DNA of 64,000 nt from positions 4,216,001-4,280,000 of the forward strand of contig NZ_JASVWB010000002.1 of assembly GCF_030287445.1 (NCBI RefSeq). Direction: 5' to 3'. Positions 1 to 64,000 of the stretch are shown here, one piece after another. The position numbers and the translations under genes were made by a program. Position 1 is the stretch's first letter. Each line of letters opens with the position of its first letter. The DNA comes from Streptomyces sp. ALI-76-A (GTDB taxonomy: Bacteria > Actinomycetota > Actinomycetes > Streptomycetales > Streptomycetaceae). The notes beneath the pieces were generated by a model, which worked only from the letters and a program-made list of their open reading frames with translations, had not been told where the DNA came from and searched no databases.

Positions 1-71
1 TCCGAGTCCGCCGGCGTGGCATCCTGACGGCGACGCCCGGTACCCGGCGTCCGGCTCCGGGGCGTGGGCGC

Positions 72-1148
72 CTACCGCCGGCGCTGTGAGCGCCAGACCA
101 GGAACAGGGCCGAGGCCACGGCCGCGCCGCGGACCACCCAGGGCCAGGTCTCGGCCAGGGCGTCGTTCATGTGGCCCTCGGCGACGGGGGCGCCCCAGCG
201 GCCCTCGGTGCGGCCCCACAGCCAGACGACACCGGCCGTGAGGGACAGGCCGGGCAGGATCACCACCGCCCACTTGGTCTCGGCGTCGCTCAGCCGCCGG
301 GAGGCGTAGGCGATGGCCCAGCCCAGCACGAGGGCGATCCAGTTGCCGAGCACGGCACCGGCGACGAGGAGGCCGGCGGCGAGCAGCAGGAACGGGTTGC
401 TCCAGCTTCCGGTGCCGAGGGGCAGCAGCCGGCGGCGGCCGGGCACGACGGCGGGGGCGTCCACGACGACTCCCCCGGCCTTCGGCGCCCCGCCCCCGCG
501 CGGCCTCCACCAGGGCTTCCCGGGCTTGCCTGCCGTCTCGGTGGCCGTCCCGGCGGCCGGGGCGGGCTGTCCGGCGGGGGACTCCTGCTCCGGTTCCTTC
601 TCCGCCTCGTCCTTCCTCGGCGGGGGCTTGAGCAGTTCCGGGATCTCCACCCCGCCGACGAACCCGGGCACGCTGTCCCCGACCCCGAAGGGGCTGCTGT
701 CCACCCGCCACCAGTCGGGCTGGGCCGCGCTGTCCCCGAGTTCGTGCATGCCCGCGAGGTGCGGCGCGGAGGACGCCTCGGCGGGCGGCGGCGGTGTCTG
801 GGCCGGGCGCGGCCGGGGCACGGCCCGCCGCAGCCGCCTGGACCGGCCGGTGTCCTCGGGCTCGGTGTCCCGCTGTACGGGCACGGAGGGGGCCGGCGCC
901 TGCGGGGGGCCGGCGGTGGGGGCGCCGCCCGCGGCCTCGACGACCTCGTCGGGGCTGCCGAGGCGGGCGATGATGCGCCGCACGGCGGCGGGGCTGTCGA
1001 CGGCCGCCTTGGCCCGCCGCCGGTCGATCTCGTCGCGCAGCTCCGCGACCAGGCGCATGCGGACGGACGACGGCAGCTGGCGTTGCTGTGCCACGTCGCC
1101 GACGCGGCTCAGATACTCGTAGACGACCTGGTCGCTCTCGATACCCAC
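72..1148 (-). CDS. Membrane protein with N-terminal HAAS-like helical domain
   Basis: Predicted 358-residue integral membrane protein of unknown function. Residues 1-75 form a charged helical domain resembling the HAAS/DUF1700 fold often found at the N-terminus of actinobacterial membrane proteins. A long Pro/Ala-rich linker follows, and the last 100 residues hold about four hydrophobic segments ending in an RSQRRR tail. The longer open frame runs 93 codons further upstream, but I chose GTG because a GGAGGGG ribosome site sits 5-6 nt before it and the upstream extension has no protein-like composition. It is transcribed the same way as the PstS-like gene upstream and may be coexpressed. Function cannot be assigned. 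Confidence 0.75.
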   Translation of the reverse strand: MGIESDQVVYEYLSRVGDVAQQRQLPSSVRMRLVAELRDEIDRRRAKAAVDSPAAVRRIIARLGSPDEVVEAAGGAPTAGPPQAPAPSVPVQRDTEPEDTGRSRRLRRAVPRPRPAQTPPPPAEASSAPHLAGMHELGDSAAQPDWWRVDSSPFGVGDSVPGFVGGVEIPELLKPPPRKDEAEKEPEQESPAGQPAPAAGTATETAGKPGKPWWRPRGGGAPKAGGVVVDAPAVVPGRRRLLPLGTGSWSNPFLLLAAGLLVAGAVLGNWIALVLGWAIAYASRRLSDAETKWAVVILPGLSLTAGVVWLWGRTEGRWGAPVAEGHMNDALAETWPWVVRGAAVASALFLVWRSQRRR

Positions 1149-1236
1149 GAAGTCCCCTCCGGGGTCGGTGCGTTGGATACCCCGTGGGACGACGGTAGCG
1201 CAGGCCACCGGGCATGGGGGCGCGCCGGGCGGGAGG

Positions 1237-2844
1237 TCATGTCGGCTCGCAGACCAGCGGGTACTCCGTCTCCGAGCAGGGGCGGTTGCCGTGTTCGCGC
1301 AGGATGTCCTTGCCGCCCTGGTCGGTGAGGTAGCGCAGGAAGGCGGCGGCGATGGAGTCGGAGGGCGGTTCGCCGAAGGTGTAGGCGTACTCGGTCTGCC
1401 AGTAGGGGTAGTCGCCGTCCTCGACACCCTCCAGGGTGGGCGGCATGCGGTCGATGCGCAGCTGCACGAGGTCGGTGGCCGAGGCCGCGCTGCTGACCTC
1501 GCTGTAGCCGAGGGCGCCGTTGATGGCGGCCGTGCGGTCCAGCACTGCTTCGGTGTTGTCGACCTCGCAGACGCCGGGCCGGTCCTCGTCCAAAGCGGCG
1601 CAGTCGTCCGCGGTGGCCTCCGGCACCTTCACCCGGCCGAGGACGCGCTGTTCGAGGGCGGTGCGGGTGCCGGAGCCGCGGTGGCGGTTGACGAGGTGGA
1701 TGGGGACGTCCCGGGCGCCGCCCACCTGTGACCAGTGCGTGTACGTGCCGGAGTAGATGCCCCTGATCTGGTCGAGGGTGAGGTTGCGGACCTTGGCGTC
1801 CTTGTTCACGACGAGGGTGAACAGGGAGTAGGCGACGGGGCGGGGCAGCACCTCGGGATGGCTGCCGACCGTGGGTCCGTCGGTGAAGGTGATGTGGTCG
1901 CCGAGTCCGGCGCCGCCCAGATCGCCGGCCTGGGCACCGGCGGCCTCCAGCGCGGCGATGCCCTCGCCGCTGCCGGTGAAGGTCCCGTCGCCGACGGGGA
2001 TGTCGGCGCCCTTGCCGTCGCACAGCTCCCCGTACCGCTCGGCCGCCGCCCGCACGGCGGGGGCGAACGCCGTGGAGCCGTGCAGGCGCAGGGTGCCGCC
2101 GACGCAGTCCAGCGGCGGCGTCTCCTCCCGCCACACCAGCGTCAGGCCGGCCTGCGCCAGGACCGCCAGCGCCAGCAGGACGATGCCGACCAGCGCCGGT
2201 CTGGAGGCGAACGTGTGGCTCTCGGTGCGGGCCAGTCTGAGCCGGGCGGTCCGGGCGAGCCAGCCGAACCAGTGGCTGTGCCGGCCACTGACGTCGGCAC
2301 GGAAGACCGGGTCGGGGAAGGGGTCCCGGCGGTCGGCGGACCGGCGTTCCAGCACCGCCAGGACCTTGTAGTGGGCGCTCGGGTTGAGCTTGACCTTCGG
2401 GAGCCTGATGACGCCGGAGTCGAGTTCGTCGTCGATGCCGAAGCCGGTGGCCCGGGCGCTGAAGAAGTCCCGCAGTTCCGGCTGGCTGAGCTCGGTCACG
2501 ACCGCGCCCACGACCCGGCGGCCGGGGAAGGTGACGCGGATGCCGCCCGGGTCGTCGGCGGGGGTCAGGTAGTCGTCCTCGATGATCGGCAGCCAGCCGG
2601 CGTTCTCGATCCGCAGCAGCACGAAGGAGGGGTCGGTGAGGGTGGTGCCGTTCTGGTGCATCTCCTCCAGGACACCGGCGTACGGCGAGTGGGCGGTGTC
2701 GGTGGCGAGGGTGTCCATCTGGACGCGGTAGCCGAGCCGTTTGCGGCCGACGACCGCGAACTCCCACACGAACGCGGCGGACGGGATCGCGATGCTCAGC
2801 ATCGCGACCAGCGTGTCGAAGTCCCACTCGAAGCCCAGGCTCAC
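1237..2844 (-). CDS. Membrane-anchored PstS-like phosphate-binding protein
   Basis: 535 residues. A hydrophobic segment near residues 10-30 and a second near 214-236 bracket a roughly 180-residue domain I do not recognise. The rest (about 245-535) is a PstS-type periplasmic binding domain with the typical HGSTAFAP start, a GDGTFTGSGEG stretch and NRHRGSGTR, as in phosphate ABC-transporter binding proteins. The topology implies the binding domain faces outside and the N-terminal domain inside. No pstC, pstA or pstB lies nearby, so a sensing role is as likely as transport (inference). GTG start chosen for the AGGGAG 6 nt upstream; a 73-codon upstream extension lacks such support. Confidence 0.75.
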   Translation of the reverse strand: MSLGFEWDFDTLVAMLSIAIPSAAFVWEFAVVGRKRLGYRVQMDTLATDTAHSPYAGVLEEMHQNGTTLTDPSFVLLRIENAGWLPIIEDDYLTPADDPGGIRVTFPGRRVVGAVVTELSQPELRDFFSARATGFGIDDELDSGVIRLPKVKLNPSAHYKVLAVLERRSADRRDPFPDPVFRADVSGRHSHWFGWLARTARLRLARTESHTFASRPALVGIVLLALAVLAQAGLTLVWREETPPLDCVGGTLRLHGSTAFAPAVRAAAERYGELCDGKGADIPVGDGTFTGSGEGIAALEAAGAQAGDLGGAGLGDHITFTDGPTVGSHPEVLPRPVAYSLFTLVVNKDAKVRNLTLDQIRGIYSGTYTHWSQVGGARDVPIHLVNRHRGSGTRTALEQRVLGRVKVPEATADDCAALDEDRPGVCEVDNTEAVLDRTAAINGALGYSEVSSAASATDLVQLRIDRMPPTLEGVEDGDYPYWQTEYAYTFGEPPSDSIAAAFLRYLTDQGGKDILREHGNRPCSETEYPLVCEPT

Positions 2845-3080
2845 CGTCGAACTCCCTTGCCTCGCCGTGCGCTTGACGGGGGAGAACAGGGTGACGAGTG
2901 CGGGCGCAGTGGTGCCGGGGATGCGCCGACCCTCCGGGCGATGTTCATCCCCGGGCCATCTGCGCAACGTTCCGTTCGCCTGGTGTCCCCCCACCACGGG
3001 CGCGTACGCCCCCGCGGGAGCGCGCCCCGGCCCACCCGTGGCCGCCGACGGCGGGCCGCGCACCCGCTACCGTTGGCCGG

Positions 3081-5624
3081 ATGAGCAGTGCTGAGAAGCC
3101 GGTGGCACCCCGGTCCCTCGCGGAGGCGCTCCGCGCGCGGGACGACGGGTCCCTCGCCGCGCTCCTGCGCGCCCGCCCCGACCTCATCACCCCCGTCCCG
3201 ACCGATCTCACCCAGCTCGCGACCCGGGCCGGCACCCGCGCGTCCGTCGTCCGCGCGCTGGAGCGGCTGGACAGGTTCACGTTGCAGACCGCGGAGGCGC
3301 TGGCCGTGGCGGCGGACCCGGCGTCCTACGCGGAGCTGCTCGCTCTGATGGCGGGGGACGAGCGCGACCCGGTGGTCGCCGCCGCGCTGCCCCGCGCCCT
3401 GGGCACCCTGCGCGAACAGGCCCTGGTGTGGGGCGACGACGAACAGCTGCGCCTGGTGCGTACGGCCCGTGAGCTGCTCGCGCCGTCCCCGCAGCACCCG
3501 TCCCCGACCGGCCTGGGCCCGGCCGTGCGGGAGTCGACGGCGGGCATGTCGCCAGGCCGTATCCAGGAGATCGTGACGGCGGCCGGACTGCCCTCGACAC
3601 ACGACTCGGTGTCCGCGATCGCCTCGCTCACCGCCCTGTTCACCGACCGCCGGCGGATGGCGGCGCTGCTCGCCGACGCCCCGCGGGAGTCCCGGGAGGT
3701 CCTGTCCCGCCTGGTCTGGGGTCCGCCCTACGGTCAGGTCACCGCCGACCCGGCCGCCCATCTGCGCTGGCTCCTCGACCGCGGGCTGCTGCTGCCGACG
3801 GCGCCCGGGACGGTCGTCCTCCCCCGCGAGGTGGCCCTGCACCTGCGCGAGGGCCGCGCGCACCGCGTCACCGAACCTGTGCCGCCGGCCGTGGAGGCCG
3901 TCGCCACGCACCGCCCCCAGCTGGTGGACGCGACGGCGGCCGGGCAGGCGTACACCGCGCTGACGACCGTGGAGGAGCTGCTGAAGGACTGGGACGAGGG
4001 CGGCCCGTCGGTGTTGCGGGCGGGCGGGCTCAGCGTCCGCGACCTGAAGCGGACCGCCGTCGCCCTGGACGTCCCCGAGCCGGTCGCCGCCTTCTGGGTC
4101 GAACTCGCCTACGCGGCCGGCCTGATCGCCGCCGACGGCGAGGCCGACGAGCGGTACGCGGCGACCCCGGCCTACGACGAGTGGCTGGAGGAGCCCGCCC
4201 CGCAGCGCTGGTCGCGGCTGGCGCAGGCGTGGCTGGCGGCGACCCGGACGCCTGGGCTGGTGGGCGGGCGGGACGGCCGGGACCGTACGTTGTCGGCGCT
4301 CGGGCCGGGCCTGGACCGTTCGGCGGCGCCCGAGGTACGGCACCGGGTGCTGGCCCTGCTCGCCGCGCTGCCGGAGGGCGCCGCCCCGTCCGCCGAGTCG
4401 GTCCTCGCCCGGCTGAGCTGGGAGCGGCCGCTGCGCGGCCCGCAACGCGACGACGACCTTCGGGCCCGGCTCGCCCGGTGGACCCTGGCGGAGGCGGAAC
4501 AGCTGGGCGTGACGGGGCGGGGCGCGCTGTCGGCGCACGGGCGGGCCCTGCTGGGCGCGCCCGCCCGGAAGTCCGCCGCCTCCGAGTCCGCCGCCGAACC
4601 GGCCGGTCCCGGTGACAAGCTGCCGGTGCACCACCGGCCCGCGCCCGCCCTGGAGCCGCTGTCCCCCGCCGAGCGGGCCACCGCCGCGGCCACCGCCGCC
4701 CGGCTCCTGACCCCGCTGCTGCCCGAACCCCTGGACCACGTCCTGCTCCAGGCGGATCTGACGGCGGTGGCGCCCGGGCCGCTGCGGCGCCCGCTGGCGG
4801 ACATGCTGGACGTGCTCGCGGAGGTGGAGTCGAAGGGCGGGGCGACCGTCTACCGGTTCACGCCCGGCTCGGTGCGCCGCGCGCTCGACTCCGGCCGGAC
4901 CGCGTCCGACCTGCACGCCTTCCTCACCGAGCACTCCCGTACGCCGGTCCCGCAGCCGCTCGCGTACCTGATCGACGACGTGGCCCGCCGGCACGGCCAT
5001 CTGCGGGTGGGCGCGGCCTCGGCGTACGTCCGCTGCGACGACGACGCGCTGCTCAACGAGATCATGGCCGACAAGCGCGCCGCGGGCCTGCGGCTGCGCC
5101 GTCTGGCCCCGACGGTGCTGGCCACCCCGTCCGACGCGGCCGCGCTGCTGGAGGGTCTGCGCGCGATGGGCTTCGCCCCGGCCGCCGAGTCCGCCGAGGG
5201 CGATGTGCTGATCACCCGCGCGCTCGCCCACCGCACCCCGCCGCGCACCGCGCCCGAGCCGGTCCCGGACGGCCCGCCGGTCCCCGACGCGCACCTCCTG
5301 GCCGCCGCGCTGCGCGCCGTCCGCGCCGGCGACCTCGCCTCCACGACCCCCCGCAAACCGACGGCCGGCCCGGACACGGCCGGTGAGCTGCCCCGCACCA
5401 GCGCCGCCGAGACCCTCGCCACCATGCAGGCCGCCGTCCTCACCGGCGAGACCCTGTGGATCGGCTACGTGAACGCCGAGGGCTCCGCCACCCAGCGCGT
5501 CATCGCCCCCATCCGCGTCGAGGGCGGCTTCGTCACGGCGTACGACCACACCTCGGACGAGGTCCGCACGTATCCGCTGCACCGGGTGACCGGGGTGGCG
5601 GAACTCGCCGACGAGCAGCCCTGA
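3081..5624 (+). CDS. Helicase-associated (Helicase_C_3) domain protein, partner of XPB
   Basis: 847 residues. Matches by eye the actinobacterial proteins annotated as helicase C-terminal/XPB-Ssl2-like domain proteins: N-terminal winged-helix-like repeats (LTQLATRAGTRASVVRALERLDRF), an Ala/Leu-rich middle, and a C-terminal domain ending in TLWIGYVNAEG...RVIAPIRVEGGFVTAYDH, the WYL-like strand pattern. No Walker A motif is visible, so it is probably not itself an ATPase. In mycobacteria and streptomycetes the homologue lies beside the XPB helicase, which is also found 2 kb downstream here; a shared role in DNA repair is inferred from that. The ATG at this position gives the first protein-like sequence in a longer open frame. 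Confidence 0.8.
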   Translation: MSSAEKPVAPRSLAEALRARDDGSLAALLRARPDLITPVPTDLTQLATRAGTRASVVRALERLDRFTLQTAEALAVAADPASYAELLALMAGDERDPVVAAALPRALGTLREQALVWGDDEQLRLVRTARELLAPSPQHPSPTGLGPAVRESTAGMSPGRIQEIVTAAGLPSTHDSVSAIASLTALFTDRRRMAALLADAPRESREVLSRLVWGPPYGQVTADPAAHLRWLLDRGLLLPTAPGTVVLPREVALHLREGRAHRVTEPVPPAVEAVATHRPQLVDATAAGQAYTALTTVEELLKDWDEGGPSVLRAGGLSVRDLKRTAVALDVPEPVAAFWVELAYAAGLIAADGEADERYAATPAYDEWLEEPAPQRWSRLAQAWLAATRTPGLVGGRDGRDRTLSALGPGLDRSAAPEVRHRVLALLAALPEGAAPSAESVLARLSWERPLRGPQRDDDLRARLARWTLAEAEQLGVTGRGALSAHGRALLGAPARKSAASESAAEPAGPGDKLPVHHRPAPALEPLSPAERATAAATAARLLTPLLPEPLDHVLLQADLTAVAPGPLRRPLADMLDVLAEVESKGGATVYRFTPGSVRRALDSGRTASDLHAFLTEHSRTPVPQPLAYLIDDVARRHGHLRVGAASAYVRCDDDALLNEIMADKRAAGLRLRRLAPTVLATPSDAAALLEGLRAMGFAPAAESAEGDVLITRALAHRTPPRTAPEPVPDGPPVPDAHLLAAALRAVRAGDLASTTPRKPTAGPDTAGELPRTSAAETLATMQAAVLTGETLWIGYVNAEGSATQRVIAPIRVEGGFVTAYDHTSDEVRTYPLHRVTGVAELADEQP

Positions 5625-5813
5625 GGCGGGGGCTCACTCCTGCGGGTGTACGTCCGTGATCATGCACGCCACGCCGGACGCTTCCCACCGATGAGGGAGC
5701 TTGCCCGGCCTGCCGCATTCCGGCGCGGGCCGCCGGGCAGCCACCGGGTGTCCTGATCACACCGGGCCGCCCGCCGGCGGTCCCGGTGAGTGCCACAGAG
5801 AGGAAGTCGCTCC

Positions 5814-5945
5814 ATGCGTGCTGCCGCCCGTCGTGCCGCCACCGTCCTGACCGTCACCGCCGTGCTGATCGGTGCCTTCGCCACCCAGGCCGCCGCCGTC
5901 GGCATCGACATCGCCGGGCTGGTCATCGAGACGCCGCAGATCTGA
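5814..5945 (+). CDS. Small secreted peptide (43 aa)
   Basis: A 43-codon ORF starting at an ATG preceded by AGAGGAAG at good spacing. The product has a textbook Sec signal peptide: a basic n-region (MRAAARR), a hydrophobic core (TVLTVTAVLIGAF) and a likely signal-peptidase site after ATQAAA. The mature peptide would be only about 15 residues, starting near VGIDIAGLVIETP. It lies 90 nt upstream of a second small secreted protein. Family unknown; existence is inferred from the ribosome site, signal peptide and high GC3. Confidence 0.6.
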   Translation: MRAAARRAATVLTVTAVLIGAFATQAAAVGIDIAGLVIETPQI

Positions 5946-6034
5946 CGCGCCCGCGCTCCTTCTCGGGCCGGCCCCCGCGTTCCGGGCCGGCCCGCCCCAC
6001 CCCCCACCCGTACGTGAAAGGTCGGCCAGCCCCC

Positions 6035-6262
6035 ATGCGTTCCAAGCCTCCCCTGCCCGCCCGCGCCACCGCCGTCGCCGTCTCGGTCACCGCGCTGCTG
6101 TCCGCCGCCGCGCTGCTCGGGGCGCTCGCCCCCGAGGCCGCGGCCGCCGGGCCGGCGCTGCCGCTGCCGCTCCCGGTCGCCGCTCCCGAGTCCCTGGTCA
6201 CCGAAGGGCTGAGTATCGAGGGACCGCTGCTCAACAACGTCACTCTGCCCACGCTGAGGTAG
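6035..6262 (+). CDS. Small secreted protein (75 aa)
   Basis: 75 residues with an N-terminal signal peptide (basic MRSKPPLPAR, then an Ala/Leu/Val core, cleavage expected after APEAAAAG). The mature part of about 35 residues is Pro/Leu-rich (ALPLPLPVAAPES) and ends in LLNNVTLPTLR. It follows the 43-residue secreted peptide in the same orientation, so the two probably form one transcription unit. Its 3' end overlaps the end of the convergent YqhA-IstB gene by 23 nt. No family recognised. Confidence 0.6.
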   Translation: MRSKPPLPARATAVAVSVTALLSAAALLGALAPEAAAAGPALPLPLPVAAPESLVTEGLSIEGPLLNNVTLPTLR

Positions 6263-7457
6263 CGGCCCGCCGCGTCCGGTAGCTGTCCCCGTCGATCCGC
6301 ACGATCTCGGCGTGGTGGGCCAGGCGGTCCACCATCGCCGGTGCGGAGGGGCCGCCGAAGATCTCGTTCCAGCGGCCGGGCGGGCGGTCACCGGTCACGA
6401 TCAGCGAGGCCCGCTCGTAGCGGTGCGCGACCAGCTGGAAGAAGAGAGCGGAGGTCTGCGCGTCGAAGGGGGTGTAGCCGACCTCGTCGACGACCAGCAC
6501 CGGGTAGGCGTCGAGCGCGGCCAGCTCCCCGGCGAGCCGGCCGGCGGCCTGGGCGTCGGCCAGCCGGGCGGCCCACTCGGCCGCGGTCGCGAACAGCACC
6601 CGGTGGCCGGCCTGGCAGGCGCGCACGCCCAGCCCGATGGCCAGGTGGGTCTTGCCGGTGCCGGTAGGGCCGACGAGGACCACGTTGCGCCCTGCGGTGA
6701 CGAAGTCCAGCTTGCCGAGCCGGGCCACGCCGTCCCGGTCGAAGGTGCGAGGGTGCTGCTCGTCGTAGTCCTCCAGCAGCTTGCGGGCCGGGAACCCGGC
6801 GGCGCGGACGCGTTCCTCCGCGCCGGCGTCGGCCGCGCGCGGGCCCGCCTGGGCGGGGACGGAGGCGGCAGGCGGTGGGGCCGCCGGCGGTTCCGGGTCC
6901 GTGGTGTGGCCCTGGTGGTGGACCGGATCGGTCCGGGCCAGCATCGGCCCGGACATGTACGCCAGGATCGCCGCCGACAGGATGAAGGCCATGTGAATGG
7001 TGGTGCCCCACAGCAGTGAGTGCTGCGCGGTGTGCTGGACGTCCACGAACATCTGGAGCAGGTGGACGGACGAGATGCCCACGATGGCGGTGGCCAGCTT
7101 CACCTTCAGCACGTTGGGGTTGACGTGCGAGAACCACTCCGGCTGGTCGCGGTGGCCCTGGAGGTCGATACGTGAGACGAACGTCTCGTAGCCGCCGACG
7201 ATCACCATGATCAGCAGGTTGGCGATCATGACCACGTCGACCAGTTTGAGCACCGAGAGCATGACGTACGTCTCCGTCGCCCGCCCGGTCACGCACCGGA
7301 GCACTAACGTCCACAGCTCGTTGAAGAACTTGTAGACGTACACACCCTGGACGACGACCAGACCGAAGTAGAGCGGGGCCTGGAGCCAGCGGGTGGCGAA
7401 CAGGGCGTACCCGAGCGTGGCGGTCGGCGGGGACGGGGAACGAGGGGAGGGCCGCAT
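6240..7457 (-). CDS. YqhA (UPF0114) membrane protein fused to an IstB-like AAA+ ATPase
   Basis: 405 residues in one uninterrupted frame. Residues 15-185 match the YqhA/UPF0114 family: hydrophobic segments around RWLQAPLYFGLVVVQGVYVY, VVMIANLLIMVIVGGYE and a third with IHMAFILSAAILAYMSGP. A Pro/Ala linker follows. From about residue 225 the protein becomes an IS21-helper (IstB/DnaC-like) ATPase: Walker A GPTGTGKT near 262, Walker B VLVVDEVGY near 319, and the GDRPPGRWNEIFG region. No istA transposase and no IS ends are visible. An ATG start was chosen at the point where family similarity begins; a GTG 22 codons upstream is possible. The fusion is unusual. Confidence 0.75.
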   Translation of the reverse strand: MRPSPRSPSPPTATLGYALFATRWLQAPLYFGLVVVQGVYVYKFFNELWTLVLRCVTGRATETYVMLSVLKLVDVVMIANLLIMVIVGGYETFVSRIDLQGHRDQPEWFSHVNPNVLKVKLATAIVGISSVHLLQMFVDVQHTAQHSLLWGTTIHMAFILSAAILAYMSGPMLARTDPVHHQGHTTDPEPPAAPPPAASVPAQAGPRAADAGAEERVRAAGFPARKLLEDYDEQHPRTFDRDGVARLGKLDFVTAGRNVVLVGPTGTGKTHLAIGLGVRACQAGHRVLFATAAEWAARLADAQAAGRLAGELAALDAYPVLVVDEVGYTPFDAQTSALFFQLVAHRYERASLIVTGDRPPGRWNEIFGGPSAPAMVDRLAHHAEIVRIDGDSYRTRRAATSAWAE

Positions 7458-7650
7458 GGTCAGCCATTCTTCGGACGCCACGGCCGTACGGCTCACTCGC
7501 GTCACCCGCGGGGGTGAATACACATTCTGTACGACAGGACGCGACAGGACGCCGGCGGAACCGGACGATCAGGCACACTGGACGTTTGGCCCCGCACCGT
7601 CACGGGGGTCTCGCAGAGCCACGCAGGTCCGTGCAGAAAGGTAGCCGCGC

Positions 7651-9294
7651 GTGAATGGTCCCCTGATCGTCCAGTCCGACAAGACCCTGCTCCTGGAAGT
7701 CGACCACGAGCAGGCCGGTGACTGCCGTCGGGCCATCGCGCCGTTCGCGGAGCTGGAGCGGGCGCCGGAGCACATCCACACCTACCGGGTGACCCCGCTG
7801 GGGCTGTGGAACGCGCGGGCCGCCGGGCACGACGCCGAGCAGGTCGTGGACGCGCTGGTGCAGTACAGCCGGTATCCGGTGCCGCACGCGCTGCTCGTGG
7901 ACATCGCCGAGACGATGGACCGGTACGGGCGGCTGACCCTCAGCAAGCACCCCGCGCACGGGCTCGTGCTCACCTCCACCGACCGGCCGGTGCTGGAGGA
8001 GGTCCTGCGCTCCAAGCGGATCGCCCCGCTGGTCGGCGACCGCATCGACCCCGACACCGTCCTCGTGCACCCCTCCGAGCGCGGCCAGATCAAGCAGACG
8101 CTGCTGAGGCTGGGCTGGCCCGCCGAGGACCTCGCGGGGTACGTCGACGGCGAGGCGCACGCGATCGAGCTGCACGAGGAGGGCTGGGCGCTGCGGCCCT
8201 ACCAGAAGCAGGCCGTGGAGAACTTCTGGCACGGCGGGTCGGGCGTGGTCGTCCTGCCCTGCGGCGCGGGCAAGACGCTGGTGGGCGCCGGGGCCATGGC
8301 TCAGGCCAAGTCGACCACGCTGATCCTGGTCACCAACACCGTGTCCGCCCGGCAGTGGAAGCACGAGCTGGTCAAGCGGACCTCGCTGACGGAGGAGGAG
8401 ATCGGCGAGTACAGCGGGACGCGCAAGGAGATCCGGCCCGTCACCATCGCCACCTACCAGGTGCTGACGACGCGGCGGAAGGGTGTCTACCCACACCTGG
8501 AGCTGTTCGACTCCCGGGACTGGGGCCTGATCCTCTACGACGAGGTGCACCTGCTGCCGGCGCCGGTCTTCAAGTTCACGGCGGATCTGCAGGCGCGGCG
8601 GCGGCTCGGGCTGACCGCGACCCTGGTGCGCGAGGACGGGCGGGAGTCCGACGTGTTCTCGCTGATCGGTCCCAAGCGGTTCGACGCGCCCTGGAAGGAG
8701 ATCGAGGCACAGGGCTACATCGCGCCCGCGGACTGCGTGGAGGTCCGGGTGAACCTCACGGACGCAGAGCGGCTCGCGTACGCCACCGCGGAGACCGAGG
8801 AGAAGTACCGCTTCTGTGCGACGACCGCGACCAAGCGGAAGGTGACCGAGGCGATCGTGCGGCGGTTCGCCGGGCAGCAGATCCTGGTCATCGGGCAGTA
8901 CATCGACCAGCTGGACGAGCTGGGGGAGCATCTCGACGCCCCGGTCATCAAGGGCGAGACCTCCAACGCCCAGCGGGAGAAGCTCTTCGAGGCGTTCCGG
9001 CAGGGCGAGATCAGCGTGCTGGTGGTGTCGAAGGTCGCGAACTTCTCCATCGACCTGCCGGAGGCGACGGTCGCCGTGCAGGTGTCGGGAACGTTCGGGT
9101 CGCGGCAGGAGGAGGCACAGCGCCTGGGGCGGGTGCTGCGGCCCAAGGCGGACGGGCACCAGGCGCACTTCTACTCGGTGGTCGCCCGCGACACCATCGA
9201 CCAGGACTTCGCCGCGCACCGGCAGCGGTTCCTGGCGGAGCAGGGGTACGCCTACCGGATCGTCGACGCGGACGAGCTGCTGGCGGAGAGCTGA
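7651..9294 (+). CDS. XPB/ERCC3-family DNA repair helicase
   Basis: 547-residue superfamily 2 helicase, the bacterial XPB. The N-terminal XPB domain (1-170) contains LVQYSRYPVPHALLVDIAETMDR. RecA-like domain 1 has the Q-motif region LRPYQKQAVENF, Walker A PCGAGKT near residue 202, DEVH near 297 and GLTAT. Domain 2 has VVSKVANFSIDLPEA and the QEEAQRLGRVLRPK motif VI. 3'-5' ATP-dependent unwinding in nucleotide excision repair is the family role. GTG start with AAAGG 10 nt upstream. Divergent from the YqhA-IstB gene. Confidence 0.93.
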   Translation: MNGPLIVQSDKTLLLEVDHEQAGDCRRAIAPFAELERAPEHIHTYRVTPLGLWNARAAGHDAEQVVDALVQYSRYPVPHALLVDIAETMDRYGRLTLSKHPAHGLVLTSTDRPVLEEVLRSKRIAPLVGDRIDPDTVLVHPSERGQIKQTLLRLGWPAEDLAGYVDGEAHAIELHEEGWALRPYQKQAVENFWHGGSGVVVLPCGAGKTLVGAGAMAQAKSTTLILVTNTVSARQWKHELVKRTSLTEEEIGEYSGTRKEIRPVTIATYQVLTTRRKGVYPHLELFDSRDWGLILYDEVHLLPAPVFKFTADLQARRRLGLTATLVREDGRESDVFSLIGPKRFDAPWKEIEAQGYIAPADCVEVRVNLTDAERLAYATAETEEKYRFCATTATKRKVTEAIVRRFAGQQILVIGQYIDQLDELGEHLDAPVIKGETSNAQREKLFEAFRQGEISVLVVSKVANFSIDLPEATVAVQVSGTFGSRQEEAQRLGRVLRPKADGHQAHFYSVVARDTIDQDFAAHRQRFLAEQGYAYRIVDADELLAES

Positions 9295-9310
9295 CCGGCG
9301 GGCCGGGCGG

Positions 9311-9496
9311 TCACCGGCGGCGGACGCCCGCCTCCTCGCCGTACTCGCCGAGGACGACCACGTCGAACACGGCGCCCGCGAACACCTTGACGGCATGCAG
9401 GGCATCACCGAGGACGTGCCGGTGACTGCCCAGGACGGGGGTGGCGCCGGCCGGGCGGGGCGGGCGCGGAGCTGGGGTGATGGTTGCTGCGCTCAT
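9311..9496 (-). CDS. Small conserved Streptomyces protein (61 aa)
   Basis: 61 residues beginning MSAATITPAPRPPRPAG and ending with an acidic-basic tail GEYGEEAGVRRR. The middle (HVLGDALHAVKVFAGAVFDVVVL) is an amphipathic to hydrophobic helix. It ends 17 nt past the XPB stop codon and is convergent with it. I believe similar short proteins recur in streptomycetes but assign no function. The ATG used is the third of the longer frame and the first followed by typical sequence. Confidence 0.5.
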   Translation of the reverse strand: MSAATITPAPRPPRPAGATPVLGSHRHVLGDALHAVKVFAGAVFDVVVLGEYGEEAGVRRR

Positions 9497-9673
9497 GCCT
9501 CCATGGTGGCTTTTCCGGCATAAGGACGGCATCGGCCTGTGGTGTCGTCCCGGGTGCTCGCCGTGTAGTACCTGCGGCCGATGGGACGCCCCCAGAGAGG
9601 GAGGGGGCGGCCCCGCCTCTCCCCTAGGGGGTGCCCTGAGACACCGGGGTGCCTACGGCCCGGCGGGCGGTGG

Positions 9674-9705
9674 GTCCGTCAGTCCGTCAGTCCGTCAGTC
9701 CGTCG
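9674..9705. repeat. Four tandem 8-bp repeats (GTCCGTCA)
   Basis: GTCCGTCA occurs three times head to tail, followed by a fourth copy differing in the last base. It lies in the non-coding stretch between two small minus-strand ORFs. Function unknown; a short tandem repeat of this kind is prone to slippage. Confidence 0.8.
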
Positions 9706-9738
9706 GACTGCCGACCTGCGGACCTGCGGACCCGGTGG

Positions 9739-9912
9739 TCAGGCTCGCTTCGGGGGGAGCACCGAGCGGATGACGCCCTCCAGGAGCCGCTCCAGTTGCT
9801 CGGGGGACATGGCCCCGTGCCGCCACAGGTCCATGTCCCGTACGCCGTACCGCGTCAGTAACTCCCTCAGGGGGTCGGGGTCGGGCAAGGGGAGGTGCGT
9901 GGGTGGCTCCAC
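9739..9912 (-). CDS. Small hypothetical protein (57 aa) with a TTA leucine codon
   Basis: 57 codons from a GTG preceded by GGGAG 7 nt upstream. The product (DPDPLRELLTRYGVRDMDLWRHG, then SPEQLERLLEGVIRSVL) looks like a compact helical protein and has the expected G/C bias at third positions. Codon 18 is TTA, the rare leucine codon that makes translation depend on the bldA tRNA in Streptomyces. It is divergent from the HelR-like gene. No family recognised. Confidence 0.5.
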   Translation of the reverse strand: MEPPTHLPLPDPDPLRELLTRYGVRDMDLWRHGAMSPEQLERLLEGVIRSVLPPKRA

Positions 9913-10117
9913 GGACGGGCTCCCGGGGTTGGAGGGGCGACTGGGGTGGGGGGCGTGTCCCGCAGCCTACTTCCGCGGAAATCCGTTGGCCCCCGTCTCG
10001 TCCACTCGCCTAGAATCTCCGCTCTTGCCCGCCTCCTGACCGGAGTGCCGCCGACCGGACGGAAACCGGCCGGCATCCCGCGACCGCGTATCCCGTAGGC
10101 CCACCGGAGGCACCCCC

Positions 10118-12193
10118 TTGTCCACGCCCGTCGGCGACGACCCCCTCGTCCGCGAACGCTCCCACCTCGCCCGCTCCCGCGCCGCCCTGCGGGCCATGCG
10201 GGAGGACGTCGAGTCCCTCGACATCAGCGACGTCACCGCGAACTGGGTCAACGCGGAGGTCCTGGCCCGCCAGATCGACGAACGCGTCAAGGCGCTCGCC
10301 GACCTCAGCGACACCCCGCTGTTCTTCGGCCGCCTCGACTACCTGCGCCGGCCGGGCGCCGAACGGACGGAAGGCACGGACGGCGAGCGGGCGGACGGCG
10401 CGGACGGCGCGGACGGCGAGCGTTTCTACATCGGGCGCCGGCACGTGCACGACCAGGACGGCGACCCGATGGTCGTCGACTGGCGCGCACCGGTCTCGCA
10501 GCCGTTCTACCGGGCCTCGAAGAAGGACCCGATGGACGTGGCGCTGCGCCGCCGCTTCGGCTACACGGGCGGCGACCTCACCGCGTACGAGGACGAGCAC
10601 CTGCTGGACCCGGCGGAGGCCGCGGCCACCAGCAAGCTGCTCCAGCGGGAGATCGAGCGCCCGCGCGTCGGCCCGATGCGCGACATCGTGGCGACCATCC
10701 AGCCCGAGCAGGACGAGATCGTGCGCGCCGGCCTGGGCGGGACGGTGTGCGTGCAGGGCGGCCCGGGGACCGGGAAGACGGCCGTCGGCCTGCACCGCGT
10801 CGCGTACCTCCTCTACGCCCACCGTGAGCGGCTCGCCCGCACCGGCACCCTCGTCATCGGCCCCAACCGTTCCTTCCTGCACTACATCGAGCAGGTGCTG
10901 CCCGCGCTCGGTGAACTGACGGTCCGCCAGGCCACCGTGGACGACCTGGTCGCCCATGTGGAGGTGCGCGGTACGGACGAGGCGGCGGCGGCGATCGTCA
11001 AGGGCGACGCGCGGATGGCCCAGGTGCTGCGGCGGGCCGTCCACGCGCACGTGACGATGCCGGCCGAGCCGGTGGTGGTGGTGCGCGGCTCACGCCGCTG
11101 GCGGGTCCCGGTGTACGAACTGGAGGACATCGTCCGCGAGTTGCTGGACCGGGGCATCCGCTACGGAGCCGCCCGCGAGGCCCTGCCGCGGCGCATCGCG
11201 CACGCCGTGCTGGTGCAGATGGAGCGTTCGGGCGAGGCGCCGGACGACCGGGTGCAGGACGCGGTGGCCCGCAACGCGGCGGTGAAGGCGGCGGTCAAAC
11301 AGATCTGGCCGCCGGTCGACCCGGCCAGACTGGTGCTGCGGCTGCTGACGGACGCGGACTTCCTGGCCGCGCACGCGGAGGGCGTGCTGAGCGCGGACGA
11401 GCAGAAGACGATCCTGTGGACGAAGCCGGTGAGGTCGGCGAGGTCGGCGAGGTGGTCGGCGGCGGACGCGGTGCTGATCGACGAGGCACAGGACCTGGTC
11501 CAGCGCACGCACTCCCTCGGCCATGTCGTCCTGGACGAGGCGCAGGACCTCTCCCCCATGCAGTACCGGGCCGTCGGCCGCCGCTGCACCACCGGCTCCG
11601 CCACCGTCCTCGGCGACCTCGCCCAGGGCACCACCCCCTGGGCCACCCGGAGTTGGCACGAGGCGCTGGCCCACCTCGGCAAGACGGACGGCGTGGTCGA
11701 GGAACTGACGGCCGGATTCCGCGTCCCGACCGACGTCATCGCGTACGCCTCCCGTCTCCTGCCGCACATCGCCCCCGGCCTGACCCCGGTCGCGTCGGTC
11801 CGGGAGAACCCCGGCTCCTTCGAGATCCGCCCGGTCACCGGCCCGGCCGACGTGATCGCCGCCTGCGAGGAGTCGCTGGGCAACGAGGGCTCCATCGGCC
11901 TGATCGCCGCCGACGCCCGCGTCCCGGCCCTGGCGAAGGCGCTCGCGGCGGCGGGCGTCGGCCACCTGGCCCCGGGCGAGGAGACGACCCACGAGGCCCG
12001 CCTCACGCTGGTCCCCGCCTCCCTGGCCAAGGGCCTGGAGTACGACTACGTGGTCCTCGACGACCCGCAGGCGATCGTCGACGGCGAACCCGACGCACGC
12101 ACCGGCCTGCGCCGCCTGTACGTCACCCTCACCCGAGCGGTCTCAGGACTGACGGTCACCCACACGACCCCGCTCCCCCCACAACTGACCTGA
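10118..12193 (+). CDS. helR: HelD/HelR-type RNA polymerase-recycling helicase
   Basis: 691 residues, UvrD-like superfamily 1 ATPase of the HelD/HelR class. The N-terminal coiled-coil arm (residues 8-60) and the FYIGRRHVHDQDG...VVDWRAPVSQPFYRA block are typical of HelD. Walker A GGPGTGKT lies near 214-222, VVLDEAQDLSPMQ is motif II, and KGLEYDYVVLDDP and LYVTLTRA are motifs V and VI. A second DEAQDL just upstream (VLIDEAQDL) is normal for the HelR subgroup. Family members dissociate stalled RNA polymerase, and HelR displaces rifamycins. I see no rifamycin-associated inverted repeat in the 200 nt upstream. Assignment to HelR rather than a HelD paralogue is uncertain. Confidence 0.78.
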   Translation: MSTPVGDDPLVRERSHLARSRAALRAMREDVESLDISDVTANWVNAEVLARQIDERVKALADLSDTPLFFGRLDYLRRPGAERTEGTDGERADGADGADGERFYIGRRHVHDQDGDPMVVDWRAPVSQPFYRASKKDPMDVALRRRFGYTGGDLTAYEDEHLLDPAEAAATSKLLQREIERPRVGPMRDIVATIQPEQDEIVRAGLGGTVCVQGGPGTGKTAVGLHRVAYLLYAHRERLARTGTLVIGPNRSFLHYIEQVLPALGELTVRQATVDDLVAHVEVRGTDEAAAAIVKGDARMAQVLRRAVHAHVTMPAEPVVVVRGSRRWRVPVYELEDIVRELLDRGIRYGAAREALPRRIAHAVLVQMERSGEAPDDRVQDAVARNAAVKAAVKQIWPPVDPARLVLRLLTDADFLAAHAEGVLSADEQKTILWTKPVRSARSARWSAADAVLIDEAQDLVQRTHSLGHVVLDEAQDLSPMQYRAVGRRCTTGSATVLGDLAQGTTPWATRSWHEALAHLGKTDGVVEELTAGFRVPTDVIAYASRLLPHIAPGLTPVASVRENPGSFEIRPVTGPADVIAACEESLGNEGSIGLIAADARVPALAKALAAAGVGHLAPGEETTHEARLTLVPASLAKGLEYDYVVLDDPQAIVDGEPDARTGLRRLYVTLTRAVSGLTVTHTTPLPPQLT

Positions 12194-12394
12194 CATCCCC
12201 ACCCCCTCCCGCACGGGTGGGCGCGGCCGGCACCCCGCCAACACCGGACCACACGACCCACCCCACCACCCCTTCCCGCGGGCAGTCGTGCCGCTGGGGC
12301 TGCACGGGTGGGCCCGGACGGCACCGGACGCCGCGACCCACCCACCGGCACCTCGACAACCCCGGACACCGCACCGGCGCCCACCCCGCGCCCC

Positions 12395-13087
12395 CTACCC
12401 CCCGTCCACCACCCGCCGCCACTCCGCGACCGCCTCCGCCGAGACCCCCCGCTCCCAGCCGCCCGGCCGCGCCGCCCCGCCGATGTGGAAGCCGTCGATC
12501 CCGGCCGCCCGGAGCACCGGTACGTGGTCCAGCCGCAGCCCCCCGCCCACCAGCAGCCGCTGCTCGTACCCCGGCTCCCCCCGCCGCCGCGCCTCGGCGA
12601 GCAGCGTGGGCAGGCCGGCGTCCACGCCGGACGCCGAACCCGCCGTCAGATAGGTGTCGAGTCCGGACAGCCCGTCCAGCTGCTTGCGCAGCGCGTCCCG
12701 GTCGGCGGCGTGGTCGATCGCCCGGTGGAACGTCCAGCGGCAGCCGTCCAGCACGCCGACGACCCGCTCCACGGCCGCCAGGTCCACCCCGCCGTCCGCG
12801 TCGAGGAACCCGAGCACGAACTCGTCGGCCCCCGCCGCCCGCAGCTCGCCCGCCGTGCGCACGAGCCGCTCGACGTCGTCCGCCGTGAAACCGTCCGCCG
12901 GCCGCAGCATCACCCGCAGCGCGAGGTCGACGGCGGCCCGGATCCCGGCGAAGGTCCCGACCGGCGGGGTCAGGCCGTCCGCCGCCATGTCGGTGACCAG
13001 TTCGAGGCGGTCCGCGCCTCCGGCCTGGGCGGCGACCGCGTCCTCGACGTCGAGGGCGATCACCTCCAGGACTGCACGCTTGCTCAT
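12395..13087 (-). CDS. cutC: CutC family protein
   Basis: 230 residues, a full-length CutC TIM-barrel protein. Diagnostic parts are VLEVIALDVEDAVAAQAGGADRLEL at the N-terminus, VMLRPADGF, VLGFLDADGGVD, WTFHRAIDHAAD, YLTAGSASGVDAG and GIDGFHIGGAAR. The family is annotated for copper homeostasis, though the biochemical role is unsettled. ATG start. The upstream region carries a DasR-like palindrome. It is convergent with the HelR-like gene across a 200-nt spacer that holds GC-rich sequence with a GGGTGGGC repeat motif and no gene. Confidence 0.9.
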   Translation of the reverse strand: MSKRAVLEVIALDVEDAVAAQAGGADRLELVTDMAADGLTPPVGTFAGIRAAVDLALRVMLRPADGFTADDVERLVRTAGELRAAGADEFVLGFLDADGGVDLAAVERVVGVLDGCRWTFHRAIDHAADRDALRKQLDGLSGLDTYLTAGSASGVDAGLPTLLAEARRRGEPGYEQRLLVGGGLRLDHVPVLRAAGIDGFHIGGAARPGGWERGVSAEAVAEWRRVVDGG

Positions 13088-13126
13088 GGGACCCCAATCG
13101 TCTCGTCTCAGCGGGCGGCTACCACT

Positions 13127-13142
13127 ACAGGTCTAGTCCAAT
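13127..13142. promoter_or_regulatory. Possible DasR-responsive element upstream of cutC
   Basis: ACAGGTCTAGTCCAAT matches 13 of 16 positions of the DasR site consensus as I recall it (ACTGGTCTAGACCACT). It sits 40 nt upstream of cutC and about 110 nt upstream of the divergent HD-hydrolase gene. GntR-family sites look alike, so the regulator is uncertain. Confidence 0.3.
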
Positions 13143-13249
13143 CTGGTCAAAGACTACGCCTGTACGGGATCCCGCTCACCCGGTGCTCACCGGACACCGC
13201 TCACCCGGCCGCACGGACGGGCCGGCCCGCTCGCGGGGAGAATGGCCGC

Positions 13250-13897
13250 ATGGCCGATCCCGACGCCCTGCGCACCCGCTTCGCCCGCGCCCTGGAAGGA
13301 GCCCGGGGCCCCGACGCCACCGGCCCCGACCCGACGCCGTACGCCGACAACCTGCTCGCCCGCTGGCAGGAGCCGCAGCGCCGCTACCACACGCTCACGC
13401 ACCTCACCGCGGTCCTCGACCACATCGACGCCCTCGCGCCGCACGCCACCGACCCGGACGCCGTCCGCCTGGCCGCGTGGTTCCACGACGCGGTCTACCT
13501 CCCCGACCGCTCCGAGAACGAGGAACGCTCGGCCCGGCTCGCCGAGCGCGCCCTAGCCGAAGCGGGGGTGCCCGCCGCGCGGACCGCCGAGGTGGCCCGC
13601 CTGGTCCGCCTCACCGTCACCCACGACCCCGCCGACGACGACCCGGACGGCCAGGTCCTGTGCGACGCCGACCTGGCGGTCCTCGCCGCCCCGCCGTCCG
13701 CGTACGCCGCCTACACGGCCGCCGTCCGCGAGGAGTACGGCTTCGTCCCGCCGGACGCCTTCCGCGCGGGCCGCGCCACCGTCCTGCGGCAACTCCTCGC
13801 TCTGCCCCGCCTGTTCAGGACGCCGTACGGACAGAAGCGGTGGGAGGCGACGGCCCGGTACAACATCGCCGCCGAGTTGGCGCTGCTGGAGAGCTGA
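13250..13897 (+). CDS. HD-superfamily metal-dependent phosphohydrolase
   Basis: 215 residues. Matches the predicted HD phosphohydrolase family: RRYHTLTHL supplies the first His, AAWFHDAVY the HD pair, NEERSA follows, and LCDADLAVLAAP gives the downstream Asp. The family acts on nucleotides or other phosphate monoesters; the substrate is unknown. ATG start with GGGGAG 9 nt upstream. Divergent from cutC. Confidence 0.85.
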   Translation: MADPDALRTRFARALEGARGPDATGPDPTPYADNLLARWQEPQRRYHTLTHLTAVLDHIDALAPHATDPDAVRLAAWFHDAVYLPDRSENEERSARLAERALAEAGVPAARTAEVARLVRLTVTHDPADDDPDGQVLCDADLAVLAAPPSAYAAYTAAVREEYGFVPPDAFRAGRATVLRQLLALPRLFRTPYGQKRWEATARYNIAAELALLES

Positions 13898-13988
13898 CGC
13901 GCCGGGCCCGGGCGACCGAGAATTCGGGTTCGCCCGGCCGGGAGAGCCCCTACTGTTGCACCCCATGCGCGCATGGGGCGGAGAACGA

Positions 13989-15032
13989 GTGGACGAGGCC
14001 GTCGCGGGTGCCGTGGCGGTGCTGCGGACGGCGACGGAGCGGGACTGGGACAGGGTGCCGGCGGGCCGGCTGGAGTGGAGCTGCCGGCAGACCGCCGAAC
14101 ACCTCGCCGGCGTGCTCCTCGCCTACGCCGGCCAGCTGGCGGGCCGCGCGCGGACCGCGTACCTGCCCTTCGACCTCACCCTCGACGAGGACACCGGCCA
14201 CGCGGCCGTCCTCGACGTCCTGGAGACCACCGCCGCGCTGCTCGTCGCCACCCTCCGCACCACCCCGCCCGAGGTGCGCGCCTTCCACCCGTACCCGTTC
14301 GGCAGCGCGGACCGTGAGGGCTTCGCCGCGATGGGGATCGCCGAGACCCTCCTGCACACCCATGACATCGCCGAGGGCCTGGGGCTGCCGTACGAGCCGC
14401 CCGCAGAGCTCGCCGCGTACGTCCTGACGGGGATCTTCCCGCACGTCCGGCCCGGCCCCGACCACTGGCGCACCCTGCTGTGGGCCACCGGGCGCGGCGA
14501 GCTGCCCGGCCGCGCGCCGGTCACCGCGTGGCGCTGGAGCAACAGCCTCGTCCTGCCCGCCGGCCGGCTGACCCTCCAGGGCGTCACCCCCGCGGCCGCC
14601 GCCGACCTCCGCGCGGGCGGCGACGGCGGGTTCGCGTGGCTGGACGGCGGCCCGTTCGAGGGCACCCGGGAGGCCGCGGGAATGGTGACGAAGGCGTACG
14701 AGGCGGGGACGCACCGCCCGGAGTGGGGGCTGTTCGTCCTCGTGCGGCGGGAGGACGGCCGGGCCGTCGGCGGCATGGGGTTCCACGGCGTCCCGGACGG
14801 CGAGGGCCGTGCCGAGATCGGCTACGACCTGGTGGAGAGCGCGCGCGGCCAGGGCTACGCCACCGAGGCGCTGCGCGCGCTGTCGGAGTGGGCGCTGGCC
14901 CGGGACGACGTCCGGACGCTGTTCGCGGTCGTCGACCGGGTCAACATCCCGTCCCAGCGGCTGATCTCCCGCGCCGGGTTCACGAAGGTGAGCGAGGACG
15001 ACGAGTACTTCGCCTACGAACTGCGCGACTGA
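13989..15032 (+). CDS. MDMPI/DinB-like domain fused to GNAT N-acetyltransferase
   Basis: 347 residues in two parts. Residues 1-225 resemble the mycothiol-dependent maleylpyruvate isomerase N-domain (DinB-like four-helix bundle: CRQTAEHLAGVLLAYAGQL, GIAETLLHTHDIAEGLG). Residues 230-347 are a GNAT acetyltransferase with EIGYDLVESARGQGYATEAL, the acetyl-CoA loop being RGQGYA, and NIPSQRLISRAGF. The fusion could modify a thiol-linked or amine substrate, but this is guesswork. GTG chosen because GGAG lies 5 nt upstream; ATG codons 24 and 33 nt earlier are in frame but lack a ribosome site. Confidence 0.8.
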   Translation: MDEAVAGAVAVLRTATERDWDRVPAGRLEWSCRQTAEHLAGVLLAYAGQLAGRARTAYLPFDLTLDEDTGHAAVLDVLETTAALLVATLRTTPPEVRAFHPYPFGSADREGFAAMGIAETLLHTHDIAEGLGLPYEPPAELAAYVLTGIFPHVRPGPDHWRTLLWATGRGELPGRAPVTAWRWSNSLVLPAGRLTLQGVTPAAAADLRAGGDGGFAWLDGGPFEGTREAAGMVTKAYEAGTHRPEWGLFVLVRREDGRAVGGMGFHGVPDGEGRAEIGYDLVESARGQGYATEALRALSEWALARDDVRTLFAVVDRVNIPSQRLISRAGFTKVSEDDEYFAYELRD

Positions 15033-15044
15033 CGGGTCCTCAGC

Positions 15045-15323
15045 CTACGAACTGCGCGGCTGAGGACGCCCCTTCGGCCGGCGCAGCCCCGCCTCCGTGA
15101 GCCGGCGCACCAGTTCCTTGGACCCGACCGGCACCGCGCCGGCGGCCACCACGTCCGCGTACCGGTGCGAGGGGATGTCGTAGTGGTCGCGCTCGAAGGC
15201 CCGGCGCGGGACGCCCAAGCCGTCGGCGAACGCCTGGAGTTCCTCGAACGAGACGTCGCTCACCAGGTGCGACCACATGCGGCCGTGCCCGGGCCAGGTC
15301 GGCGGGTCGATGTAGAGCGTCAC
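15045..15323 (-). CDS. DUF4031 domain protein
   Basis: 92 residues starting at GTG with GAGG 5 nt upstream. Begins TLYIDPPTWPGHGRMWSHLVSD and contains HYDIPSHRY, the hallmark of the short DUF4031 family. Function unknown. Its start lies 7 nt after the end of the next minus-strand gene, so the two are probably one operon. Confidence 0.85.
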   Translation of the reverse strand: MTLYIDPPTWPGHGRMWSHLVSDVSFEELQAFADGLGVPRRAFERDHYDIPSHRYADVVAAGAVPVGSKELVRRLTEAGLRRPKGRPQPRSS

Positions 15324-15330
15324 CGGAGCC

Positions 15331-15714
15331 TCACGAGGACACCGCCCCGCCCGCCGCCGACCCGAGCGTCCCCACCGCGGCGACCTTCACGCCCGCCTGG
15401 TGGCACACCCAGTGCGGGTCGGGGCCGAGTTCCGGTTCGACGTCCAGCGCGTGCGGGTCGCCGGAGCCGCACACCGGGCACAACGGCCAGCGCCCGTAGC
15501 GTTCGAGGAGCGCGTCCTGCACGTCCTGCGCCACCAGGCCGGCCACGAACTGCGCCCCGTCCGGCCACTGCTCGACCCACCAGCGGCGCTGGACGACGGA
15601 GTCCTCGACCATGGACACCACGTCGGCGGCGGCGACCTTCTGTGCGGCCAGGTCGGCGAGCACCAGGGCGCGTGCCGCGTGCAACGCCTGCTCCAAGGGG
15701 CTGATGGGGTCCAT
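15331..15714 (-). CDS. Conserved hypothetical protein with CPVCGSGDPH motif
   Basis: 127 residues. N-terminal helical region (LEQALHAARALVLADLAAQ), a WWVEQWPDGAQFVAGLVAQDVQDAL helix, then CPVCGSGDPHALDVEP and a single later WVCHQAG, which together could form a metal site. ATG start, upstream of the DUF4031 gene in the same operon and divergent from the RpiR regulator gene with only 55 nt between starts. No function assigned. Confidence 0.75.
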   Translation of the reverse strand: MDPISPLEQALHAARALVLADLAAQKVAAADVVSMVEDSVVQRRWWVEQWPDGAQFVAGLVAQDVQDALLERYGRWPLCPVCGSGDPHALDVEPELGPDPHWVCHQAGVKVAAVGTLGSAAGGAVSS

Positions 15715-15733
15715 GCACCCATTGTGCGCACTC

Positions 15734-15765
15734 TTGACCACCGCACCGGCCCGAAAATATCTTTC
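15734..15765 (+). promoter_or_regulatory. Leaderless promoter of the rpiR gene with overlapping operator-like palindrome
   Basis: A -35 TTGACC and a -10 TATCTT are separated by 18 nt, and the -10 ends 7 nt before the GTG start, so transcription should begin at the start codon. The symmetric GAAA-ATATC-TTTC overlaps the -10 box, where a repressor would block it. RpiR/MurR-type regulators often use A/T-rich GAAA..TTTC operators, so autoregulation is likely (inference). Confidence 0.5.
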
Positions 15766-15769
15766 ATGG

Positions 15770-16693
15770 GTGACCCGCGAAGTGAAGGAAAGTTTCGGCA
15801 GGGGCGCGAGGAGCGCGGCCGCCCCGCCCGCGCCGGCCGCCCTGGCGGCCAAGGTGCGTACCCTCGCCCCGTCCATGACCCGCTCCATGCAGCGGGTCGC
15901 CGAGGCCGTCGCGAACGACCCGGCCGGCTGCGCGGCCCTCACGGTCACCGGTCTCGCCGAACGCACCGGCACCAGCGAGGCGACGGTCGTCCGCACCGCC
16001 CGCCTGCTCGGCTACCCCGGCTACCGCGACCTGCGCCTGGCGCTGGCCGGTCTCGCCGCCCAGCAGCAGTCCGGCCGGGCGCCCGCGATCACCACGGACA
16101 TCGCGGTCGACGACCCGATCGCCGACGTCGTCGCGAAACTCGCCCACGACGAGCAGCAGACCCTCGCGGACACGGCGGCCGGTCTGGACACCGCGCAGCT
16201 CGGTGCGGCCGTCACCGCGCTGGCCGCCGCCCGGCGGACCGATGTGTACGGGGTCGGGGCGAGCGGGCTGGTCGCCCAGGACCTCACCCAGAAGCTGCTG
16301 CGGATAGGTCTGATAGCCCACGCCCACAGCGACCCCCACCTCGCCGTCACCAACGCCGTGCAACTGCGGGCGGGCGACGTCGCCCTCGCGATCACCCACT
16401 CCGGTTCGACCGGTGACGTCATCGAGCCGTTGCGGGTCGCCTTCGAGCACGGGGCCACCACGGTGGCGATCACCGGCCGGCCCGACGGACCGGTCACCCA
16501 GTACGCCGACCACATCCTGACGACATCGACCGCGCGGGAGAGCGAACTGCGGCCCGCCGCGATGTCGTCGCGGACCAGTCAGCTGCTGGTGGTGGACTGT
16601 CTGTTCGTGGGCGTGGCGCAGCGGACGTACGAGACGGCGGCACCGGCCCTGTCCGCGTCGTACGAGGCGCTGGCCCACCGGCACCGGCGCTAG
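15770..16693 (+). CDS. RpiR/MurR-family transcriptional regulator
   Basis: 307 residues. The N-terminal HTH_6 domain (about 25-100: LAPSMTRSMQRVAEAVANDP, then LAERTGTSEATVVRTARLLG) is followed by a SIS sugar-phosphate-binding domain (about 130-290: TDVYGVGASGLVAQDL, AITHSGSTGDVIEPL). Such proteins sense phosphosugars. The neighbour murQ suggests N-acetylmuramate-6-phosphate as ligand (inference). The GTG is supported by a leaderless promoter. The TAG stop codon is supplied by the CTAG end of the adjacent MITE-like element. Confidence 0.9.
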   Translation: MTREVKESFGRGARSAAAPPAPAALAAKVRTLAPSMTRSMQRVAEAVANDPAGCAALTVTGLAERTGTSEATVVRTARLLGYPGYRDLRLALAGLAAQQQSGRAPAITTDIAVDDPIADVVAKLAHDEQQTLADTAAGLDTAQLGAAVTALAAARRTDVYGVGASGLVAQDLTQKLLRIGLIAHAHSDPHLAVTNAVQLRAGDVALAITHSGSTGDVIEPLRVAFEHGATTVAITGRPDGPVTQYADHILTTSTARESELRPAAMSSRTSQLLVVDCLFVGVAQRTYETAAPALSASYEALAHRHRR

Positions 16694-16858
16694 TGCCGTG
16701 GCAGGCAACGTTCGCCCCGTCGCGACGCCCGGCACGCCCTCTCGCCGCACCGGCCGAAAGCCCAAGTACATCCAGTACGAGGGCTTCCGGCCGGCACGCC
16801 GAGAGCACGCACCGGACGCCGCTCCTTGACGGGCAAACGTTGCCTGCCGCGGCACTAG
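16690..16858 (-). mobile_element. 169-bp palindromic MITE-like element, copy A
   Basis: Bounded by CTAG at both ends, with about 28-bp terminal inverted repeats starting CTAGTGCCGCGGCAGGCAAC. The two halves are reverse complements along nearly their whole length, giving one long imperfect hairpin with a TGGAT centre. It is the reverse complement of copies B and C and differs from each at only 2 positions. It encodes no transposase. The left CTAG contributes the stop codon of the RpiR gene. Confidence 0.85.
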
Positions 16859-16990
16859 ACCACGGGCCGGACCGCAGGCGCTGGACCATGGGCCGGACCG
16901 CAGACAGGACCGCGGACCGAACCGCGGGCCCGGACCGCCGGCAACACCGCAACACATCGCACCGCGCAGTGGAAAGAGCAGCCTGTCACC

Positions 16991-17926
16991 ATGACCTCCA
17001 CCTCCGATCCCCGCGATCTCCAGGCCCAGCTGGAATCCCTGACCACCGAGGCGTTCCGGCCCGAGCTCGCCGACATCGACCGGCTGCCCACCCTCGACAT
17101 CGCCCGGCTGATGAACGCCGAGGACACCACCGTGCCGGCCGCCGTCGCCCGGCGGCTGCCGGAGATCGCCGCCGCGATCGACGACATCGCCGAGCGGATG
17201 GCGCGCGGCGGGCGGCTGGTCTACGCCGGCGCCGGGACCGCAGGCCGGCTCGGCGTCCTGGACGCCTCCGAGTGCCCGCCCACCTTCAACACCGACCCCG
17301 CCCAGGTCCTCGGACTGATCGCGGGCGGCCGCCAGGCCGTGGTCACCTCGGTCGAAGGCGCCGAGGACTCCGCCGAGCTGGCCCGCGCCGACCTCGACGC
17401 GCTCGCGCTGACCGGCGTCGACACGGTGGTCGGCGTCTCCGCCTCCGGCCGTACCCCGTACGCCGTCGGCGCGGTCGAGCACGCCCGCAGGCAGGGCGCG
17501 TTGACGATCGGGCTGGCCTGCAACGCGGACAGCGCGCTCGCGGCGGCCGCCGAGCACGGCATCGAGATCGTCGTCGGTCCCGAGCTGCTCACCGGCTCCA
17601 CCCGCCTGAAGGCCGGCACGGCACAGAAGCTGGTCCTCAACATGCTGTCGACGATCACGATGATCCGGCTGGGCAAGACGTACGGGAACCTGATGGTCGA
17701 CGTCCGCGCCTCCAACGACAAGCTGCGCGCCCGCTCCCGCCGTATCGTCGCCCTCGCCACCGGCGCCGAGGACGACGCGGTCGAGCGGGCCCTCACCGCC
17801 ACCGACGGCGAGGTGAAGAACGCCATCCTGACCCTCCTCGCCGACGTGGACGGCCCGACGGCGGCCCGGCTCCTGGCGGACTCCGGCGGCCGGCTGCGGG
17901 CCGCGCTGGCGGCGGCCGGGGACTGA
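16991..17926 (+). CDS. murQ: N-acetylmuramic acid 6-phosphate etherase
   Basis: 311 residues, full length for MurQ. It cleaves the lactyl ether of MurNAc-6-phosphate to GlcNAc-6-phosphate and lactate in cell-wall recycling. Seen: the SIS domain with YAGAGTAGRLGVLDASECPPTF (the Glu of SECPPTF is the catalytic region), VVGVSASGRTPY, LTGSTRLKAGTAQK and GKTYGNLMVDV. ATG start with GGAAAGAG upstream. The RpiR regulator is upstream, and the gene is bracketed by inverted MITE copies. Its product feeds NagA, encoded 19 kb away in this window. Confidence 0.95.
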   Translation: MTSTSDPRDLQAQLESLTTEAFRPELADIDRLPTLDIARLMNAEDTTVPAAVARRLPEIAAAIDDIAERMARGGRLVYAGAGTAGRLGVLDASECPPTFNTDPAQVLGLIAGGRQAVVTSVEGAEDSAELARADLDALALTGVDTVVGVSASGRTPYAVGAVEHARRQGALTIGLACNADSALAAAAEHGIEIVVGPELLTGSTRLKAGTAQKLVLNMLSTITMIRLGKTYGNLMVDVRASNDKLRARSRRIVALATGAEDDAVERALTATDGEVKNAILTLLADVDGPTAARLLADSGGRLRAALAAAGD

Positions 17927-17960
17927 TCCGCCGCTTCCCGGACGCCCCCGACTTCCCTTG

Positions 17961-18129
17961 CTAGTGCCGCGGCAGGCAACGTTCGCCCGTCAAGGAGCGG
18001 CGTCCGGTGCGTGCTCTCGGCGTGCCGGCCGGAAGCCCTCGTACTGGATGTACTTGGGCTTTCGGCCGGTGCGGCGAGAGTGCGTGCCGGGCGTCGCGAC
18101 GGGGCGAACGTTGCCTGCCACGGCACTAG
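17961..18129 (+). mobile_element. 169-bp palindromic MITE-like element, copy B
   Basis: Same element as copy A but in opposite orientation, so murQ is flanked by inverted copies. CTAG at both ends, long imperfect hairpin, 4 differences from copy C and 2 from the reverse complement of copy A. It sits 34 nt after the murQ stop codon and ends 31 nt before the aldo/keto reductase start, so it may carry or interrupt that gene's promoter. Confidence 0.85.
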
Positions 18130-18160
18130 CGTGGGGACTTCGAACCGGGGGAGGCAACGG

Positions 18161-19012
18161 ATGAGGGCACCGACGACGTTCCGCATCGGTGGAGACCTGG
18201 AGGTGGGGCGGCTCGGCTTCGGGGCGATGCGGCTGCCGACCGAACCGGCGGACGAGCGCGCCGCGTCCGTCGCGCTGCTCCGCAGGGCCGTCGAACTCGG
18301 CGTCACCCTCGTCGACACGGCCCACCTGTACGGCTGGGGAGCCAACGAGGAACTCCTCGCCGAGGCACTGCACCCCTACCCCGCCGACCTGCTCGTCACC
18401 ACCAAGGTCGGCGTCCGGCAGCCCGCGCCGGGCGAGTGGACCTACGATGCCCGCCCGGCCTCCCTGCGCGCCCAGGTGGACGAGGCGCTGCGCCGCCTCC
18501 GCGTCGAGCGCGTCGAGCTCCTCCAGCTCCACCGCATCGACCCGGACACCCCTCTCGCCGACCAGCTCGGCGCACTGGGCGACCTCCGCTCGGAGGGCAA
18601 GGTGGGCCGGATCGGCCTCTCCGAGGTGACGGTCGCGGAACTCGACGAGGCCAGGTCCGTCGTCGACATCGCCAGCGTGCAGAACCGCTACAACCTGCTC
18701 GACCGCGAGCACGAGCCGGTGCTCAAGGCCTGCGAGGCGGCCGGCATCGCGTTCCTGCCGTGGCGGCCGGTCGCGCCCGGGGCGGCCGACGAGCACTCCG
18801 TGATCAGGTCGGTGGCGTCCGCCCTGGACGCCACCCCCACCCAGATCGCCCTGGCCTGGCTGCTGGCCCGCTCCCCGGTGCTCCTGCCGATCCCCGGCAC
18901 GGCGAGCGTCGAGCACCTGGAGGAGAACGTGGCGGCGGCCGGCCTGACCCTCACGGACGAGCACCTGAGGCGGCTGGACGGCCTCACGACGGAAGCCTCC
19001 CCTCCCCGTTGA
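18161..19012 (+). CDS. Aldo/keto reductase
   Basis: 283 residues, AKR-family NAD(P)H oxidoreductase. Catalytic residues are visible: Asp and Tyr in LVDTAHLYGWG, Lys in LLVTTKVG and His in LLQLHRIDP. Cofactor-binding parts include LLPIPGTASVEHLEENV. ATG start with a strong GGGGGAGG upstream. The MITE copy B ends immediately upstream, so the promoter must lie in or very near that element. Substrate unknown. Confidence 0.9.
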   Translation: MRAPTTFRIGGDLEVGRLGFGAMRLPTEPADERAASVALLRRAVELGVTLVDTAHLYGWGANEELLAEALHPYPADLLVTTKVGVRQPAPGEWTYDARPASLRAQVDEALRRLRVERVELLQLHRIDPDTPLADQLGALGDLRSEGKVGRIGLSEVTVAELDEARSVVDIASVQNRYNLLDREHEPVLKACEAAGIAFLPWRPVAPGAADEHSVIRSVASALDATPTQIALAWLLARSPVLLPIPGTASVEHLEENVAAAGLTLTDEHLRRLDGLTTEASPPR

Positions 19013-19382
19013 CCCTGCGCACCCGGGCCCGCAGCACCTCCCCCTGCGGGGCCGGCCCGGTCGCCTCCGGCGGACAGTCCCACTCCTGCCCTCCGGCGAC
19101 GGGCCGGAGCTGCACCCGGCCCCCCACGTGTCCCATGACCTCCCCGAGCCGCCCGTCCCGTACGTCCACGACATGCGCGCCGATCGCGGGCCGCTCCCCG
19201 CGTAGCACGGAGGCCAGCCGCTCGGCGGTACGGACGTTGCAGCGCCCGAGCTCGACCAGGGCGAACGGCTCGTCACCCGCGCCGGTCACCGGATCCACGC
19301 GCAGGGACGGCAGCACGAGGCCCACGCCCACGAGGGCCTCCCGCAGCTGCTCCACGACTTCCTCGGTCTGCCTCACGGCCAT
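18984..19382 (-). CDS. Hypothetical protein (132 aa) divergent from an XRE regulator
   Basis: 132 residues, starting at ATG with GGAGG 7 nt upstream. Contains RTAERLASVLRGERPAIGAHVVDVRDGRLGEVMGHVGGRVQLRPVAGG and an Arg-rich end. Proteins of this type are commonly encoded beside XRE/DUF397 pairs in Streptomyces, but no function is known to me. The 3' end overlaps the convergent aldo/keto reductase gene by 29 nt. Confidence 0.7.
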   Translation of the reverse strand: MAVRQTEEVVEQLREALVGVGLVLPSLRVDPVTGAGDEPFALVELGRCNVRTAERLASVLRGERPAIGAHVVDVRDGRLGEVMGHVGGRVQLRPVAGGQEWDCPPEATGPAPQGEVLRARVRRVNGEGRLPS

Positions 19383-19494
19383 CCGTCCGCCTCCACGCTG
19401 AGTTGGTGATTCGCGACACAGCGTGTCTGCCCCGCCTCTAACCTGGCCAGACATGACGTTCCAACAACCTCGTCTGTCGGACAGGGAGTGACCC

Positions 19495-20334
19495 ATGCCC
19501 GGACCGAAGGATCTGGACCCGTCGGCCTCTCCCCGCGCCCTGCTGGGCGCGGAGCTGCGTCACGCACGCGAGAAGGCCGGGCTGAGCCAGGACGATCTGG
19601 GCCAGCGGCTGTTCGTGAGCGGGTCGTTCATCGGGCAGCTGGAGGCGGGGACGCGGCGGATGGTGCCGGAGTACGCGCGGTTGCTGGACGAGGCGTTGGG
19701 GACGGAGGACTTCTTCCGGCGGAACTGCGGGGTGTCGGCGAAGTCCCGGTATCCCGAGCATTTCGCGGAGGCGGCGGAGGTGGAGGTGGAGGCCGTGGCG
19801 ATCCGCCAGTACGCGCCGATGCTGATCCCAGGGCTGCTCCAGACGTCCGCGTACGCACGGGCTGTGAACCGCGCGTACGACCCGACGGCGCCGGAAGAGA
19901 CCATCGACGAGTGGGTGGAAGGCCGGATGGTGCGGACCCGTCTACTCGATCATCCAACAAGCCCGTTGTTGTGGGTGGTGCTTGACGAAGCGGTGTTGCG
20001 CCGGGAGACAGGTGGACGGGCGGTGATGGCGGAAGCGTTGCGCCATGTCGCGGGCCTGGCCCGCAAGGGCCGGATCATCGTGCAGGTTCTCCCTTTCAGC
20101 GCGGGGGCGCACAAATCGATGGAGGGCTCGATGAGGCTGATGGACTTCGAGGACGCCCCTCCGCTGGTCTACTTCGAAGGGCCCGGCACCGGGCGCCTGG
20201 AAGACGACCCGGCCACCGTGGCCCGGTTGAGGTTCACCTACGAGCTCCTCACAGCGTCAGCGCTCTCGCCGGAGAAGTCCCTGGCCTTGATCGAGGCACT
20301 GGCGGAGGATTACGCGCATGAGGAACTTCCCTGA
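19495..20334 (+). CDS. XRE-family regulator with DUF5753 (Scr1 family)
   Basis: 279 residues. HTH_XRE at residues 15-75 (ELRHAREKAGLSQDDLGQRL, SFIGQLEAGTRRM). The remainder is the DUF5753 domain: AVAIRQYAPMLIPGLLQTSAYARAV, and LARKGRIIVQVLPFSAGAH. These regulators pair with small DUF397 proteins, which are regarded as partner or antitoxin-like subunits in WhiJ-type systems. ATG with AGGGAG upstream. The gene overlaps the DUF397 gene by 17 nt, which indicates translational coupling. Confidence 0.92.
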   Translation: MPGPKDLDPSASPRALLGAELRHAREKAGLSQDDLGQRLFVSGSFIGQLEAGTRRMVPEYARLLDEALGTEDFFRRNCGVSAKSRYPEHFAEAAEVEVEAVAIRQYAPMLIPGLLQTSAYARAVNRAYDPTAPEETIDEWVEGRMVRTRLLDHPTSPLLWVVLDEAVLRRETGGRAVMAEALRHVAGLARKGRIIVQVLPFSAGAHKSMEGSMRLMDFEDAPPLVYFEGPGTGRLEDDPATVARLRFTYELLTASALSPEKSLALIEALAEDYAHEELP

Positions 20335-20575
20335 CCACGACCTGAGCACGGCCATCTGGCACAAGTCCAGCTACAGCGGCGGGGGCGGCAACGAGTGTCT
20401 CGAGGTAGCCCGCTGGCGCAAGTCGACCTACAGCGGCGGCAGCGGCGACAACTGCCTTGAGGTGACGCACGACCACCTCCCCGCCCTCATCCCCGTCCGC
20501 GATTCCAAGAACCCCCGAGGCCCGAAGCTCACGTTCGGTCGGGAGGCGTGGTCCGCGTTCGTCCGGGCGATCTGA
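20318..20575 (+). CDS. DUF397 protein with duplicated N-terminal motif
   Basis: 85 residues. Typical DUF397 proteins of about 60-70 residues have one W-K-S-S-Y-S-G...CLEV unit followed by VRDSK and a C-terminal W-x-AF motif. Here the first unit occurs twice: WHKSSYSGGGGNECLEVA and WRKSTYSGGSGDNCLEV, then PVRDSKNP and FGREAWSAFV. The start codon lies inside the end of the XRE regulator gene. The pair is likely a WhiJ/Scr1-type regulatory module. Confidence 0.88.
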   Translation: MRNFPDHDLSTAIWHKSSYSGGGGNECLEVARWRKSTYSGGSGDNCLEVTHDHLPALIPVRDSKNPRGPKLTFGREAWSAFVRAI

Positions 20576-20688
20576 GGGTTTTCCCGGCCCCGAAGCTCAA
20601 GTGCCCAGCTCCGAGCCCTCTTTGCTTGGAATGGGCGGTGGGCCTCAACCCACCCTCCCACCCCGCGAGTTGACTTGATGCGTTCGAC

Positions 20689-20718
20689 TTGCCACGGAGA
20701 GTCACGGTCGTCTAGCGT
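20689..20718 (+). promoter_or_regulatory. Housekeeping-type promoter for the downstream HTH gene
   Basis: TTGCCA and TAGCGT are separated by 18 nt, matching the Streptomyces HrdB-type consensus (TTGACN, TAGNNT). The expected start site lies about 80 nt before the ATG, so the message has a leader containing the hairpin described next. Confidence 0.55.
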
Positions 20719-20740
20719 GCCCGGACAACGAGACAGAACA

Positions 20741-20773
20741 GCCCCCGTCAGGTGCTGGAACACCTGCGGGGGC
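20741..20773 (+). promoter_or_regulatory. Stable leader hairpin upstream of the HTH gene
   Basis: GCCCCCG plus CAGGTG pairs with CACCTG plus CGGGGGC around a CTGGAA loop, with one bulged T: 13 base pairs, almost all G-C. It lies in the predicted 5' leader. There is no U-run, so a simple terminator is less likely than an RNA structural element or a protein-binding site. Confidence 0.5.
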
Positions 20774-20803
20774 CTGACCTACGAGATCGGAACAAGCGAT
20801 CCC

Positions 20804-21694
20804 ATGGCTGACGCCAAGCTTAGTGCTGCCACCCCGCCCGCGCACGCTCCCTCACCCATCGAGCCCCACCCGATGGCCAACCCGGGCTACGGCAAGCGCT
20901 CCACCCCGGACCAACGCCCCCGCACCGCGCACGACTTCGCCCACCTTCCACCCCGCGAAGCCGCCATCGCCGCGTACATCGACCGCCTTCCCGACAGCGC
21001 CGACATCTCCGTGAAGACGCTGGCCAAGGTGCTGCCGTACGGACAGTGCGCGCTGCGCACGGCCCTCAACCGCCTGCAGAGCGCGGGACACTTGCGCCGG
21101 GGGCGCGAGCATCTGGTGGCGGCCGAGGGGAGCGCGCGCTGGATCACCCGATCGTGGTTCACCCGTACCGCGCGCGACGATGACTGGTGGACGGCCTTCA
21201 CCCGGGGTGACGTACCGAAGGACCAGCCGCCTGACGCGCCCCGCCAGACCCGCTCGCGCGCCTTCGTCCTGCTGGCCGCCCTGGGCCGTACCGCTCCCGC
21301 CCTGTCGCTCTCCCAGGCGGACTGTGCGAGCCTCGCCCCGTTGCTGACGGAGTGGTTCGCGCGGGGGGCCACGGACGCGGCCGTACTCCAGGCACTGACC
21401 GCCGGCCTGCCCACGCTGGTCCACCACCCGGCCGCCCTCATCCGCAGGCGCCTGACCACCAAGCTCCCACCCGAGCCCGCACCGGCGGCCCCACGCCCGC
21501 TCCGCGTCCTGGAGTGCGCGAAGTGCGGTGTCCCGGGCCGGCCGGAGGCACTGCCGGGCGGCGTCTGCGGAACCTGCCGGGGCGACACCGGACCCGCCCG
21601 GCCCGCCGCGCCGCTCGTCGCGGCCACGGTCCGTACCCTCGCCGCCGAGGTGCGCGCGGCGATGGCTCCCCGAGGCGAAAGGCCACGGGTATGA
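20804..21694 (+). CDS. Helix-turn-helix protein with C-terminal zinc ribbon
   Basis: 296 residues. After a short variable start comes YGKRSTPDQRPRTAHDFAHLPPREAAIAAYIDRLP, then a winged-helix-like region (ISVKTLAKVLPYGQCALRTALNRLQSAGHLRRG) and RTARDDDWWTAF. The C-terminus has CAKCGVPGRPEALPGGVCGTCRGD, a four-cysteine zinc ribbon. I recognise it as a streptomycete family often found in accessory regions; function unknown, DNA binding inferred. A second ATG at codon 24 may be the true start because similarity begins there. Confidence 0.75.
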   Translation: MADAKLSAATPPAHAPSPIEPHPMANPGYGKRSTPDQRPRTAHDFAHLPPREAAIAAYIDRLPDSADISVKTLAKVLPYGQCALRTALNRLQSAGHLRRGREHLVAAEGSARWITRSWFTRTARDDDWWTAFTRGDVPKDQPPDAPRQTRSRAFVLLAALGRTAPALSLSQADCASLAPLLTEWFARGATDAAVLQALTAGLPTLVHHPAALIRRRLTTKLPPEPAPAAPRPLRVLECAKCGVPGRPEALPGGVCGTCRGDTGPARPAAPLVAATVRTLAAEVRAAMAPRGERPRV

Positions 21695-21747
21695 GCGCTG
21701 CGACGGCCCGCCCTCCGCGCGCACCCGCTGGTGTGTACAGTTTTTTC

Positions 21748-21798
21748 ATGGAGACGGAAGAGCCGAGGCGGCCGCGCGACGAGGCGGAGATCGCATGA
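21748..21798 (+). CDS. 16-residue leaderless upstream ORF (METEEPRRPRDEAEIA)
   Basis: ATG begins 6 nt after a TACAGT -10 box, so translation would start at the 5' end of the message. The ORF ends in an ATGA overlap with the following gene, so its job may be to deliver ribosomes to that start codon. Charged peptide with no signal sequence. Inferred from arrangement only. Confidence 0.4.
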   Translation: METEEPRRPRDEAEIA

Positions 21799-22364
21799 AC
21801 CACGCCCAGCTCACCGCCCTCGGCCGTGCTCTCCGTCTGCTCGGCGAGCACGGGGAGGCCCTGACCGGCGACACGCCCGACTCCCGGCTGCACGAGGTCA
21901 AGGCCGACATCAAGCGGGCCCTGGACCTGCTGGACGACAGTGTCAGTTCGGCCGCGCCCTCCACCCGCTGCCCGGAGCACCCAGGCGGGCCGGTCGACGA
22001 GAACGCCCCGGACCTGTGTCTGCTGTGCGAGACCCGGCGGCGGGCGGCCCGGCGTTCCGAGATCAACGGCCCCGCCGCGCACTCCCGGCCCGCCGAGCCC
22101 ACGCCCTCCCGGTACGGCGTGCGCGAGGACCGGCCGCGGCCCCAGCAGCGGTGGCTGCCGGAGCTGTGGAACGGCCAGGCGTGGCAGCTGTGCGGGACCC
22201 CGCGCCGGGACCGGCACGAGGCCGAGCTCTACCTCGCCGCCCAGCGGCGCGGCCCCCGGGCCGCCATGGCCTACCGGCTGGTGCACGAGTTCACCGACTA
22301 CGAGGTACTGCGGATCTGGGGCACCCCGGTGCACGTCGACATCGAACCGCTCGGGAATCTGTAG
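21795..22364 (+). CDS. Hypothetical protein (189 aa) with a possible Cys/His zinc site
   Basis: 189 residues. Residues 1-50 are helical (LTALGRALRLLGEHGEALT, VKADIKRALDLLDD). TRCPEHPGG and LCLLCETRRRAARR give a C-x2-H...C-x2-C arrangement. A C-terminal region follows with WNGQAWQLCGTPRRDRHEAELYLAAQ and AYRLVHEFTDYEVLRIWG. No ribosome site precedes the ATG, consistent with coupling to the mini-ORF whose stop overlaps it. No family recognised; it lies next to the HTH gene in an accessory-like block. Confidence 0.65.
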   Translation: MNHAQLTALGRALRLLGEHGEALTGDTPDSRLHEVKADIKRALDLLDDSVSSAAPSTRCPEHPGGPVDENAPDLCLLCETRRRAARRSEINGPAAHSRPAEPTPSRYGVREDRPRPQQRWLPELWNGQAWQLCGTPRRDRHEAELYLAAQRRGPRAAMAYRLVHEFTDYEVLRIWGTPVHVDIEPLGNL

Positions 22365-22377
22365 CCCTCCGCCCCGT

Positions 22378-23910
22378 TCACCCCAGCAGCGGGAGCGCCG
22401 CGAACTGGTACCCCTCCCATATCCGCCGGGAGGCCTCCTCCGGATACGCCCTGACCTGCGGCTCCGCATCCCACACCCGTACCGGCCGCGTCGCGGTGTC
22501 GTAGGCCGGCCAGCCCGGGTCGCCGGTCCTCGCGAACGCCGTCCAGGAAGCCCGGAAACGGGACGACAGCACCTCGGCCTCCGCCGTGGGCTTCCCGTCG
22601 GGGAACAGCATGGCGCCGAAGTCGGCGGTGAACGTGCCGAAGAGCAGCGGGATGTCCAGCGCGTGGCAGGCACCGAGAGGGCCCGGCGCCGACCAGGTCA
22701 GCTCGTAGACGTGGGCGCGGCCACCACCGGCGAGCTGCGCCTCGGCCAGGTGGAGACTGGGCATGGCGAACAGCCAGTCGGTCTGGACCCGTTCGAACAG
22801 CTCACTCGGCGTGGCGTCGGGGAAGGCCGCGCGGTAGGCCTCCTCGCCGGCCGAGGTGCCGGGGGCACCCGGCGCGAACATCCGCAACGCCCCCCGCGCC
22901 TGCTCCTGCGTGATCTGCCCGAGCCGTCCGCCCATCGCCAGGAACAGCCGGAACTCGTCCCGGTTGTGGCCCACGACCAGTTCCACGTCCCGGCCCGACC
23001 CGGCCGCCAGCGCCTGCCAGGGCGTGACCGGCAGGACCTCGCCGTCGACCACCGGAGAGAAGGGAGTCACCGTGGGGGCCGCCTGACCCCACCTGTCCGT
23101 GTACCGGAGCATCTTGGCGCCCAGCGACTCACCCGCGGAGGTCAGCCGGCGGGGGTCGACCGTCGCGAGGTCGGCGGCCGTCGGACGCAACCCCGCCTCC
23201 GCCGCGATCGCGGCCGCCATGTCCCGGGCCAGCGCTTCGGAGAAGAAGGTGCCCGGGACGCTCTGGGCGATGGCCCGACGGAACAGACCGGACGCGGACG
23301 GCATGGCCAGCAGGGACGCCACCGAACCGGCGCCCGCCGACTCGCCGAAGACGGTCACCTGGCCGGGGTCGCCGCCGAACGCCGTGATGTTGTCCCGCAC
23401 CCACTCCAGCGCGGCGACCTGGTCGAGCAGGCCGCGGTTGGCGGGCGCCCCGTCGAGGCGGGCGAAGCCCTCGATGCCGACGCGGTAGTTCAGGGTGACG
23501 ACCACGACGTCACCGTCGTGCGCGATGTGCCGGGCGTCGTAGCCGGGGCTGCCCGCGTGGCCGAGCTTGTAGGCGCCGCCGTAGATCCAGACCATGACCG
23601 GGCGGTGGGCGGCCGGGTCCGGGTCGGGTGTCCACACGTTGACCGTCAGCCAGTCGTCGCCCAGAGGCACGTCGGGTGCGACGCCACCGCCCAGTGCCGC
23701 CGCGTCCTGCGGGGGCGGCGGGCCGAAGGCGTACGCGTCACGGGTGCCGTCCCAGGCCGCCGCCGGGCGCGGCACCTGGAACCGGGCCTCCCCGACCGGC
23801 GGGGCGGCGAACGGGATGCCCCGGAAGACGGCCAGACCGTCCTCCCGGCGCCCGCGCACCGCGCCGGTCGCGGTGCGGACCACTGGGTGTTGGGGCTGGG
23901 TCGTCGTCAC
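22378..23910 (-). CDS. Type-B carboxylesterase/lipase
   Basis: 510 residues, alpha/beta hydrolase of the COesterase family. Diagnostic: FRGIPFAAPPVGEARF, DCL-like region LGDDWLTVNVWTP, oxyanion HIYGGAY equivalent (WIYGGAYKLG), nucleophile Ser in FGESAGAGS, Glu in HNRDEFRLF and the C-terminal His region. No signal peptide, so cytoplasmic. GTG start with GAGGAG 6 nt upstream. Substrate unknown (aromatic or short-chain esters are usual). Confidence 0.92.
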   Translation of the reverse strand: MTTTQPQHPVVRTATGAVRGRREDGLAVFRGIPFAAPPVGEARFQVPRPAAAWDGTRDAYAFGPPPPQDAAALGGGVAPDVPLGDDWLTVNVWTPDPDPAAHRPVMVWIYGGAYKLGHAGSPGYDARHIAHDGDVVVVTLNYRVGIEGFARLDGAPANRGLLDQVAALEWVRDNITAFGGDPGQVTVFGESAGAGSVASLLAMPSASGLFRRAIAQSVPGTFFSEALARDMAAAIAAEAGLRPTAADLATVDPRRLTSAGESLGAKMLRYTDRWGQAAPTVTPFSPVVDGEVLPVTPWQALAAGSGRDVELVVGHNRDEFRLFLAMGGRLGQITQEQARGALRMFAPGAPGTSAGEEAYRAAFPDATPSELFERVQTDWLFAMPSLHLAEAQLAGGGRAHVYELTWSAPGPLGACHALDIPLLFGTFTADFGAMLFPDGKPTAEAEVLSSRFRASWTAFARTGDPGWPAYDTATRPVRVWDAEPQVRAYPEEASRRIWEGYQFAALPLLG

Positions 23911-24028
23911 AGATCACTCCTCGCCGATGAACCGATGAGCCGGTAGTTGCTCGCCAGGATCATTGCCATCACCCATAAATTTGTCACCCGTGCGTTCGGC
24001 ACCCGTGCCCTGGAAAGGGAGCCGGCAC

Positions 24029-25160
24029 TCAGCTGAGCGTCCGCAGCGCCGCCGCGTCGTACGGCTTCAGCTCGTCGTACCGGCCCGCCAGGACCTTCGC
24101 CGCCCACTCGGGGTCCTGGAGCAGCGCGCGGCCGACGGCGATCATGTCGAACTCCTCGGCCTCCAGCCGGTCGAGCAGGTCGTCGATGCCCTTGACCGGG
24201 GCGCCCTCGCCCTGGAAGCCCTTGATGAAGTCGCCGTCCAGGCCGACCGAGCCGACGGTGATGACCGGCTTGCCGGTGAGCTTCTTGGTCCAGCCGGCCA
24301 GATTGAGGTCCGAGCCGTCGAACTCCGGGAGCCAGTAGCGGCGGGTGGAGGCGTGGAAGGCGTCCACCCCGGCCGCGGCGAGCGGAGCGAGGATGGCCTC
24401 CAGCTCCTCGGGGGTCTCGGCCAGGCGGGCCCGGTACACGTCCTGCTTCCACTGCGAGTAGCGGAAGATGACCGGGAAGCCGGGCGAGACCCGCTCGCGG
24501 ACCGCGGCCACGATCTCCTGCGCGAACCGCGCGCGGGCGACCGGGTCGCCGCCGTAGGCGTCCGTGCGGCGGTTGGTGCCCGCCCACAGGAACTGGTCGA
24601 TGAGGTAGCCGTGGGCGCCGTGCAGCTCCACGCCGTCGAAGCCGGTCCGCTCGGCGTCGGCCGCCGCCTGGGCGAACGCGCCGATGACCTCGTCCAGGTC
24701 GCGCTGCGTCATCGCCTTGCCGGTGGGCTCGTCCGCGCCGATCCGCAGGCCCGGAGGGGCCGACGGCGGGAGCGTCCGGGTAGGGCGGCTGGCCCTGCTC
24801 GCGCACCATGCCGATGTGCCACAGCTGCGGCACGATCGTGCCGCCCGCCGCGTGCACCTCCTCGGCGACCTTCGCCCAGCCCGCGAGCTGCTCCTCACCG
24901 TGGAAGCGCGGCACGCTGTCGCTGTTCCCGGCCGACTCGTGGCCGACGTAGGTGCCCTCGGTGACGATCAGGCCGACGCCCGCGGCGGCCCGGCGGGAGT
25001 AGTACGAGGCCACGTCCGCGCCGGGGATGCCGCCCGGGGAGAACTGGCGGGTCATCGGCGCCATGACGATCCGGTTCGGGACGGTCAGGCCGTTGAGGGA
25101 GACGGGCCGGGCCAGGACTTCGGCCGCACGGGAGGTGGAGGCGGCGGGAGTTGCGGTCAC
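24029..25160 (-). pseudogene. Old yellow enzyme (NADH:flavin oxidoreductase), frameshifted
   Basis: OYE-family alkene reductase split across two frames. The N-terminal part reads SLNGLTVPNRIVMAPMTRQFSPGG...TIVPQLWHIGMVREQGQPPYPDAPAVGPSG. The protein then continues in another frame as GLRIGADEPTGKAMTQRDLDEVI...GFDGVELHGAHGYLIDQFL...YGGDPVARARF...ITVGSVGL...ALLQDPEWAAKV. The switch falls at the CCC run at 24750-24752, where one extra base explains it. Removing one base gives an intact protein of about 376 residues, the normal length, starting at a GTG with GAGGAG upstream. Either a recent inactivating mutation or a sequencing error. Confidence 0.85.
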
Positions 25161-25386
25161 GTGGGGACTCCTCGGGGGTCGGTTCGGGATCCGGCAGCCG
25201 GACATTCCGGACGGTATGTGCATACGCATCGACTGCCTCCCCTCGTCAACCGGCCCCACCCGGCCCGGCATTCCACCGCGCCCCGCCGACCGGTGTGATC
25301 CCGGACACGCCCGAGGGCGGCACCCCCTGCTTCAGGGAGTGCCGCCCTCGGGTACTGCGGACGGTCGATCAACCGGAACCGGTCGA

Positions 25387-27120
<1,734 letters not shown>

Positions 27121-27139
27121 TCACCGACCCGGTCCTTCG

Positions 27140-27166
27140 TTGTCACTCTCACTGTCAGAGTGCTAA
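27140..27166. promoter_or_regulatory. CIRCE operator (HrcA) with an extra half-site
   Basis: Read toward groEL2 the order is TTAGCACTC, 9 nt, GAGTGACAA: a CIRCE element with two mismatches in the second arm. Another 9 nt upstream lies a third half-site, GAGTGCTAA (complement at 27176-27184). Together with the first arm it forms a perfect but everted pair that overlaps the -10 region. HrcA repression of groEL via CIRCE is well established. Confidence 0.88.
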
Positions 27167-27172
27167 CGCCAA

Positions 27173-27201
27173 TGATTAGCACTCGCCCCCTGCGAGTGCA
27201 A
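27173..27201 (-). promoter_or_regulatory. groEL2 promoter
   Basis: On the coding strand TTGCAC is followed after 17 nt by TAATCA, fitting a vegetative promoter. The -10 overlaps the outer CIRCE-type half-site, and the full CIRCE lies just downstream of the expected start site. Confidence 0.5.
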
Positions 27202-27243
27202 GCTCCTCTCGGGGATCGGGCACCCGCGCCAGCCGCCCGAGGG

Positions 27244-27298
27244 CGGTCCGAAGACGGTCCGCGGACGGTCCGCGGGCGGTCCGCGGGCGGTCCGCCGA
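27244..27298. repeat. Five tandem 11-bp repeats (CGGTCCGCGGN)
   Basis: Five head-to-tail 11-nt units, each starting CGGTCCG and differing only in the last three or four bases. They lie between the groEL2 promoter and the cold-shock gene terminator. Function unknown. Confidence 0.8.
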
Positions 27299-27318
27299 CG
27301 ACTCCCGGACACGCCGAA

Positions 27319-27346
27319 GGGCCCGCACCCTCCCGGGTACGGGCCC
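27319..27346 (-). terminator. Terminator after the cold-shock gene
   Basis: GGGCCCGCACCC pairs with GGGTACGGGCCC across a TCCC loop: 12 pairs with one mismatch or wobble. It lies about 35 nt past the csp stop codon. Streptomyces terminators often lack a clear U-run, as here. Confidence 0.75.
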
Positions 27347-27381
27347 TCCTGATGAAGACCGGATTGCGGTTGGTCGCGCGT

Positions 27382-27585
27382 TCAGGCAGAGACGCGAACC
27401 ATGTCGGCCTGCGGGCCCTTCTGGCCCTGCGAGATCTCGAACTCGACCCGCTGGCCCTCTTCAAGGGTGCGGTACCCGTCCATCTGGATGGCGCTGTAGT
27501 GGACGAAAACATCCGCACCACCGTCGACCGCGATGAAGCCGTACCCCTTCTCCGCGTTGAACCACTTGACGGTGCCCTGAGCCAT
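27382..27585 (-). CDS. Cold-shock protein, CspA family
   Basis: 67 residues, a single cold-shock domain. The RNA-binding motifs [12 protein letters not shown] (RNP1) and DVFVHYSAI (RNP2) are intact, followed by [22 protein letters not shown]. The start is the ATG with GGGGAG 7 nt upstream; an upstream in-frame start adds ten residues unlike the family. It acts as an RNA chaperone or antiterminator in the cytoplasm. Monocistronic between two strong hairpins. Confidence 0.95.
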
Positions 27586-27697
27586 GCCTAACTCCCCTAT
27601 TACTGGCCCTTGCACAGACCCACACTTCGTGGATCCGGGTCAGACCTCACCCCCCACATGATTGGGAGCGTGCGCCGGAACGCGTCGACCGCGGCCG

Positions 27698-27725
27698 AAT
27701 GTATCTGCCCAACTGCCGTCTGCAA
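27698..27725 (-). promoter_or_regulatory. Possible csp promoter in a 430-nt gene-free region
   Basis: The stretch from 27586 to 28016 has no gene and is less GC-rich than its surroundings. On the coding strand TTGCAG and TACATT are 16 nt apart and would give a leader of about 110 nt before csp, as expected for a cold-shock message. Other pairings are possible in this region. The other visible structures are the terminator next to metO and GAATTC-containing sequence near 27740-27790. Confidence 0.3.
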
Positions 27726-27939
27726 CAGGTCAATCGGACGAGAATTCAGGACGCGCGCGATCCGGAATGTGGCGAGAATTCGCCTGAATTCGGGGCAAGT
27801 CGGGCCCCATAAAGAGCACAAAAGGCGCGAAAGAAGCGCACACTTTGGCTACATCTTGTCGGACGCAAGGCGGTAATCAAGGGCTGCCGACATGCGAACG
27901 GGCAGCGCGTTCCCCAACTGTACCGCGCTCAACCACATT

Positions 27940-28007
27940 GAATTGCCCCCTCCGCTTCTCTTACGGAGGGGGCAATTCGATGAACGCTCGGTAACTGCGG
28001 TTACCGA
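27940..28007 (-). terminator. Terminator of the riboswitch operon
   Basis: A 15-bp perfect stem (27940-27954 with 27964-27978, loop of 9) preceded, on the coding strand, by a smaller hairpin TCGGTAAC-TGCG-GTTACCGA just past the sulfur-carrier stop codon. The main stem is symmetric enough to act in both directions and isolates csp from the upstream operon. Confidence 0.85.
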
Positions 28008-28016
28008 AGGTAATGA

Positions 28017-28292
28017 TCAGCCGCCGGCGACGGCCGGAATGATGGAGACACCGGCGCCGTCCGGGGTCGCGGTCTCCAGTCCCTGCTCGAAGCGGACGTC
28101 GTCGTCGTTCACGTACACGTTGACGAACCGGCGCAGCTTGCCCTGGTCGTCCAGTACCCGGGCGGCAATGCCCGTGTGGTTCTTCTCCAGGTCGGCGATG
28201 ACCTCGCCGAGGGTGGCTCCGTCGGCGGCGACCTCGGCCTTGCCGCCGGTGTAGGTGCGCAGGATGGTGGGGATGCGGACAGTCACGCTCAC
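28017..28292 (-). CDS. metO: MoaD/ThiS-type ubiquitin-like sulfur carrier (MetO-type)
   Basis: 91 residues ending in Gly-Gly (SIIPAVAGG), with the beta-grasp pattern TVRIPTILRTYTGG, GATLGEVIADLEKN and LRRFVNVYVNDDDVRF. The terminal Gly is normally adenylated and thiocarboxylated to donate sulfur. GTG start with a perfect GGAGG 8 nt upstream. It is cotranscribed behind a threonine-synthase-family enzyme under a SAM riboswitch, so I infer that it supplies sulfur for homocysteine formation rather than molybdopterin or thiamine. The metO name rests on that context and on my recollection of a reported Streptomyces pathway. Confidence 0.8.
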   Translation of the reverse strand: MSVTVRIPTILRTYTGGKAEVAADGATLGEVIADLEKNHTGIAARVLDDQGKLRRFVNVYVNDDDVRFEQGLETATPDGAGVSIIPAVAGG

Positions 28293-28325
28293 GATGGAAA
28301 CCTCCGGTCGGGTGGAGCGCCCCCG

Positions 28326-28393
28326 AGGGGCGCGGGACTGTATCGATGTGCGGCTCCGCCGCGCGGGCGCGACCAGCCCCCACCGGCCCGCAG
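28326..28393. repeat. Dispersed Streptomyces intergenic repeat (GGGGCGCGGG...GCGACCAGCC type)
   Basis: Sequence of the widespread streptomycete repeat that begins AGGGGCGCGGGACTGTATCG, runs through GTGCGGCTCCGCCGCGCGGG and ends in CGCGACCAGCC. It sits between the threonine-synthase-like gene and the carrier gene. A second, shorter relative is at the nagK-nagA junction. Identification is from memory of the family. Confidence 0.6.
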
Positions 28394-28404
28394 TATGACG
28401 ACGG

Positions 28405-29700
28405 TTATACGAGTCCGGCGTCCCGGAACGACTCCAGGCTGGGACGAATGGTCGCGGTGAGCCCGGTCCCGGCCACCGCGTCCAGCGTCTTGAGACCGTC
28501 ACCGGTGTTCAGGACGACCGTGGTCAACGCGGGATCCAGCAGCCCGTTCTCGATCAGCTTCCTCGTGACGCCGACCGTCACCCCGCCGGCGGTCTCCGCG
28601 AAGATACCCTCGGTCCGCGCCAGCAGCTTGATGGCGTCGACGATCTGCTCGTCGTTCACGTCCTCCACCGCGCCACCCGTACGGCGCGCGATGTCCAGCA
28701 CGTAGGGCCCGTCCGCCGGGTTGCCGATGGCGAGCGACTTGGCGATGGTGTCCGGCTTCTGCGGGCGCACCACGTCGTGCCCGGCCTTGTAGGCGACGGA
28801 CACCGGCGAGCAGCCCTCGGCCTGCGCACCGAAGATCTTGTACGGCCTGTCCTCGACCAGTCCGAGCTTGATCAGCTCCTGCAGACCCTTGTCGATCTTC
28901 GTGAGCTGCGAGCCGGAGGCGATCGGCACGACGAGCTGGTCGGGCAGCCGCCAGCCGAGCTGCTCGCAGATCTCGTACGCCAGCGTCTTGGAGCCCTCGG
29001 CGTAGTACGGCCGCAGGTTGACGTTGACGAAGCCCCAGCCCTCGCCGGCCGGGTCGCCGATCAGCTCGGAGCAGAAGCGGTTCACGTCGTCGTAGTTGCC
29101 CTCGATGCCGACGAGTTCGCCGCCGTAGATCGCGGCCATGACGACCTTGCCCTGTTCCAGGTCGTGCGGGATGAACACGCACGAGCGGAAGCCGGCCCGG
29201 GCGGCGGCGGCGCCGACGGCACCCGCCAGGTTGCCCGTGGAGGAGCAGGACAAGGTGGTGAAGCCGAAGGCGCGGGCGGCCTCGATGGCCTGGGCGACGA
29301 CCCGGTCCTTGAAGGAGTGGGTCGGGTTACCGGAGTCGTCCTTCACATACAGTCCGCCGGTGACGCCGAGCTCGCGGGCGAGGTTGTCGGCCTTCACGAG
29401 CTTGGTCCAGCCGGGGTTGATGTTGGGCTTGGTCGCCACGTCGGCCGGGACGGGCAGCAGCGGGGCGTAGCGCCAGAGGTTCGAGGGTCCCGCTTCGATC
29501 CGCTTGCGGAGTTCCTCGGTGTCGTAGGCCGAGAAGTCGTAGGCGATCTCCAGCGGGCCGAAACACTCCTCGCACGCGAAGACCGGGCCGAGGGGGACAC
29601 GGTGACCGCACTCCCGGCAGCTCAGCGCGGCGGCGGGGCCGAGGTCGACGGGGGAGTCGGTGGTGCTGTCCGTGGTGCTTGCAACAGTCTGCGCAGCCAT
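28405..29700 (-). CDS. thrC (metM): Threonine synthase-family PLP enzyme, probable homocysteine synthase (MetM-type)
   Basis: 431 residues. N-terminal zinc ribbon with Cys 28, 31, 43 and 46 (CRECG, CEECFG), PLP lysine at 131 (SFKDRV), SSTGNLAGAVGAAAARAG as phosphate loop, and LVVPIASGSQLTKI. By sequence it is a threonine synthase homologue using O-phosphohomoserine. The SAM-I riboswitch upstream and the sulfur-carrier gene downstream argue that it makes homocysteine from O-phosphohomoserine and thiocarboxylated carrier. Streptomycetes have a separate thrC in the hom-thrB cluster elsewhere. Ordinary threonine synthase activity cannot be excluded from sequence. Confidence 0.85.
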   Translation of the reverse strand: MAAQTVASTTDSTTDSPVDLGPAAALSCRECGHRVPLGPVFACEECFGPLEIAYDFSAYDTEELRKRIEAGPSNLWRYAPLLPVPADVATKPNINPGWTKLVKADNLARELGVTGGLYVKDDSGNPTHSFKDRVVAQAIEAARAFGFTTLSCSSTGNLAGAVGAAAARAGFRSCVFIPHDLEQGKVVMAAIYGGELVGIEGNYDDVNRFCSELIGDPAGEGWGFVNVNLRPYYAEGSKTLAYEICEQLGWRLPDQLVVPIASGSQLTKIDKGLQELIKLGLVEDRPYKIFGAQAEGCSPVSVAYKAGHDVVRPQKPDTIAKSLAIGNPADGPYVLDIARRTGGAVEDVNDEQIVDAIKLLARTEGIFAETAGGVTVGVTRKLIENGLLDPALTTVVLNTGDGLKTLDAVAGTGLTATIRPSLESFRDAGLV

Positions 29701-29720
29701 GTGAGGCGAGGCCCTTTCTC

Positions 29721-29875
29721 CTCATCTTCCCCACGGCGCATCTCGCCGTGAGACGGATTTGGCACCTTCCCTAGCCGGGGAGCCTCGCGGAAACGATCGA
29801 CGGTGATCGCTACGAGACCGGCTGGAGGGTTGCCGGGGCTTCATCGGGCCGTATCCCTCTGCCCCTCTGGATGAG
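29721..29875 (-). promoter_or_regulatory. SAM-I riboswitch (S-box)
   Basis: Read toward the PLP-enzyme gene: P1 strand CTCATC, then CAGAGGGGCAGAGGGA, GGCCCGATGAAGCCCCGGCA ACC (P2/J2-3 core), a variable P3, AAGGTGCCAAATCC (P3/J3-4), a P4 hairpin and the closing GATGAGG that pairs with the first strand. All conserved S-box blocks are in order and spacing. It ends about 20 nt before the start codon, so control may act on ribosome access (AGGAGAAAGGG region). Confidence 0.9.
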
Positions 29876-30063
29876 CGGTATGAAGTTGTTGATCGTTGAA
29901 ACGGAACGCCGACCCCGACATGCGATGGTCATCAGCGTTGTTCAAGACTGTAACCGAAGGCCAGGACAGTTGAGGGAGCCGTCCGAACCGCGAGATGGAT
30001 CACATGTTCCACCAGGGACCATGGATCGCAGCTCGCCGAGAGAACGCAGAGGAGCCGCGCACT

Positions 30064-31008
30064 GTGCTGAACGAAGTCGAGCGCTGGCTGAGCACCCGCT
30101 CCTGGTCGAAGACCGACCGCCCGCTCCACAAGATCCTGGCCGCGAAACGCGCCACGCACCAGACGGTCAGCGTCGTGCTGCCCGCGCTCAACGAGGAGGA
30201 GACGGTCGGCGACATCGTCGCCGTGATCCGGCACGACCTCATGCAGCAGGTCCCGCTCGTCGACGAGATCGTCGTCGTCGACTCGGGATCGACCGACCGC
30301 ACGTCCGAGGTGGCCGCCGCGGCCGGGGCGCGGGTCGTCCACCGCGACGACATCCTGCCCCGCGTCCCGGCCGTCCCCGGCAAGGGCGAGGTGCTCTGGC
30401 GCTCGCTCCTGGTCACCAGCGGCGACATCGTCTGCTTCATCGACGCCGACCTCAAGGAGTTCTCCTCCGACTTCGTCTCCGGGATCGTGGGCCCGCTGCT
30501 CACCGACCCCGGCGTCGATCTGGTCAAGGGCATGTACGACCGCCCGCTGCGGGGCGCGGCCGGCCAGGGCGGCCGGGTCACCGAGCTGATGGCCCGCCCG
30601 CTGCTGAACATGCACTGGCCGCAGCTGGCCGGTTTCGTCCAGCCGCTCGGCGGCGAGTACGCGGCCCGCCGCTCGCTGCTGGAACAGCTGCCGTTCCCCG
30701 TCGGGTACGGCGTGGAACTGGGCATGCTGATCGACGCCCTGCACCTGGTGGGCCTGGACGCCCTCGCCCAGGTCGACGTCGGGGTGCGCAAGCACCGCCA
30801 CCAGGACGGCCAGGCGCTGGGCCGGATGTCCGCCGCGATCTACCGCACGGCCCAGCTGCGGCTGGCCCGCGGTCACCTGATCCGGCCCTCCCTCACCCAG
30901 TTCGAACGGGGTGAGTCGGGCTTCGAGCCGCGCACCTACTCCGTCGACACGGAGGAACGGCCGCCGATGGCGGAGATCGCCGAGTACGCGGAACGGAAGG
31001 TCGCCTGA
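30064..31008 (+). CDS. gpgS: Glucosyl-3-phosphoglycerate synthase
   Basis: 314 residues, GT81/GT2-like retaining glycosyltransferase. Key parts: VSVVLPALNEEETVGDIV, IVVVDSGSTDRT, metal site DADLKEF, and GYGVELGMLIDAL. It transfers glucose from NDP-glucose to 3-phosphoglycerate, giving the precursor of glucosylglycerate and of methylglucose polysaccharide. GTG chosen for GAGGAG 9 nt upstream; an ATG 23 codons earlier is possible. Divergent from the riboswitch operon and followed by otsA. Confidence 0.85.
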   Translation: MLNEVERWLSTRSWSKTDRPLHKILAAKRATHQTVSVVLPALNEEETVGDIVAVIRHDLMQQVPLVDEIVVVDSGSTDRTSEVAAAAGARVVHRDDILPRVPAVPGKGEVLWRSLLVTSGDIVCFIDADLKEFSSDFVSGIVGPLLTDPGVDLVKGMYDRPLRGAAGQGGRVTELMARPLLNMHWPQLAGFVQPLGGEYAARRSLLEQLPFPVGYGVELGMLIDALHLVGLDALAQVDVGVRKHRHQDGQALGRMSAAIYRTAQLRLARGHLIRPSLTQFERGESGFEPRTYSVDTEERPPMAEIAEYAERKVA

Positions 31009-31105
31009 GGTGCGCCGCGGCACGTGCTCCCCGGGGCGCCGGACACCGCCCCGAAGAGGCCATCCGTACGTTTGAGCGGTTCCGGGCCGGGCTAGGTTGA
31101 GGCGT

Positions 31106-32506
31106 ATGGCTTCAACGCACGATGCTGCAGTACTGGTCGCGTCCAACCGCGGCCCGGTCTCGTACGACGTACACGAGGACGGCTCGCTCCACGCCAGACG
31201 GGGTGGTGGCGGGCTGGTCTCCGGACTGTCCGCCATCGGCCCCGACGCCGGCGCGCTGTGGGTGTGCTCGGCGCTCGGGGACGGCGACCGCGAGGCGGTC
31301 CGGCGCGGGGTCGGCGAGCCGGGGGTCCGCATGCTCGACATCCCCGCCGACGTGCACGCCGACGCGTACAACGGCATCGCCAACTCGGCGCTGTGGTTCG
31401 TCCACCACATGCTGTACCAGACCCCGCTGGAGCCGGTCTTCGACGCGGAGTTCCGGCGCCAGTGGGCGTCCTACGAGACGTACAACCGCGCCTTCGCCGA
31501 GGCGCTGGCCGAGGAGGCGGCCGAGGGCGCGGCGGTCGTGGTGCAGGACTACCACCTGACCCTGGTCCCGGGCATGCTCCGCGAGCTGCGCCCGGACCTG
31601 CGGATCGGGCACTTCTCCCACACGCCGTGGGCGCCGCCGGAGTACTTCCGGATGCTGCCGGACGACATCGCCGCCCAGGTGCTGCGCGGGATGCTCGGCG
31701 CGGACCGGCTGGGCTTCCTCACCCACCGCTGGGCGGACGCGTTCACCGCGTGCGCGGAGCAGTTCGCCGGAGGGCTCGGGGGCACCCGGGTCGGGGTGCA
31801 CGGGCTCGGCGCGGACGCGGACTTCCTGCGCGAGCGCGCGCACGAGAGCGACGTGGACGAACGGATGGCGGCGCTGCGGGAGGAGATCGGCGCGGCTCCC
31901 GACGGCGGCGCGCGCCGGACGATCGTCCGGGTCGACCGGACCGAGCTGTCGAAGAACATCGTGCGCGGGATGCTGGCCTTCCGGCAGCTGCTGGAGGACC
32001 GTCCCGAGTGGCGCGAGCGGGTGGTGCACGTCGCCTTCGCGTACCCGTCGCGGCAGGACCTTGAGGTGTACCGGGAGTACACGGCTCAGGTGCGGCGGCT
32101 GGCGGAGGAGATCAACGCCCGGTACGGGACGCCGGACTGGACGCCGGTCGTGCTGCACGTCAAGGACGACTTCGCGCGCTCGCTGGCGGCTTACCGGCTG
32201 GCGGACGTGGCCCTGGTCAACCCCATCCGGGACGGGATGAACCTGGTCGCCAAGGAGGTGCCGGTGGTCTCCGACCAGGGGTGCGCGCTGGTGCTGTCGC
32301 GGGAGGCGGGGGCGTTCGAGGAGCTGGGCGAGGACGCGATCGCCGTCAACCCGTACGACGTGGTCGCGACGGCTCACGCGTTGCACGAGGCGCTGGTGAT
32401 GCCGGTGGGTGAGCGGGCGGAGCGGACGAAGCGGCTGGCGGCGGCGGCGACCGCGCTGCCACCGGCGCAGTGGTTCCTGGAGCAGCTGTCGGCGCTGAAG
32501 GCCTGA
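31106..32506 (+). CDS. otsA: Trehalose-6-phosphate synthase
   Basis: 466 residues, GT20 family. N-terminal SNRGPVSY with the GGGGLVSGL glucose-6-phosphate loop, VVVQDYHLTLVPGMLR, HFSHTPWAPPEYFRMLP, VDRTELSKNI and the C-terminal NPIRDGMNLVAKE, all hallmarks of OtsA. It joins UDP-glucose (or another NDP-glucose) to glucose-6-phosphate. A TAGGTT -10 ends 7 nt before the ATG, so the transcript is probably leaderless. Convergent with otsB. Confidence 0.93.
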   Translation: MASTHDAAVLVASNRGPVSYDVHEDGSLHARRGGGGLVSGLSAIGPDAGALWVCSALGDGDREAVRRGVGEPGVRMLDIPADVHADAYNGIANSALWFVHHMLYQTPLEPVFDAEFRRQWASYETYNRAFAEALAEEAAEGAAVVVQDYHLTLVPGMLRELRPDLRIGHFSHTPWAPPEYFRMLPDDIAAQVLRGMLGADRLGFLTHRWADAFTACAEQFAGGLGGTRVGVHGLGADADFLRERAHESDVDERMAALREEIGAAPDGGARRTIVRVDRTELSKNIVRGMLAFRQLLEDRPEWRERVVHVAFAYPSRQDLEVYREYTAQVRRLAEEINARYGTPDWTPVVLHVKDDFARSLAAYRLADVALVNPIRDGMNLVAKEVPVVSDQGCALVLSREAGAFEELGEDAIAVNPYDVVATAHALHEALVMPVGERAERTKRLAAAATALPPAQWFLEQLSALKA

Positions 32507-32541
32507 TCTCTCTCGCCCCCGCCGCCCCTGCCCGTCCCGTC

Positions 32542-32561
32542 CCGGGGGCTGCCGCCCCCGG
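32542..32561. terminator. Bidirectional hairpin between otsA and otsB
   Basis: CCGGGGGC pairs with GCCCCCGG around TGCC: 8 perfect GC pairs in the 112-nt convergent spacer. This GGGGGC...GCCCCC hairpin is a very common streptomycete intergenic motif. Confidence 0.6.
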
Positions 32562-32618
32562 ACCCCCGCTCGGCCCTTGACGGGCCTCCTCCGCGAGCGC
32601 CGGACGGGCTGACGTGCC

Positions 32619-33491
32619 TCAGGTGATCCGTGCCGCCAGGGCCCGCAGCAAGTCCACGACCCCCTGCGGGCCGTCGACCACCACGTCCGCCCGTTCCCGC
32701 ACCTCGGTGACCTCGTCGTTGCCGCTGCACACCAGCAGGCCCGGGGTGCCCTGGGAGCGGAGCGTGTCGACGGCGGCGAAGGCGGGGAGGTCCCCGAGGT
32801 CGTCACCGGCGTACAGGACGGACTCGGCGGAGAGCTCGCGGGCGTAGTCGAGGAGGGCGACGCCCTTGTCCATGCCGGGCGGACGGAGTTCGAGCACCAT
32901 CCGGCCTGGCTCGACGATCAGGCCGTGCCGGGTGGCCAGGTCGGTGAGCGGGGCGCGCAGTGCCTCGAAGGCGGCCTGCGGATCGGCGGCCCGGCGGGTG
33001 TGCACGGCGATCGCGCGGCCCTTCTCCTCGACCCAGGTGCCCTGCCAGGCGCCGGCCCGGCCGAGGAGGCCGGGCAGTTCGGCGCGGGCGGCGGCGACAC
33101 CGGGATGCGGGGCGGGGGCGCTGACGGTGCCGGCCTCCCAGCGTTCGGCCCCGTAGTGGCCGAGGACGACGAGGCGTTCCAGGCCGGGGACACCCGCGAA
33201 GCCGCCGTTGCGCACCGCGACGGCGGGCGGCCGGCCGGTGACCACGGCGACGGCGGCGACCTTCGGCGCGAGGGCGGCGAGCGCGGGCACCGCGTCCGGG
33301 TGCGCCCGGGCCTGCTCCGGGTCCGCCACGATCGGCGCGAGCGTCCCGTCGAAGTCGAGCGCGATCACCGCGCGCCCGGGCCGGCTGAGGATGGCCTCCA
33401 GCCCCTCACGCCCAGCGTCCGTCACGGGAACCGGAACCGGAACCGGAAGCGAGGCTGCGGCTTCCGCGGAGTACGTCTCATGGCTACCCAT
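32619..33491 (-). CDS. otsB: Trehalose-6-phosphate phosphatase
   Basis: 290 residues, HAD superfamily. Motif I is ALDFDGTLAPIV, motif II lies in VAVVTGRPP, then GHYGAERWE, motif III VLELRPPGMDKGVAL, and motif IV VLYAGDDLGDLPAF. It removes phosphate from trehalose-6-phosphate, completing the OtsA pathway. The N-terminal extension has a PVPVPVPV run encoded by repeated GGAACC units. Convergent with otsA, so the two pathway genes are adjacent but not cotranscribed. Confidence 0.93.
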   Translation of the reverse strand: MGSHETYSAEAAASLPVPVPVPVTDAGREGLEAILSRPGRAVIALDFDGTLAPIVADPEQARAHPDAVPALAALAPKVAAVAVVTGRPPAVAVRNGGFAGVPGLERLVVLGHYGAERWEAGTVSAPAPHPGVAAARAELPGLLGRAGAWQGTWVEEKGRAIAVHTRRAADPQAAFEALRAPLTDLATRHGLIVEPGRMVLELRPPGMDKGVALLDYARELSAESVLYAGDDLGDLPAFAAVDTLRSQGTPGLLVCSGNDEVTEVRERADVVVDGPQGVVDLLRALAARIT

Positions 33492-33556
33492 AGCCCGACC
33501 CTATCCAGCAACCCCCGAACCATTCCCCCACAGCCTCCACACCCCTCCCGGACCCA

Positions 33557-33646
33557 CCGAGCCCAACCACAGCACGCACATCGGCCTCCACGCCACATCC
33601 GGGCCCCCGAGCCCAACCACGGCACGGGCATCGGCCTCCACGGCAC
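33557..33646. repeat. Two direct 40-bp repeats, 50 bp apart
   Basis: CCGAGCCCAACCACAGCACG... and its near copy CCGAGCCCAACCACGGCACG..., each continuing through CATCGGCCTCCACG. They lie in the 345-nt gene-free stretch upstream of otsB (33492-33836), which contains no credible ORF. Confidence 0.75.
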
Positions 33647-33700
33647 TTCTTGGCCCACCGAGTCGGGTGGTGGGTGGGCACAGGTCCGGGGGTCTGGGGG

Positions 33701-33794
33701 CGGAGCCCCCAGGGACGGCCGCGCGGTGCCGGGTGCCGCATGCCCTGGCGGAGCCCCCAGGGACGGCCGCACCGGTGCCGGGTGCCGCATGCCC
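33701..33794. repeat. Two direct ~45-bp repeats, 48 bp apart
   Basis: CGGAGCCCCCAGGGACGGCC followed by GGTGCCGGGTGCCGCATGCCC occurs twice with one insertion. GGAGCCCCC also pairs with the GGGGGC just upstream, so each unit can form a hairpin. Same gene-free stretch as the preceding repeat. Confidence 0.8.
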
Positions 33795-33836
33795 GGGGTG
33801 CCCAGGAGGCACCCGCACCCGCGCCGGAGGCGGGCG

Positions 33837-34079
33837 TCAGCGTTCGCCGCGCCGCGCGTCCCGGACCCGCCGCAACCGGTTCACCGTCACCGGGTCGAAC
33901 GCCAGCGCCCTCTCATCGTCCAGCAGCGCGTTCAGCAACTGGTAATAACGCACCGGCGCCAGCCCCAGCTCCTCCCGTATCGCCCGCTCCTTCGCCCCGG
34001 GCCCGCCGAACCCACGCCGCTCCAGCCCGAGGATGTCCCGCTCCCGTCGGCCGAGCCGCTGCTCCGGATCCCTGTCCAT
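33837..34079 (-). CDS. DUF3263 domain protein
   Basis: 80 residues. Matches the small actinobacterial DUF3263 family: RRERDILGLERRGFGG, AKERAIREELGLAPVRYYQLLNALLDD, and VNRLRRVRDAR, a helix-turn-helix-like DNA-binding arrangement. A TAACGT -10 ends 7 nt before the ATG, so the transcript is probably leaderless. Function unknown. Confidence 0.85.
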   Translation of the reverse strand: MDRDPEQRLGRRERDILGLERRGFGGPGAKERAIREELGLAPVRYYQLLNALLDDERALAFDPVTVNRLRRVRDARRGER

Positions 34080-34123
34080 GCCCGGCACGTTAGCCGCCCC
34101 CACTGACACCCACCGCCGCGCCG

Positions 34124-35392
34124 CTATTCCGCGCTGCGCGCCGCCGACGCCGTCGCCTGGAGCTGGCCCAGGACAGCCGCCGGGCTGCCGTTCGGGGCCA
34201 CGGCCTGACCGATCCGCTGCTTGATGTCCGCGCTGACCTGCGCCCAGGACGTCTGGCCGACGGGGTACAGCTCGGAGACGGGCAGCTCGTCCAGGAACGG
34301 CTTGAGGTCCGCGTCCTGCCGTGCCGCGCTCATCGCCTGCGAGGCGGACGTCGTCACCGGCAACAGGTCGTACTCCCGCGAGAAGGCGAGCACGTTCTTC
34401 TCGTCGTACACGAAGTCGAGGAAGTCGCCGATCTGCTCGGCGTGCCCGTTCTTCCTGAACGCGGCCATCCAGTCGGCGACACCCATGGACACCTCGCTGG
34501 GCCCGTCCGTCCCGGGCATCGGCACCATGCCGAACTTCACGCCCTTGTCGGCGGCGGCCTTCATCAGCGAGGGATGGCCGTTGAGCATGCCGACGTCCCC
34601 GTTCACGAACGCGGCGAACGCGTCGGCGCGGTCGAGCCGGCCGGGCGCGACCGGCCCGGTCAGCCCCTTGCCGACGAGATCGTCCTTGAGCCACCTGAAC
34701 GTCGCGATGTTCTCCGCGGAGTCGAGGGAGTAGCCGCCGCCGGCCGTGGTGTAGCCGCCCCCGCCGCTGAGCAGCCACTGCATGGTCTCCGCCTGCGCCT
34801 CCTCGGGCCCCAGCGGCAGCGCGTACGGGTACGGCACGCCCTCCTCCTTGAGCGCCTGCGCGTCGGCGGCCAGCTCGTCCCACGTCCGGGGCGCGCTGAG
34901 GCCGGCTTCGGCGAAGAGGGTCTTGTTGTAGAAGAGCACGCGGGTGGAGGCGGCGAACGGCAGCCCGTACTGCACGCCCCTGACCTGTCCGGCCTGGGCG
35001 AGCTGGGAGACGAAGTCGGCCTGGGTGGGGATGGAGAGCAGTTCGTCGGCCCCGTAGAGGAGGTCCTGGGCCGCGTAGTCGGCGTACGCGCCGATCTGCG
35101 CCAGGTCGGGCGGGTCTCCGGCGTCGGCCATCCGCTTGACCTCGCGGTCGACGTCGTTCCAGGAGTGGACGGTGACGTCGATCCGCACGCCGTCGTGGGT
35201 CTTCTCGTACTCCTCGACGAGCGCGTCCCAGTACTTCTTCGAGCTGTTCGCCGCGCTGTCGCCGTAGTCGGCCGCGACCAGCTTCAGGGTCACCTCGCCG
35301 GAGTCACCCGTGACACCGCAGCCGCCCAGCACCGCAGCCATGCCCAGCACGGACATCACCGCGATCGTTCCCGTTCCACACCGCCGCCGCAC
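34124..35392 (-). CDS. Sugar ABC transporter substrate-binding lipoprotein
   Basis: 422 residues. Twin-basic start RRRC, hydrophobic core and lipobox LGGC give a lipid-anchored exported protein. The mature part is a family-1 extracellular solute-binding protein: KKYWDALVEEYEKTHDGVRIDVTV, DLAQIGAYADYAAQDLL, GVQYGLPFAASTRVLFYNKTLFAEAGL, and FVNGDVGMLNGHPSL. No permease genes are adjacent, so it probably shares membrane components and the MsiK ATPase. GTG start chosen for the GAGG before it; an ATG 15 codons upstream is possible. Divergent from nagK with a DasR-type site between. Confidence 0.87.
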   Translation of the reverse strand: MRRRCGTGTIAVMSVLGMAAVLGGCGVTGDSGEVTLKLVAADYGDSAANSSKKYWDALVEEYEKTHDGVRIDVTVHSWNDVDREVKRMADAGDPPDLAQIGAYADYAAQDLLYGADELLSIPTQADFVSQLAQAGQVRGVQYGLPFAASTRVLFYNKTLFAEAGLSAPRTWDELAADAQALKEEGVPYPYALPLGPEEAQAETMQWLLSGGGGYTTAGGGYSLDSAENIATFRWLKDDLVGKGLTGPVAPGRLDRADAFAAFVNGDVGMLNGHPSLMKAAADKGVKFGMVPMPGTDGPSEVSMGVADWMAAFRKNGHAEQIGDFLDFVYDEKNVLAFSREYDLLPVTTSASQAMSAARQDADLKPFLDELPVSELYPVGQTSWAQVSADIKQRIGQAVAPNGSPAAVLGQLQATASAARSAE

Positions 35393-35468
35393 TGCCAACC
35401 GCCTCAAGATCACTGATCGAAACTCTCGAAAGGTCATACATATTGCCGTACAAGGTCTACACCACGTA

Positions 35469-35484
35469 AGTGGACTAGACCTCT
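35469..35484. promoter_or_regulatory. DasR-responsive element (dre) between lipoprotein gene and nagK
   Basis: AGTGGACTAGACCTCT matches 14 of 16 positions of the dre palindrome AGTGGTCTAGACCACT. It lies 28 nt before nagK and between divergent genes. DasR, inactivated by glucosamine-6-phosphate, is known to control nagKA in S. coelicolor, so this placement is expected. Confidence 0.8.
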
Positions 35485-35512
35485 TGAGGGTCCGCAGGTC
35501 ACACTGTCCCCT

Positions 35513-36487
35513 GTGAGACATGTCATCGCCCTCGACGTGGGCGGCACCGGGATCAAGGCCGCCCTGCTGGGGGCGGCCGGCACCGCGCCCTCCGGGGGGA
35601 CGCCCCCGCGGCCCCCCGTGCTGCACCAGGCCCGCCGCGCCACCGGCCGTGAGCACGGACCGGAGGCGGTCGTCGACGGCATCCTCGACTTCGCCGCCGA
35701 ACTGCGCGCGTACGGCGTCCGCCACCTCGGCGAGCCCGCCGAGGCGGCCGGGCTGGCCGTCCCCGGCATCGTCGACGAGCAGCGGGGCGTCGCCGCCTAC
35801 GCCGCCAACCTGGGCTGGCGGGACGTGCCGCTGCGCGCGCTGCTCGGCGCCCGGCTGGGAGTCCCGGTCGCCCTCGGCCACGACGTGCGCACCGGCGGCC
35901 TCGCGGAGGGCCGGATCGGCGCCGGCCATGGCGCCGACCGCTTCCTGTTCGTGCCGCTGGGCACCGGCATCGCGGGCGCCATCGGCATCGGCGGCCGGGT
36001 CGAGGCGGGCGCCCACGGCTCCGCGGGCGAGATCGGTCACGTCGTCGTCCGGCCGGGCGGCGCCCCCTGTCCGTGCGGGCAGCGCGGCTGTCTGGAGCGG
36101 TACGCCTCCGCGGCGGCGGTGAGCGAGGCGTGGGCGGCGGTCTCCGGCCACCCCGGGGCGGACGCGGCCGACTGCGCGAAGGCCGTCGCGACGGGCGACC
36201 CGAAGGCAGCAGAGGTGTGGCAGGAGGCCGTCGACGCGCTCGCCGACGGCCTGGTCACCGCGCTCACCCTGCTGGACCCGCGAGTCCTGATCATCGGTGG
36301 CGGACTCGCCGAGGCGGGGGAAACCTTGTTCACACCGCTGCGGGACGCCGTCCGGCGACGCGTCACCTTCCAGAAGCCGCCGTCCATCGTCCCCGCGGCG
36401 CTGGGAGACACGGCCGGGTGCCTCGGTGCCGGACTGCTGGCCTGGGATCTCCTCGACCACACCGACCGTACGGAGGTAACCCCCTGA
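35513..36487 (+). CDS. nagK: N-acetylglucosamine kinase, ROK family
   Basis: 324 residues. ATP-binding start ALDVGGTGIKAALLG, LAVPGIVDEQRG, NLGWRDVPL, and the ROK zinc motif GEIGHVVV with CPCGQRGCLE. It phosphorylates GlcNAc to GlcNAc-6-phosphate, the substrate of the next gene, nagA. GTG start; a CACTGT box just upstream suggests a leaderless message. The stop codon overlaps the nagA start in a TGATG. Under a DasR-type operator. Confidence 0.92.
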   Translation: MRHVIALDVGGTGIKAALLGAAGTAPSGGTPPRPPVLHQARRATGREHGPEAVVDGILDFAAELRAYGVRHLGEPAEAAGLAVPGIVDEQRGVAAYAANLGWRDVPLRALLGARLGVPVALGHDVRTGGLAEGRIGAGHGADRFLFVPLGTGIAGAIGIGGRVEAGAHGSAGEIGHVVVRPGGAPCPCGQRGCLERYASAAAVSEAWAAVSGHPGADAADCAKAVATGDPKAAEVWQEAVDALADGLVTALTLLDPRVLIIGGGLAEAGETLFTPLRDAVRRRVTFQKPPSIVPAALGDTAGCLGAGLLAWDLLDHTDRTEVTP

Positions 36488-37698
36488 TGGCAGTCCACCC
36501 AGGGGCGCGGGGAACTGCGCGACCGGCCCCACCCGACCCGCGGCCCGCCGCCCGCGACGCGCCCCTGGTCCTCTCCGGCGCGAACGTGGTCCTGCCCACC
36601 GGAACCGTGGAAGACGGCCGGGTCAGCGTCGAGGGCACCCGCATCACCGGCACCGCCCCGGAGAACGCCCGGGTCGTCAACGTGGAAGGCCACTGGCTGG
36701 TCCCCGGTTTCGTCGACCTCCACAACCACGGCGGCGGCGGCGCCTCCTTCACCTCCGGCACGGTCGACGACGTCCTCAAGGGCATCCACACCCACCGGCT
36801 GCACGGCACCACCACCCTCGTCGCCTCGACGGTCACCGGCGACATGGACTTCCTGGCCCAGCGGGCCGGTCTGCTCTCCGAGCTGGCCGAGCAGGGCGAC
36901 ATCGCCGGGATCCACTTCGAGGGGCCGTTCATCTCCCCGTGCCGCAAGGGCGCGCACGCCGAGTCACTGCTGCGCGACCCCGACCCGGCGGAGGTCCGCA
37001 AGCTGGTCGACGCGGCGCGGGGGCAGGCCAGGATGGTGACGCTGGCCACCGAGCTGCCCGGCGGCATCGACTCCGTGCGGCTGCTGGCCGAGCACGGGGT
37101 GATCGCGGCGATCGGGCACACGGACGCCACGTACGAGCAGACGGCCGAGGCGATCGAGGCCGGCGCGACGGTCGCCACCCACCTGTTCAACGCGATGCCG
37201 GCGCTCGGCCACCGCTCCCCCGGCCCGATCGCCGCCCTCCTGGAGGACGAGCGGGTCACGGTCGAGCTGATCAACGACGGCACGCATCTGCACCCCGCCT
37301 CCCTCCAGCTGGCCTTCCACCACGCGGGCGCGGGCCGGGTGGCGTTCATCACGGACGCGATGGACGCGGCCGGCTTCGGTGACGGCCGCTATCTGCTCGG
37401 CCCGCTGGAGGTCGAGGTCAGCGAGGGCGTGGCCCGTCTGGTGGAGGGCGGCTCGATCGCCGGCTCCACCCTCACCCTGGACCGCGCCTTTCAGCGGGCG
37501 GTGACGATCGACCGGCTGCCGGTGGAGGACGTGGTGGCCGCCCTGTCCGCCAATCCGGCCCGGCTGCTCGGCATGGACGACACCGTCGGCTCCCTGGAGC
37601 CGGGCAAGCACGCCGACCTGGTCCTGCTGGACACCGACTTCGCCCTCAAGGGCGTGATGCGCCGGGGCGAATGGGTGGTGGATCCCCAACTGGGATGA
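36487..37698 (+). CDS. nagA: N-acetylglucosamine-6-phosphate deacetylase
   Basis: 403 residues, amidohydrolase superfamily. Metal and substrate residues: GFVDLHNHGGGG, IHFEGPFISP, AIGHTDATYEQ, THLFNAMPALGHR, and FITDAMDAAG (the catalytic Asp). It makes glucosamine-6-phosphate from GlcNAc-6-phosphate. Start ATG overlaps the nagK stop by one base and has GGAGG 10 nt upstream. Residues 5-23 (HPGARGTARPAPPDPRPAAR) look foreign to the family and are encoded by an intruding dispersed repeat. Confidence 0.95.
   Translation: MAVHPGARGTARPAPPDPRPAARDAPLVLSGANVVLPTGTVEDGRVSVEGTRITGTAPENARVVNVEGHWLVPGFVDLHNHGGGGASFTSGTVDDVLKGIHTHRLHGTTTLVASTVTGDMDFLAQRAGLLSELAEQGDIAGIHFEGPFISPCRKGAHAESLLRDPDPAEVRKLVDAARGQARMVTLATELPGGIDSVRLLAEHGVIAAIGHTDATYEQTAEAIEAGATVATHLFNAMPALGHRSPGPIAALLEDERVTVELINDGTHLHPASLQLAFHHAGAGRVAFITDAMDAAGFGDGRYLLGPLEVEVSEGVARLVEGGSIAGSTLTLDRAFQRAVTIDRLPVEDVVAALSANPARLLGMDDTVGSLEPGKHADLVLLDTDFALKGVMRRGEWVVDPQLG
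36501..36550. repeat. Dispersed repeat captured inside the nagA N-terminus
   Basis: AGGGGCGCGGGGAACTGCGC followed by GACCGGCCCCACCCGACCCG is the streptomycete GGGGCGCGGGGAACTGCGCGACCAGCC-type intergenic repeat, here in frame within codons 5-22 of nagA. Related to the repeat upstream of metO. Family recognition is from memory. Confidence 0.55.
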
Positions 37699-37829
37699 TC
37701 TGTCCCGCTGTTGAGGCGGCGGTTGTCCTGCGAGACTGGGACGGCCGCCGTCCGTTTGGCATGATCGACTCTTCGGACAGCCGGACAGCCGGCGCACATG
37801 GAGACGTTTTTCGGGGGAGGTCGGCCCAG

Positions 37830-38759
37830 GTGATCCTCACGGTCACGCTGAACGCGGCTCTCGACATCACCTATCGCGTACGGTCCCTGCGCCCGCACAC
37901 CTCCCACCGGGTCACGGAGGTGACCGAACGGCCGGGCGGCAAGGGCCTGTACGTGGCCCGGGTCCTCGCGGCCCTCGGGCACGAGGTGACGGCCACCGGC
38001 TTCACCGGCGGCGCCACCGGGCGCTCCCTTCAGGACCACCTCACCGCCGTCCCGCGTCTGGTGGACGCCCTGGTCCCGGCCGGCGACGCGACCCGGCGCA
38101 CGATCGCCGTCGTGGACGAGCGCACCGGCGACACCACCCAGCTCAACGAGCCCGGCCCGACCGTCACGCCCGCGGAGTGGTCCGCCTTCCAGGAGGCGTA
38201 CGAGGGTCTCGTCCCGTCCGCGGACGCGGTGGCCCTGTGCGGCAGCCTGCCGCCGGGGGTCCCGGTGGGCGCGTACGCCGGGCTGATACGGACCGCCAGG
38301 ACGGCCGGGGTGCCCGTCCTGCTCGACACCAGCGGCGAGCCCCTGCGGCGCGGGGTGGCCGCCCGCCCCGACATCGTGAAGCCGAACGCCGACGAACTGG
38401 CCGAGCTCACCGGCTCCCACGAGCCGTCGCGCGCCACCCAGGACGCCCGCCGGCGCGGCGCCCGCGCGGTCGTCGCCTCCCTCGGCACGCAGGGCCTGCT
38501 CGCCGTGACCCCGGAGGGCCGCTGGCGCGCCACCCCGCCCGCCCGCGTCCACGGCAACCCGACCGGCGCCGGCGACTCGCTGGTCGCGGGTCTCCTGTCC
38601 GGCCTGGTGGAGGGACTGCCCTGGCCGGACCGCCTGACCCGCGCGACCGCCCTCGCGGCGGCCACGGTCCTGGCCCCGGTGGCGGGCGAGTTCGACCGCG
38701 AGGCCTACGAGGAGCTGCTGGGGCGGGTGGCGGTGACGGGGGAGACCAGCGCGGCCTGA
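37830..38759 (+). CDS. 1-phosphofructokinase-family hexose kinase (PfkB)
   Basis: 309 residues, ribokinase/PfkB fold. ILTVTLNAALDITYRV at the start, RPGGKGLYVARVLAALG, VKPNADELAELTG and the catalytic GNPTGAGDSLVAG anion-hole/Asp motif. It would phosphorylate a sugar phosphate such as fructose-1-phosphate or tagatose-6-phosphate; the exact substrate is not readable. GTG with GGGGGAGG 9 nt upstream. It follows nagKA by 131 nt and may be coexpressed with amino-sugar use. Confidence 0.88.
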   Translation: MILTVTLNAALDITYRVRSLRPHTSHRVTEVTERPGGKGLYVARVLAALGHEVTATGFTGGATGRSLQDHLTAVPRLVDALVPAGDATRRTIAVVDERTGDTTQLNEPGPTVTPAEWSAFQEAYEGLVPSADAVALCGSLPPGVPVGAYAGLIRTARTAGVPVLLDTSGEPLRRGVAARPDIVKPNADELAELTGSHEPSRATQDARRRGARAVVASLGTQGLLAVTPEGRWRATPPARVHGNPTGAGDSLVAGLLSGLVEGLPWPDRLTRATALAAATVLAPVAGEFDREAYEELLGRVAVTGETSAA

Positions 38760-38781
38760 GCCGCCCGGATCCCCCACGTGG

Positions 38782-38950
38782 CTAGTGCCGCGGCAGGCAA
38801 CGTTTGCCCGTCAAGGAGCGGCGTCCGGTGCGTGCTCTCGGCGTGCCGGCCGGAAGCCCTCGTACTGGACGTACTTGGGCTTTCGTCCGGTGCGGCGAGA
38901 GGGCGTGCCGGGCGTCGCGACGGGGCGAACGTTGCCTGCCACGGCACTAG
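38782..38950 (+). mobile_element. 169-bp palindromic MITE-like element, copy C
   Basis: Same orientation as copy B, with CTAG at both ends and the same length. It fills the gap between the PfkB kinase gene and the convergent carbohydrate-binding membrane protein gene. The right-hand CTAG provides the TAG stop codon of that gene. Only 2 differences from the reverse complement of copy A. Confidence 0.85.
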
Positions 38951-39903
38951 TCCTTGACCTGTCCGGCCTTCAGCCACATCTTGTCCAGCAGGACGTCGCA
39001 CTTGTCGCCGTTCTGGCAGGAGACGGAAATGGTGTTGGTGCCCTTGCTGAGGGTGGGATACGCGTAGGTCTGGGTCCAGCCCTTCGCGTAGTCGCCCTCG
39101 CCGGCCTTCGCGAAGTTGCCCAGGTTCAGCTTGGTGCCGAACGCCTTGCCGTTGACGGTGAGCGTCATCTCCTGGTCCTTGCCGGGGACGCTGTAGCCCG
39201 CGAAGACGGTGTAGGTGCCCTCCTCGGGGATGCCGTTGACGGTCCAGGTCACCTCGGAGCCGACCTGGTTCAGGCCGGTCACGTAGACGCCGCCCTCGGC
39301 ACGGGCGCCCTCGACGTCGGAGGCGGTCACCACGCCGGGCGAGAGCCGCATCGTCTTCGCGTCGGTCTCCGGCAGGTCCGCCTGGGCGGGCGCGCTGCCG
39401 CTCGCCGACGGGCTCGGCTTGCTGCTCTGCGAGACGGTCGGCGTGCTGGACGCCTCGTTGCCGCCCGCGCTGTCGTCGTCGCCGCCGTTCATCATCGCCA
39501 CGCCGATGCCGATGACGACCGCCGCGACCACCGCGACGGCACCGATCAGCAGCCCCTTCGTGTTGGGACCGCGACGGCCGCCGCCACCGCCGTAGGACGG
39601 CTGCGGGCTCTGGGTGGTGGACGCGCCGCCCGGGAAGGACTCGGGAGCGGCGTAGTGCGTGTTCGACTGGCCGTAGGGGGCCTGGGCCTGCTGCGGGACC
39701 TGCCCGTAGGGCGCCGTCGCGGCGGCCTGGCCCTGCTGGCCGTACTGCCGCTGGCCGACGGCCCGCACCCGGTTCACGGAGTTCGGGTAGCCGTAGCCGC
39801 CACCGGACGGGGGCTGGGCCCCGTTGGCCTGCCCGTCGGCGTAGAGGTAGCCGAACGGGTCGTCGTCCTCGGGCGTGCTCGCGCCGTTGTTGCCGGCCGT
39901 CAT
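38947..39903 (-). CDS. Single-pass membrane protein with extracellular carbohydrate-binding-like domain
   Basis: 318 residues. Residues 1-110 are a Gly/Gln/Pro/Tyr-rich cytoplasmic tail (QQGQAAATAPYGQVPQQ), 117-138 one membrane helix (GLLIGAVAVVAAVVIGIGVA), 140-180 a Ser/Pro/Thr linker, and 185-318 a jelly-roll domain like CBM35 (GGVYVTGLNQVGSEVTWTV, GTYTVFAGYSV, LSKGTNTISVSCQNGD). Probably binds cell-envelope glycans. ATG with GGAGACC upstream. The stop codon is supplied by the MITE copy C. Confidence 0.8.
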   Translation of the reverse strand: MTAGNNGASTPEDDDPFGYLYADGQANGAQPPSGGGYGYPNSVNRVRAVGQRQYGQQGQAAATAPYGQVPQQAQAPYGQSNTHYAAPESFPGGASTTQSPQPSYGGGGGRRGPNTKGLLIGAVAVVAAVVIGIGVAMMNGGDDDSAGGNEASSTPTVSQSSKPSPSASGSAPAQADLPETDAKTMRLSPGVVTASDVEGARAEGGVYVTGLNQVGSEVTWTVNGIPEEGTYTVFAGYSVPGKDQEMTLTVNGKAFGTKLNLGNFAKAGEGDYAKGWTQTYAYPTLSKGTNTISVSCQNGDKCDVLLDKMWLKAGQVKD

Positions 39904-40022
39904 CCCTTGGTCTCCTCAGCGGGTGCGTGCGGATGCGATTCGTGTGGTGAGACTGGCGAGCCTACCCGCTCCTGCTGCCCCGAACGGGTGACTCGGATCG
40001 CATCAGCTCGCTGACCTGGGAC

Positions 40023-41675
40023 TCATCCCGCGCGTCTGTGTTGTTTGGGACGCGATCGTTTCTCTACGTACATCCGCTCGTCGGCCGACTTCAGCACCTC
40101 GTCCGCCGTCATCCCGCAGTGCGCCCACCCGATACCGAAGCTGGCGCCGACCCGCACGGCCCGGCCGTCCACCCGGATGGGCTGGATGATCTCGTTGCGC
40201 AGGCGGACGGCCAGGTCCTGGGCGTCCGCCCGGCCGAGCCCGTCGGCCAGGACGACGAACTCGTCGCCGCCGAGCCGGGCCACCGTGTCGCCGTCGCGGA
40301 CACCGCCGGACAGCCGCCGGGCGACCTCGATGAGGACCGCGTCTCCCGCGTTGTGCCCGAACCGGTCGTTGATCGACTTGAAGCCGTCGAGGTCGCAGAA
40401 GAGGACCGCGAGCCCCTTGGTGCCGTCGTCGCGCTCCCCCTCGGGGGCGACGGTGTGCACGTGGTGGTCGTAGGCGTCGAACGCCTCGGCGCCCGGCGGG
40501 TAGGCGAAGCCGTGGCCGTTGGAGTCGAAGGCGGGGTGCCCGAAAGCCGCGTCCACCGGTTCGAGGGCGCCCGTCTGCGTGGCCCGCCGGCACAGGCGCG
40601 AGGAGAGCCGGGAGCGCAGCTCGGCGGAGTTCGGCAGACCGGTGAGCGCGTCGTGCGAGGCGCGGTGGGCGAGCTGGAGCTCGCGGCGCTTGCGGTCCTC
40701 GATGTCCTCGACGTGCGTGAGGAGGAACCGGGGACCGTCGGCGGCGTCGGCGACGACGGAGTTGCGCAGGTGCACCCAGATGTACGTGCCGTCCCGGCGG
40801 CCCAGGCGCAGCTCGGCCCGGCCGCCCTCGGCGGACGTCCGGAGCAGGGTGCCTATGTCCTCGGGGTGGACGAGGTCGGAGAACGAGTAGCGGCGCATCG
40901 CGGACGCGGGGCGGCCCAGCAGCCGGCACAGGGCGTCGTTGGTGCGCAGGATCCGGCCGTGCTGGTCGCCGCCCATCTCGGCGATGGCCATGCCGGAGGG
41001 CGCGTACTCGAAGGCCTGCCGGAAGCTTTCCTCACTGGCGCGCAGGGCCTGCTGCTCCCTTTCGAGCCTGACCAGTGCGCGCTGCATGTTGGCGCGCAGA
41101 CGCGCGTTGCTGATCGCGATGGCGGCCTGGAACGCGTACATCTGGAGCGCTTCGCGTCCCCACGCGCCCGGCCGGCGGCCGTTGCGCGGCCGGTCCACGG
41201 ACAGCACGCCGATCAGTTCACCGCTCGCGGCGCCCTGGAGGCCCGAGGTGTACATCGGGGCGAACAGCCGGTCGGAGGGGTGCCACTCGTCCTCGAAGCG
41301 GGGCGCGGGGCCGTCGGTGTACCACTGCGGTACGTCGTCGTCGTCGAGGACCCACCCCTCGGTGTGCGGGATGAAGACGAGGTCGCCCCAGTGTTCGCCC
41401 ATGCTCAGGCGACGCTCCCAGGACTCCCGGGATCCGACCCGGCCGGTGATCAGGGCCTCGGCCGCGGGGTTGCCCGCGAAGGCGGCGACCACGAGATCGC
41501 CGTCGGGACGGACGAGGTTGACGCACGCCAGCTCGTATCCGAGGGCGGTGACCACGCCGTCCGCGACCGTCTGCAGTGTGTCGGCCAGGCTGCGGGCCGC
41601 GTTCATGTCGGCCATGACCTGGTGCAGCTGTCGCAGGGACGCAAGACGGACGTAGGGTTCCGACTCGGTCTCCAT
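40023..41675 (-). CDS. cdgB: GAF-PAS-GGDEF diguanylate cyclase CdgB
   Basis: 550 residues. A GAF domain (about 10-200), a PAS domain with PAC (215-345: FRQAFEYAPSGMAIAEMGG, WVHLRNSVV) and a GGDEF domain. The active-site motif GGDEF is intact near 468, and the inhibitory RxxD site (RDGD) lies five residues before it. There is a 60-residue low-complexity insertion between HDALTGLPN and LAVLFCDLDGFKSIND. It makes cyclic di-GMP, which controls BldD and development. Domain order matches S. coelicolor CdgB. ATG with GGGGGGAGGG upstream. Confidence 0.92.
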   Translation of the reverse strand: METESEPYVRLASLRQLHQVMADMNAARSLADTLQTVADGVVTALGYELACVNLVRPDGDLVVAAFAGNPAAEALITGRVGSRESWERRLSMGEHWGDLVFIPHTEGWVLDDDDVPQWYTDGPAPRFEDEWHPSDRLFAPMYTSGLQGAASGELIGVLSVDRPRNGRRPGAWGREALQMYAFQAAIAISNARLRANMQRALVRLEREQQALRASEESFRQAFEYAPSGMAIAEMGGDQHGRILRTNDALCRLLGRPASAMRRYSFSDLVHPEDIGTLLRTSAEGGRAELRLGRRDGTYIWVHLRNSVVADAADGPRFLLTHVEDIEDRKRRELQLAHRASHDALTGLPNSAELRSRLSSRLCRRATQTGALEPVDAAFGHPAFDSNGHGFAYPPGAEAFDAYDHHVHTVAPEGERDDGTKGLAVLFCDLDGFKSINDRFGHNAGDAVLIEVARRLSGGVRDGDTVARLGGDEFVVLADGLGRADAQDLAVRLRNEIIQPIRVDGRAVRVGASFGIGWAHCGMTADEVLKSADERMYVEKRSRPKQHRRAG

Positions 41676-41816
41676 GCTCGCCCTCCCCCCGAGACCTCGC
41701 AGCGAATCAAGGGTTCTGTTCGGCGCTTGTGGTCGGTGGTGCCCTTGCATCTTCCCCGCCACTGAATCACAGCGCGCTGCCCACTCGGTACACAGGGTCA
41801 ACAATTAGTGCCCCTT

Positions 41817-41830
41817 GTGACTCAAGTCAC
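41817..41830. promoter_or_regulatory. Perfect 14-bp palindrome in the cdgB upstream region
   Basis: GTGACTCAAGTCAC lies in the 349-nt divergent spacer between cdgB and the flavin reductase-like gene. It is flanked at about equal distance by direct repeats AACAATTAGTG and AACAATTGAGTG. TGAC...GTCA resembles BldD half-sites (TNAC, GTNA) but with a 4-nt centre instead of about 5. The rest of the spacer shows no ORF. Confidence 0.5.
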
Positions 41831-42024
41831 AGCGAAACGTGAACAATTGAGTGGGGTTTCTGCGTTTTCCCTGTGCGTTTACTGAACGTAAATTTTGTGC
41901 GGATGTGGAGACAGGACCGACGGTACACAGGGAAACTCGTCCGCGAGCCCTAGGACCGCGATCGGCCCGTGCTCGGCCCGGGGCCCGATGCGGTGCGCGT
42001 GGGGCGGAGATTAGCGTTCCGGGT

Positions 42025-42609
42025 GTGCCGAACACTCCGCCAGTCACCTCCGCCCCCGCCGTCTCCCCCGCCTCCGGGCATGCTGTGGGGGTGAGCAACG
42101 ACGAGTTCCGTGCCGCCATGTCCCGGCTGGCCTCCGGCGTGGTCCTGGTGACCGCCCGGGAGGCGTCCCTCGACCCGGACGACCCGCGGGCGCCGGTCGG
42201 CGAGGACGTCGGCATGACGGCGACGGCGTTCATGTCGGTCTCCCTGGACCCGCCCCTGGTGCTGGTCAGCCTGCGCGAGGGCTCCCGCATGGACGACCTG
42301 CTCGACGAGCAGCCCCTGTGGGCGGTGTCGGTGCTGTCCGAGAGCCAGCGGCACATCGCCGGCCGGTTCGCCATGAAGGGCCGCATCAGCGACCGCCTCC
42401 TGTTCGAGGACATCCCCTACGTCCGCGGCGAGACGACCGGCGCCCCCCTGGTGGGCGGCGCCCTGGCCACCCTGGAGTGCCGCACCGAACAACGCGTGCC
42501 GGCCGGCGACCACACCCTGGTCGTCGCCCGCGTCCTGACGGCTTCCCTGCCGAGCGCGGACGGCGGCCCGCTGGCGTATTTCCGGGGGCGGTACCGGCAG
42601 TTGGGGTGA
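42025..42609 (+). CDS. Flavin reductase-like FMN-binding protein
   Basis: 194 residues. Flavin_reduct fold: FRAAMSRLASGVVLVTARE, GMTATAFMSVSLDPPLVLVSL, HIAGRFAMKG, ALATLECRTEQRVPAGDHTLVVARV, and AYFRGRYRQLG at the end. Uses NAD(P)H to reduce FMN or FAD for a partner oxygenase, or acts alone. The GTG lies 8 nt after a TAGCGT -10, so a leaderless start is likely; a GTG 23 codons later begins the family core. Divergent from cdgB. Confidence 0.85.
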   Translation: MPNTPPVTSAPAVSPASGHAVGVSNDEFRAAMSRLASGVVLVTAREASLDPDDPRAPVGEDVGMTATAFMSVSLDPPLVLVSLREGSRMDDLLDEQPLWAVSVLSESQRHIAGRFAMKGRISDRLLFEDIPYVRGETTGAPLVGGALATLECRTEQRVPAGDHTLVVARVLTASLPSADGGPLAYFRGRYRQLG

Positions 42610-42711
42610 GGAGGCGGGCGGGCGGGCCGCCGCGGATCATGCCGGGGCGGAGTGGCCGGGCACGGCACCGGGACGCCTCGGCGTACCTCTGTTTCCGCTC
42701 ACTTATTGGCC

Positions 42712-42733
42712 GTACCCTGACAAGTCACGGTAC
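42712..42733. promoter_or_regulatory. Operator-like inverted repeat upstream of the 517-aa membrane protein gene
   Basis: GTACCCTGAC and GTCACGGTAC are reverse complements at 9 of 10 positions, with AA between. It ends 29 nt before the start codon, where a regulator could block the promoter. Regulator unknown. Confidence 0.45.
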
Positions 42734-42762
42734 GTCAGGCGTGATTTACATGGGGGGCCGTC

Positions 42763-44316
42763 ATGTCCTGGGACCAGAATGCCCGTGATGACGTCGTCGT
42801 TCCGCCGATGCCGCCCGGTCCGCCACCCGCTCCCGCGGATCCGTGGCGGGCCGTCGCGGTGGCGTCGCTGAACCTGAGCGGACTGGGGCTCGGCTACGCC
42901 CTCGTGCGCCGCTGGAGACCGGCGGCCGTGTGCTGGGGCGCGACCGCGGCCTTCCTCTTCGCCGGCCTGCCGGCGGACCCGGACGGGGTCCCGGCCGCGC
43001 TGGTCGTCGTCTATCTGGCCTTCCTGGTGTTCGCGGCCGCACACGGGGCGTTCGTGGGTCTGCGGACGCCGATGAAGTGGCCGCCGAGCCCCCTGATCGC
43101 GGCCGCACTCGGTGTCGTCCTGCTGGCCGTCCCCGCCACCGGGGTCGTCCTCTACGACGACGCGCGCGACGAGGCCACCGAGCAGATGCTGCTGGACCGG
43201 CTCGGACAGGCGGACGAGACGGTCAGGACCGTGCGGCGGATGCCCTTCGCGACGGCGAAGGCGGACTACCGGGAGGCCCTCGCCGTCTACGACGGGCTCA
43301 GCGAGGACCACCCGGGGTCGCGGGCCGCCGAGCGTGTCCCGGACCGGCTCCGCGCCTTCTACGCAGCGGTCGCCTCGCCCTACACGGAGAAGAGTTACTG
43401 CGCCGCCATCGAACCCCTGAAGTACCTCCGCACCGTTCCGCGCACGGTACGTGAGAAGGATCTCGGCTCCCTGTCCACCTGGCCCGACGACCGGCTGGCC
43501 ACCTCGCTCTACGGATGCGCGGAGCCCTCCCTCAGCGGCGGAACCGGGGAATGGACCTCGCACTTCGGTGAACTGCTGACCCTCTTCCCGGAGTCCGAGC
43601 AGGCGCGGAAGGTGGAGCCCGCCGTGCGGGGCGAGGTCGACAAGGCGGTGAAGTCGGTGGGCGGGGACGAGCCCTGCGCGGCCGTCACCCGGCTCGAAAG
43701 CCTCGGCACCCAGGCCGACTCCCTGCCGGCGGAGCGGGCCCGCCTGGCCGACGCCCTCGGCCGGGAGGCCGACCGGGCCCGGGAGAACGCGAGAACGGGC
43801 ACGTACGCGTGCGGCGTGGACCAGTACCGGGACAAGCAGTTCGGCGAGGCCGTCACCACCATGAACGACTTCGTCGAGAGCAACCCGGGGCACAGGAACC
43901 AGGCCCGCGCCCGGAAGATAGCCATCGCCGCGGAGGTCGCCCAGACGATACCCGCGGCCGGCAAGCGCCTGCCGACGACCGCATCCGGGGGCAGCATCTC
44001 CGTGACCGTCAAGAACGACAGTCCCGACGACATCACCGTCCTCTACACCGGGCCGGTGACCGGCAGCTTCACTCTCCAGGCGTGCGGCGGCTGCACCTCC
44101 TACTCCCTGGGCAGCACGCTCGGACTCGGCTTCGAACCGTGCAGCGACAGCGGCCGGAACTACCCGCAGCGAACCATCCAACTACCCGTGGGAACCACCT
44201 ACTTCGTGCACAAGTCGCAGAGCGGCCTCGGCAAGTCCCCCGCCTCGGACACCGCCAAGCTGTCGCCGGGCTACATCTACACCGAGTGCGCGTACACGAC
44301 GACTCTCGGTTACTGA
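42763..44316 (+). CDS. Membrane protein with extracytoplasmic helical domain
   Basis: 517 residues. A Pro-rich start, four hydrophobic segments within residues 30-131 (the last SPLIAAALGVVLLAVPATGVV), then an extracytoplasmic region rich in TPR-like helices: YREALAVYDGLSEDHPG, ELLTLFPESEQARKV, VTTMNDFVESNPGH. The C-terminal part is beta-rich with paired cysteines (LQACGGCTSYSLG, FEPCSDSG, YIYTECAYT). No catalytic motif recognised. ATG with GGGGGG upstream. Confidence 0.8.
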   Translation: MSWDQNARDDVVVPPMPPGPPPAPADPWRAVAVASLNLSGLGLGYALVRRWRPAAVCWGATAAFLFAGLPADPDGVPAALVVVYLAFLVFAAAHGAFVGLRTPMKWPPSPLIAAALGVVLLAVPATGVVLYDDARDEATEQMLLDRLGQADETVRTVRRMPFATAKADYREALAVYDGLSEDHPGSRAAERVPDRLRAFYAAVASPYTEKSYCAAIEPLKYLRTVPRTVREKDLGSLSTWPDDRLATSLYGCAEPSLSGGTGEWTSHFGELLTLFPESEQARKVEPAVRGEVDKAVKSVGGDEPCAAVTRLESLGTQADSLPAERARLADALGREADRARENARTGTYACGVDQYRDKQFGEAVTTMNDFVESNPGHRNQARARKIAIAAEVAQTIPAAGKRLPTTASGGSISVTVKNDSPDDITVLYTGPVTGSFTLQACGGCTSYSLGSTLGLGFEPCSDSGRNYPQRTIQLPVGTTYFVHKSQSGLGKSPASDTAKLSPGYIYTECAYTTTLGY

Positions 44317-44373
44317 CTGCGGGCACACCGGCAGGGGCGCCACCGGTCGGGCGGTACCCGCGCGCGGGACGCG

Positions 44374-44672
44374 TCAGCGAAGTGTGCGGCGGTACAGGGC
44401 GTCCGGGGTCCGCGACGAGCCGACGCGGCCGGTATGGGCGATGCCGGCCGCGTACTCGTGGTCCGCGCACTGGCCCTTGTGGTGGCCGTTCGCGAAGTCG
44501 CCGCCTCTGGGGAGCGGGCCCCGGTTGTCGTTCCGGTCGAACCAGACCGGTGGCGCCGCTGTGGTTCGGGCCGGTGTAGCCGCAGAAGTGGGCCGAGTAC
44601 ACGAGTTTGTGCGAGTCGACGAGGGTGTGCGAGAGCCCGCGTACCGGCTCCAGGGTGGGGCGTCCGTGTGCG
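44374..44672 (-). pseudogene. Remnants of secreted enzyme genes (GH5-like fragment and an unidentified C-terminus)
   Basis: The 369 nt between flanking genes hold gene fragments on this strand. About 44560-44670 reads TLEPVRGLSHTLVDSHKLVY then SAHFCGYTGPNHSGATG, like a GH5 cellulase core. After a frame change about 44384-44555 reads WFDRNDNRGPLPRGGDFANG then HHKGQCADHEYAAGIAHTGR and stops at TGA. No start or full domain survives. Identification of the GH5 piece is by motif only. Confidence 0.45.
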
Positions 44673-44685
44673 AAAAAGAAGGGCC

Positions 44686-45123
44686 CTAGCCCCAGTCGCG
44701 TCCTGTTCTGCCCCGCTTGGTGTCCGAGCGCTGCTTCTTCTCGCGCAGGCGGCGCTCGTTGATGCCGCGCGGGATGCGGGTCGCCCGGCGGGGCTTGGGC
44801 GGGGGAGCCGTCGCCTCGGCGAGGAGGGTGGCCAGGCGGACCGCGGCGGTCTCGCGGTTGCGCCACTGGGAGCGGTGCTCGGAGGCGCGCACGGTCACCA
44901 CGCCGTCCACGAGCCGCCCGGCCAGCTTGTCCAGCGCCCGCTGCTTCCACACCTCCGGAAGGGCTTCGGTGCGCGCCAGGTCGAAGCGGAGCTCCACGCG
45001 TGAGTCGCTGGTGTTGACGTGCTGCCCGCCCGGCCCCGACGACCGCGAGAAACGCCACATGAGCTCGGCCTCGGGGAGCGAGACGGAGCCGCGGATCAGA
45101 TAGGGCCCGGACATGTCGTCCAT
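44686..45123 (-). CDS. arfB: Alternative ribosome-rescue hydrolase ArfB
   Basis: 145 residues. RF-1-like domain with the GGQ loop SSGPGGQHVNTSDSRVELRF, then RASEHRSQWRNRETAAVRLATLL and a basic tail (RRATRIPRGINERRLREKKQRSD) that enters the mRNA channel. It hydrolyses peptidyl-tRNA on stalled ribosomes without a stop codon. It is too short for a true release factor, which supports ArfB (YaeJ). ATG with GAGGCGGG upstream. Confidence 0.92.
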   Translation of the reverse strand: MDDMSGPYLIRGSVSLPEAELMWRFSRSSGPGGQHVNTSDSRVELRFDLARTEALPEVWKQRALDKLAGRLVDGVVTVRASEHRSQWRNRETAAVRLATLLAEATAPPPKPRRATRIPRGINERRLREKKQRSDTKRGRTGRDWG

Positions 45124-45283
45124 GTTCCCGCCTCTGACCGGTCCACGTCACCCCAATATCGGGCCGGTCCTCCGTTCGGTAAAGAAAGCAAAGACACGGG
45201 GAACCTTGGACACCTCACACGACGTTCATAGGTGTAGCTGTAGCTTCGTGCCCGTTAGATAACGAGGGAAGGGACTCCCAACA

Positions 45284-45859
45284 ATGGCTGTAAGCCTGTC
45301 CAAGGGTGGCAACGTCTCGCTCACCAAGGAGGCTCCGGGCCTGACCGCCGTCACCGTGGGCCTCGGCTGGGACGTCCGCACCACCACCGGCACGGACTTC
45401 GACCTCGACGCCTCCGCCATCGCGGTCAATCCTCAGGGCAAGGTCTTCTCGGACGCCCACTTCGTCTTCTTCAACAACAAGCAGACGCCGGACCAGACCA
45501 TCGTCCACACCGGCGACAACCGCACGGGCGAGGGCGCGGGCGACGACGAGGCGATCAACGTCAACCTGGCCGGCCTCCCCGCCGACGTCGACAAGATCGT
45601 CTTCCCGGTGTCGATCTACGACGCCGAGAACCGCTCGCAGAACTTCGGCCAGGTCCGCAACGCCTACATCCGCATCGTCAACCAGGACGGCGGCACCGAG
45701 ATCGCCCGCTACGACCTCTCCGAGGACGCGGCCACCGAGACCGCGATGGTCTTCGGCGAGCTCTACCGCAACGGCGCGGAGTGGAAGTTCCGCGCCGTCG
45801 GCCAGGGGTACGCCTCGGGCCTGGTCGGCATCGCCCAGGACTTCGGTGTGAACGTCTGA
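45284..45859 (+). CDS. terD: TerD-family calcium-binding stress protein
   Basis: 191 residues. Starts [18 protein letters not shown], then [20 protein letters not shown] with the acidic Ca2+ ligands, [62 protein letters not shown] and [14 protein letters not shown]. Full length for TerD. Linked to tellurite resistance and general stress; the exact biochemical role is unknown. ATG with GGAAGGGA upstream, monocistronic. Confidence 0.95.
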
Positions 45860-45935
45860 CGGACGCCACACGCGGTACGGGAACCCCTGGCCTCGGCCGG
45901 GGGTTTCCCGCGTTCCGGCGCGTACGACCCGCCGC

Positions 45936-47402
45936 TCAGTCCCGCGCCGGCTTCCCCTCCCCGTACAGCCACTCCTCCCAGATCCCGCTGAAGTCCGCGC
46001 CGGGCGCCTGCCGCTCCACGTACGCCGTGAAGTCCCCGGTGTCGGCGGTTCCGTGGCGGTGCGCGGCGGCCCAGCCCCGCAGGAGGGCGCGGAAGGCCGT
46101 GTCGCCCATGGTCCGGCGGATCTGGTGCAGGACCATCGCGCCCCGCTGGTAGACGGGGCTGCCGGAGATGTGCGCGGCGCTCTCCGGCTCGGCGGGCGGG
46201 AAGGACCAGAGGTCCTCGTGGGTGTCCTCACCGTGGTCGTACAGGGCGTCGAAGGTCCGCTGGGCGCTGTCGCCGCCGTGGTCCTCCTCCCACAGCCATT
46301 CCGCGTACGTCGCGAAGCCCTCGTTGAGCCACATGTCCTGCCAGGTCTTCGGCGTGACCGAGTCGCCGTACCACTGGTGGGCCAGCTCGTGGACGAGGGT
46401 CGCCGTGTCGGGGGCGCCGGGGAAGACGGGCCGGTTCTGGGTCTCCAGGGCGTACCCGGCGTCGCCCGCGCGGTCGACGATCGCTCCGGCGGAGGAGAAG
46501 GGATACGGGCCGAAGGTGTCCTCGGCCCACCGCATGATCTCCGGGATCCGTGCCAGCACCGTCCGGCTGGCCGCCGCCTCCTTCGGGTCGACGGCGATGT
46601 ACACGGACAGGCGGGGGGTGGAGGCGGTGGAGCTCGTCGGGGAGGTGGCGGCCGGGGCTGAGGCCGGGGCGGCGCGGTTCAGGTCGTAGCGGGTGATGGC
46701 GTAGCGGCCGACGGCGAGGGTGGCGGCGTGGCTCGCCATGGGTTCGGCCGTGTGCCAGGAGTACGTCGTACGGCCGCCGCGGGTCGTCTCGCCCGTCAGC
46801 TCCCCGTTGGACACGGCCGTCAGGCCCTGCGGCACGGTCACCGCGAGGTCGTACGCCGCCTTGTCCGAAGGGTGGTGGTTGCCGGGGTACCACGCCATGG
46901 AACCGGTGGGCTCGCCGAGGGCCAGGGCCCCGTCGGCCGTGCGCAGCCAGCCCTCCTCCGAGCCGTCCGGGTCGGTGATCGTCTGCGGGGTGCCGGAGTA
47001 GCGGACGGTGACGCGGAACGTCCCGTCCTCGTCCAGCTCGTCCCGCGGGCGCACGGTCAGCTCCTGGCCGGTGCGGTTCCAGCGGGCGTCCTGGCCGTCC
47101 ACGGTGACCTCGTCGACGTCCAGGCCCTGGAGGTCGAGGTCGAATGCGGAGAGGTCCTGGGTCGCGCGGGCGGTGAGGGTGGCCCGGCCGGTGAGCCGGG
47201 CGGAGCCGGGGTCGTAGGCGAGGGTCAGGTCGTAGTGGGTGACGTCGTAGCCGCCGTTGCCCGCCTTCGGGAAGTACGGGTCGCGCACACCGGAGCCGCC
47301 GGGGGTGCCGTCGACTCCCCCGCCGCACGCGGTCAGGGCGAGGGCGCCGAGCGCGAGCAGGAAGGACGTGCGGGCCGGGACCACCGGTGCGGATCGGGAC
47401 AC
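45936..47402 (-). CDS. M1-family zinc metallopeptidase, secreted lipoprotein
   Basis: 488 residues. Signal peptide with a lipobox (ALALTACGGG). The gluzincin core HELAHQWYGDSV near residue 334 with NEGFATYAEWLWEE supplies the third zinc ligand, preceded by a GAMEN-like YALETQNRP. The N-terminal beta domain is DVTHYDLTLAYDP...LTGRATLTARA. It would be an exported aminopeptidase. GTG start, only 41 nt from the divergent neighbour, so the two promoters overlap. Confidence 0.92.
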   Translation of the reverse strand: MSRSAPVVPARTSFLLALGALALTACGGGVDGTPGGSGVRDPYFPKAGNGGYDVTHYDLTLAYDPGSARLTGRATLTARATQDLSAFDLDLQGLDVDEVTVDGQDARWNRTGQELTVRPRDELDEDGTFRVTVRYSGTPQTITDPDGSEEGWLRTADGALALGEPTGSMAWYPGNHHPSDKAAYDLAVTVPQGLTAVSNGELTGETTRGGRTTYSWHTAEPMASHAATLAVGRYAITRYDLNRAAPASAPAATSPTSSTASTPRLSVYIAVDPKEAAASRTVLARIPEIMRWAEDTFGPYPFSSAGAIVDRAGDAGYALETQNRPVFPGAPDTATLVHELAHQWYGDSVTPKTWQDMWLNEGFATYAEWLWEEDHGGDSAQRTFDALYDHGEDTHEDLWSFPPAEPESAAHISGSPVYQRGAMVLHQIRRTMGDTAFRALLRGWAAAHRHGTADTGDFTAYVERQAPGADFSGIWEEWLYGEGKPARD

Positions 47403-47443
47403 GGCAGTGATCCTATGAGCACCCGCGTGACACCATCGCGTAC

Positions 47444-47944
47444 GTGCTCGACATCGGCTACGCCCTCTCCAACCGCTTCCCCGACCCCCCGCAGACCGAC
47501 TACCGCCGCGCGGACGTCCACACCCTGCGCCACGACCTGTTCTGCGGTGACGTCTACCTCGCCGACACCGACAAGGACCGGGAACTGTCCACAGCCTGGG
47601 GATGGGTGCCCGTGCTGGACTTCGCGTGGGCGCTGTGCGACATCGTGGAGCGGATCGACCGGGACCCGGCGGGCTCCCGGGCCGCCCGCCCGCAGCGCGC
47701 GGAACTGGACTTCACGGAGTCGACGGACTGCATGCTCTTCGAGCGCCGCTTCGGCTGGGTGGACGTGGAGGCCGACTGGATGCCGGCGGAGGAGCCCCCG
47801 CTGACCTTCTCCCACACCGAACTGCGCCGCGAGGCACGGGACTTCCTGCACGACCTGATCGCCGACCTGGTCGACCTGCACGACGACCTGGGCGAGAACC
47901 CGGCGATCTGGACCCTACAGGCCCGCTTTCCCCGGGTGTCGTGA
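47444..47944 (+). CDS. Conserved hypothetical protein (166 aa)
   Basis: 166 residues, MLDIGYALSNRFPDPPQTDYRRADVHTLRHDLFCGDVYLAD..., with WGWVPVLDFAWALCDIVERIDRDP and ELRREARDFLHDLIADLVDLHDDLGENPAIWTL. Acidic, soluble, no motifs recognised; seems to be a streptomycete orphan family. GTG start with a CACCAT box 8 nt upstream, compatible with a leaderless message. Confidence 0.75.
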   Translation: MLDIGYALSNRFPDPPQTDYRRADVHTLRHDLFCGDVYLADTDKDRELSTAWGWVPVLDFAWALCDIVERIDRDPAGSRAARPQRAELDFTESTDCMLFERRFGWVDVEADWMPAEEPPLTFSHTELRREARDFLHDLIADLVDLHDDLGENPAIWTLQARFPRVS

Positions 47945-48096
47945 CGTCGGGCTGACGTGTCCGGGCAGGGGCGGCCCGGGGGGCCGGGCCGGGCTTCTCC
48001 GGCCTCCCGGAGCCGGTGACACCCGAGCCGGCTGGAGACATCCGCCGTCGAACGCCGGACGCCCTCGGCATCAGCACCCCGTGCCACACGGTGCCG

Positions 48097-48828
48097 TCAG
48101 CCCTCCACCCGGATCCCCAGCGCCCCCGCCAGCACCGGCGCCAGATCCAGCAGCTGCGCCGGGCTGATCACCGCCCCCGCCAGCCGGTCCACGCCCCGCG
48201 CGATCTCCAGCGAGGCGACCTGGCGCAGGTCCACGTCCTTCAGGGTCGCCGCGGTCAGGTCCACCCCCTTCAGCGTGCAGTCCACGAACTCCACCCGCTC
48301 CAGCCGCGCACTCCCGAAGTCCGGCTCGACCAGGACACAGCCCTCGAAGACGACGTCACGGAGCCGGGCCGTGCGCAGGTTCAGGTAGTCGATCTTGCCG
48401 CCGCGGATCAGGACCCGTTCCAGGACCGCCCCGTGCAGCTGGACCCCGCCCATGCGGGCGTCGATCACCTCCACGTCCCGCAGGGTCGCCTCCGCGAGGT
48501 CGGTGCCCACCCCGCGCGGGCCGGTGAGGACCGAGTCCAGCACACGCGCACGCGTCAGCCGGGTGTCGTCCAGCGCGCAGTCCGTCAGCGCGCAGTCCAT
48601 GAACCGGGCACCCCCGCCGTCCTGCCCGGCGAAGTCCGCCTCCCGGAACCGCAGCCCGTCGTAGTCCCCGTCCGGCTCCAGTCCCCCGCCGCCGTACGGC
48701 TCCAGCGGCGGCAGCCGCACCTCGGGCCGCCTGGCCGCCTTGACCCCCGCCCCACCACCCCTGCCCGGCCCACCGGTCCCCCCGGTCCCACCGGCTCGCG
48801 CACTCCCGCCCACCGCTCGCCTCACCAT
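48097..48828 (-). CDS. Pentapeptide-repeat protein
   Basis: 243 residues. A Gly-rich basic N-terminus, then pentapeptide-type repeats with a hydrophobic or aromatic every fifth residue: FREADFAGQ, ARFMDCALTDCALDDTRLTRARVLDSVLTG, LRDVVFEGCVLVEPDFGSARLERVEFVDCTLKGVDLTAATL. It forms a right-handed quadrilateral beta-helix. Some relatives mimic DNA and bind gyrase, but most have no known role. ATG with GGGGGC upstream. Confidence 0.87.
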   Translation of the reverse strand: MVRRAVGGSARAGGTGGTGGPGRGGGAGVKAARRPEVRLPPLEPYGGGGLEPDGDYDGLRFREADFAGQDGGGARFMDCALTDCALDDTRLTRARVLDSVLTGPRGVGTDLAEATLRDVEVIDARMGGVQLHGAVLERVLIRGGKIDYLNLRTARLRDVVFEGCVLVEPDFGSARLERVEFVDCTLKGVDLTAATLKDVDLRQVASLEIARGVDRLAGAVISPAQLLDLAPVLAGALGIRVEG

Positions 48829-49057
48829 GCCCCCATGCTGCACCCCACCACTGACAATCCCCCTCACCTGCGGAAACACAGCCGATGTCACATTCCGGCC
48901 GCTCCGTCGGTCGTACTCCCAGGAAGGCCTTCCGCACACACCCCCGGACACCCCACCGCTCCCCACCCCGAACACCAGACCCGACGCCGCTCACCACCCC
49001 GACTCCGCTCACCACCCCGACCCCGAACACCAGCCCGACCCGAGGGAGATCCCGGAC

Positions 49058-50218
49058 ATGCACCGCATCACCGTCATCGGCGGCGGCTTCGCCGGACTGA
49101 CCGCGGCCATCACCGCGGCCGAGGCCGGCGCCAAGGTCACCCTGTACGAGGCCCATCACACGCTCGGCGGACGGGCCCGTACCGCCGAGGGTCCGTACCG
49201 CACGAACGACGGACCGCACGCCCTCTACAGCGGCGGACCGCACTGGGCCTGGCTCAGGCAGCGCGACCTGATCGGACCGCTCGCGCCCCTCCCCCCGCTG
49301 GAGGCGGCCCGGCTCCGGCTGCGGTACCAGGGCGCGCTGCGCCGCACCCCGCCGCTCCCCCTGCTCAAGCTGGCGCGCCGCGACGCCCGGCAGGCGCCCG
49401 TCGACGTCGACTTCCTGACCTGGGCGACCGGGCAGGCGGGCGAGGAGGGCGCCCGGGCCGCCGCCCACTACTCGGCCGTCGCCCTGTTCCACCACGACCC
49501 GGGCTCCCTGTCCGCCGCGTTCGTGCAGGAACGCCTGCGCCGCGCGACCAAGCTCCCGCCGGAGGCCCACTATCCGCGCGGCGGCTGGGGCGGTCTCATC
49601 GACCGGATGGCGGCGCGGGCGTGGAACCTCGGGGTGCGTGTGGAGACGCTGTCCCGCGTCGACAGCGTGCCCACCGACACCCCGGTCGTCGTAGCCACCT
49701 CCCTCGACGCCGCCCGGCGCCTGCTCGGCGACTCCACGCTGACCTGGCCGAGCGGCCGCACGGCTCTGCTCGACCTCGCCGTCCGCACCCGGCGCGGGGA
49801 CGCCTTCGCCGTCTCCGACCTCGACTCCCCCGGCTGGCTCGAACGCTTCACGGCCCAGGACCGGACGCTGGCCCCCGCGGGCGAGCAGCTCGTCCAGGGG
49901 CAGATCCCGATCGCCCCGCACGAGACCAGGGCCGACGGCATCGCCCGCGCCGAGCAACTGCTCGACCTCGCCTTCGAGGGCTGGCGCGAGCGCGTCACCT
50001 GGCGGCGCGAGGCGGTCGCGAACGGCCGTACCGGTGCCGTGGACCTGCCGGGCACGAGCTGGCGCGACCGGCCCGCGATCCACCGCGGCGACGGCGTCTA
50101 TCTCGCGGGCGACCAGGTCGCCGCCCCCGGTGTGCTCTGCGAGGTCTCCTTCACCAGCGCCCTCACCGCGGTGTCGCTGGCCCTCGGCCGCCACCCCCTT
50201 GACCTCAAGCATGCTTGA
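49058..50218 (+). CDS. FAD-dependent oxidoreductase
   Basis: 386 residues. N-terminal dinucleotide fold ITVIGGGFAGLTAAITAAEAG with TLYEAHHTLGGRAR, as in phytoene-desaturase-like or protoporphyrinogen-oxidase-like flavoproteins. C-terminal GDGVYLAGDQVAAPGVL binds FAD. The arrangement GGWGGLIDRMAARA is typical of the group. Substrate unknown. ATG with GAGGGAG upstream. Its last codons contain the SoxR-box promoter of the next gene. Confidence 0.88.
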   Translation: MHRITVIGGGFAGLTAAITAAEAGAKVTLYEAHHTLGGRARTAEGPYRTNDGPHALYSGGPHWAWLRQRDLIGPLAPLPPLEAARLRLRYQGALRRTPPLPLLKLARRDARQAPVDVDFLTWATGQAGEEGARAAAHYSAVALFHHDPGSLSAAFVQERLRRATKLPPEAHYPRGGWGGLIDRMAARAWNLGVRVETLSRVDSVPTDTPVVVATSLDAARRLLGDSTLTWPSGRTALLDLAVRTRRGDAFAVSDLDSPGWLERFTAQDRTLAPAGEQLVQGQIPIAPHETRADGIARAEQLLDLAFEGWRERVTWRREAVANGRTGAVDLPGTSWRDRPAIHRGDGVYLAGDQVAAPGVLCEVSFTSALTAVSLALGRHPLDLKHA

Positions 50219-50229
50219 GGTTGAACAGT
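50199..50229 (+). promoter_or_regulatory. SoxR-type promoter
   Basis: The perfect 18-bp palindrome CCTCAAGCATGCTTGAGG sits inside the spacer of a promoter: -35 TTGACC, spacer of 19 nt, -10 AACAGT. The long 19-nt spacer with the operator inside it is the MerR/SoxR arrangement, and CCTCAAG...CTTGAGG is the SoxR box. It overlaps the last codons and stop of the FAD oxidoreductase gene. The distance to the next start codon is 127 nt. Confidence 0.88.
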
Positions 50230-50356
50230 GGGGTCCGGCAGACACCACCCGTCGCCGCGGACCGCGCGCCCGTCACCACGGACCGCGTCCGTATCCGTCA
50301 TCACGGAACCGTCCGTCGCCACCGACCGGACGGCACCCGTCAGCAAGGGGGACCCC

Positions 50357-51337
50357 ATGCACGCCATCCGTCTGCACACCTTCGGCCCGGCCGACAACCT
50401 CCGCTACGAGCAGGTCGAGGACCCGCTGCCGGGCCCCGGCCAGATCCGCATCGCCGTGGAGGCGGCCGGGGTCCATCTCCTGGACGCCGCCCTGCGCGAG
50501 GGCATGCAGGGGCCCCTGCCCGAGCCGACGGTCCTGCCCACCATCCCGGGCCGCGAGGTCGCGGGCACCGTCGAGTCGCTCGGGGACGGCGTCGCCGGAC
50601 GGTGGCTCGGCAGGCGCGTGGTCGCCCACCTCGGGTTCGCCCCGGGCGGCTACGCCGAACTGGCGGTCACCGACGTCGACCGCGTCCACGAGATCCCGGA
50701 GAACCTCGACTCCGCCCAGGCCGTCGCCATGATCGGCACCGGCCGTACGGCGATGGGGATCCTCCAGTTCGCCGAACTCGGCCCGGACGCGGTGGCCGTG
50801 ATCCCGGCCGCCGCCGGCGGCATCGGCACCCTGCTCGTGCAGTACGCCAGGAACGCGGGCGCCACCGTCGTCGGCCTCGCGGGCGGACCGCGGAAGACCG
50901 CCCGCGTCCAGGCGAACGGCGCCGACCTCGCCGTCGACTACACGGACCCGGCCTGGCCCGCCAAGGTGCGCGCCCACCTGGGCGGCCGTAGCGCCACCGT
51001 CGTCTTCGACGGCGTGGGCGGCGATGTCGCCCGGGAGAGCGTCGCCCTGCTCGGGCCCGGCGGCAAGCACGTCGTCTTCGGCTGGTCGGGCGAGGGGGTC
51101 AAGGACGGCGCGCCCTACCTCGTCGACGGCGTCTCCGAGCAGGTGCTCGGCCCGGCGATGATGCGGAAGGTCGGTGGCCCCGACCCCGTACGCACCCTGG
51201 AACTGCGCGCCCTCGCCGAGGCCGCCGCGGGCCGTCTCACCCCCGCCGTGCAGCGCTTCCCGCTCGCCGCGGCGGCCGCCGCGCACCGGGCGCTGGAGAC
51301 CCGCGCCACGACCGGGAAGGTCGTACTGGAGCCGTGA
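50357..51337 (+). CDS. NADPH:quinone reductase-like zinc-binding dehydrogenase (SoxR regulon)
   Basis: 326 residues, medium-chain dehydrogenase/reductase of the quinone-oxidoreductase branch. MHAIRLHTFGPADNLRYEQVEDPLPGPGQIRI at the start, then VIPAAAGGIGTLLVQYARNAGATVVGLAG as NADPH fold, and a C-terminus VQRFPLAAAAAAHRALETRATTGKVVLEP. No structural zinc cysteines. The SoxR-box promoter upstream and the gene position fit the S. coelicolor SoxR target SCO4266. Probably detoxifies redox-active compounds. ATG with AAGGGGG upstream. Confidence 0.9.
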   Translation: MHAIRLHTFGPADNLRYEQVEDPLPGPGQIRIAVEAAGVHLLDAALREGMQGPLPEPTVLPTIPGREVAGTVESLGDGVAGRWLGRRVVAHLGFAPGGYAELAVTDVDRVHEIPENLDSAQAVAMIGTGRTAMGILQFAELGPDAVAVIPAAAGGIGTLLVQYARNAGATVVGLAGGPRKTARVQANGADLAVDYTDPAWPAKVRAHLGGRSATVVFDGVGGDVARESVALLGPGGKHVVFGWSGEGVKDGAPYLVDGVSEQVLGPAMMRKVGGPDPVRTLELRALAEAAAGRLTPAVQRFPLAAAAAAHRALETRATTGKVVLEP

Positions 51338-51372
51338 ACGTGAACAGGACCGCTTCACCCTGAGAGCGACGA

Positions 51373-51402
51373 GAAGGGGGCGGCCCACCGGCCACCCCCT
51401 TC
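51373..51402. terminator. Hairpin between the quinone reductase and the convergent exported-protein gene
   Basis: GAAGGGGG plus GGCC pairs with GGCC plus CCCCCTTC around CACC, with one unpaired base on each arm. It starts 36 nt after the reductase stop codon. Confidence 0.7.
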
Positions 51403-51501
51403 CGTCCGCCGCGCCGAGATCGGCTCACGACCGCATCAGCGGCCTCCGGCCCCGCACCTCGACCACGGACTACGCATCACGTCCCACGCCTCGCGCCACG
51501 G

Positions 51502-54500
51502 TCACCCGCCCTTGGCCACGGTCACCGCCGCCGAGGTCGCCGTGCCGCTCCGCCAGCCGCTCCGGACCGCGGTGACGGTCACGGCGAGCTTCTTGCCGGC
51601 CAGCGCCGCCGGGAGCGTGTACGCCGACGCCGTCGCCCCGTCGATCGCCTGCCCGTCCGCCTTCCACTGGTACGTGTACGAGGACGGGGCCGCCGACCAA
51701 CTGCCCGGCGCCGCCGTCACCCTGGCGCCCGCCCTGGCCGTGCCGGTCACCCTGGGGGCGGCCGTGTTCGTCAGCTGGGGCTCGGTCACCGTGAAGGTGC
51801 CGCGCTGGTACTCGATCCCGCGCTGGACCACGCTGACGGTCCAGGTGGTGCCCGCGCTCACCCCGGTCAGGTCGAGGGTCGCGGTCAGCGTGCGGTTGTC
51901 CGCGGACACGGACTCCGTCCTCGCGGTCAGCGTCGTGCCGTCGCGGTACAGCTCGACGACCGCGTCGGGGCCGAGGGCCGTGCCGGTCACCGTGAGCCTG
52001 ACCTTGCCGCCCGCGGCACCGCTGTCCGGGGTCACCGCGGTGACGCCCGGCCGGTCCGGGCCGCACAGCGAGGCGGTGCAGTTCAGCCTGGCGCTGTACG
52101 CGGTGCCGGACGCCTTGTCCGGCAGGCCGAGCACGAACAGCGACGGGGCCGCCCCGGTGGCCGAGCCGCCGGCCGAGCACCGGTGGCCGGAGCTCCACAG
52201 CGAGCAGCCGTTCCTCCACTCGCCGTTGTAGAGCACGGGCACCGCCGTGGTAGTGGCGCCGGCGGTGTCCTTGATCTCCGCGTCGAAGGAGTCGAACCCG
52301 GCGGTCGGCAGCACCGCGCACACCGCGGTGCGCGACTCGTCGAGCGTGCCGGTGACCGGGCCGTACCCGTAGGCGACCGACGGCACCCGGGTGCACTCCG
52401 GCGCCGGTCCGTCCGCGGTCGCCACCCGCAGGGCGTCCAGCCGGTACGTGGGCGCCGCCTGCTGCCCGGCCGGGGTCTGCACGAGGACCTGGTGGGTGGT
52501 GGACCCGGTGGCCGCGCAGGCGGCGGCGCGGAAGGAGCACTTCACGTGCCCGTTCCCGGCGACGACCGCGCTGCTCGCGGTGGACTGGGCGTCCCGCACG
52601 TTGACGTGCACCACGTCGGTGGCCGCGCCGGTGGTCACCTGATGGCAGGTGAGCGTGCCGGCAGCCCCGTACGTGCCCTTCACCGACGGCCCGCCGACCT
52701 TCCTCGCCGGGGTCTTCGCGCAGCCCGCCGCGGAGGCGCTCGCGGTGACGTCCCGCCGGGTCAGGGTGTACGCGGCGGCCTCGTCCCGGCCGGTCACCAG
52801 CACGGTGTGGGCCTTGCCCGGGGTCAGGGAGCAGACCGTCCAGCCGTGGGTGGTGGCGTACCGCTCACAGACCCGCCTGCCGTCCGAGTCCAGCACCGAG
52901 AACCCCGCGGCGGCGGTCCCGGAGGTGGCGATCAGCTGGAACACCTCGGCGTCCGTGTGCGCGGTCGCCGGAATGCCCAGGCAGTGCGAGAAGACACCGT
53001 CACCCGTGGTGAGCGTCGCCTTCGCGCCGTCCGCGCCGAAACGGCCGGCGGGCAGCACGGGGCAGCCCTCGGCGACATCGGTGCGGTGCAGGGCCACGGC
53101 GTACGGGCCCGTCGCCGTGTCCCCGCTGTCCTCGGTGTGCACCAGCGCCCGGTAGGGGGCCGTGCCGGTGAGCGCGCAGTCGCCGCCCGCCAGCGCCTCC
53201 GCGTCGCACTGCCGCGTGCCGTCCCGGTCCAGGACCTCCACCTCCGGGGCCGGGCCGCCCGGGGACCGCGCGGTGAGCGCGGCGATCCGGGCACCCTGCG
53301 GGGCGGACAGCGCCAGGCAGTCGTACTGCCCCACCGTGCTCAGCTCCCCCCGGTACAGGCCGGTCCCGGTCGCCACACAGCCGGCGCCGGAAGCGCGGTC
53401 GAACACGACCACGCGGTCACGGGAGGGCGCGAAGGGGTCCTGGCCGAGGACGGCCGTGTAGGTGCCCGCCCCGGGGATCCGGCACGGGTCGGTGCCCGAG
53501 CGGCACACAGTCAGGCCGTCGGCGTCGTACACCCGGACCGCACCGGTCGTCCGGTCCTCGTCGACGTAGCGCACGGTGTACGGGCCCGCCCCGGTGGCCG
53601 TGAAGGTGTAGCAGGGGTCGGCGCTGAAGTCCTGCCCCTTCAGGGGCCCGTACGGCTGGACGGACGCGGTGGCGCAGCCCCGCGGGCTGTCGAGCCGGCG
53701 CACCTGCACCGCGTACGCGGCGGGGAAGCCGCTCTCCGCGCGGGACACCCGGGACAGCACCCGGTAGGGGCCGTCGCCGGGCAGTACGCAGCTGTCCTCG
53801 CCGTCCTCCGGGAAGTGCTCGCAGACCCGGGCGCCGGTCTCATCGGTGATCCAGGCGACCGACTCGCCGTACACCTTGGTGCTCTGCGTGAGCCGGATCC
53901 GCTCGCCGGGCCTGCCCTCGAACGCCTGGCAGTCCACCGCGAGGGAACTCGCCGCGTTCCGGATCACCGCGGGCTCGTCCCATCCGGTGCCGACCGGATC
54001 GGCGCAGCCCCGCGTGGCTGAGCCGAGCGGAACGACGGTGAGCCGCGTTTCCTCGTCGTCCACCCAGCCGCTGTTGACGACCTTCACGGTGTACGTGCCG
54101 GCCGCGGGCACCTCGCACCAGCCCTCGGCGCGGTACTCGTCGTCGTAGCAGTCCACCTCGCCGCCGTCCGCGCCCAGCAGCTGCGCGTACGCGTTGTTCT
54201 GGCTGTCGTCCAGCGTCATCAGGTACAGGCCGGCCCCGGTGGCCTCCACCGTGAAGCAGGCGCTGCTCTGCGCCGCGACGGTCGCCCGGCCGACGGCCTC
54301 ACCCGGGTCGCCGAACGGCGCGAGGGCGAGCGGCGCGCACGCGGGATCGGCGGCCTGGGCGGGCCCCGCCCCGGTCAGGGTCAGCAGTGAGACGAGCAAG
54401 GACACGACAGCGGCGAACACACCCGGCAACAGGCCCGGTGATCGGCCCGGTAACCCGCCCGGCCGCTCTGGTCTCACAGCCGGACGGAAGTCGTCCTCGG

Positions 54501-54504
54501 ACAC
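51502..54504 (-). CDS. Large exported Cys-rich protein with tandem domains and C-terminal Ig-like domains
   Basis: 1000 residues. Signal peptide near residues 28-51 with cleavage after AQA. Up to about residue 800 the protein is made of repeating units of 95-120 residues with the pattern C...F.A.G.Y...V.D..G..VC......C.L.G.G.Y.V, each with two to four cysteines, a beta-sandwich-like design. An IPT/TIG domain (TAVTPDSGAAGGKVRLTVTG) follows near 820-895, then an Ig-like domain (YTYQWKADGQAIDGATASAYTLPAALAGKKL) at 905-1000. No catalytic motif; probably a surface or matrix protein. GTG start with GGGGGG upstream. Confidence 0.85.
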   Translation of the reverse strand: MSEDDFRPAVRPERPGGLPGRSPGLLPGVFAAVVSLLVSLLTLTGAGPAQAADPACAPLALAPFGDPGEAVGRATVAAQSSACFTVEATGAGLYLMTLDDSQNNAYAQLLGADGGEVDCYDDEYRAEGWCEVPAAGTYTVKVVNSGWVDDEETRLTVVPLGSATRGCADPVGTGWDEPAVIRNAASSLAVDCQAFEGRPGERIRLTQSTKVYGESVAWITDETGARVCEHFPEDGEDSCVLPGDGPYRVLSRVSRAESGFPAAYAVQVRRLDSPRGCATASVQPYGPLKGQDFSADPCYTFTATGAGPYTVRYVDEDRTTGAVRVYDADGLTVCRSGTDPCRIPGAGTYTAVLGQDPFAPSRDRVVVFDRASGAGCVATGTGLYRGELSTVGQYDCLALSAPQGARIAALTARSPGGPAPEVEVLDRDGTRQCDAEALAGGDCALTGTAPYRALVHTEDSGDTATGPYAVALHRTDVAEGCPVLPAGRFGADGAKATLTTGDGVFSHCLGIPATAHTDAEVFQLIATSGTAAAGFSVLDSDGRRVCERYATTHGWTVCSLTPGKAHTVLVTGRDEAAAYTLTRRDVTASASAAGCAKTPARKVGGPSVKGTYGAAGTLTCHQVTTGAATDVVHVNVRDAQSTASSAVVAGNGHVKCSFRAAACAATGSTTHQVLVQTPAGQQAAPTYRLDALRVATADGPAPECTRVPSVAYGYGPVTGTLDESRTAVCAVLPTAGFDSFDAEIKDTAGATTTAVPVLYNGEWRNGCSLWSSGHRCSAGGSATGAAPSLFVLGLPDKASGTAYSARLNCTASLCGPDRPGVTAVTPDSGAAGGKVRLTVTGTALGPDAVVELYRDGTTLTARTESVSADNRTLTATLDLTGVSAGTTWTVSVVQRGIEYQRGTFTVTEPQLTNTAAPRVTGTARAGARVTAAPGSWSAAPSSYTYQWKADGQAIDGATASAYTLPAALAGKKLAVTVTAVRSGWRSGTATSAAVTVAKGG

Positions 54505-54753
54505 GGAATCCCCCCTGGATCAGTGGTCATTGAGGCGATGCTCGCACACAGGTCTGACACGGCTCCCGCGTGTTTCCCGGGGCGGTGGAGGGCGGGGCCG
54601 CCCAGCGAGGCGGACACGGGCACGGCCCCGCGCATCACCACCGGCCGGCACTCCCACCTCCGTCGTGGATCATCGCGGACGTACGTCCACAGCCTGTGGA
54701 AACCCCCGCCCGCACCCACGACCCGCCGCACGCCCGCCGATAAGGTCCGGCGT

Positions 54754-54969
54754 GTGATCGACATCCCGGACGAGCTCGCGGCCACCCAGGCGGCGTACAA
54801 CGGAGAGGCCGGCCGCGCCTTCATCGCCGGCCTGCCCGCCCTGACCGCCTCCTTCCTGGACCGGTGGACCCTCCGCGTCGACGGACCGCCCCTGCACGGC
54901 GTGTGCGCGCTCGTCGTCCCCGTCGTCCGCCCCGACGGCACCCCCGCCGTCCCCGCCCTCCAACCCTGA
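54754..54969 (+). pseudogene. Aminoglycoside phosphotransferase-like gene, N-terminal remnant
   Basis: Begins at GTG with IDIPDELAATQAAYNGEAGR, then FIAGLPALTASFLDRWTLR and VCALVVPVVRPDGTPAV, the start of the APH-family kinases common in streptomycetes. After about 68 residues the reading frame stops, and the catalytic HGDLH and DP motifs are absent. The sequence changes to a GNAT gene at the breakpoint near 54960, suggesting an internal deletion. Not functional as a kinase. Confidence 0.7.
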
Positions 54970-55232
54970 TCCGCGAACTCGCCGCCTACGAGAAGACCCT
55001 GGAGGAAGCACGGGCCACCGAGGCCCGGCTCCACGAGGCCCCCTTCGGCGCCCACCCAGCCGTCCACGCCCACCTCACCGTGGACAACCCACCGGCGACC
55101 CGGTCGGCTGCGCGATCTGGTTCCTCACCTTCACCACCTGGCGCGGAGTCCACGGCATCCACCTGGAGGACCTCTACGTCCGCCGCACCCCCCGCGGCAC
55201 CGGCCACGGCAGGGCCCTGCTCGCCCAGCGAC
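54968..55232 (+). pseudogene. GNAT acetyltransferase remnant
   Basis: IRELAAYEKTLEEARATEARLHEAPFGAHPAVHAHL resembles the N-terminus of diamine-type N-acetyltransferases without its first dozen residues. The protein then continues in another frame (shift near 55088) as TGDPVGCAIWFLTFTTWRGV then HGIHLEDLYVRRTPRGTGHG, which has the acetyl-CoA loop RGTGHG, and is cut off after ALLAQ. It is joined head-to-tail to the APH remnant and ends about 95 nt before the tRNA gene. Confidence 0.65.
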
Positions 55233-55328
55233 GGCCTGACCGCCCTGACGCCCGTGCGCGGGTCTCGGACCCCGCGGTCCAGGACATGGAAAAGCCCAGG
55301 CCGGATGAGATTGACCTGGGCTTTGTTG

Positions 55329-55404
55329 AGCCTCCTGTCGGATTCGAACCGACGACCTGCTGTTTACAAGACAGCCGCTCTGGGCCGGACTGAGCTAAGG
55401 AGGC
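55329..55404 (-). tRNA. tRNA-Thr (UGU anticodon)
   Basis: 76 nt. Acceptor stem GCCTCCT with AGGAGGC plus discriminator T; D-arm GCTC...GAGC; anticodon stem CTGT-CTTGTAA-ACAG giving anticodon TGT; T-arm GTCGG-TTCGAAT-CCGAC. The 3' CCA is not encoded. Reads ACA threonine codons. It sits in a patch of decayed genes, a common outcome near integration-prone tRNA loci. Confidence 0.95.
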
Positions 55405-55577
55405 GTCGTGCACGACAACCGTGCGCGAAAGCGGCTCCACTGTACACAGAGCCCGTTACCCCAAGCCATGAAGTTGGCTCCTCACGCCACCGCGAAACTG
55501 TGCGTAACCATCCGTGCACCTGTTCGTTGATCGACCTGACGTGCTGTTCCGAAGATCGGGTCGTCGGGGAGGGAGCC

Positions 55578-56076
55578 ATGAGGAAGACGGCGGAGAAGCG
55601 GAAACCGACCGTGGTGAAGGGTGAGAAGGCTCAGCGCGTCACGCGCGAGGTCCTCGGTATCGGAGATCGCCGCAAGCACCCCGCCCGCGAGGCGAGCAAG
55701 GTCCTCTCCGTCGCGACCCTGATCCGTGCGGGGCTCGGCAAGGGGGCACGACGGAAGGCGAAACTGAATCAGGCGATCAGGGACGCCAGTTGGGGCGAGC
55801 TGTTGCGGCAGTTGCGGTACAAGTGCGAGTGGGTACGGCCGGACGCTGGTGGTTGTCGACCGCTGGTTCCCCTCCACTCGGCGGTGCTCGGCCTGCCATG
55901 CCGTGGGCCCGGCATGGGACCTCTCGGTTCGGCAGTGGACGTGCGCGGAGTGTGGTGTGCCGCATGACCGGGACGTGAATGCGGCCGTCAGTCTCCGGGA
56001 CGAGGGGATGCGGCTGTTGGCCGCGTGGAGAGTGCGTGACTCTGCCCCGCTCGGAAATTCCCGCGAAGTTCACATG
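55578..56076 (+). pseudogene. IS200/IS605-type TnpB (OrfB) remnant
   Basis: The second part reads CSACHAVGPAWDLSVRQWTC then AECGVPHDRDVNAAVSLR, the TnpB four-cysteine zinc finger with the catalytic DRDVNAA motif, preceded by VVVDRWFPSTRR. The first part (KAKLNQAIRDASWGELLRQLRYKCEW) is in a different frame; one extra G near 55829 explains the shift. The N-terminal catalytic half is missing or unrecognisable (MRKTAEKRKPTVVKGEKAQR...). No tnpA and no terminal hairpins found. Confidence 0.75.
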
Positions 56077-56086
56077 CTCCGGAGTG

Positions 56087-56115
56087 CTGACAGGCAGGCG
56101 AACGCCAGGTACCGT
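56087..56115 (+). promoter_or_regulatory. Probable msiK promoter
   Basis: CTGACA and TACCGT are 17 nt apart, a good vegetative-type promoter about 115 nt before the start codon. It lies just past the TnpB remnant, so the remnant's decay has left the msiK promoter intact. Confidence 0.5.
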
Positions 56116-56233
56116 CCTGACCCAGTTCACGTGTGTGGACTACACCATCCCGGGCTTTGCCCCGGGACGGCTCACCACCTTCCTACAACGGATCGTCCGG
56201 CACGTTCCTGCCGGTAGAAGGGGGCCCTTCACC

Positions 56234-57370
<1,137 letters not shown>

Positions 57371-57418
57371 AGCCGACCGACACGACCGGCCCGACCGGCA
57401 CCACTGGTACGACCGGCA

Positions 57419-57446
57419 CCGGCTGACGTCAGCTGACGTCAGCCGG
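57419..57446. repeat. Perfect 28-bp palindrome containing two TGACGTCA units
   Basis: CCGGC, then TGACGTCA, GC, TGACGTCA, then GCCGG reads the same on both strands over 28 nt; TGACGTCA is itself palindromic. It starts 48 nt after the msiK stop codon and precedes the msiK terminator. A second, smaller palindrome CCGGGTGA-T-TCACCCGG lies at 57463-57479. Confidence 0.8.
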
Positions 57447-57490
57447 GAACAGGCAGGACGATCCGGGTGATTCACCCGGGTCGACGAAGA

Positions 57491-57516
57491 GGGCCCCGCG
57501 GACCACCGCGGGGCCC
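57491..57516 (+). terminator. msiK terminator
   Basis: GGGCCCCGCGG pairs with CCGCGGGGCCC around ACCA, 11 perfect pairs, with TTCT following. It lies in the 289-nt gene-free stretch between msiK and the next gene. Confidence 0.85.
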
Positions 57517-57659
57517 TTCTCGCTGTCGACAAACACCCCGGCAGACCGGTCATTTCGAGCAGTGTGCGTCAACCCACTACCCAAAAAGAGGCGCCAGTTC
57601 ATCCCCCGAACCGGTGACTAAATGTCGCCAAATCATTACCCCACGCTACCCTCACTCGC

Positions 57660-58112
57660 GTGAAGCACTCCACTAACCCACAGACGCGACGCGGCCGGGG
57701 CACCGCCCGCCGGATCGGCCGTTCCCTCGCCTTCGTCCTGCCCGTCGTCCTGGTGCTCTCCGGGACCCTCGCGGTCACCCGAGTCAACTGGTCGGGGAAT
57801 CCCTCGGACTCGGTGCTCACCGCATCCGACGCCACCCTGTCGGACGCCAAGCCGCGCGCGCCCCGGGCTCCGCAGGACGTCCTGCGCGACCGGCTCCTGA
57901 CCGAACTCCAGGAGAAGAACCCGGGCGTCGCGCTCACGCACCTCCAGGAGGCCGTCAACGGCCGTCCGTCGCTGGCGAAGCACTGCACGTCCATCGCCCG
58001 TGCCCTGGGCCGCGCCGCGGTCCGTGTGTACGGGCCCACGCAGGCGCAGTCCTACGCCCGCCCGGTCTGCGACACGTCCTTCGCGACGGGCGTCGCGGCG
58101 GCGAGCAGCTGA
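57660..58112 (+). CDS. Secreted or membrane-anchored hypothetical protein (150 aa)
   Basis: 150 residues. A twin-basic N-terminus (RRGRGTARRIGR), a hydrophobic segment (SLAFVLPVVLVLSGTLAV), then an extracytoplasmic domain with two cysteines (LAKHCTSIARALGR, ARPVCDTSFATG). Function unknown, conserved in this position in Streptomyces. GTG at 8 nt after a TACCCT -10, so leaderless. Confidence 0.85.
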   Translation: MKHSTNPQTRRGRGTARRIGRSLAFVLPVVLVLSGTLAVTRVNWSGNPSDSVLTASDATLSDAKPRAPRAPQDVLRDRLLTELQEKNPGVALTHLQEAVNGRPSLAKHCTSIARALGRAAVRVYGPTQAQSYARPVCDTSFATGVAAASS

Positions 58113-58201
58113 GCAGGGTCCCCGAGGGAGGGTGGTAACGGCTGATTGAGGAACGGTTGCCGTCCCGGGCCACGGGGCGGGACGCCAGTACAGTTCGAAT
58201 C

Positions 58202-58933
58202 ATGACCGATCCGAACGCCGCGTCCCGCCCCGTTCAAGCCGTCGTTCTGGCCGGTGGCCAGGGCTCCCGGCTGCGCCCGTACACCGACGACCGGCCCAAG
58301 CCGATGGTCGAGATCCCCGGCACGGGGACTCCGATCATCGGCCACCAACTCACCTGGCTGGCGGAGGAGGGCGTCACCGATGTGGTGGTCAGCTGCGGCC
58401 ACCTCGCCGACGTCCTGGAGAAGTGGCTGGCCGCCGCCGACCTGCCGGTGAACGTCACGACCGTCGTCGAGACGGAGCCGCTCGGCCGTGGCGGCGGCCT
58501 CAAGTACGCCGCCGCGCACCTGCCGCACCCGGACCAGGCCTGGTACGCGACGAACGGTGACATCTGGACCCGCTTCTCGCTGCGCGACATGGCGGACTTC
58601 CACACCGAGCGCGACGCGGTCGCGACCCTCGCGCTGGCGCGTCCGCGCATTCCGTGGGGCGCCGTGAAGACGGACGGGTTCGGGCGCGTCACGGACTTCA
58701 TCGAGGCTCCGCCGACGACGAACGAGATCAACGCGGGCGTGTACGTCTTCGCCCCGGAGTTCGCCGGGCTGCTTCCCGAGCGCGGTGACCACGAGCGGAC
58801 GACGTTCCCCCGCCTCGCCCGCGAGCGCCGTCTCGCCGGGTTCCCCATCCCGCAGGGGGCCTACTGGCGCGCCATCGACACCGCGAAGGACCTGACCGAG
58901 GCCGCGAAGGAGCTGGCGGCGCTGAGCCGTTGA
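58202..58933 (+). CDS. NDP-sugar nucleotidyltransferase-like protein
   Basis: 243 residues, GT-A fold. AVVLAGGQGSRLRPYTDDRPKPMVEIPG is the nucleotide-binding loop with the catalytic Lys, followed by ETEPLGRGGGLKYAA, ATNGDIWTRFSL and INAGVYVFAPEF. It likely makes NDP-hexose (mannose- or glucose-1-phosphate type); the exact sugar is uncertain. A TACAGT -10 ends 7 nt before the ATG, so leaderless. Last plus-strand gene of the window. Confidence 0.9.
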   Translation: MTDPNAASRPVQAVVLAGGQGSRLRPYTDDRPKPMVEIPGTGTPIIGHQLTWLAEEGVTDVVVSCGHLADVLEKWLAAADLPVNVTTVVETEPLGRGGGLKYAAAHLPHPDQAWYATNGDIWTRFSLRDMADFHTERDAVATLALARPRIPWGAVKTDGFGRVTDFIEAPPTTNEINAGVYVFAPEFAGLLPERGDHERTTFPRLARERRLAGFPIPQGAYWRAIDTAKDLTEAAKELAALSR

Positions 58934-59043
58934 GACCGCCTCGCAGCCGGCGGGCTGCCCCGTCACCCGCGACCGGTGGACAGCCGGCCAGCCGGCCGTG
59001 ACGGCCGGCCCGCCCGTAGGCAGGGCGAGCGGTCCACAGGCAG

Positions 59044-59084
59044 ACCAAGGGGCCCCGCACACCATCCGTGCGGGGCCCCTTGGT
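59044..59084. terminator. Bidirectional terminator between nucleotidyltransferase and DoxX genes
   Basis: A 17-bp perfect stem (ACCAAGGGGCCCCGCAC with its complement) around a 7-nt loop, lying between convergent genes. Confidence 0.88.
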
Positions 59085-59142
59085 CGTGTGGGCCGGGGAG
59101 TTCAGCCGGTGGGTGGGCCCAGGACGTCGCCCACCGGCTCGG

Positions 59143-60861
59143 TCACCCCAACAGGCCGCCGACCAGGCCCGGCTGGCCGGAGGAGGACCCTCCGTCGCCG
59201 GAGCCGCCGGTGGAGCCGCCCGAGCCGCCGGTGGAGCCGCTGCCGCCGGTCGCGGCGCCGCCGGAGGTCGGACCGGAGGTGGTGCTGGGGGCCTGCTCGA
59301 CCGGGGAGGTCTGCTGCGGCGGGGCCTGGCCGCCGGTGGTGCCCTGGGTCTGGCTGGGCGCGCCGCCGGTCGCGGTGCTGGTGTCCCGGGTGGCGCCCGG
59401 GGTGGTGGCGGTGCCGGCGGACGGGGTGACCCCCGCCGTGGCGCCCTGGGTGGGCGAGCTGGAGGCCGAGGGGGTCTTCTTCTCCCGCTCGGCGGGGTCC
59501 CGCGGGAGCGGGGAGCCGGGCAGTTCGTTGCGCGGGGCCTCGCCCGGTCCGGGGACGATCACGCGGTCGGCGTCCCGGACGGCACCGCCGAGCAGCGAGC
59601 CGACGAGCAGGGTGATCCCGGCGACGACGGTGGTGAGCAGGGCGCCCCGGCGCAGCACGTAGCGGCGCAGTTCCCAGATGTCGGCGCGGGGTCCGAGGCG
59701 GCGCCAGGCGCCGCCGGCGAGGCGGCCGTCGATGGAGTAGACGGGGGCGCCGGCGATGATCAGCGGGGACCAGGCGGCGAGGTAGATGATGTCGGGGGTG
59801 TCGTAGGCGGGGACGCTCTTCCAGCTGACGGTGACGAGGAGCGCGGCGGACAGGCCCGCGCCGACGACCGCGGCGACCCGCTGCCAGCAGCCCAGGATCG
59901 TGAGGACGCCCACGATCACCTGGAAGAAGGCGATGACGAGTCCGGCGCCGACGGGGTGTTCGAGGGCGAACTGGCGCAGTGGCTCGGCGACTTCCCAGGG
60001 GTGCAGGGTGTTGAGCCACTTGACCATGGAGCCGCGTTCGCCGCCGTCGAAGTAGACGGGGTCGCAGAGCTTGCCCATGCCGGCGTAGATGGAGATGAAG
60101 CCGAGGAAGATCCGCAGGGGGAGCAGGACGACGCCCAGGTTCATGCGGCGGCCCGGGTAGTAGGCGTGCCGTGCGGGGTCGTCGCCGTGACGCTTGGCGG
60201 TCTCGCCGTTCTCGTCGTCGCCGCCGTCGTCCTCGTCCTCGTACGACTCGAACTCCTCGCCGGCGTAGGCGGGTTCGTCGTAGGCGCTGCTCTCGGTCCG
60301 CATGTGCGGCAGGAGTCGGGTGCCGTCGGGGACGGGGGTGCGCTGGGCGCCGACCACGGGCGTCTCGACGGTCTGGACCAGGTCGTCGTAGCCGTCGTAG
60401 CCCTCGTCGGCGTAACCCCGGTCGCCGTAGCCGCCGTTGACGTCGACACGAGGGATGACCTGGGTGGCTCCGGCGTCGGCGCCCGGGACGGGTGCCTCGC
60501 CGTGGCCGACGCTGCCGCCCCGGACGGCTTGGAGCAGGCGGTGGGCGCCGGTGTCGTCGGGGTCGGACTTGCCGCTCCACACGACGGGCCGGCGGCGCGC
60601 GCCCGCGCTCGCGCCCGGTCTGCCGGCCGCGCCGACGACAGGCATCAGGGCGGTGTCCTCGGTGGCGCTCAAGTGCCGTGCGATCCGCGGGGATTGGTTA
60701 TGCCGCGTCGACGCGCCCAACAGCACGCGGAAGCTCACATGATTGACGATGACCTGCGCCGGATCGCTCGGCACCTTCACCATGCTCAGCGCGGGAGCGT
60801 CGTCGAAGCCCGACGGGCCGTCCCCCGTGGGTGTGCGGGGTGTTCTGGTGTCCACACTCAT
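59143..60861 (-). CDS. DoxX-family membrane protein
   Basis: 572 residues. Residues 1-235 are a polar, acidic cytoplasmic region (YEDEDDGGDDENGE). A DoxX-type module of four hydrophobic segments covers about 239-420: VLLPLRIFLGFISIYAGMGKL, GLVIAFFQVIVGVLTILG, VGAGLSAALLVTV, IIYLAAWSPLIIAG. A fifth hydrophobic segment follows, then a 120-residue Ser/Gly/Thr low-complexity tail. DoxX proteins act in redox or thiosulfate metabolism in some species; role here unknown. ATG start. Confidence 0.87.
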   Translation of the reverse strand: MSVDTRTPRTPTGDGPSGFDDAPALSMVKVPSDPAQVIVNHVSFRVLLGASTRHNQSPRIARHLSATEDTALMPVVGAAGRPGASAGARRRPVVWSGKSDPDDTGAHRLLQAVRGGSVGHGEAPVPGADAGATQVIPRVDVNGGYGDRGYADEGYDGYDDLVQTVETPVVGAQRTPVPDGTRLLPHMRTESSAYDEPAYAGEEFESYEDEDDGGDDENGETAKRHGDDPARHAYYPGRRMNLGVVLLPLRIFLGFISIYAGMGKLCDPVYFDGGERGSMVKWLNTLHPWEVAEPLRQFALEHPVGAGLVIAFFQVIVGVLTILGCWQRVAAVVGAGLSAALLVTVSWKSVPAYDTPDIIYLAAWSPLIIAGAPVYSIDGRLAGGAWRRLGPRADIWELRRYVLRRGALLTTVVAGITLLVGSLLGGAVRDADRVIVPGPGEAPRNELPGSPLPRDPAEREKKTPSASSSPTQGATAGVTPSAGTATTPGATRDTSTATGGAPSQTQGTTGGQAPPQQTSPVEQAPSTTSGPTSGGAATGGSGSTGGSGGSTGGSGDGGSSSGQPGLVGGLLG

Positions 60862-60979
60862 CTAACCGAGTGACGTGGGGATAGGACACTGCTTTGACCG
60901 GGTGGATCTGTCCGGACCCCGTCAAGGTTGTCCTCGACACCAGGAACACTCCGTCCGGGTGACTACGTCGAACAGCCGA

Positions 60980-61921
60980 TCAGGCGCGTCGCCGTGCGGC
61001 TTCGTACAGCACGATGCCCGCCGCGACACCGGCGTTGAGCGATTCGGCGCCACCCGGCATCGCGATCCGCACCCGATGGTCGCAGGTCTCGCCGACGAGC
61101 CGGGACAGGCCCTTGCCCTCGCTGCCGACGACGATGACGACGGGGCCGCCCAGCGCCGGCAGTTCGCCGATCTCGGCCTCACCGTCGGCGGCCAGGCCGA
61201 CGACCGTGATGCCGGCCTTCTTGTACGCCTCCAGGGCGCGCGTCAGGTTGGTGGCGCGGGCGACGGGCGTACGCGCGGCCGTGCCGGCGGACGACTTCCA
61301 GGCGCCGGCGGTCATGCCGGCCGCGCGCCGCTCGGGGACGACGACGCCGTGGCCGCCGAAGGCGGAGACGGAGCGGACGACGGCGCCGAGGTTGCGCGGG
61401 TCGGTGACACCGTCGAGGGCGACGATGAGCGGGTCCTCGCCCTTGTCGTAGGCGGCGCTCGCGAGGTCCTCGGGGTGCGCGTACTCGTAGGCCGGGACCT
61501 GGAGGACGAGACCCTGGTGGTTGAGCCCGTTGGTCATGCGGTCGAGCTCGGGGCGGGGGGCCTCCATGAGGTGGATCCCGCCGCGCTCGGCGGCGAGCTG
61601 GAGCGCCTCGCGGACCCGCTCGTCGTTGTCGATGAACTGCTGGACGTAGAGCGTCGTCGCGGGCACGCCGTCGCGCAGTGCCTCGAAGACGGGGTTGCGG
61701 CCGACGACCATCTCCGAGGTGCCCTTGCCGCCCCGGCCGCGGGCCGCGGGCCGGCGTACCGTCTGCTTCGCCTTCGCGTTGGCGACGCGGTTCTTCTTGT
61801 GTCCCTTGCGCATCTCGGCGGGCGGGGTCGGGCCCTTGCCCTCGAGGCCCCTGCGTCGCTGGCCGCCACTGCCGACCTGCGCGCCCTTCTTGCCGGACAT
61901 GCGGCGGTTGTTGGCTGCCAT
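60980..61921 (-). CDS. rlmB: 23S rRNA 2'-O-methyltransferase RlmB (SpoU family)
   Basis: 313 residues. A basic Gly/Lys-rich N-terminus, a small L30e-like domain ([14 protein letters not shown]...), then the SPOUT fold: [16 protein letters not shown] (motif 1), [11 protein letters not shown] (motif 2) and [23 protein letters not shown] (motif 3). Methylates a ribose in 23S rRNA, usually G2251. Downstream of cysS, gap 98 nt. Confidence 0.92.
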
Positions 61922-62019
61922 GACCTACCTGTCTCTTCCCTGAAGCCGAAGCGTGCGAACGTACGTGTCTATGCAGTGTGCCGCCCGGACAGCCGGGCGG
62001 CACAATCGATCAAGGAGGC

Positions 62020-63420
62020 TCAGCGCGGGCCGAGGCTCCAGCGCGGGCCCTGCGGTCCGTCCTCGATGACCAGTCCGGACTGGTTGAGCTGGTCGCGGAT
62101 GGCGTCGGCGGTGGTCCAGTCCTTGCGCCCGCGGGCCGCCTCGCGCTGGTCGAGGACCAGGCGTACGAGGCTGTCGACCACGCCGTGCAGATCGTCGCCG
62201 CGGTCGGCCTCGCCGGCCCAGTGCGGGTCGAGCGGGTCCAGGCCGAGGACGCCGAGCATGGCGCGTACCTCGGCGAGGCGGGCGACGGCGGCTTCCTTGT
62301 CGTCGGCGGCCAGCGCGGAGTTGCCCTGCCGGACGGTGGTGTGCACGACGGCGAGGGCCTGCGGCACGCCCAGGTCGTCGTCCATCGCCTCGGCGAAGGC
62401 GGGCGGCACCTCGGCGGAGGGTTCGACGGCTCCCCCGGCCTTCTCCACCACGCGCTGCACGAAGCCCTCGATCCGCGCGAACGCGGACTCGGCCTCGCGC
62501 AGGGCCTCCTCGCTGTACTCGATCATGGAGCGGTAGTGCGGGGTGCCGAGGTAGTAGCGCAGCACGATCGGGCGCCAGACCTTGACCATCTCGCTGACCA
62601 GGACCGAGTTGCCGAGCGACTTCGACATCTTCTCGCCGCTCATGGTGACCCAGGCGTTGTGCAGCCAGTACCGGGCGAACTCGTCGCCGTATGCCTTGGC
62701 CTGGGCGATCTCGTTCTCGTGGTGCGGGAAGATCAGGTCCAGGCCGCCGCCGTGGATGTCGAAGGCGGAGCCGAGGTACTTGTGGGCCATCGCCGAGCAC
62801 TCCAGGTGCCAGCCCGGACGGCCCCGGCCCCACGGGGTCTCCCAGCTCGGCTCGCCCGGCTTGACCGCCTTCCACATGGCGAAGTCGCGGGGGTCCCGCT
62901 TGCCGGTGATGCCCTCCTCGGCGGGCTGGCGCATCTCGTCCAGGTCCTGCCGGGACAGCTCCAGGTAGGCGGGCCAGGAGCGCACGTCGAAGTAGACGCT
63001 GCCGTCGGCCTCGTAGGCGTGGCCGCGCTCGATGAGGCCGCGCATCATCTCGATCATCTCGGTGACGTGGCCGGTGGCACGCGGTTCGTAGGTGGGCGGC
63101 AGGCAGCCGAGGGCGTTGTAGCCGTCGTTGAACGCGCGCTCGTTCTCGTAGCCGATGGACCACCAGGGGCGGCCCTGCTCGGCGGCCTTGGCGATGATCT
63201 TGTCGTCGATGTCGGTGACGTTGCGGACGAACGTGACGTCGTAGCCGCGGTACTGGAACCAGCGGCGCATGATGTCGAAGTTCAGGTAGGAGCGGACGTG
63301 CCCGATGTGCGGGGCCGCCTGCACGGTGGCGCCACACAGGTAGATCGAGACACAACCCGGCTGGAGCGGGGCGAAGTCACGGATCTGCCGGGCGCTGGTG
63401 TCGTACAGGCGAATAGTCAC
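62020..63420 (-). CDS. cysS: Cysteinyl-tRNA synthetase
   Basis: 466 residues, class I synthetase, normal length. Zinc ligand Cys29 in [12 protein letters not shown] at 38-41, WHLECSAM with the second zinc Cys, [12 protein letters not shown] with zinc His and Glu, KMSKS, and C-terminal anticodon region [28 protein letters not shown] start. Stands in the ispF-cysS-rlmB cluster transcribed leftwards. Confidence 0.97.
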
Positions 63421-63500
63421 GTGTCCAGGGTAGTAGGCGACGGGGAGTGCCTCGCGACCTTCGGCTCAGGGCGGGCGGATTCGTGACGTTCGCGGCGGCG

Positions 63501-63998
63501 TCAGGTCCCGGCGCGTGCGACCAGGGCCGTGGCCACCGCCATCAGGCCTTCGCCCCGCCCCGGGAAGCCGAGCCCGTCGGTGGTCGCGCCCGACACCGAG
63601 ACCGGGGCTCCGGCCGCCTCGGACAGGATCTTCTGGGCCTCGTCCCGGCGCTTGCCGATCTTCGGGCGCGGGCCGACGACCTGGACGGCGATGTTGCCGA
63701 TGGTGAAGCCCGCCTCCCGGACGATCCGGGCGGCCTCCGTCAGCAGCGTGACGCCGGAGGCACCCGACCACTCGGGGCGCCCGGTGCCGAAGTGCTGCCC
63801 GAGGTCGCCCAGCCCGGCCGCCGAGAACAGCGCGTTGCAGGCGGCGTGGGCGACGACGTCCGCGTCGGAGTGGCCGGCCAGACCGGCGCCCTCGCCCTCC
63901 CATTTCAGGCCGGCGCACCACAGTTCGCGGCCCTCCTCGAAGGCGTGGATGTCGGTGCCGATGCCTACCTGGGGAAGCAGCGGTGCCTCAGAAGCCAT
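63501..63998 (-). CDS. ispF: 2-C-methyl-D-erythritol 2,4-cyclodiphosphate synthase
   Basis: 165 residues, complete; the ATG is 2 nt inside the right edge. [12 protein letters not shown] supplies the Asp-x-His metal site, [28 protein letters not shown] the second part, and [14 protein letters not shown] the C-terminal nucleotide site. Catalyses the cyclisation step of the MEP isoprenoid pathway. The upstream gene (usually ispD) is outside the window. cysS begins 81 nt downstream. Confidence 0.96.
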
Positions 63999-64000
63999 CG

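What the first reader, a model, noticed from the sequence alone, without database searches (positions are those of the whole stretch)
28017..29875. SAM riboswitch, threonine-synthase homologue and ubiquitin-like sulfur carrier in one operon: a likely O-phosphohomoserine route to homocysteine
Seen: a complete SAM-I riboswitch, then a zinc-ribbon threonine-synthase-family PLP enzyme, then a 91-residue carrier ending in Gly-Gly, and a strong terminator. A SAM riboswitch makes no sense in front of ordinary threonine biosynthesis but fits methionine supply. A carrier with a Gly-Gly tail supplies sulfide as thiocarboxylate. Together they suggest that O-phosphohomoserine plus carrier-borne sulfur gives homocysteine. 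I recall such a pathway (MetM/MetO) being reported for Streptomyces but cannot verify it here. Where the sulfur comes from (an E1-like activating enzyme) is not encoded nearby.
Basis: partly seen in the sequence, partly recalled or inferred. Interest (0 to 1): 0.85.

Follow-up and report, generated by a model that had tools for sequence, protein, structure and literature searches.

The report
Riboswitch-controlled MetM–MetO methionine operon
This is a Streptomyces copy of a recently described route to methionine, in which an enzyme that resembles threonine synthase is thought to make homocysteine with sulfur handed over by a small ubiquitin-like protein, under an RNA switch that senses the end product; the parts are really there, but the route is already published.

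Summary
In detail: a SAM-I riboswitch (29719-29877, minus strand, 75 bits), a zinc-ribbon threonine-synthase homologue (431 aa) and a 91-aa ubiquitin-like carrier ending Ala-Gly-Gly lie in this order. The 'terminator' is a 16-bp hairpin without a U-run. The genome has a separate hom-thrC-thrB cluster; MetX (full-length), MetA and archaeal-type HcyBio were not found; it has an E1-rhodanese (MoeZ type) and a separate CysO-CysM-JAMM set. All 121 Streptomycetaceae genomes sampled have a MetM match (one broken) and a SAM riboswitch. 173 MetM sequences differ from 10 ThrC at active-site columns (R160 to Tyr, N157 to Arg, T88 to Leu; Thermus numbering). Of 63 MetM loci read from other actinobacterial families, 48 have an upstream SAM riboswitch and 52 a carrier downstream; one has a T-box that I read as methionine-specific. 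No enzyme activity was tested; a Microcystis homologue is reported to act as threonine synthase and deaminase. Verdict: already known; low-to-moderate interest.

The parts
29719..29877 (-). SAM-I (S-box) riboswitch aptamer, full length; 50 nt in the P3 loop where the model has 6
29713..29726 (-). 3' arm of P1 (GATGAG) running directly into the presumed ribosome-binding site (GAGGAGAAAGG)
   Evidence: 110 of 110 loci match both P1-arm patterns; GATGAGGAGAAAGG exact in 102 of 110
28405..29700 (-). metM: PLP enzyme of the threonine-synthase family, 431 aa, PLP lysine K131, predicted homocysteine synthase
   Evidence: name from PMC12172450
29563..29619 (-). N-terminal zinc ribbon of MetM (Cys 28, 31, 43, 46)
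   Evidence: all four Cys in 174 of 174 MetM rows, own counted twice; gaps there in 10 of 10 ThrC rows; zinc binding inferred
28293..28404 (-). 112-nt spacer between metM and metO; the genes overlap in 33 of 110 loci read
28017..28292 (-). metO: ubiquitin-like sulfur carrier, 91 aa, ends AVAGG (no cap)
27940..27978 (-). 16-bp hairpin after metO, possible terminator without U-run

Best explanation
A MetM-MetO homocysteine pathway under SAM control. When SAM is scarce the riboswitch's P1 helix does not form, the ribosome-binding site directly behind it is free, and metM and metO are made. An E1-rhodanese protein (MoeZ type) adenylates the C-terminal Gly of MetO and puts a sulfur on it (thiocarboxylate). 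MetM binds O-phosphohomoserine (from Hom and ThrB), eliminates phosphate on PLP as threonine synthase does, but lets the carrier's sulfur attack the gamma carbon instead of water the beta carbon, giving homocysteine, which is then methylated to methionine. Shown here: the parts, their order, their conservation, the classical routes not found, the active-site differences from ThrC. Taken from the published S. albulus system (partly recalled): homocysteine as product, O-phosphohomoserine as substrate, thiocarboxylate as donor. Inferred only: translational control, choice of E1, fate of the MetO-homocysteine intermediate.
For: SAM riboswitch at 75 bits, the only one found in the genome; 121 of 121 family genomes have one over cut-off and 121 of 121 a MetM match, broken in one. 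All 110 Streptomycetaceae metM loci read match both P1-arm patterns and have a carrier downstream on the same strand. In 63 loci from other families, 48 have a SAM riboswitch upstream of metM on the same strand, one a T-box whose specifier I read as AUG, 52 a carrier downstream. Separate hom-thrC-thrB. MetA and HcyBio not found, MetX only as a short weak piece. E1-rhodanese. Differences from ThrC at 1uim positions 88, 155, 157, 160, 188, 189, 240 over 173 distinct MetM and 10 ThrC sequences. Published: MetM of S. albulus is a homocysteine synthase with an upstream SAM riboswitch (passages of PMC12172450).
Against: No activity of this protein was measured. The genome holds a protein over the cut-off of a cystathionine gamma-synthase model and one over that of a cystathionine gamma-lyase model, though no enzyme making their acylated substrate was found. 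The Microcystis homologue (51.6% identical to MetM, metO-like neighbour) was reported to make threonine and to deaminate it, with no rise of methionine in vivo. Folding does not prove the switch: AGAAAGG is 0.69 unpaired with P1 forced against 0.91 free; GATGAG stays mostly paired even without P1 (0.21 unpaired), and without ligand the P1 form is 3.1 kcal/mol less stable than the best fold. 40 of 121 family genomes also hold a MetX-like match at E <= 1e-80, so the route is not always the only one. 11 of 63 distant loci have no carrier within the flank and 14 neither a SAM riboswitch nor a T-box match.
Confidence: 0.93

Rival explanations
1. MetM takes free sulfide as its main donor; MetO is a helper or serves other enzymes (for example thiocarboxylate natural products or the CysM branch).
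For: In 11 of 63 non-Streptomycetaceae loci no carrier lies within the flank, and in one of these a nitrite/sulfite reductase follows metM at 118 nt. In S. platensis sulfur carriers and a JAMM serve secondary metabolism: loss of PtmS2 is tolerated, and PtmS3 carries a single Cys cap (passages of PMC6006322).
Against: Carrier downstream in 110 of 110 Streptomycetaceae loci, overlapping metM in 33; a second carrier beside cysM, with a JAMM gene close by, exists in the same genome.
Confidence: 0.12
2. An ordinary or second threonine synthase that happens to be under a SAM riboswitch.
For: TIGR00260 thrC scores 265 bits, over its cut-off; the Microcystis homologue is reported to make threonine.
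Against: Canonical thrC is present between hom and thrB. The ThrC residues at R160, N157, S155, T88 and N188 are replaced in nearly all MetM rows. Control follows SAM in 48 of 63 distant loci, plus one T-box read as Met.
Confidence: 0.04
3. The carrier is a second CysO that feeds cysteine synthesis and only sits beside metM.
For: MetO is 57% identical to the genome's CysO over 91 residues; its best PDB relatives are M. tuberculosis CysO and a ThiS/MoaD-family carrier, 4n6e.
Against: The genome's CysO lies directly beside cysM, whereas MetO lies with metM in all 110 Streptomycetaceae loci read.
Confidence: 0.05

Closest known systems
MetM/MetO of Streptomyces albulus (Hasebe et al. 2024, AEM 90:e01247-24; seen only through passages of PMC12172450)
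   Same: Threonine-synthase-like homocysteine synthase with an upstream SAM riboswitch; a gene metO of the sulfur-carrier kind (that it follows metM there is recalled)
   Different: No difference of kind found; the S. albulus sequence itself was not compared here
CysM/CysO/Mec+ of Mycobacterium tuberculosis
   Same: PLP enzyme takes sulfur from a thiocarboxylated ubiquitin-like carrier activated by MoeZR (PMC3227635); the carrier is a close homologue
   Different: Makes cysteine from O-phosphoserine; releases it with a protease; this genome has its own CysO, CysM and JAMM in addition
Threonine synthase ThrC (Thermus thermophilus 1uim, B. subtilis 6cgq, M. tuberculosis 2d1f)
   Same: Family, PLP lysine, substrate O-phosphohomoserine
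   Different: No zinc ribbon; the 10 ThrC aligned keep R160, N157, S155, T88 and N188; no RF00162 match in the 9 actinobacterial thrC stretches read (they do not all reach beyond hom)
HcyS/HcyD/MetY of Wolinella succinogenes (recalled, no call)
   Same: Carrier-borne sulfur for homocysteine
   Different: O-acetylhomoserine and a MetY-type enzyme; carrier needs trimming
PtmS1-PtmS4 of Streptomyces platensis (passages of PMC6006322)
   Same: JAMM, two capped carriers (MV and C) and a MoaZ homologue; the window genome's CysO has the same MV cap
   Different: Studied for thioplatensimycin; the Cys-capped PtmS3 is probably that strain's MetO (my inference)

Membership tests
SAM-I riboswitch (RF00162) | Covariance-model score over gathering threshold, whole model | tested here: met
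   75.1 bits vs 44.4, model 1-108
SAM-I riboswitch (RF00162) | Binds SAM and lowers expression | not testable with these tools
   needs probing or a reporter
MetM | Threonine-synthase homologue that is not the hom-thrB ThrC | tested here: met
   separate thrC 37% identical between hom and thrB
MetM | Upstream SAM riboswitch (reported for S. albulus) and neighbouring carrier gene (recalled) | tested here: met
MetM | Homocysteine from O-phosphohomoserine and MetO thiocarboxylate | not testable with these tools
   biochemistry needed
MetM | Direct sequence identity to S. albulus MetM | not tested
   that sequence was not fetched; 109 other Streptomycetaceae loci at 85-96% were read instead
Canonical threonine synthase (ThrC) | R160, N157, S155, T88, N188 (1uim numbering) kept | tested here: not met
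   Y233, R230, N228, L158, S262 in MetM; the 10 ThrC rows (9 Streptomycetaceae and 1uim) keep them. That these bind substrate or PLP in 1uim is recalled
Thiocarboxylate sulfur carrier (ThiS/MoaD/CysO) | ThiS-family match and C-terminal Gly-Gly | tested here: met
   PF02597 E 1.4e-16, ends AVAGG
Thiocarboxylate sulfur carrier (ThiS/MoaD/CysO) | An E1 to activate it in the genome | tested here: met
   ThiF + rhodanese protein, L011; that it acts on MetO is not tested
CysO (cysteine carrier) | Gene beside cysM | tested here: not met
   that place is taken by another carrier (L007)

The most novel reading that the evidence does not exclude
MetM is not a Streptomyces speciality but a widespread and perhaps old actinobacterial trunk route to homocysteine, with exchangeable control (SAM-I riboswitch close to the start codon or with a longer, terminator-like stretch; a methionine T-box in one lineage) and exchangeable sulfur supply: a carrier with an open Gly-Gly end, a carrier whose end is capped by Cys or other residues and would need a protease, or, in at least one lineage, a linked sulfite reductase and no carrier nearby.
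Probability: 0.5. Interest if true: 0.42.

Novelty: already known. Interest (0 to 1): 0.27.

Why it matters
It explains how a streptomycete in which MetX and MetA were not found can make methionine and SAM, the methyl donor for many natural products, and warns that some 'threonine synthase' annotations next to a small ThiS-like gene are probably wrong. The residue signature and the linked riboswitch or T-box give a simple rule to re-annotate such genes. The varying caps on the carrier make a testable point of how carriers and an E1 are shared between cysteine, methionine and thio-natural products.

Tried and rejected
Ordinary threonine synthase: rejected because of the separate thrC and the replaced active-site columns.

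Dispersed Streptomyces repeat in the 112-nt metM-metO spacer: I recalled such a repeat, but a blastn of the spacer against the window and 26 stretches of the own genome found nothing beyond itself; dropped.

Thermodynamic proof of the switch: forcing or forbidding P1 changed the accessibility of the ribosome-binding site only modestly, and an alternative pairing keeps GATGAG mostly paired; left open. Only 18 nt lie between aptamer (ends 29719) and start codon (29700), too few for an intrinsic terminator, which is why translational control is favoured.

Covariation count on the aptamer, structure prediction and fold search: not run.

Full report
What is there. On the minus strand, in order of transcription: a SAM-I riboswitch (29719-29877; 75.1 bits, E 8.8e-16), metM (28405-29700, 431 aa), a 112-nt spacer, metO (28017-28292, 91 aa, ends AVAGG) and a 16-bp hairpin (27940-27978; no U-run and not listed by the terminator scan). 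The riboswitch is the only match of its family found in the 9.69-Mb genome. The best named matches to MetM are Streptomyces species at up to 96% identity, so I take the host to be a Streptomyces.

The enzyme. MetM matches PF00291 and the threonine-synthase model TIGR00260 over its cut-off; its best five PDB relatives are threonine synthases. It has four N-terminal Cys in zinc-ribbon spacing, present in all 174 MetM rows aligned (173 distinct; the own protein was counted twice) and absent from all 10 ThrC rows. The ThrC rows are 9 from Streptomycetaceae and 1uim from Thermus, a narrow sample. Numbered by 1uim, MetM keeps the PLP lysine (K61, here K131), S84, T85, G86 and N87. Among the 173 distinct MetM rows T88 is replaced by Leu in 173, S155 by Asn in 171, N157 by Arg in 173, R160 by Tyr in 173, N188 by Ser in 172 and A189 by Gly in 173; the 10 ThrC rows keep the ThrC residue. 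The alignment around 154-155 has an uncertain one-residue gap; 157-160 is anchored by the following Glu-Gly. That some of these ThrC residues bind the substrate's phosphate is recalled, not from a call. The inference: an arginine has moved three residues and the site is rebuilt for another nucleophile.

The carrier. MetO is a ThiS-family protein; its best PDB relatives are M. tuberculosis CysO (3dwg_C) and 4n6e_B, a ThiS/MoaD-family protein. The genome has three further PF02597 matches: a CysO beside a cysM-like gene, 57% identical to MetO, one next to thiG (L009) and a MoaD-like protein ending FAGG (L010). The CysO ends AVAGG-MV. The only PF14464 (JAMM) match in the genome lies close to it, with a LacI-family gene between. 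Of five PF00899 (E1) matches, the best (285.5 bits) is a ThiF-rhodanese protein of MoeZ type, 1.55 Mb from the window locus; another scores 80.4 bits, and the other three are short pieces of 21.7-29.5 bits. In M. tuberculosis MoeZR puts sulfur on CysO (passages of PMC3227635).

The rest of the genome. hom, thrC and thrB (a GHMP kinase) stand together (L003), so threonine is covered. MetX: only a 62-position piece at E 6.6e-7. MetA: none. HcyBio: none. Four long PF01053 matches exist; of their matched stretches one is over the cut-off of a cystathionine gamma-synthase model, one over that of a cystathionine gamma-lyase model, and two are below every cut-off among the 25 families shown. So MetM is the only homocysteine route I recognise here; an unknown one is not excluded.

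Conservation in the family. A MetM match is in 121 of 121 Streptomycetaceae genomes sampled, own included; in G074, a 76%-complete assembly, it is in two pieces. A SAM riboswitch over cut-off is in 121 of 121. I did not compute the adjacency for all 121. In the 110 metM loci read (own, 29 of the 120 other family genomes, 80 named records; the 80 are the best kept of 590 related stretches) all 110 match both P1-arm patterns in the leader and all 110 have a carrier downstream on the same strand, overlapping metM in 33. MetX-model matches at E <= 1e-80 occur in 40 of 121 (no genome and no control reached the model's curated cut-off), so the routes may coexist in some.

Beyond the family. In a sample of 396 actinobacterial genomes 142 have a match at E <= 1e-60; 12 of these are Streptomycetaceae and 3 match only a paralogue of about 35% identity, which leaves 127 of 384. 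Of the 22 same-class genomes outside the family that the answer lists (its list of misses is cut), 2 have it. I read 63 of the 127 loci: 48 have a SAM riboswitch upstream on the same strand, 14 have neither that nor a T-box match, and one, L183, has a T-box (102.9 bits). In the register of the Rfam consensus its specifier reads AUG, methionine; that reading is mine. 52 of 63 have a carrier downstream, 11 none within the flank. By the first in-frame start codon behind the aptamer, a mechanical rule, some loci have 7-13 nt between aptamer and start and others 40-150 nt, with terminator-like hairpins by eye in several, so both kinds of expression platform seem to exist.

Caps. Of 110 Streptomycetaceae carriers 95 end in Gly-Gly, 14 in Gly-Gly-Cys, one in Gly-Gly-Ala; of the 52 others 35 are open, 16 carry one to six more residues, and one reads Trp-Gly. 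Capped carriers are known: in S. platensis PtmS2 (MV) and PtmS3 (C) are described, with JAMM PtmS1 and the MoaZ homologue PtmS4 (passages of PMC6006322). The window genome's CysO has the PtmS2 cap; Cys-capped MetO looks like PtmS3. That PtmS3 is the S. platensis MetO is my inference. An encoded Gly-Gly-Cys end is chemically like the CysO-cysteine adduct that Mec+ cleaves, so the JAMM would be the natural trimming enzyme; MetO in this window is open and would not need it.

Control. The 3' arm of P1 (GATGAG) runs into GAGGAGAAAGG; if AGAAAGG is taken as the Shine-Dalgarno sequence, 12 nt separate it from ATG. GATGAGGAGAAAGG is exact in 102 of 110 loci. With P1 forced GATGAG is fully paired and AGAAAGG is 69% unpaired; free or with the 5' arm barred 90-91%. 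But GATGAG is mostly paired in the other folds too, and the free best fold (-91.7 kcal/mol) lacks P1 (-88.6 when forced). The direction fits, the size does not prove it. Intrinsic termination between aptamer and start codon has no room.

What is known. PMC12172450 (passages) states that Hasebe et al. 2024 found MetM, a novel homocysteine synthase of Streptomyces strains, with a SAM riboswitch in S. albulus and homologues in cyanobacteria, and compares a gene next to the Microcystis thrC with metO of S. albulus. I recall the abstract of the 2024 paper as showing MetO thiocarboxylate as donor and O-phosphohomoserine as substrate; the paper itself was not held. Among the papers listed by searches I saw no other on MetM. 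The same PMC12172450 reports against a simple extension: the Microcystis homologue, 51.6% identical to MetM, made threonine, deaminated it at high concentration and did not raise methionine in vivo.

Verdict. What this study adds is the whole-genome check, the residue signature, the spread outside Streptomycetaceae, and the varying caps; whether the 2024 paper already holds some of this I could not see.

Noticed in passing
L143-L150, L152 (upstream of an IclR-type regulator gene): 12 of 121 Streptomycetaceae genomes have a second SAM riboswitch match. One (G078) is a second metM copy; of the other 11, 9 lie within about 210 nt before an IclR-family gene (Pfam in all 9) that I recall as NdgR-like; a GTG a few bases behind P1 may start a leader peptide (by eye). 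NdgR is reported to activate metH and metF (PMC4365011). One search for ndgR with SAM riboswitch (8 of 76 listed) showed no paper on this link.
   Followed up: partly
L142 2604-2740; L151 5943-6039: The other two extra SAM riboswitches: one between an S-adenosylmethionine synthetase gene and an MFS transporter, one before a GNAT acetyltransferase.
   Followed up: partly
L183 2649-2947: T-box leader instead of a SAM riboswitch before metM, specifier read as AUG; its carrier ends AVAWG instead of AVAGG.
   Followed up: partly
L214 1123-2844 (-): SAM riboswitch-metM followed at 118 nt by a nitrite/sulfite reductase, no carrier within the flank: a possible sulfide-fed variant.
   Followed up: partly
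L225-L232: A further zinc-ribbon PLP family, about 32-37% identical to MetM, in some genomes; function unknown to me.
   Followed up: no
L140 5284-5706 (-), L007 1492-1944 and 525-1475 (-): JAMM, CysO (MV-capped) and CysM-like genes lie close together with a LacI-family gene between JAMM and CysO.
   Followed up: partly
window 56170-56229 (+): msiK RNA motif (RF01747) over its gathering score; tRNA at 55329-55404.
   Followed up: no
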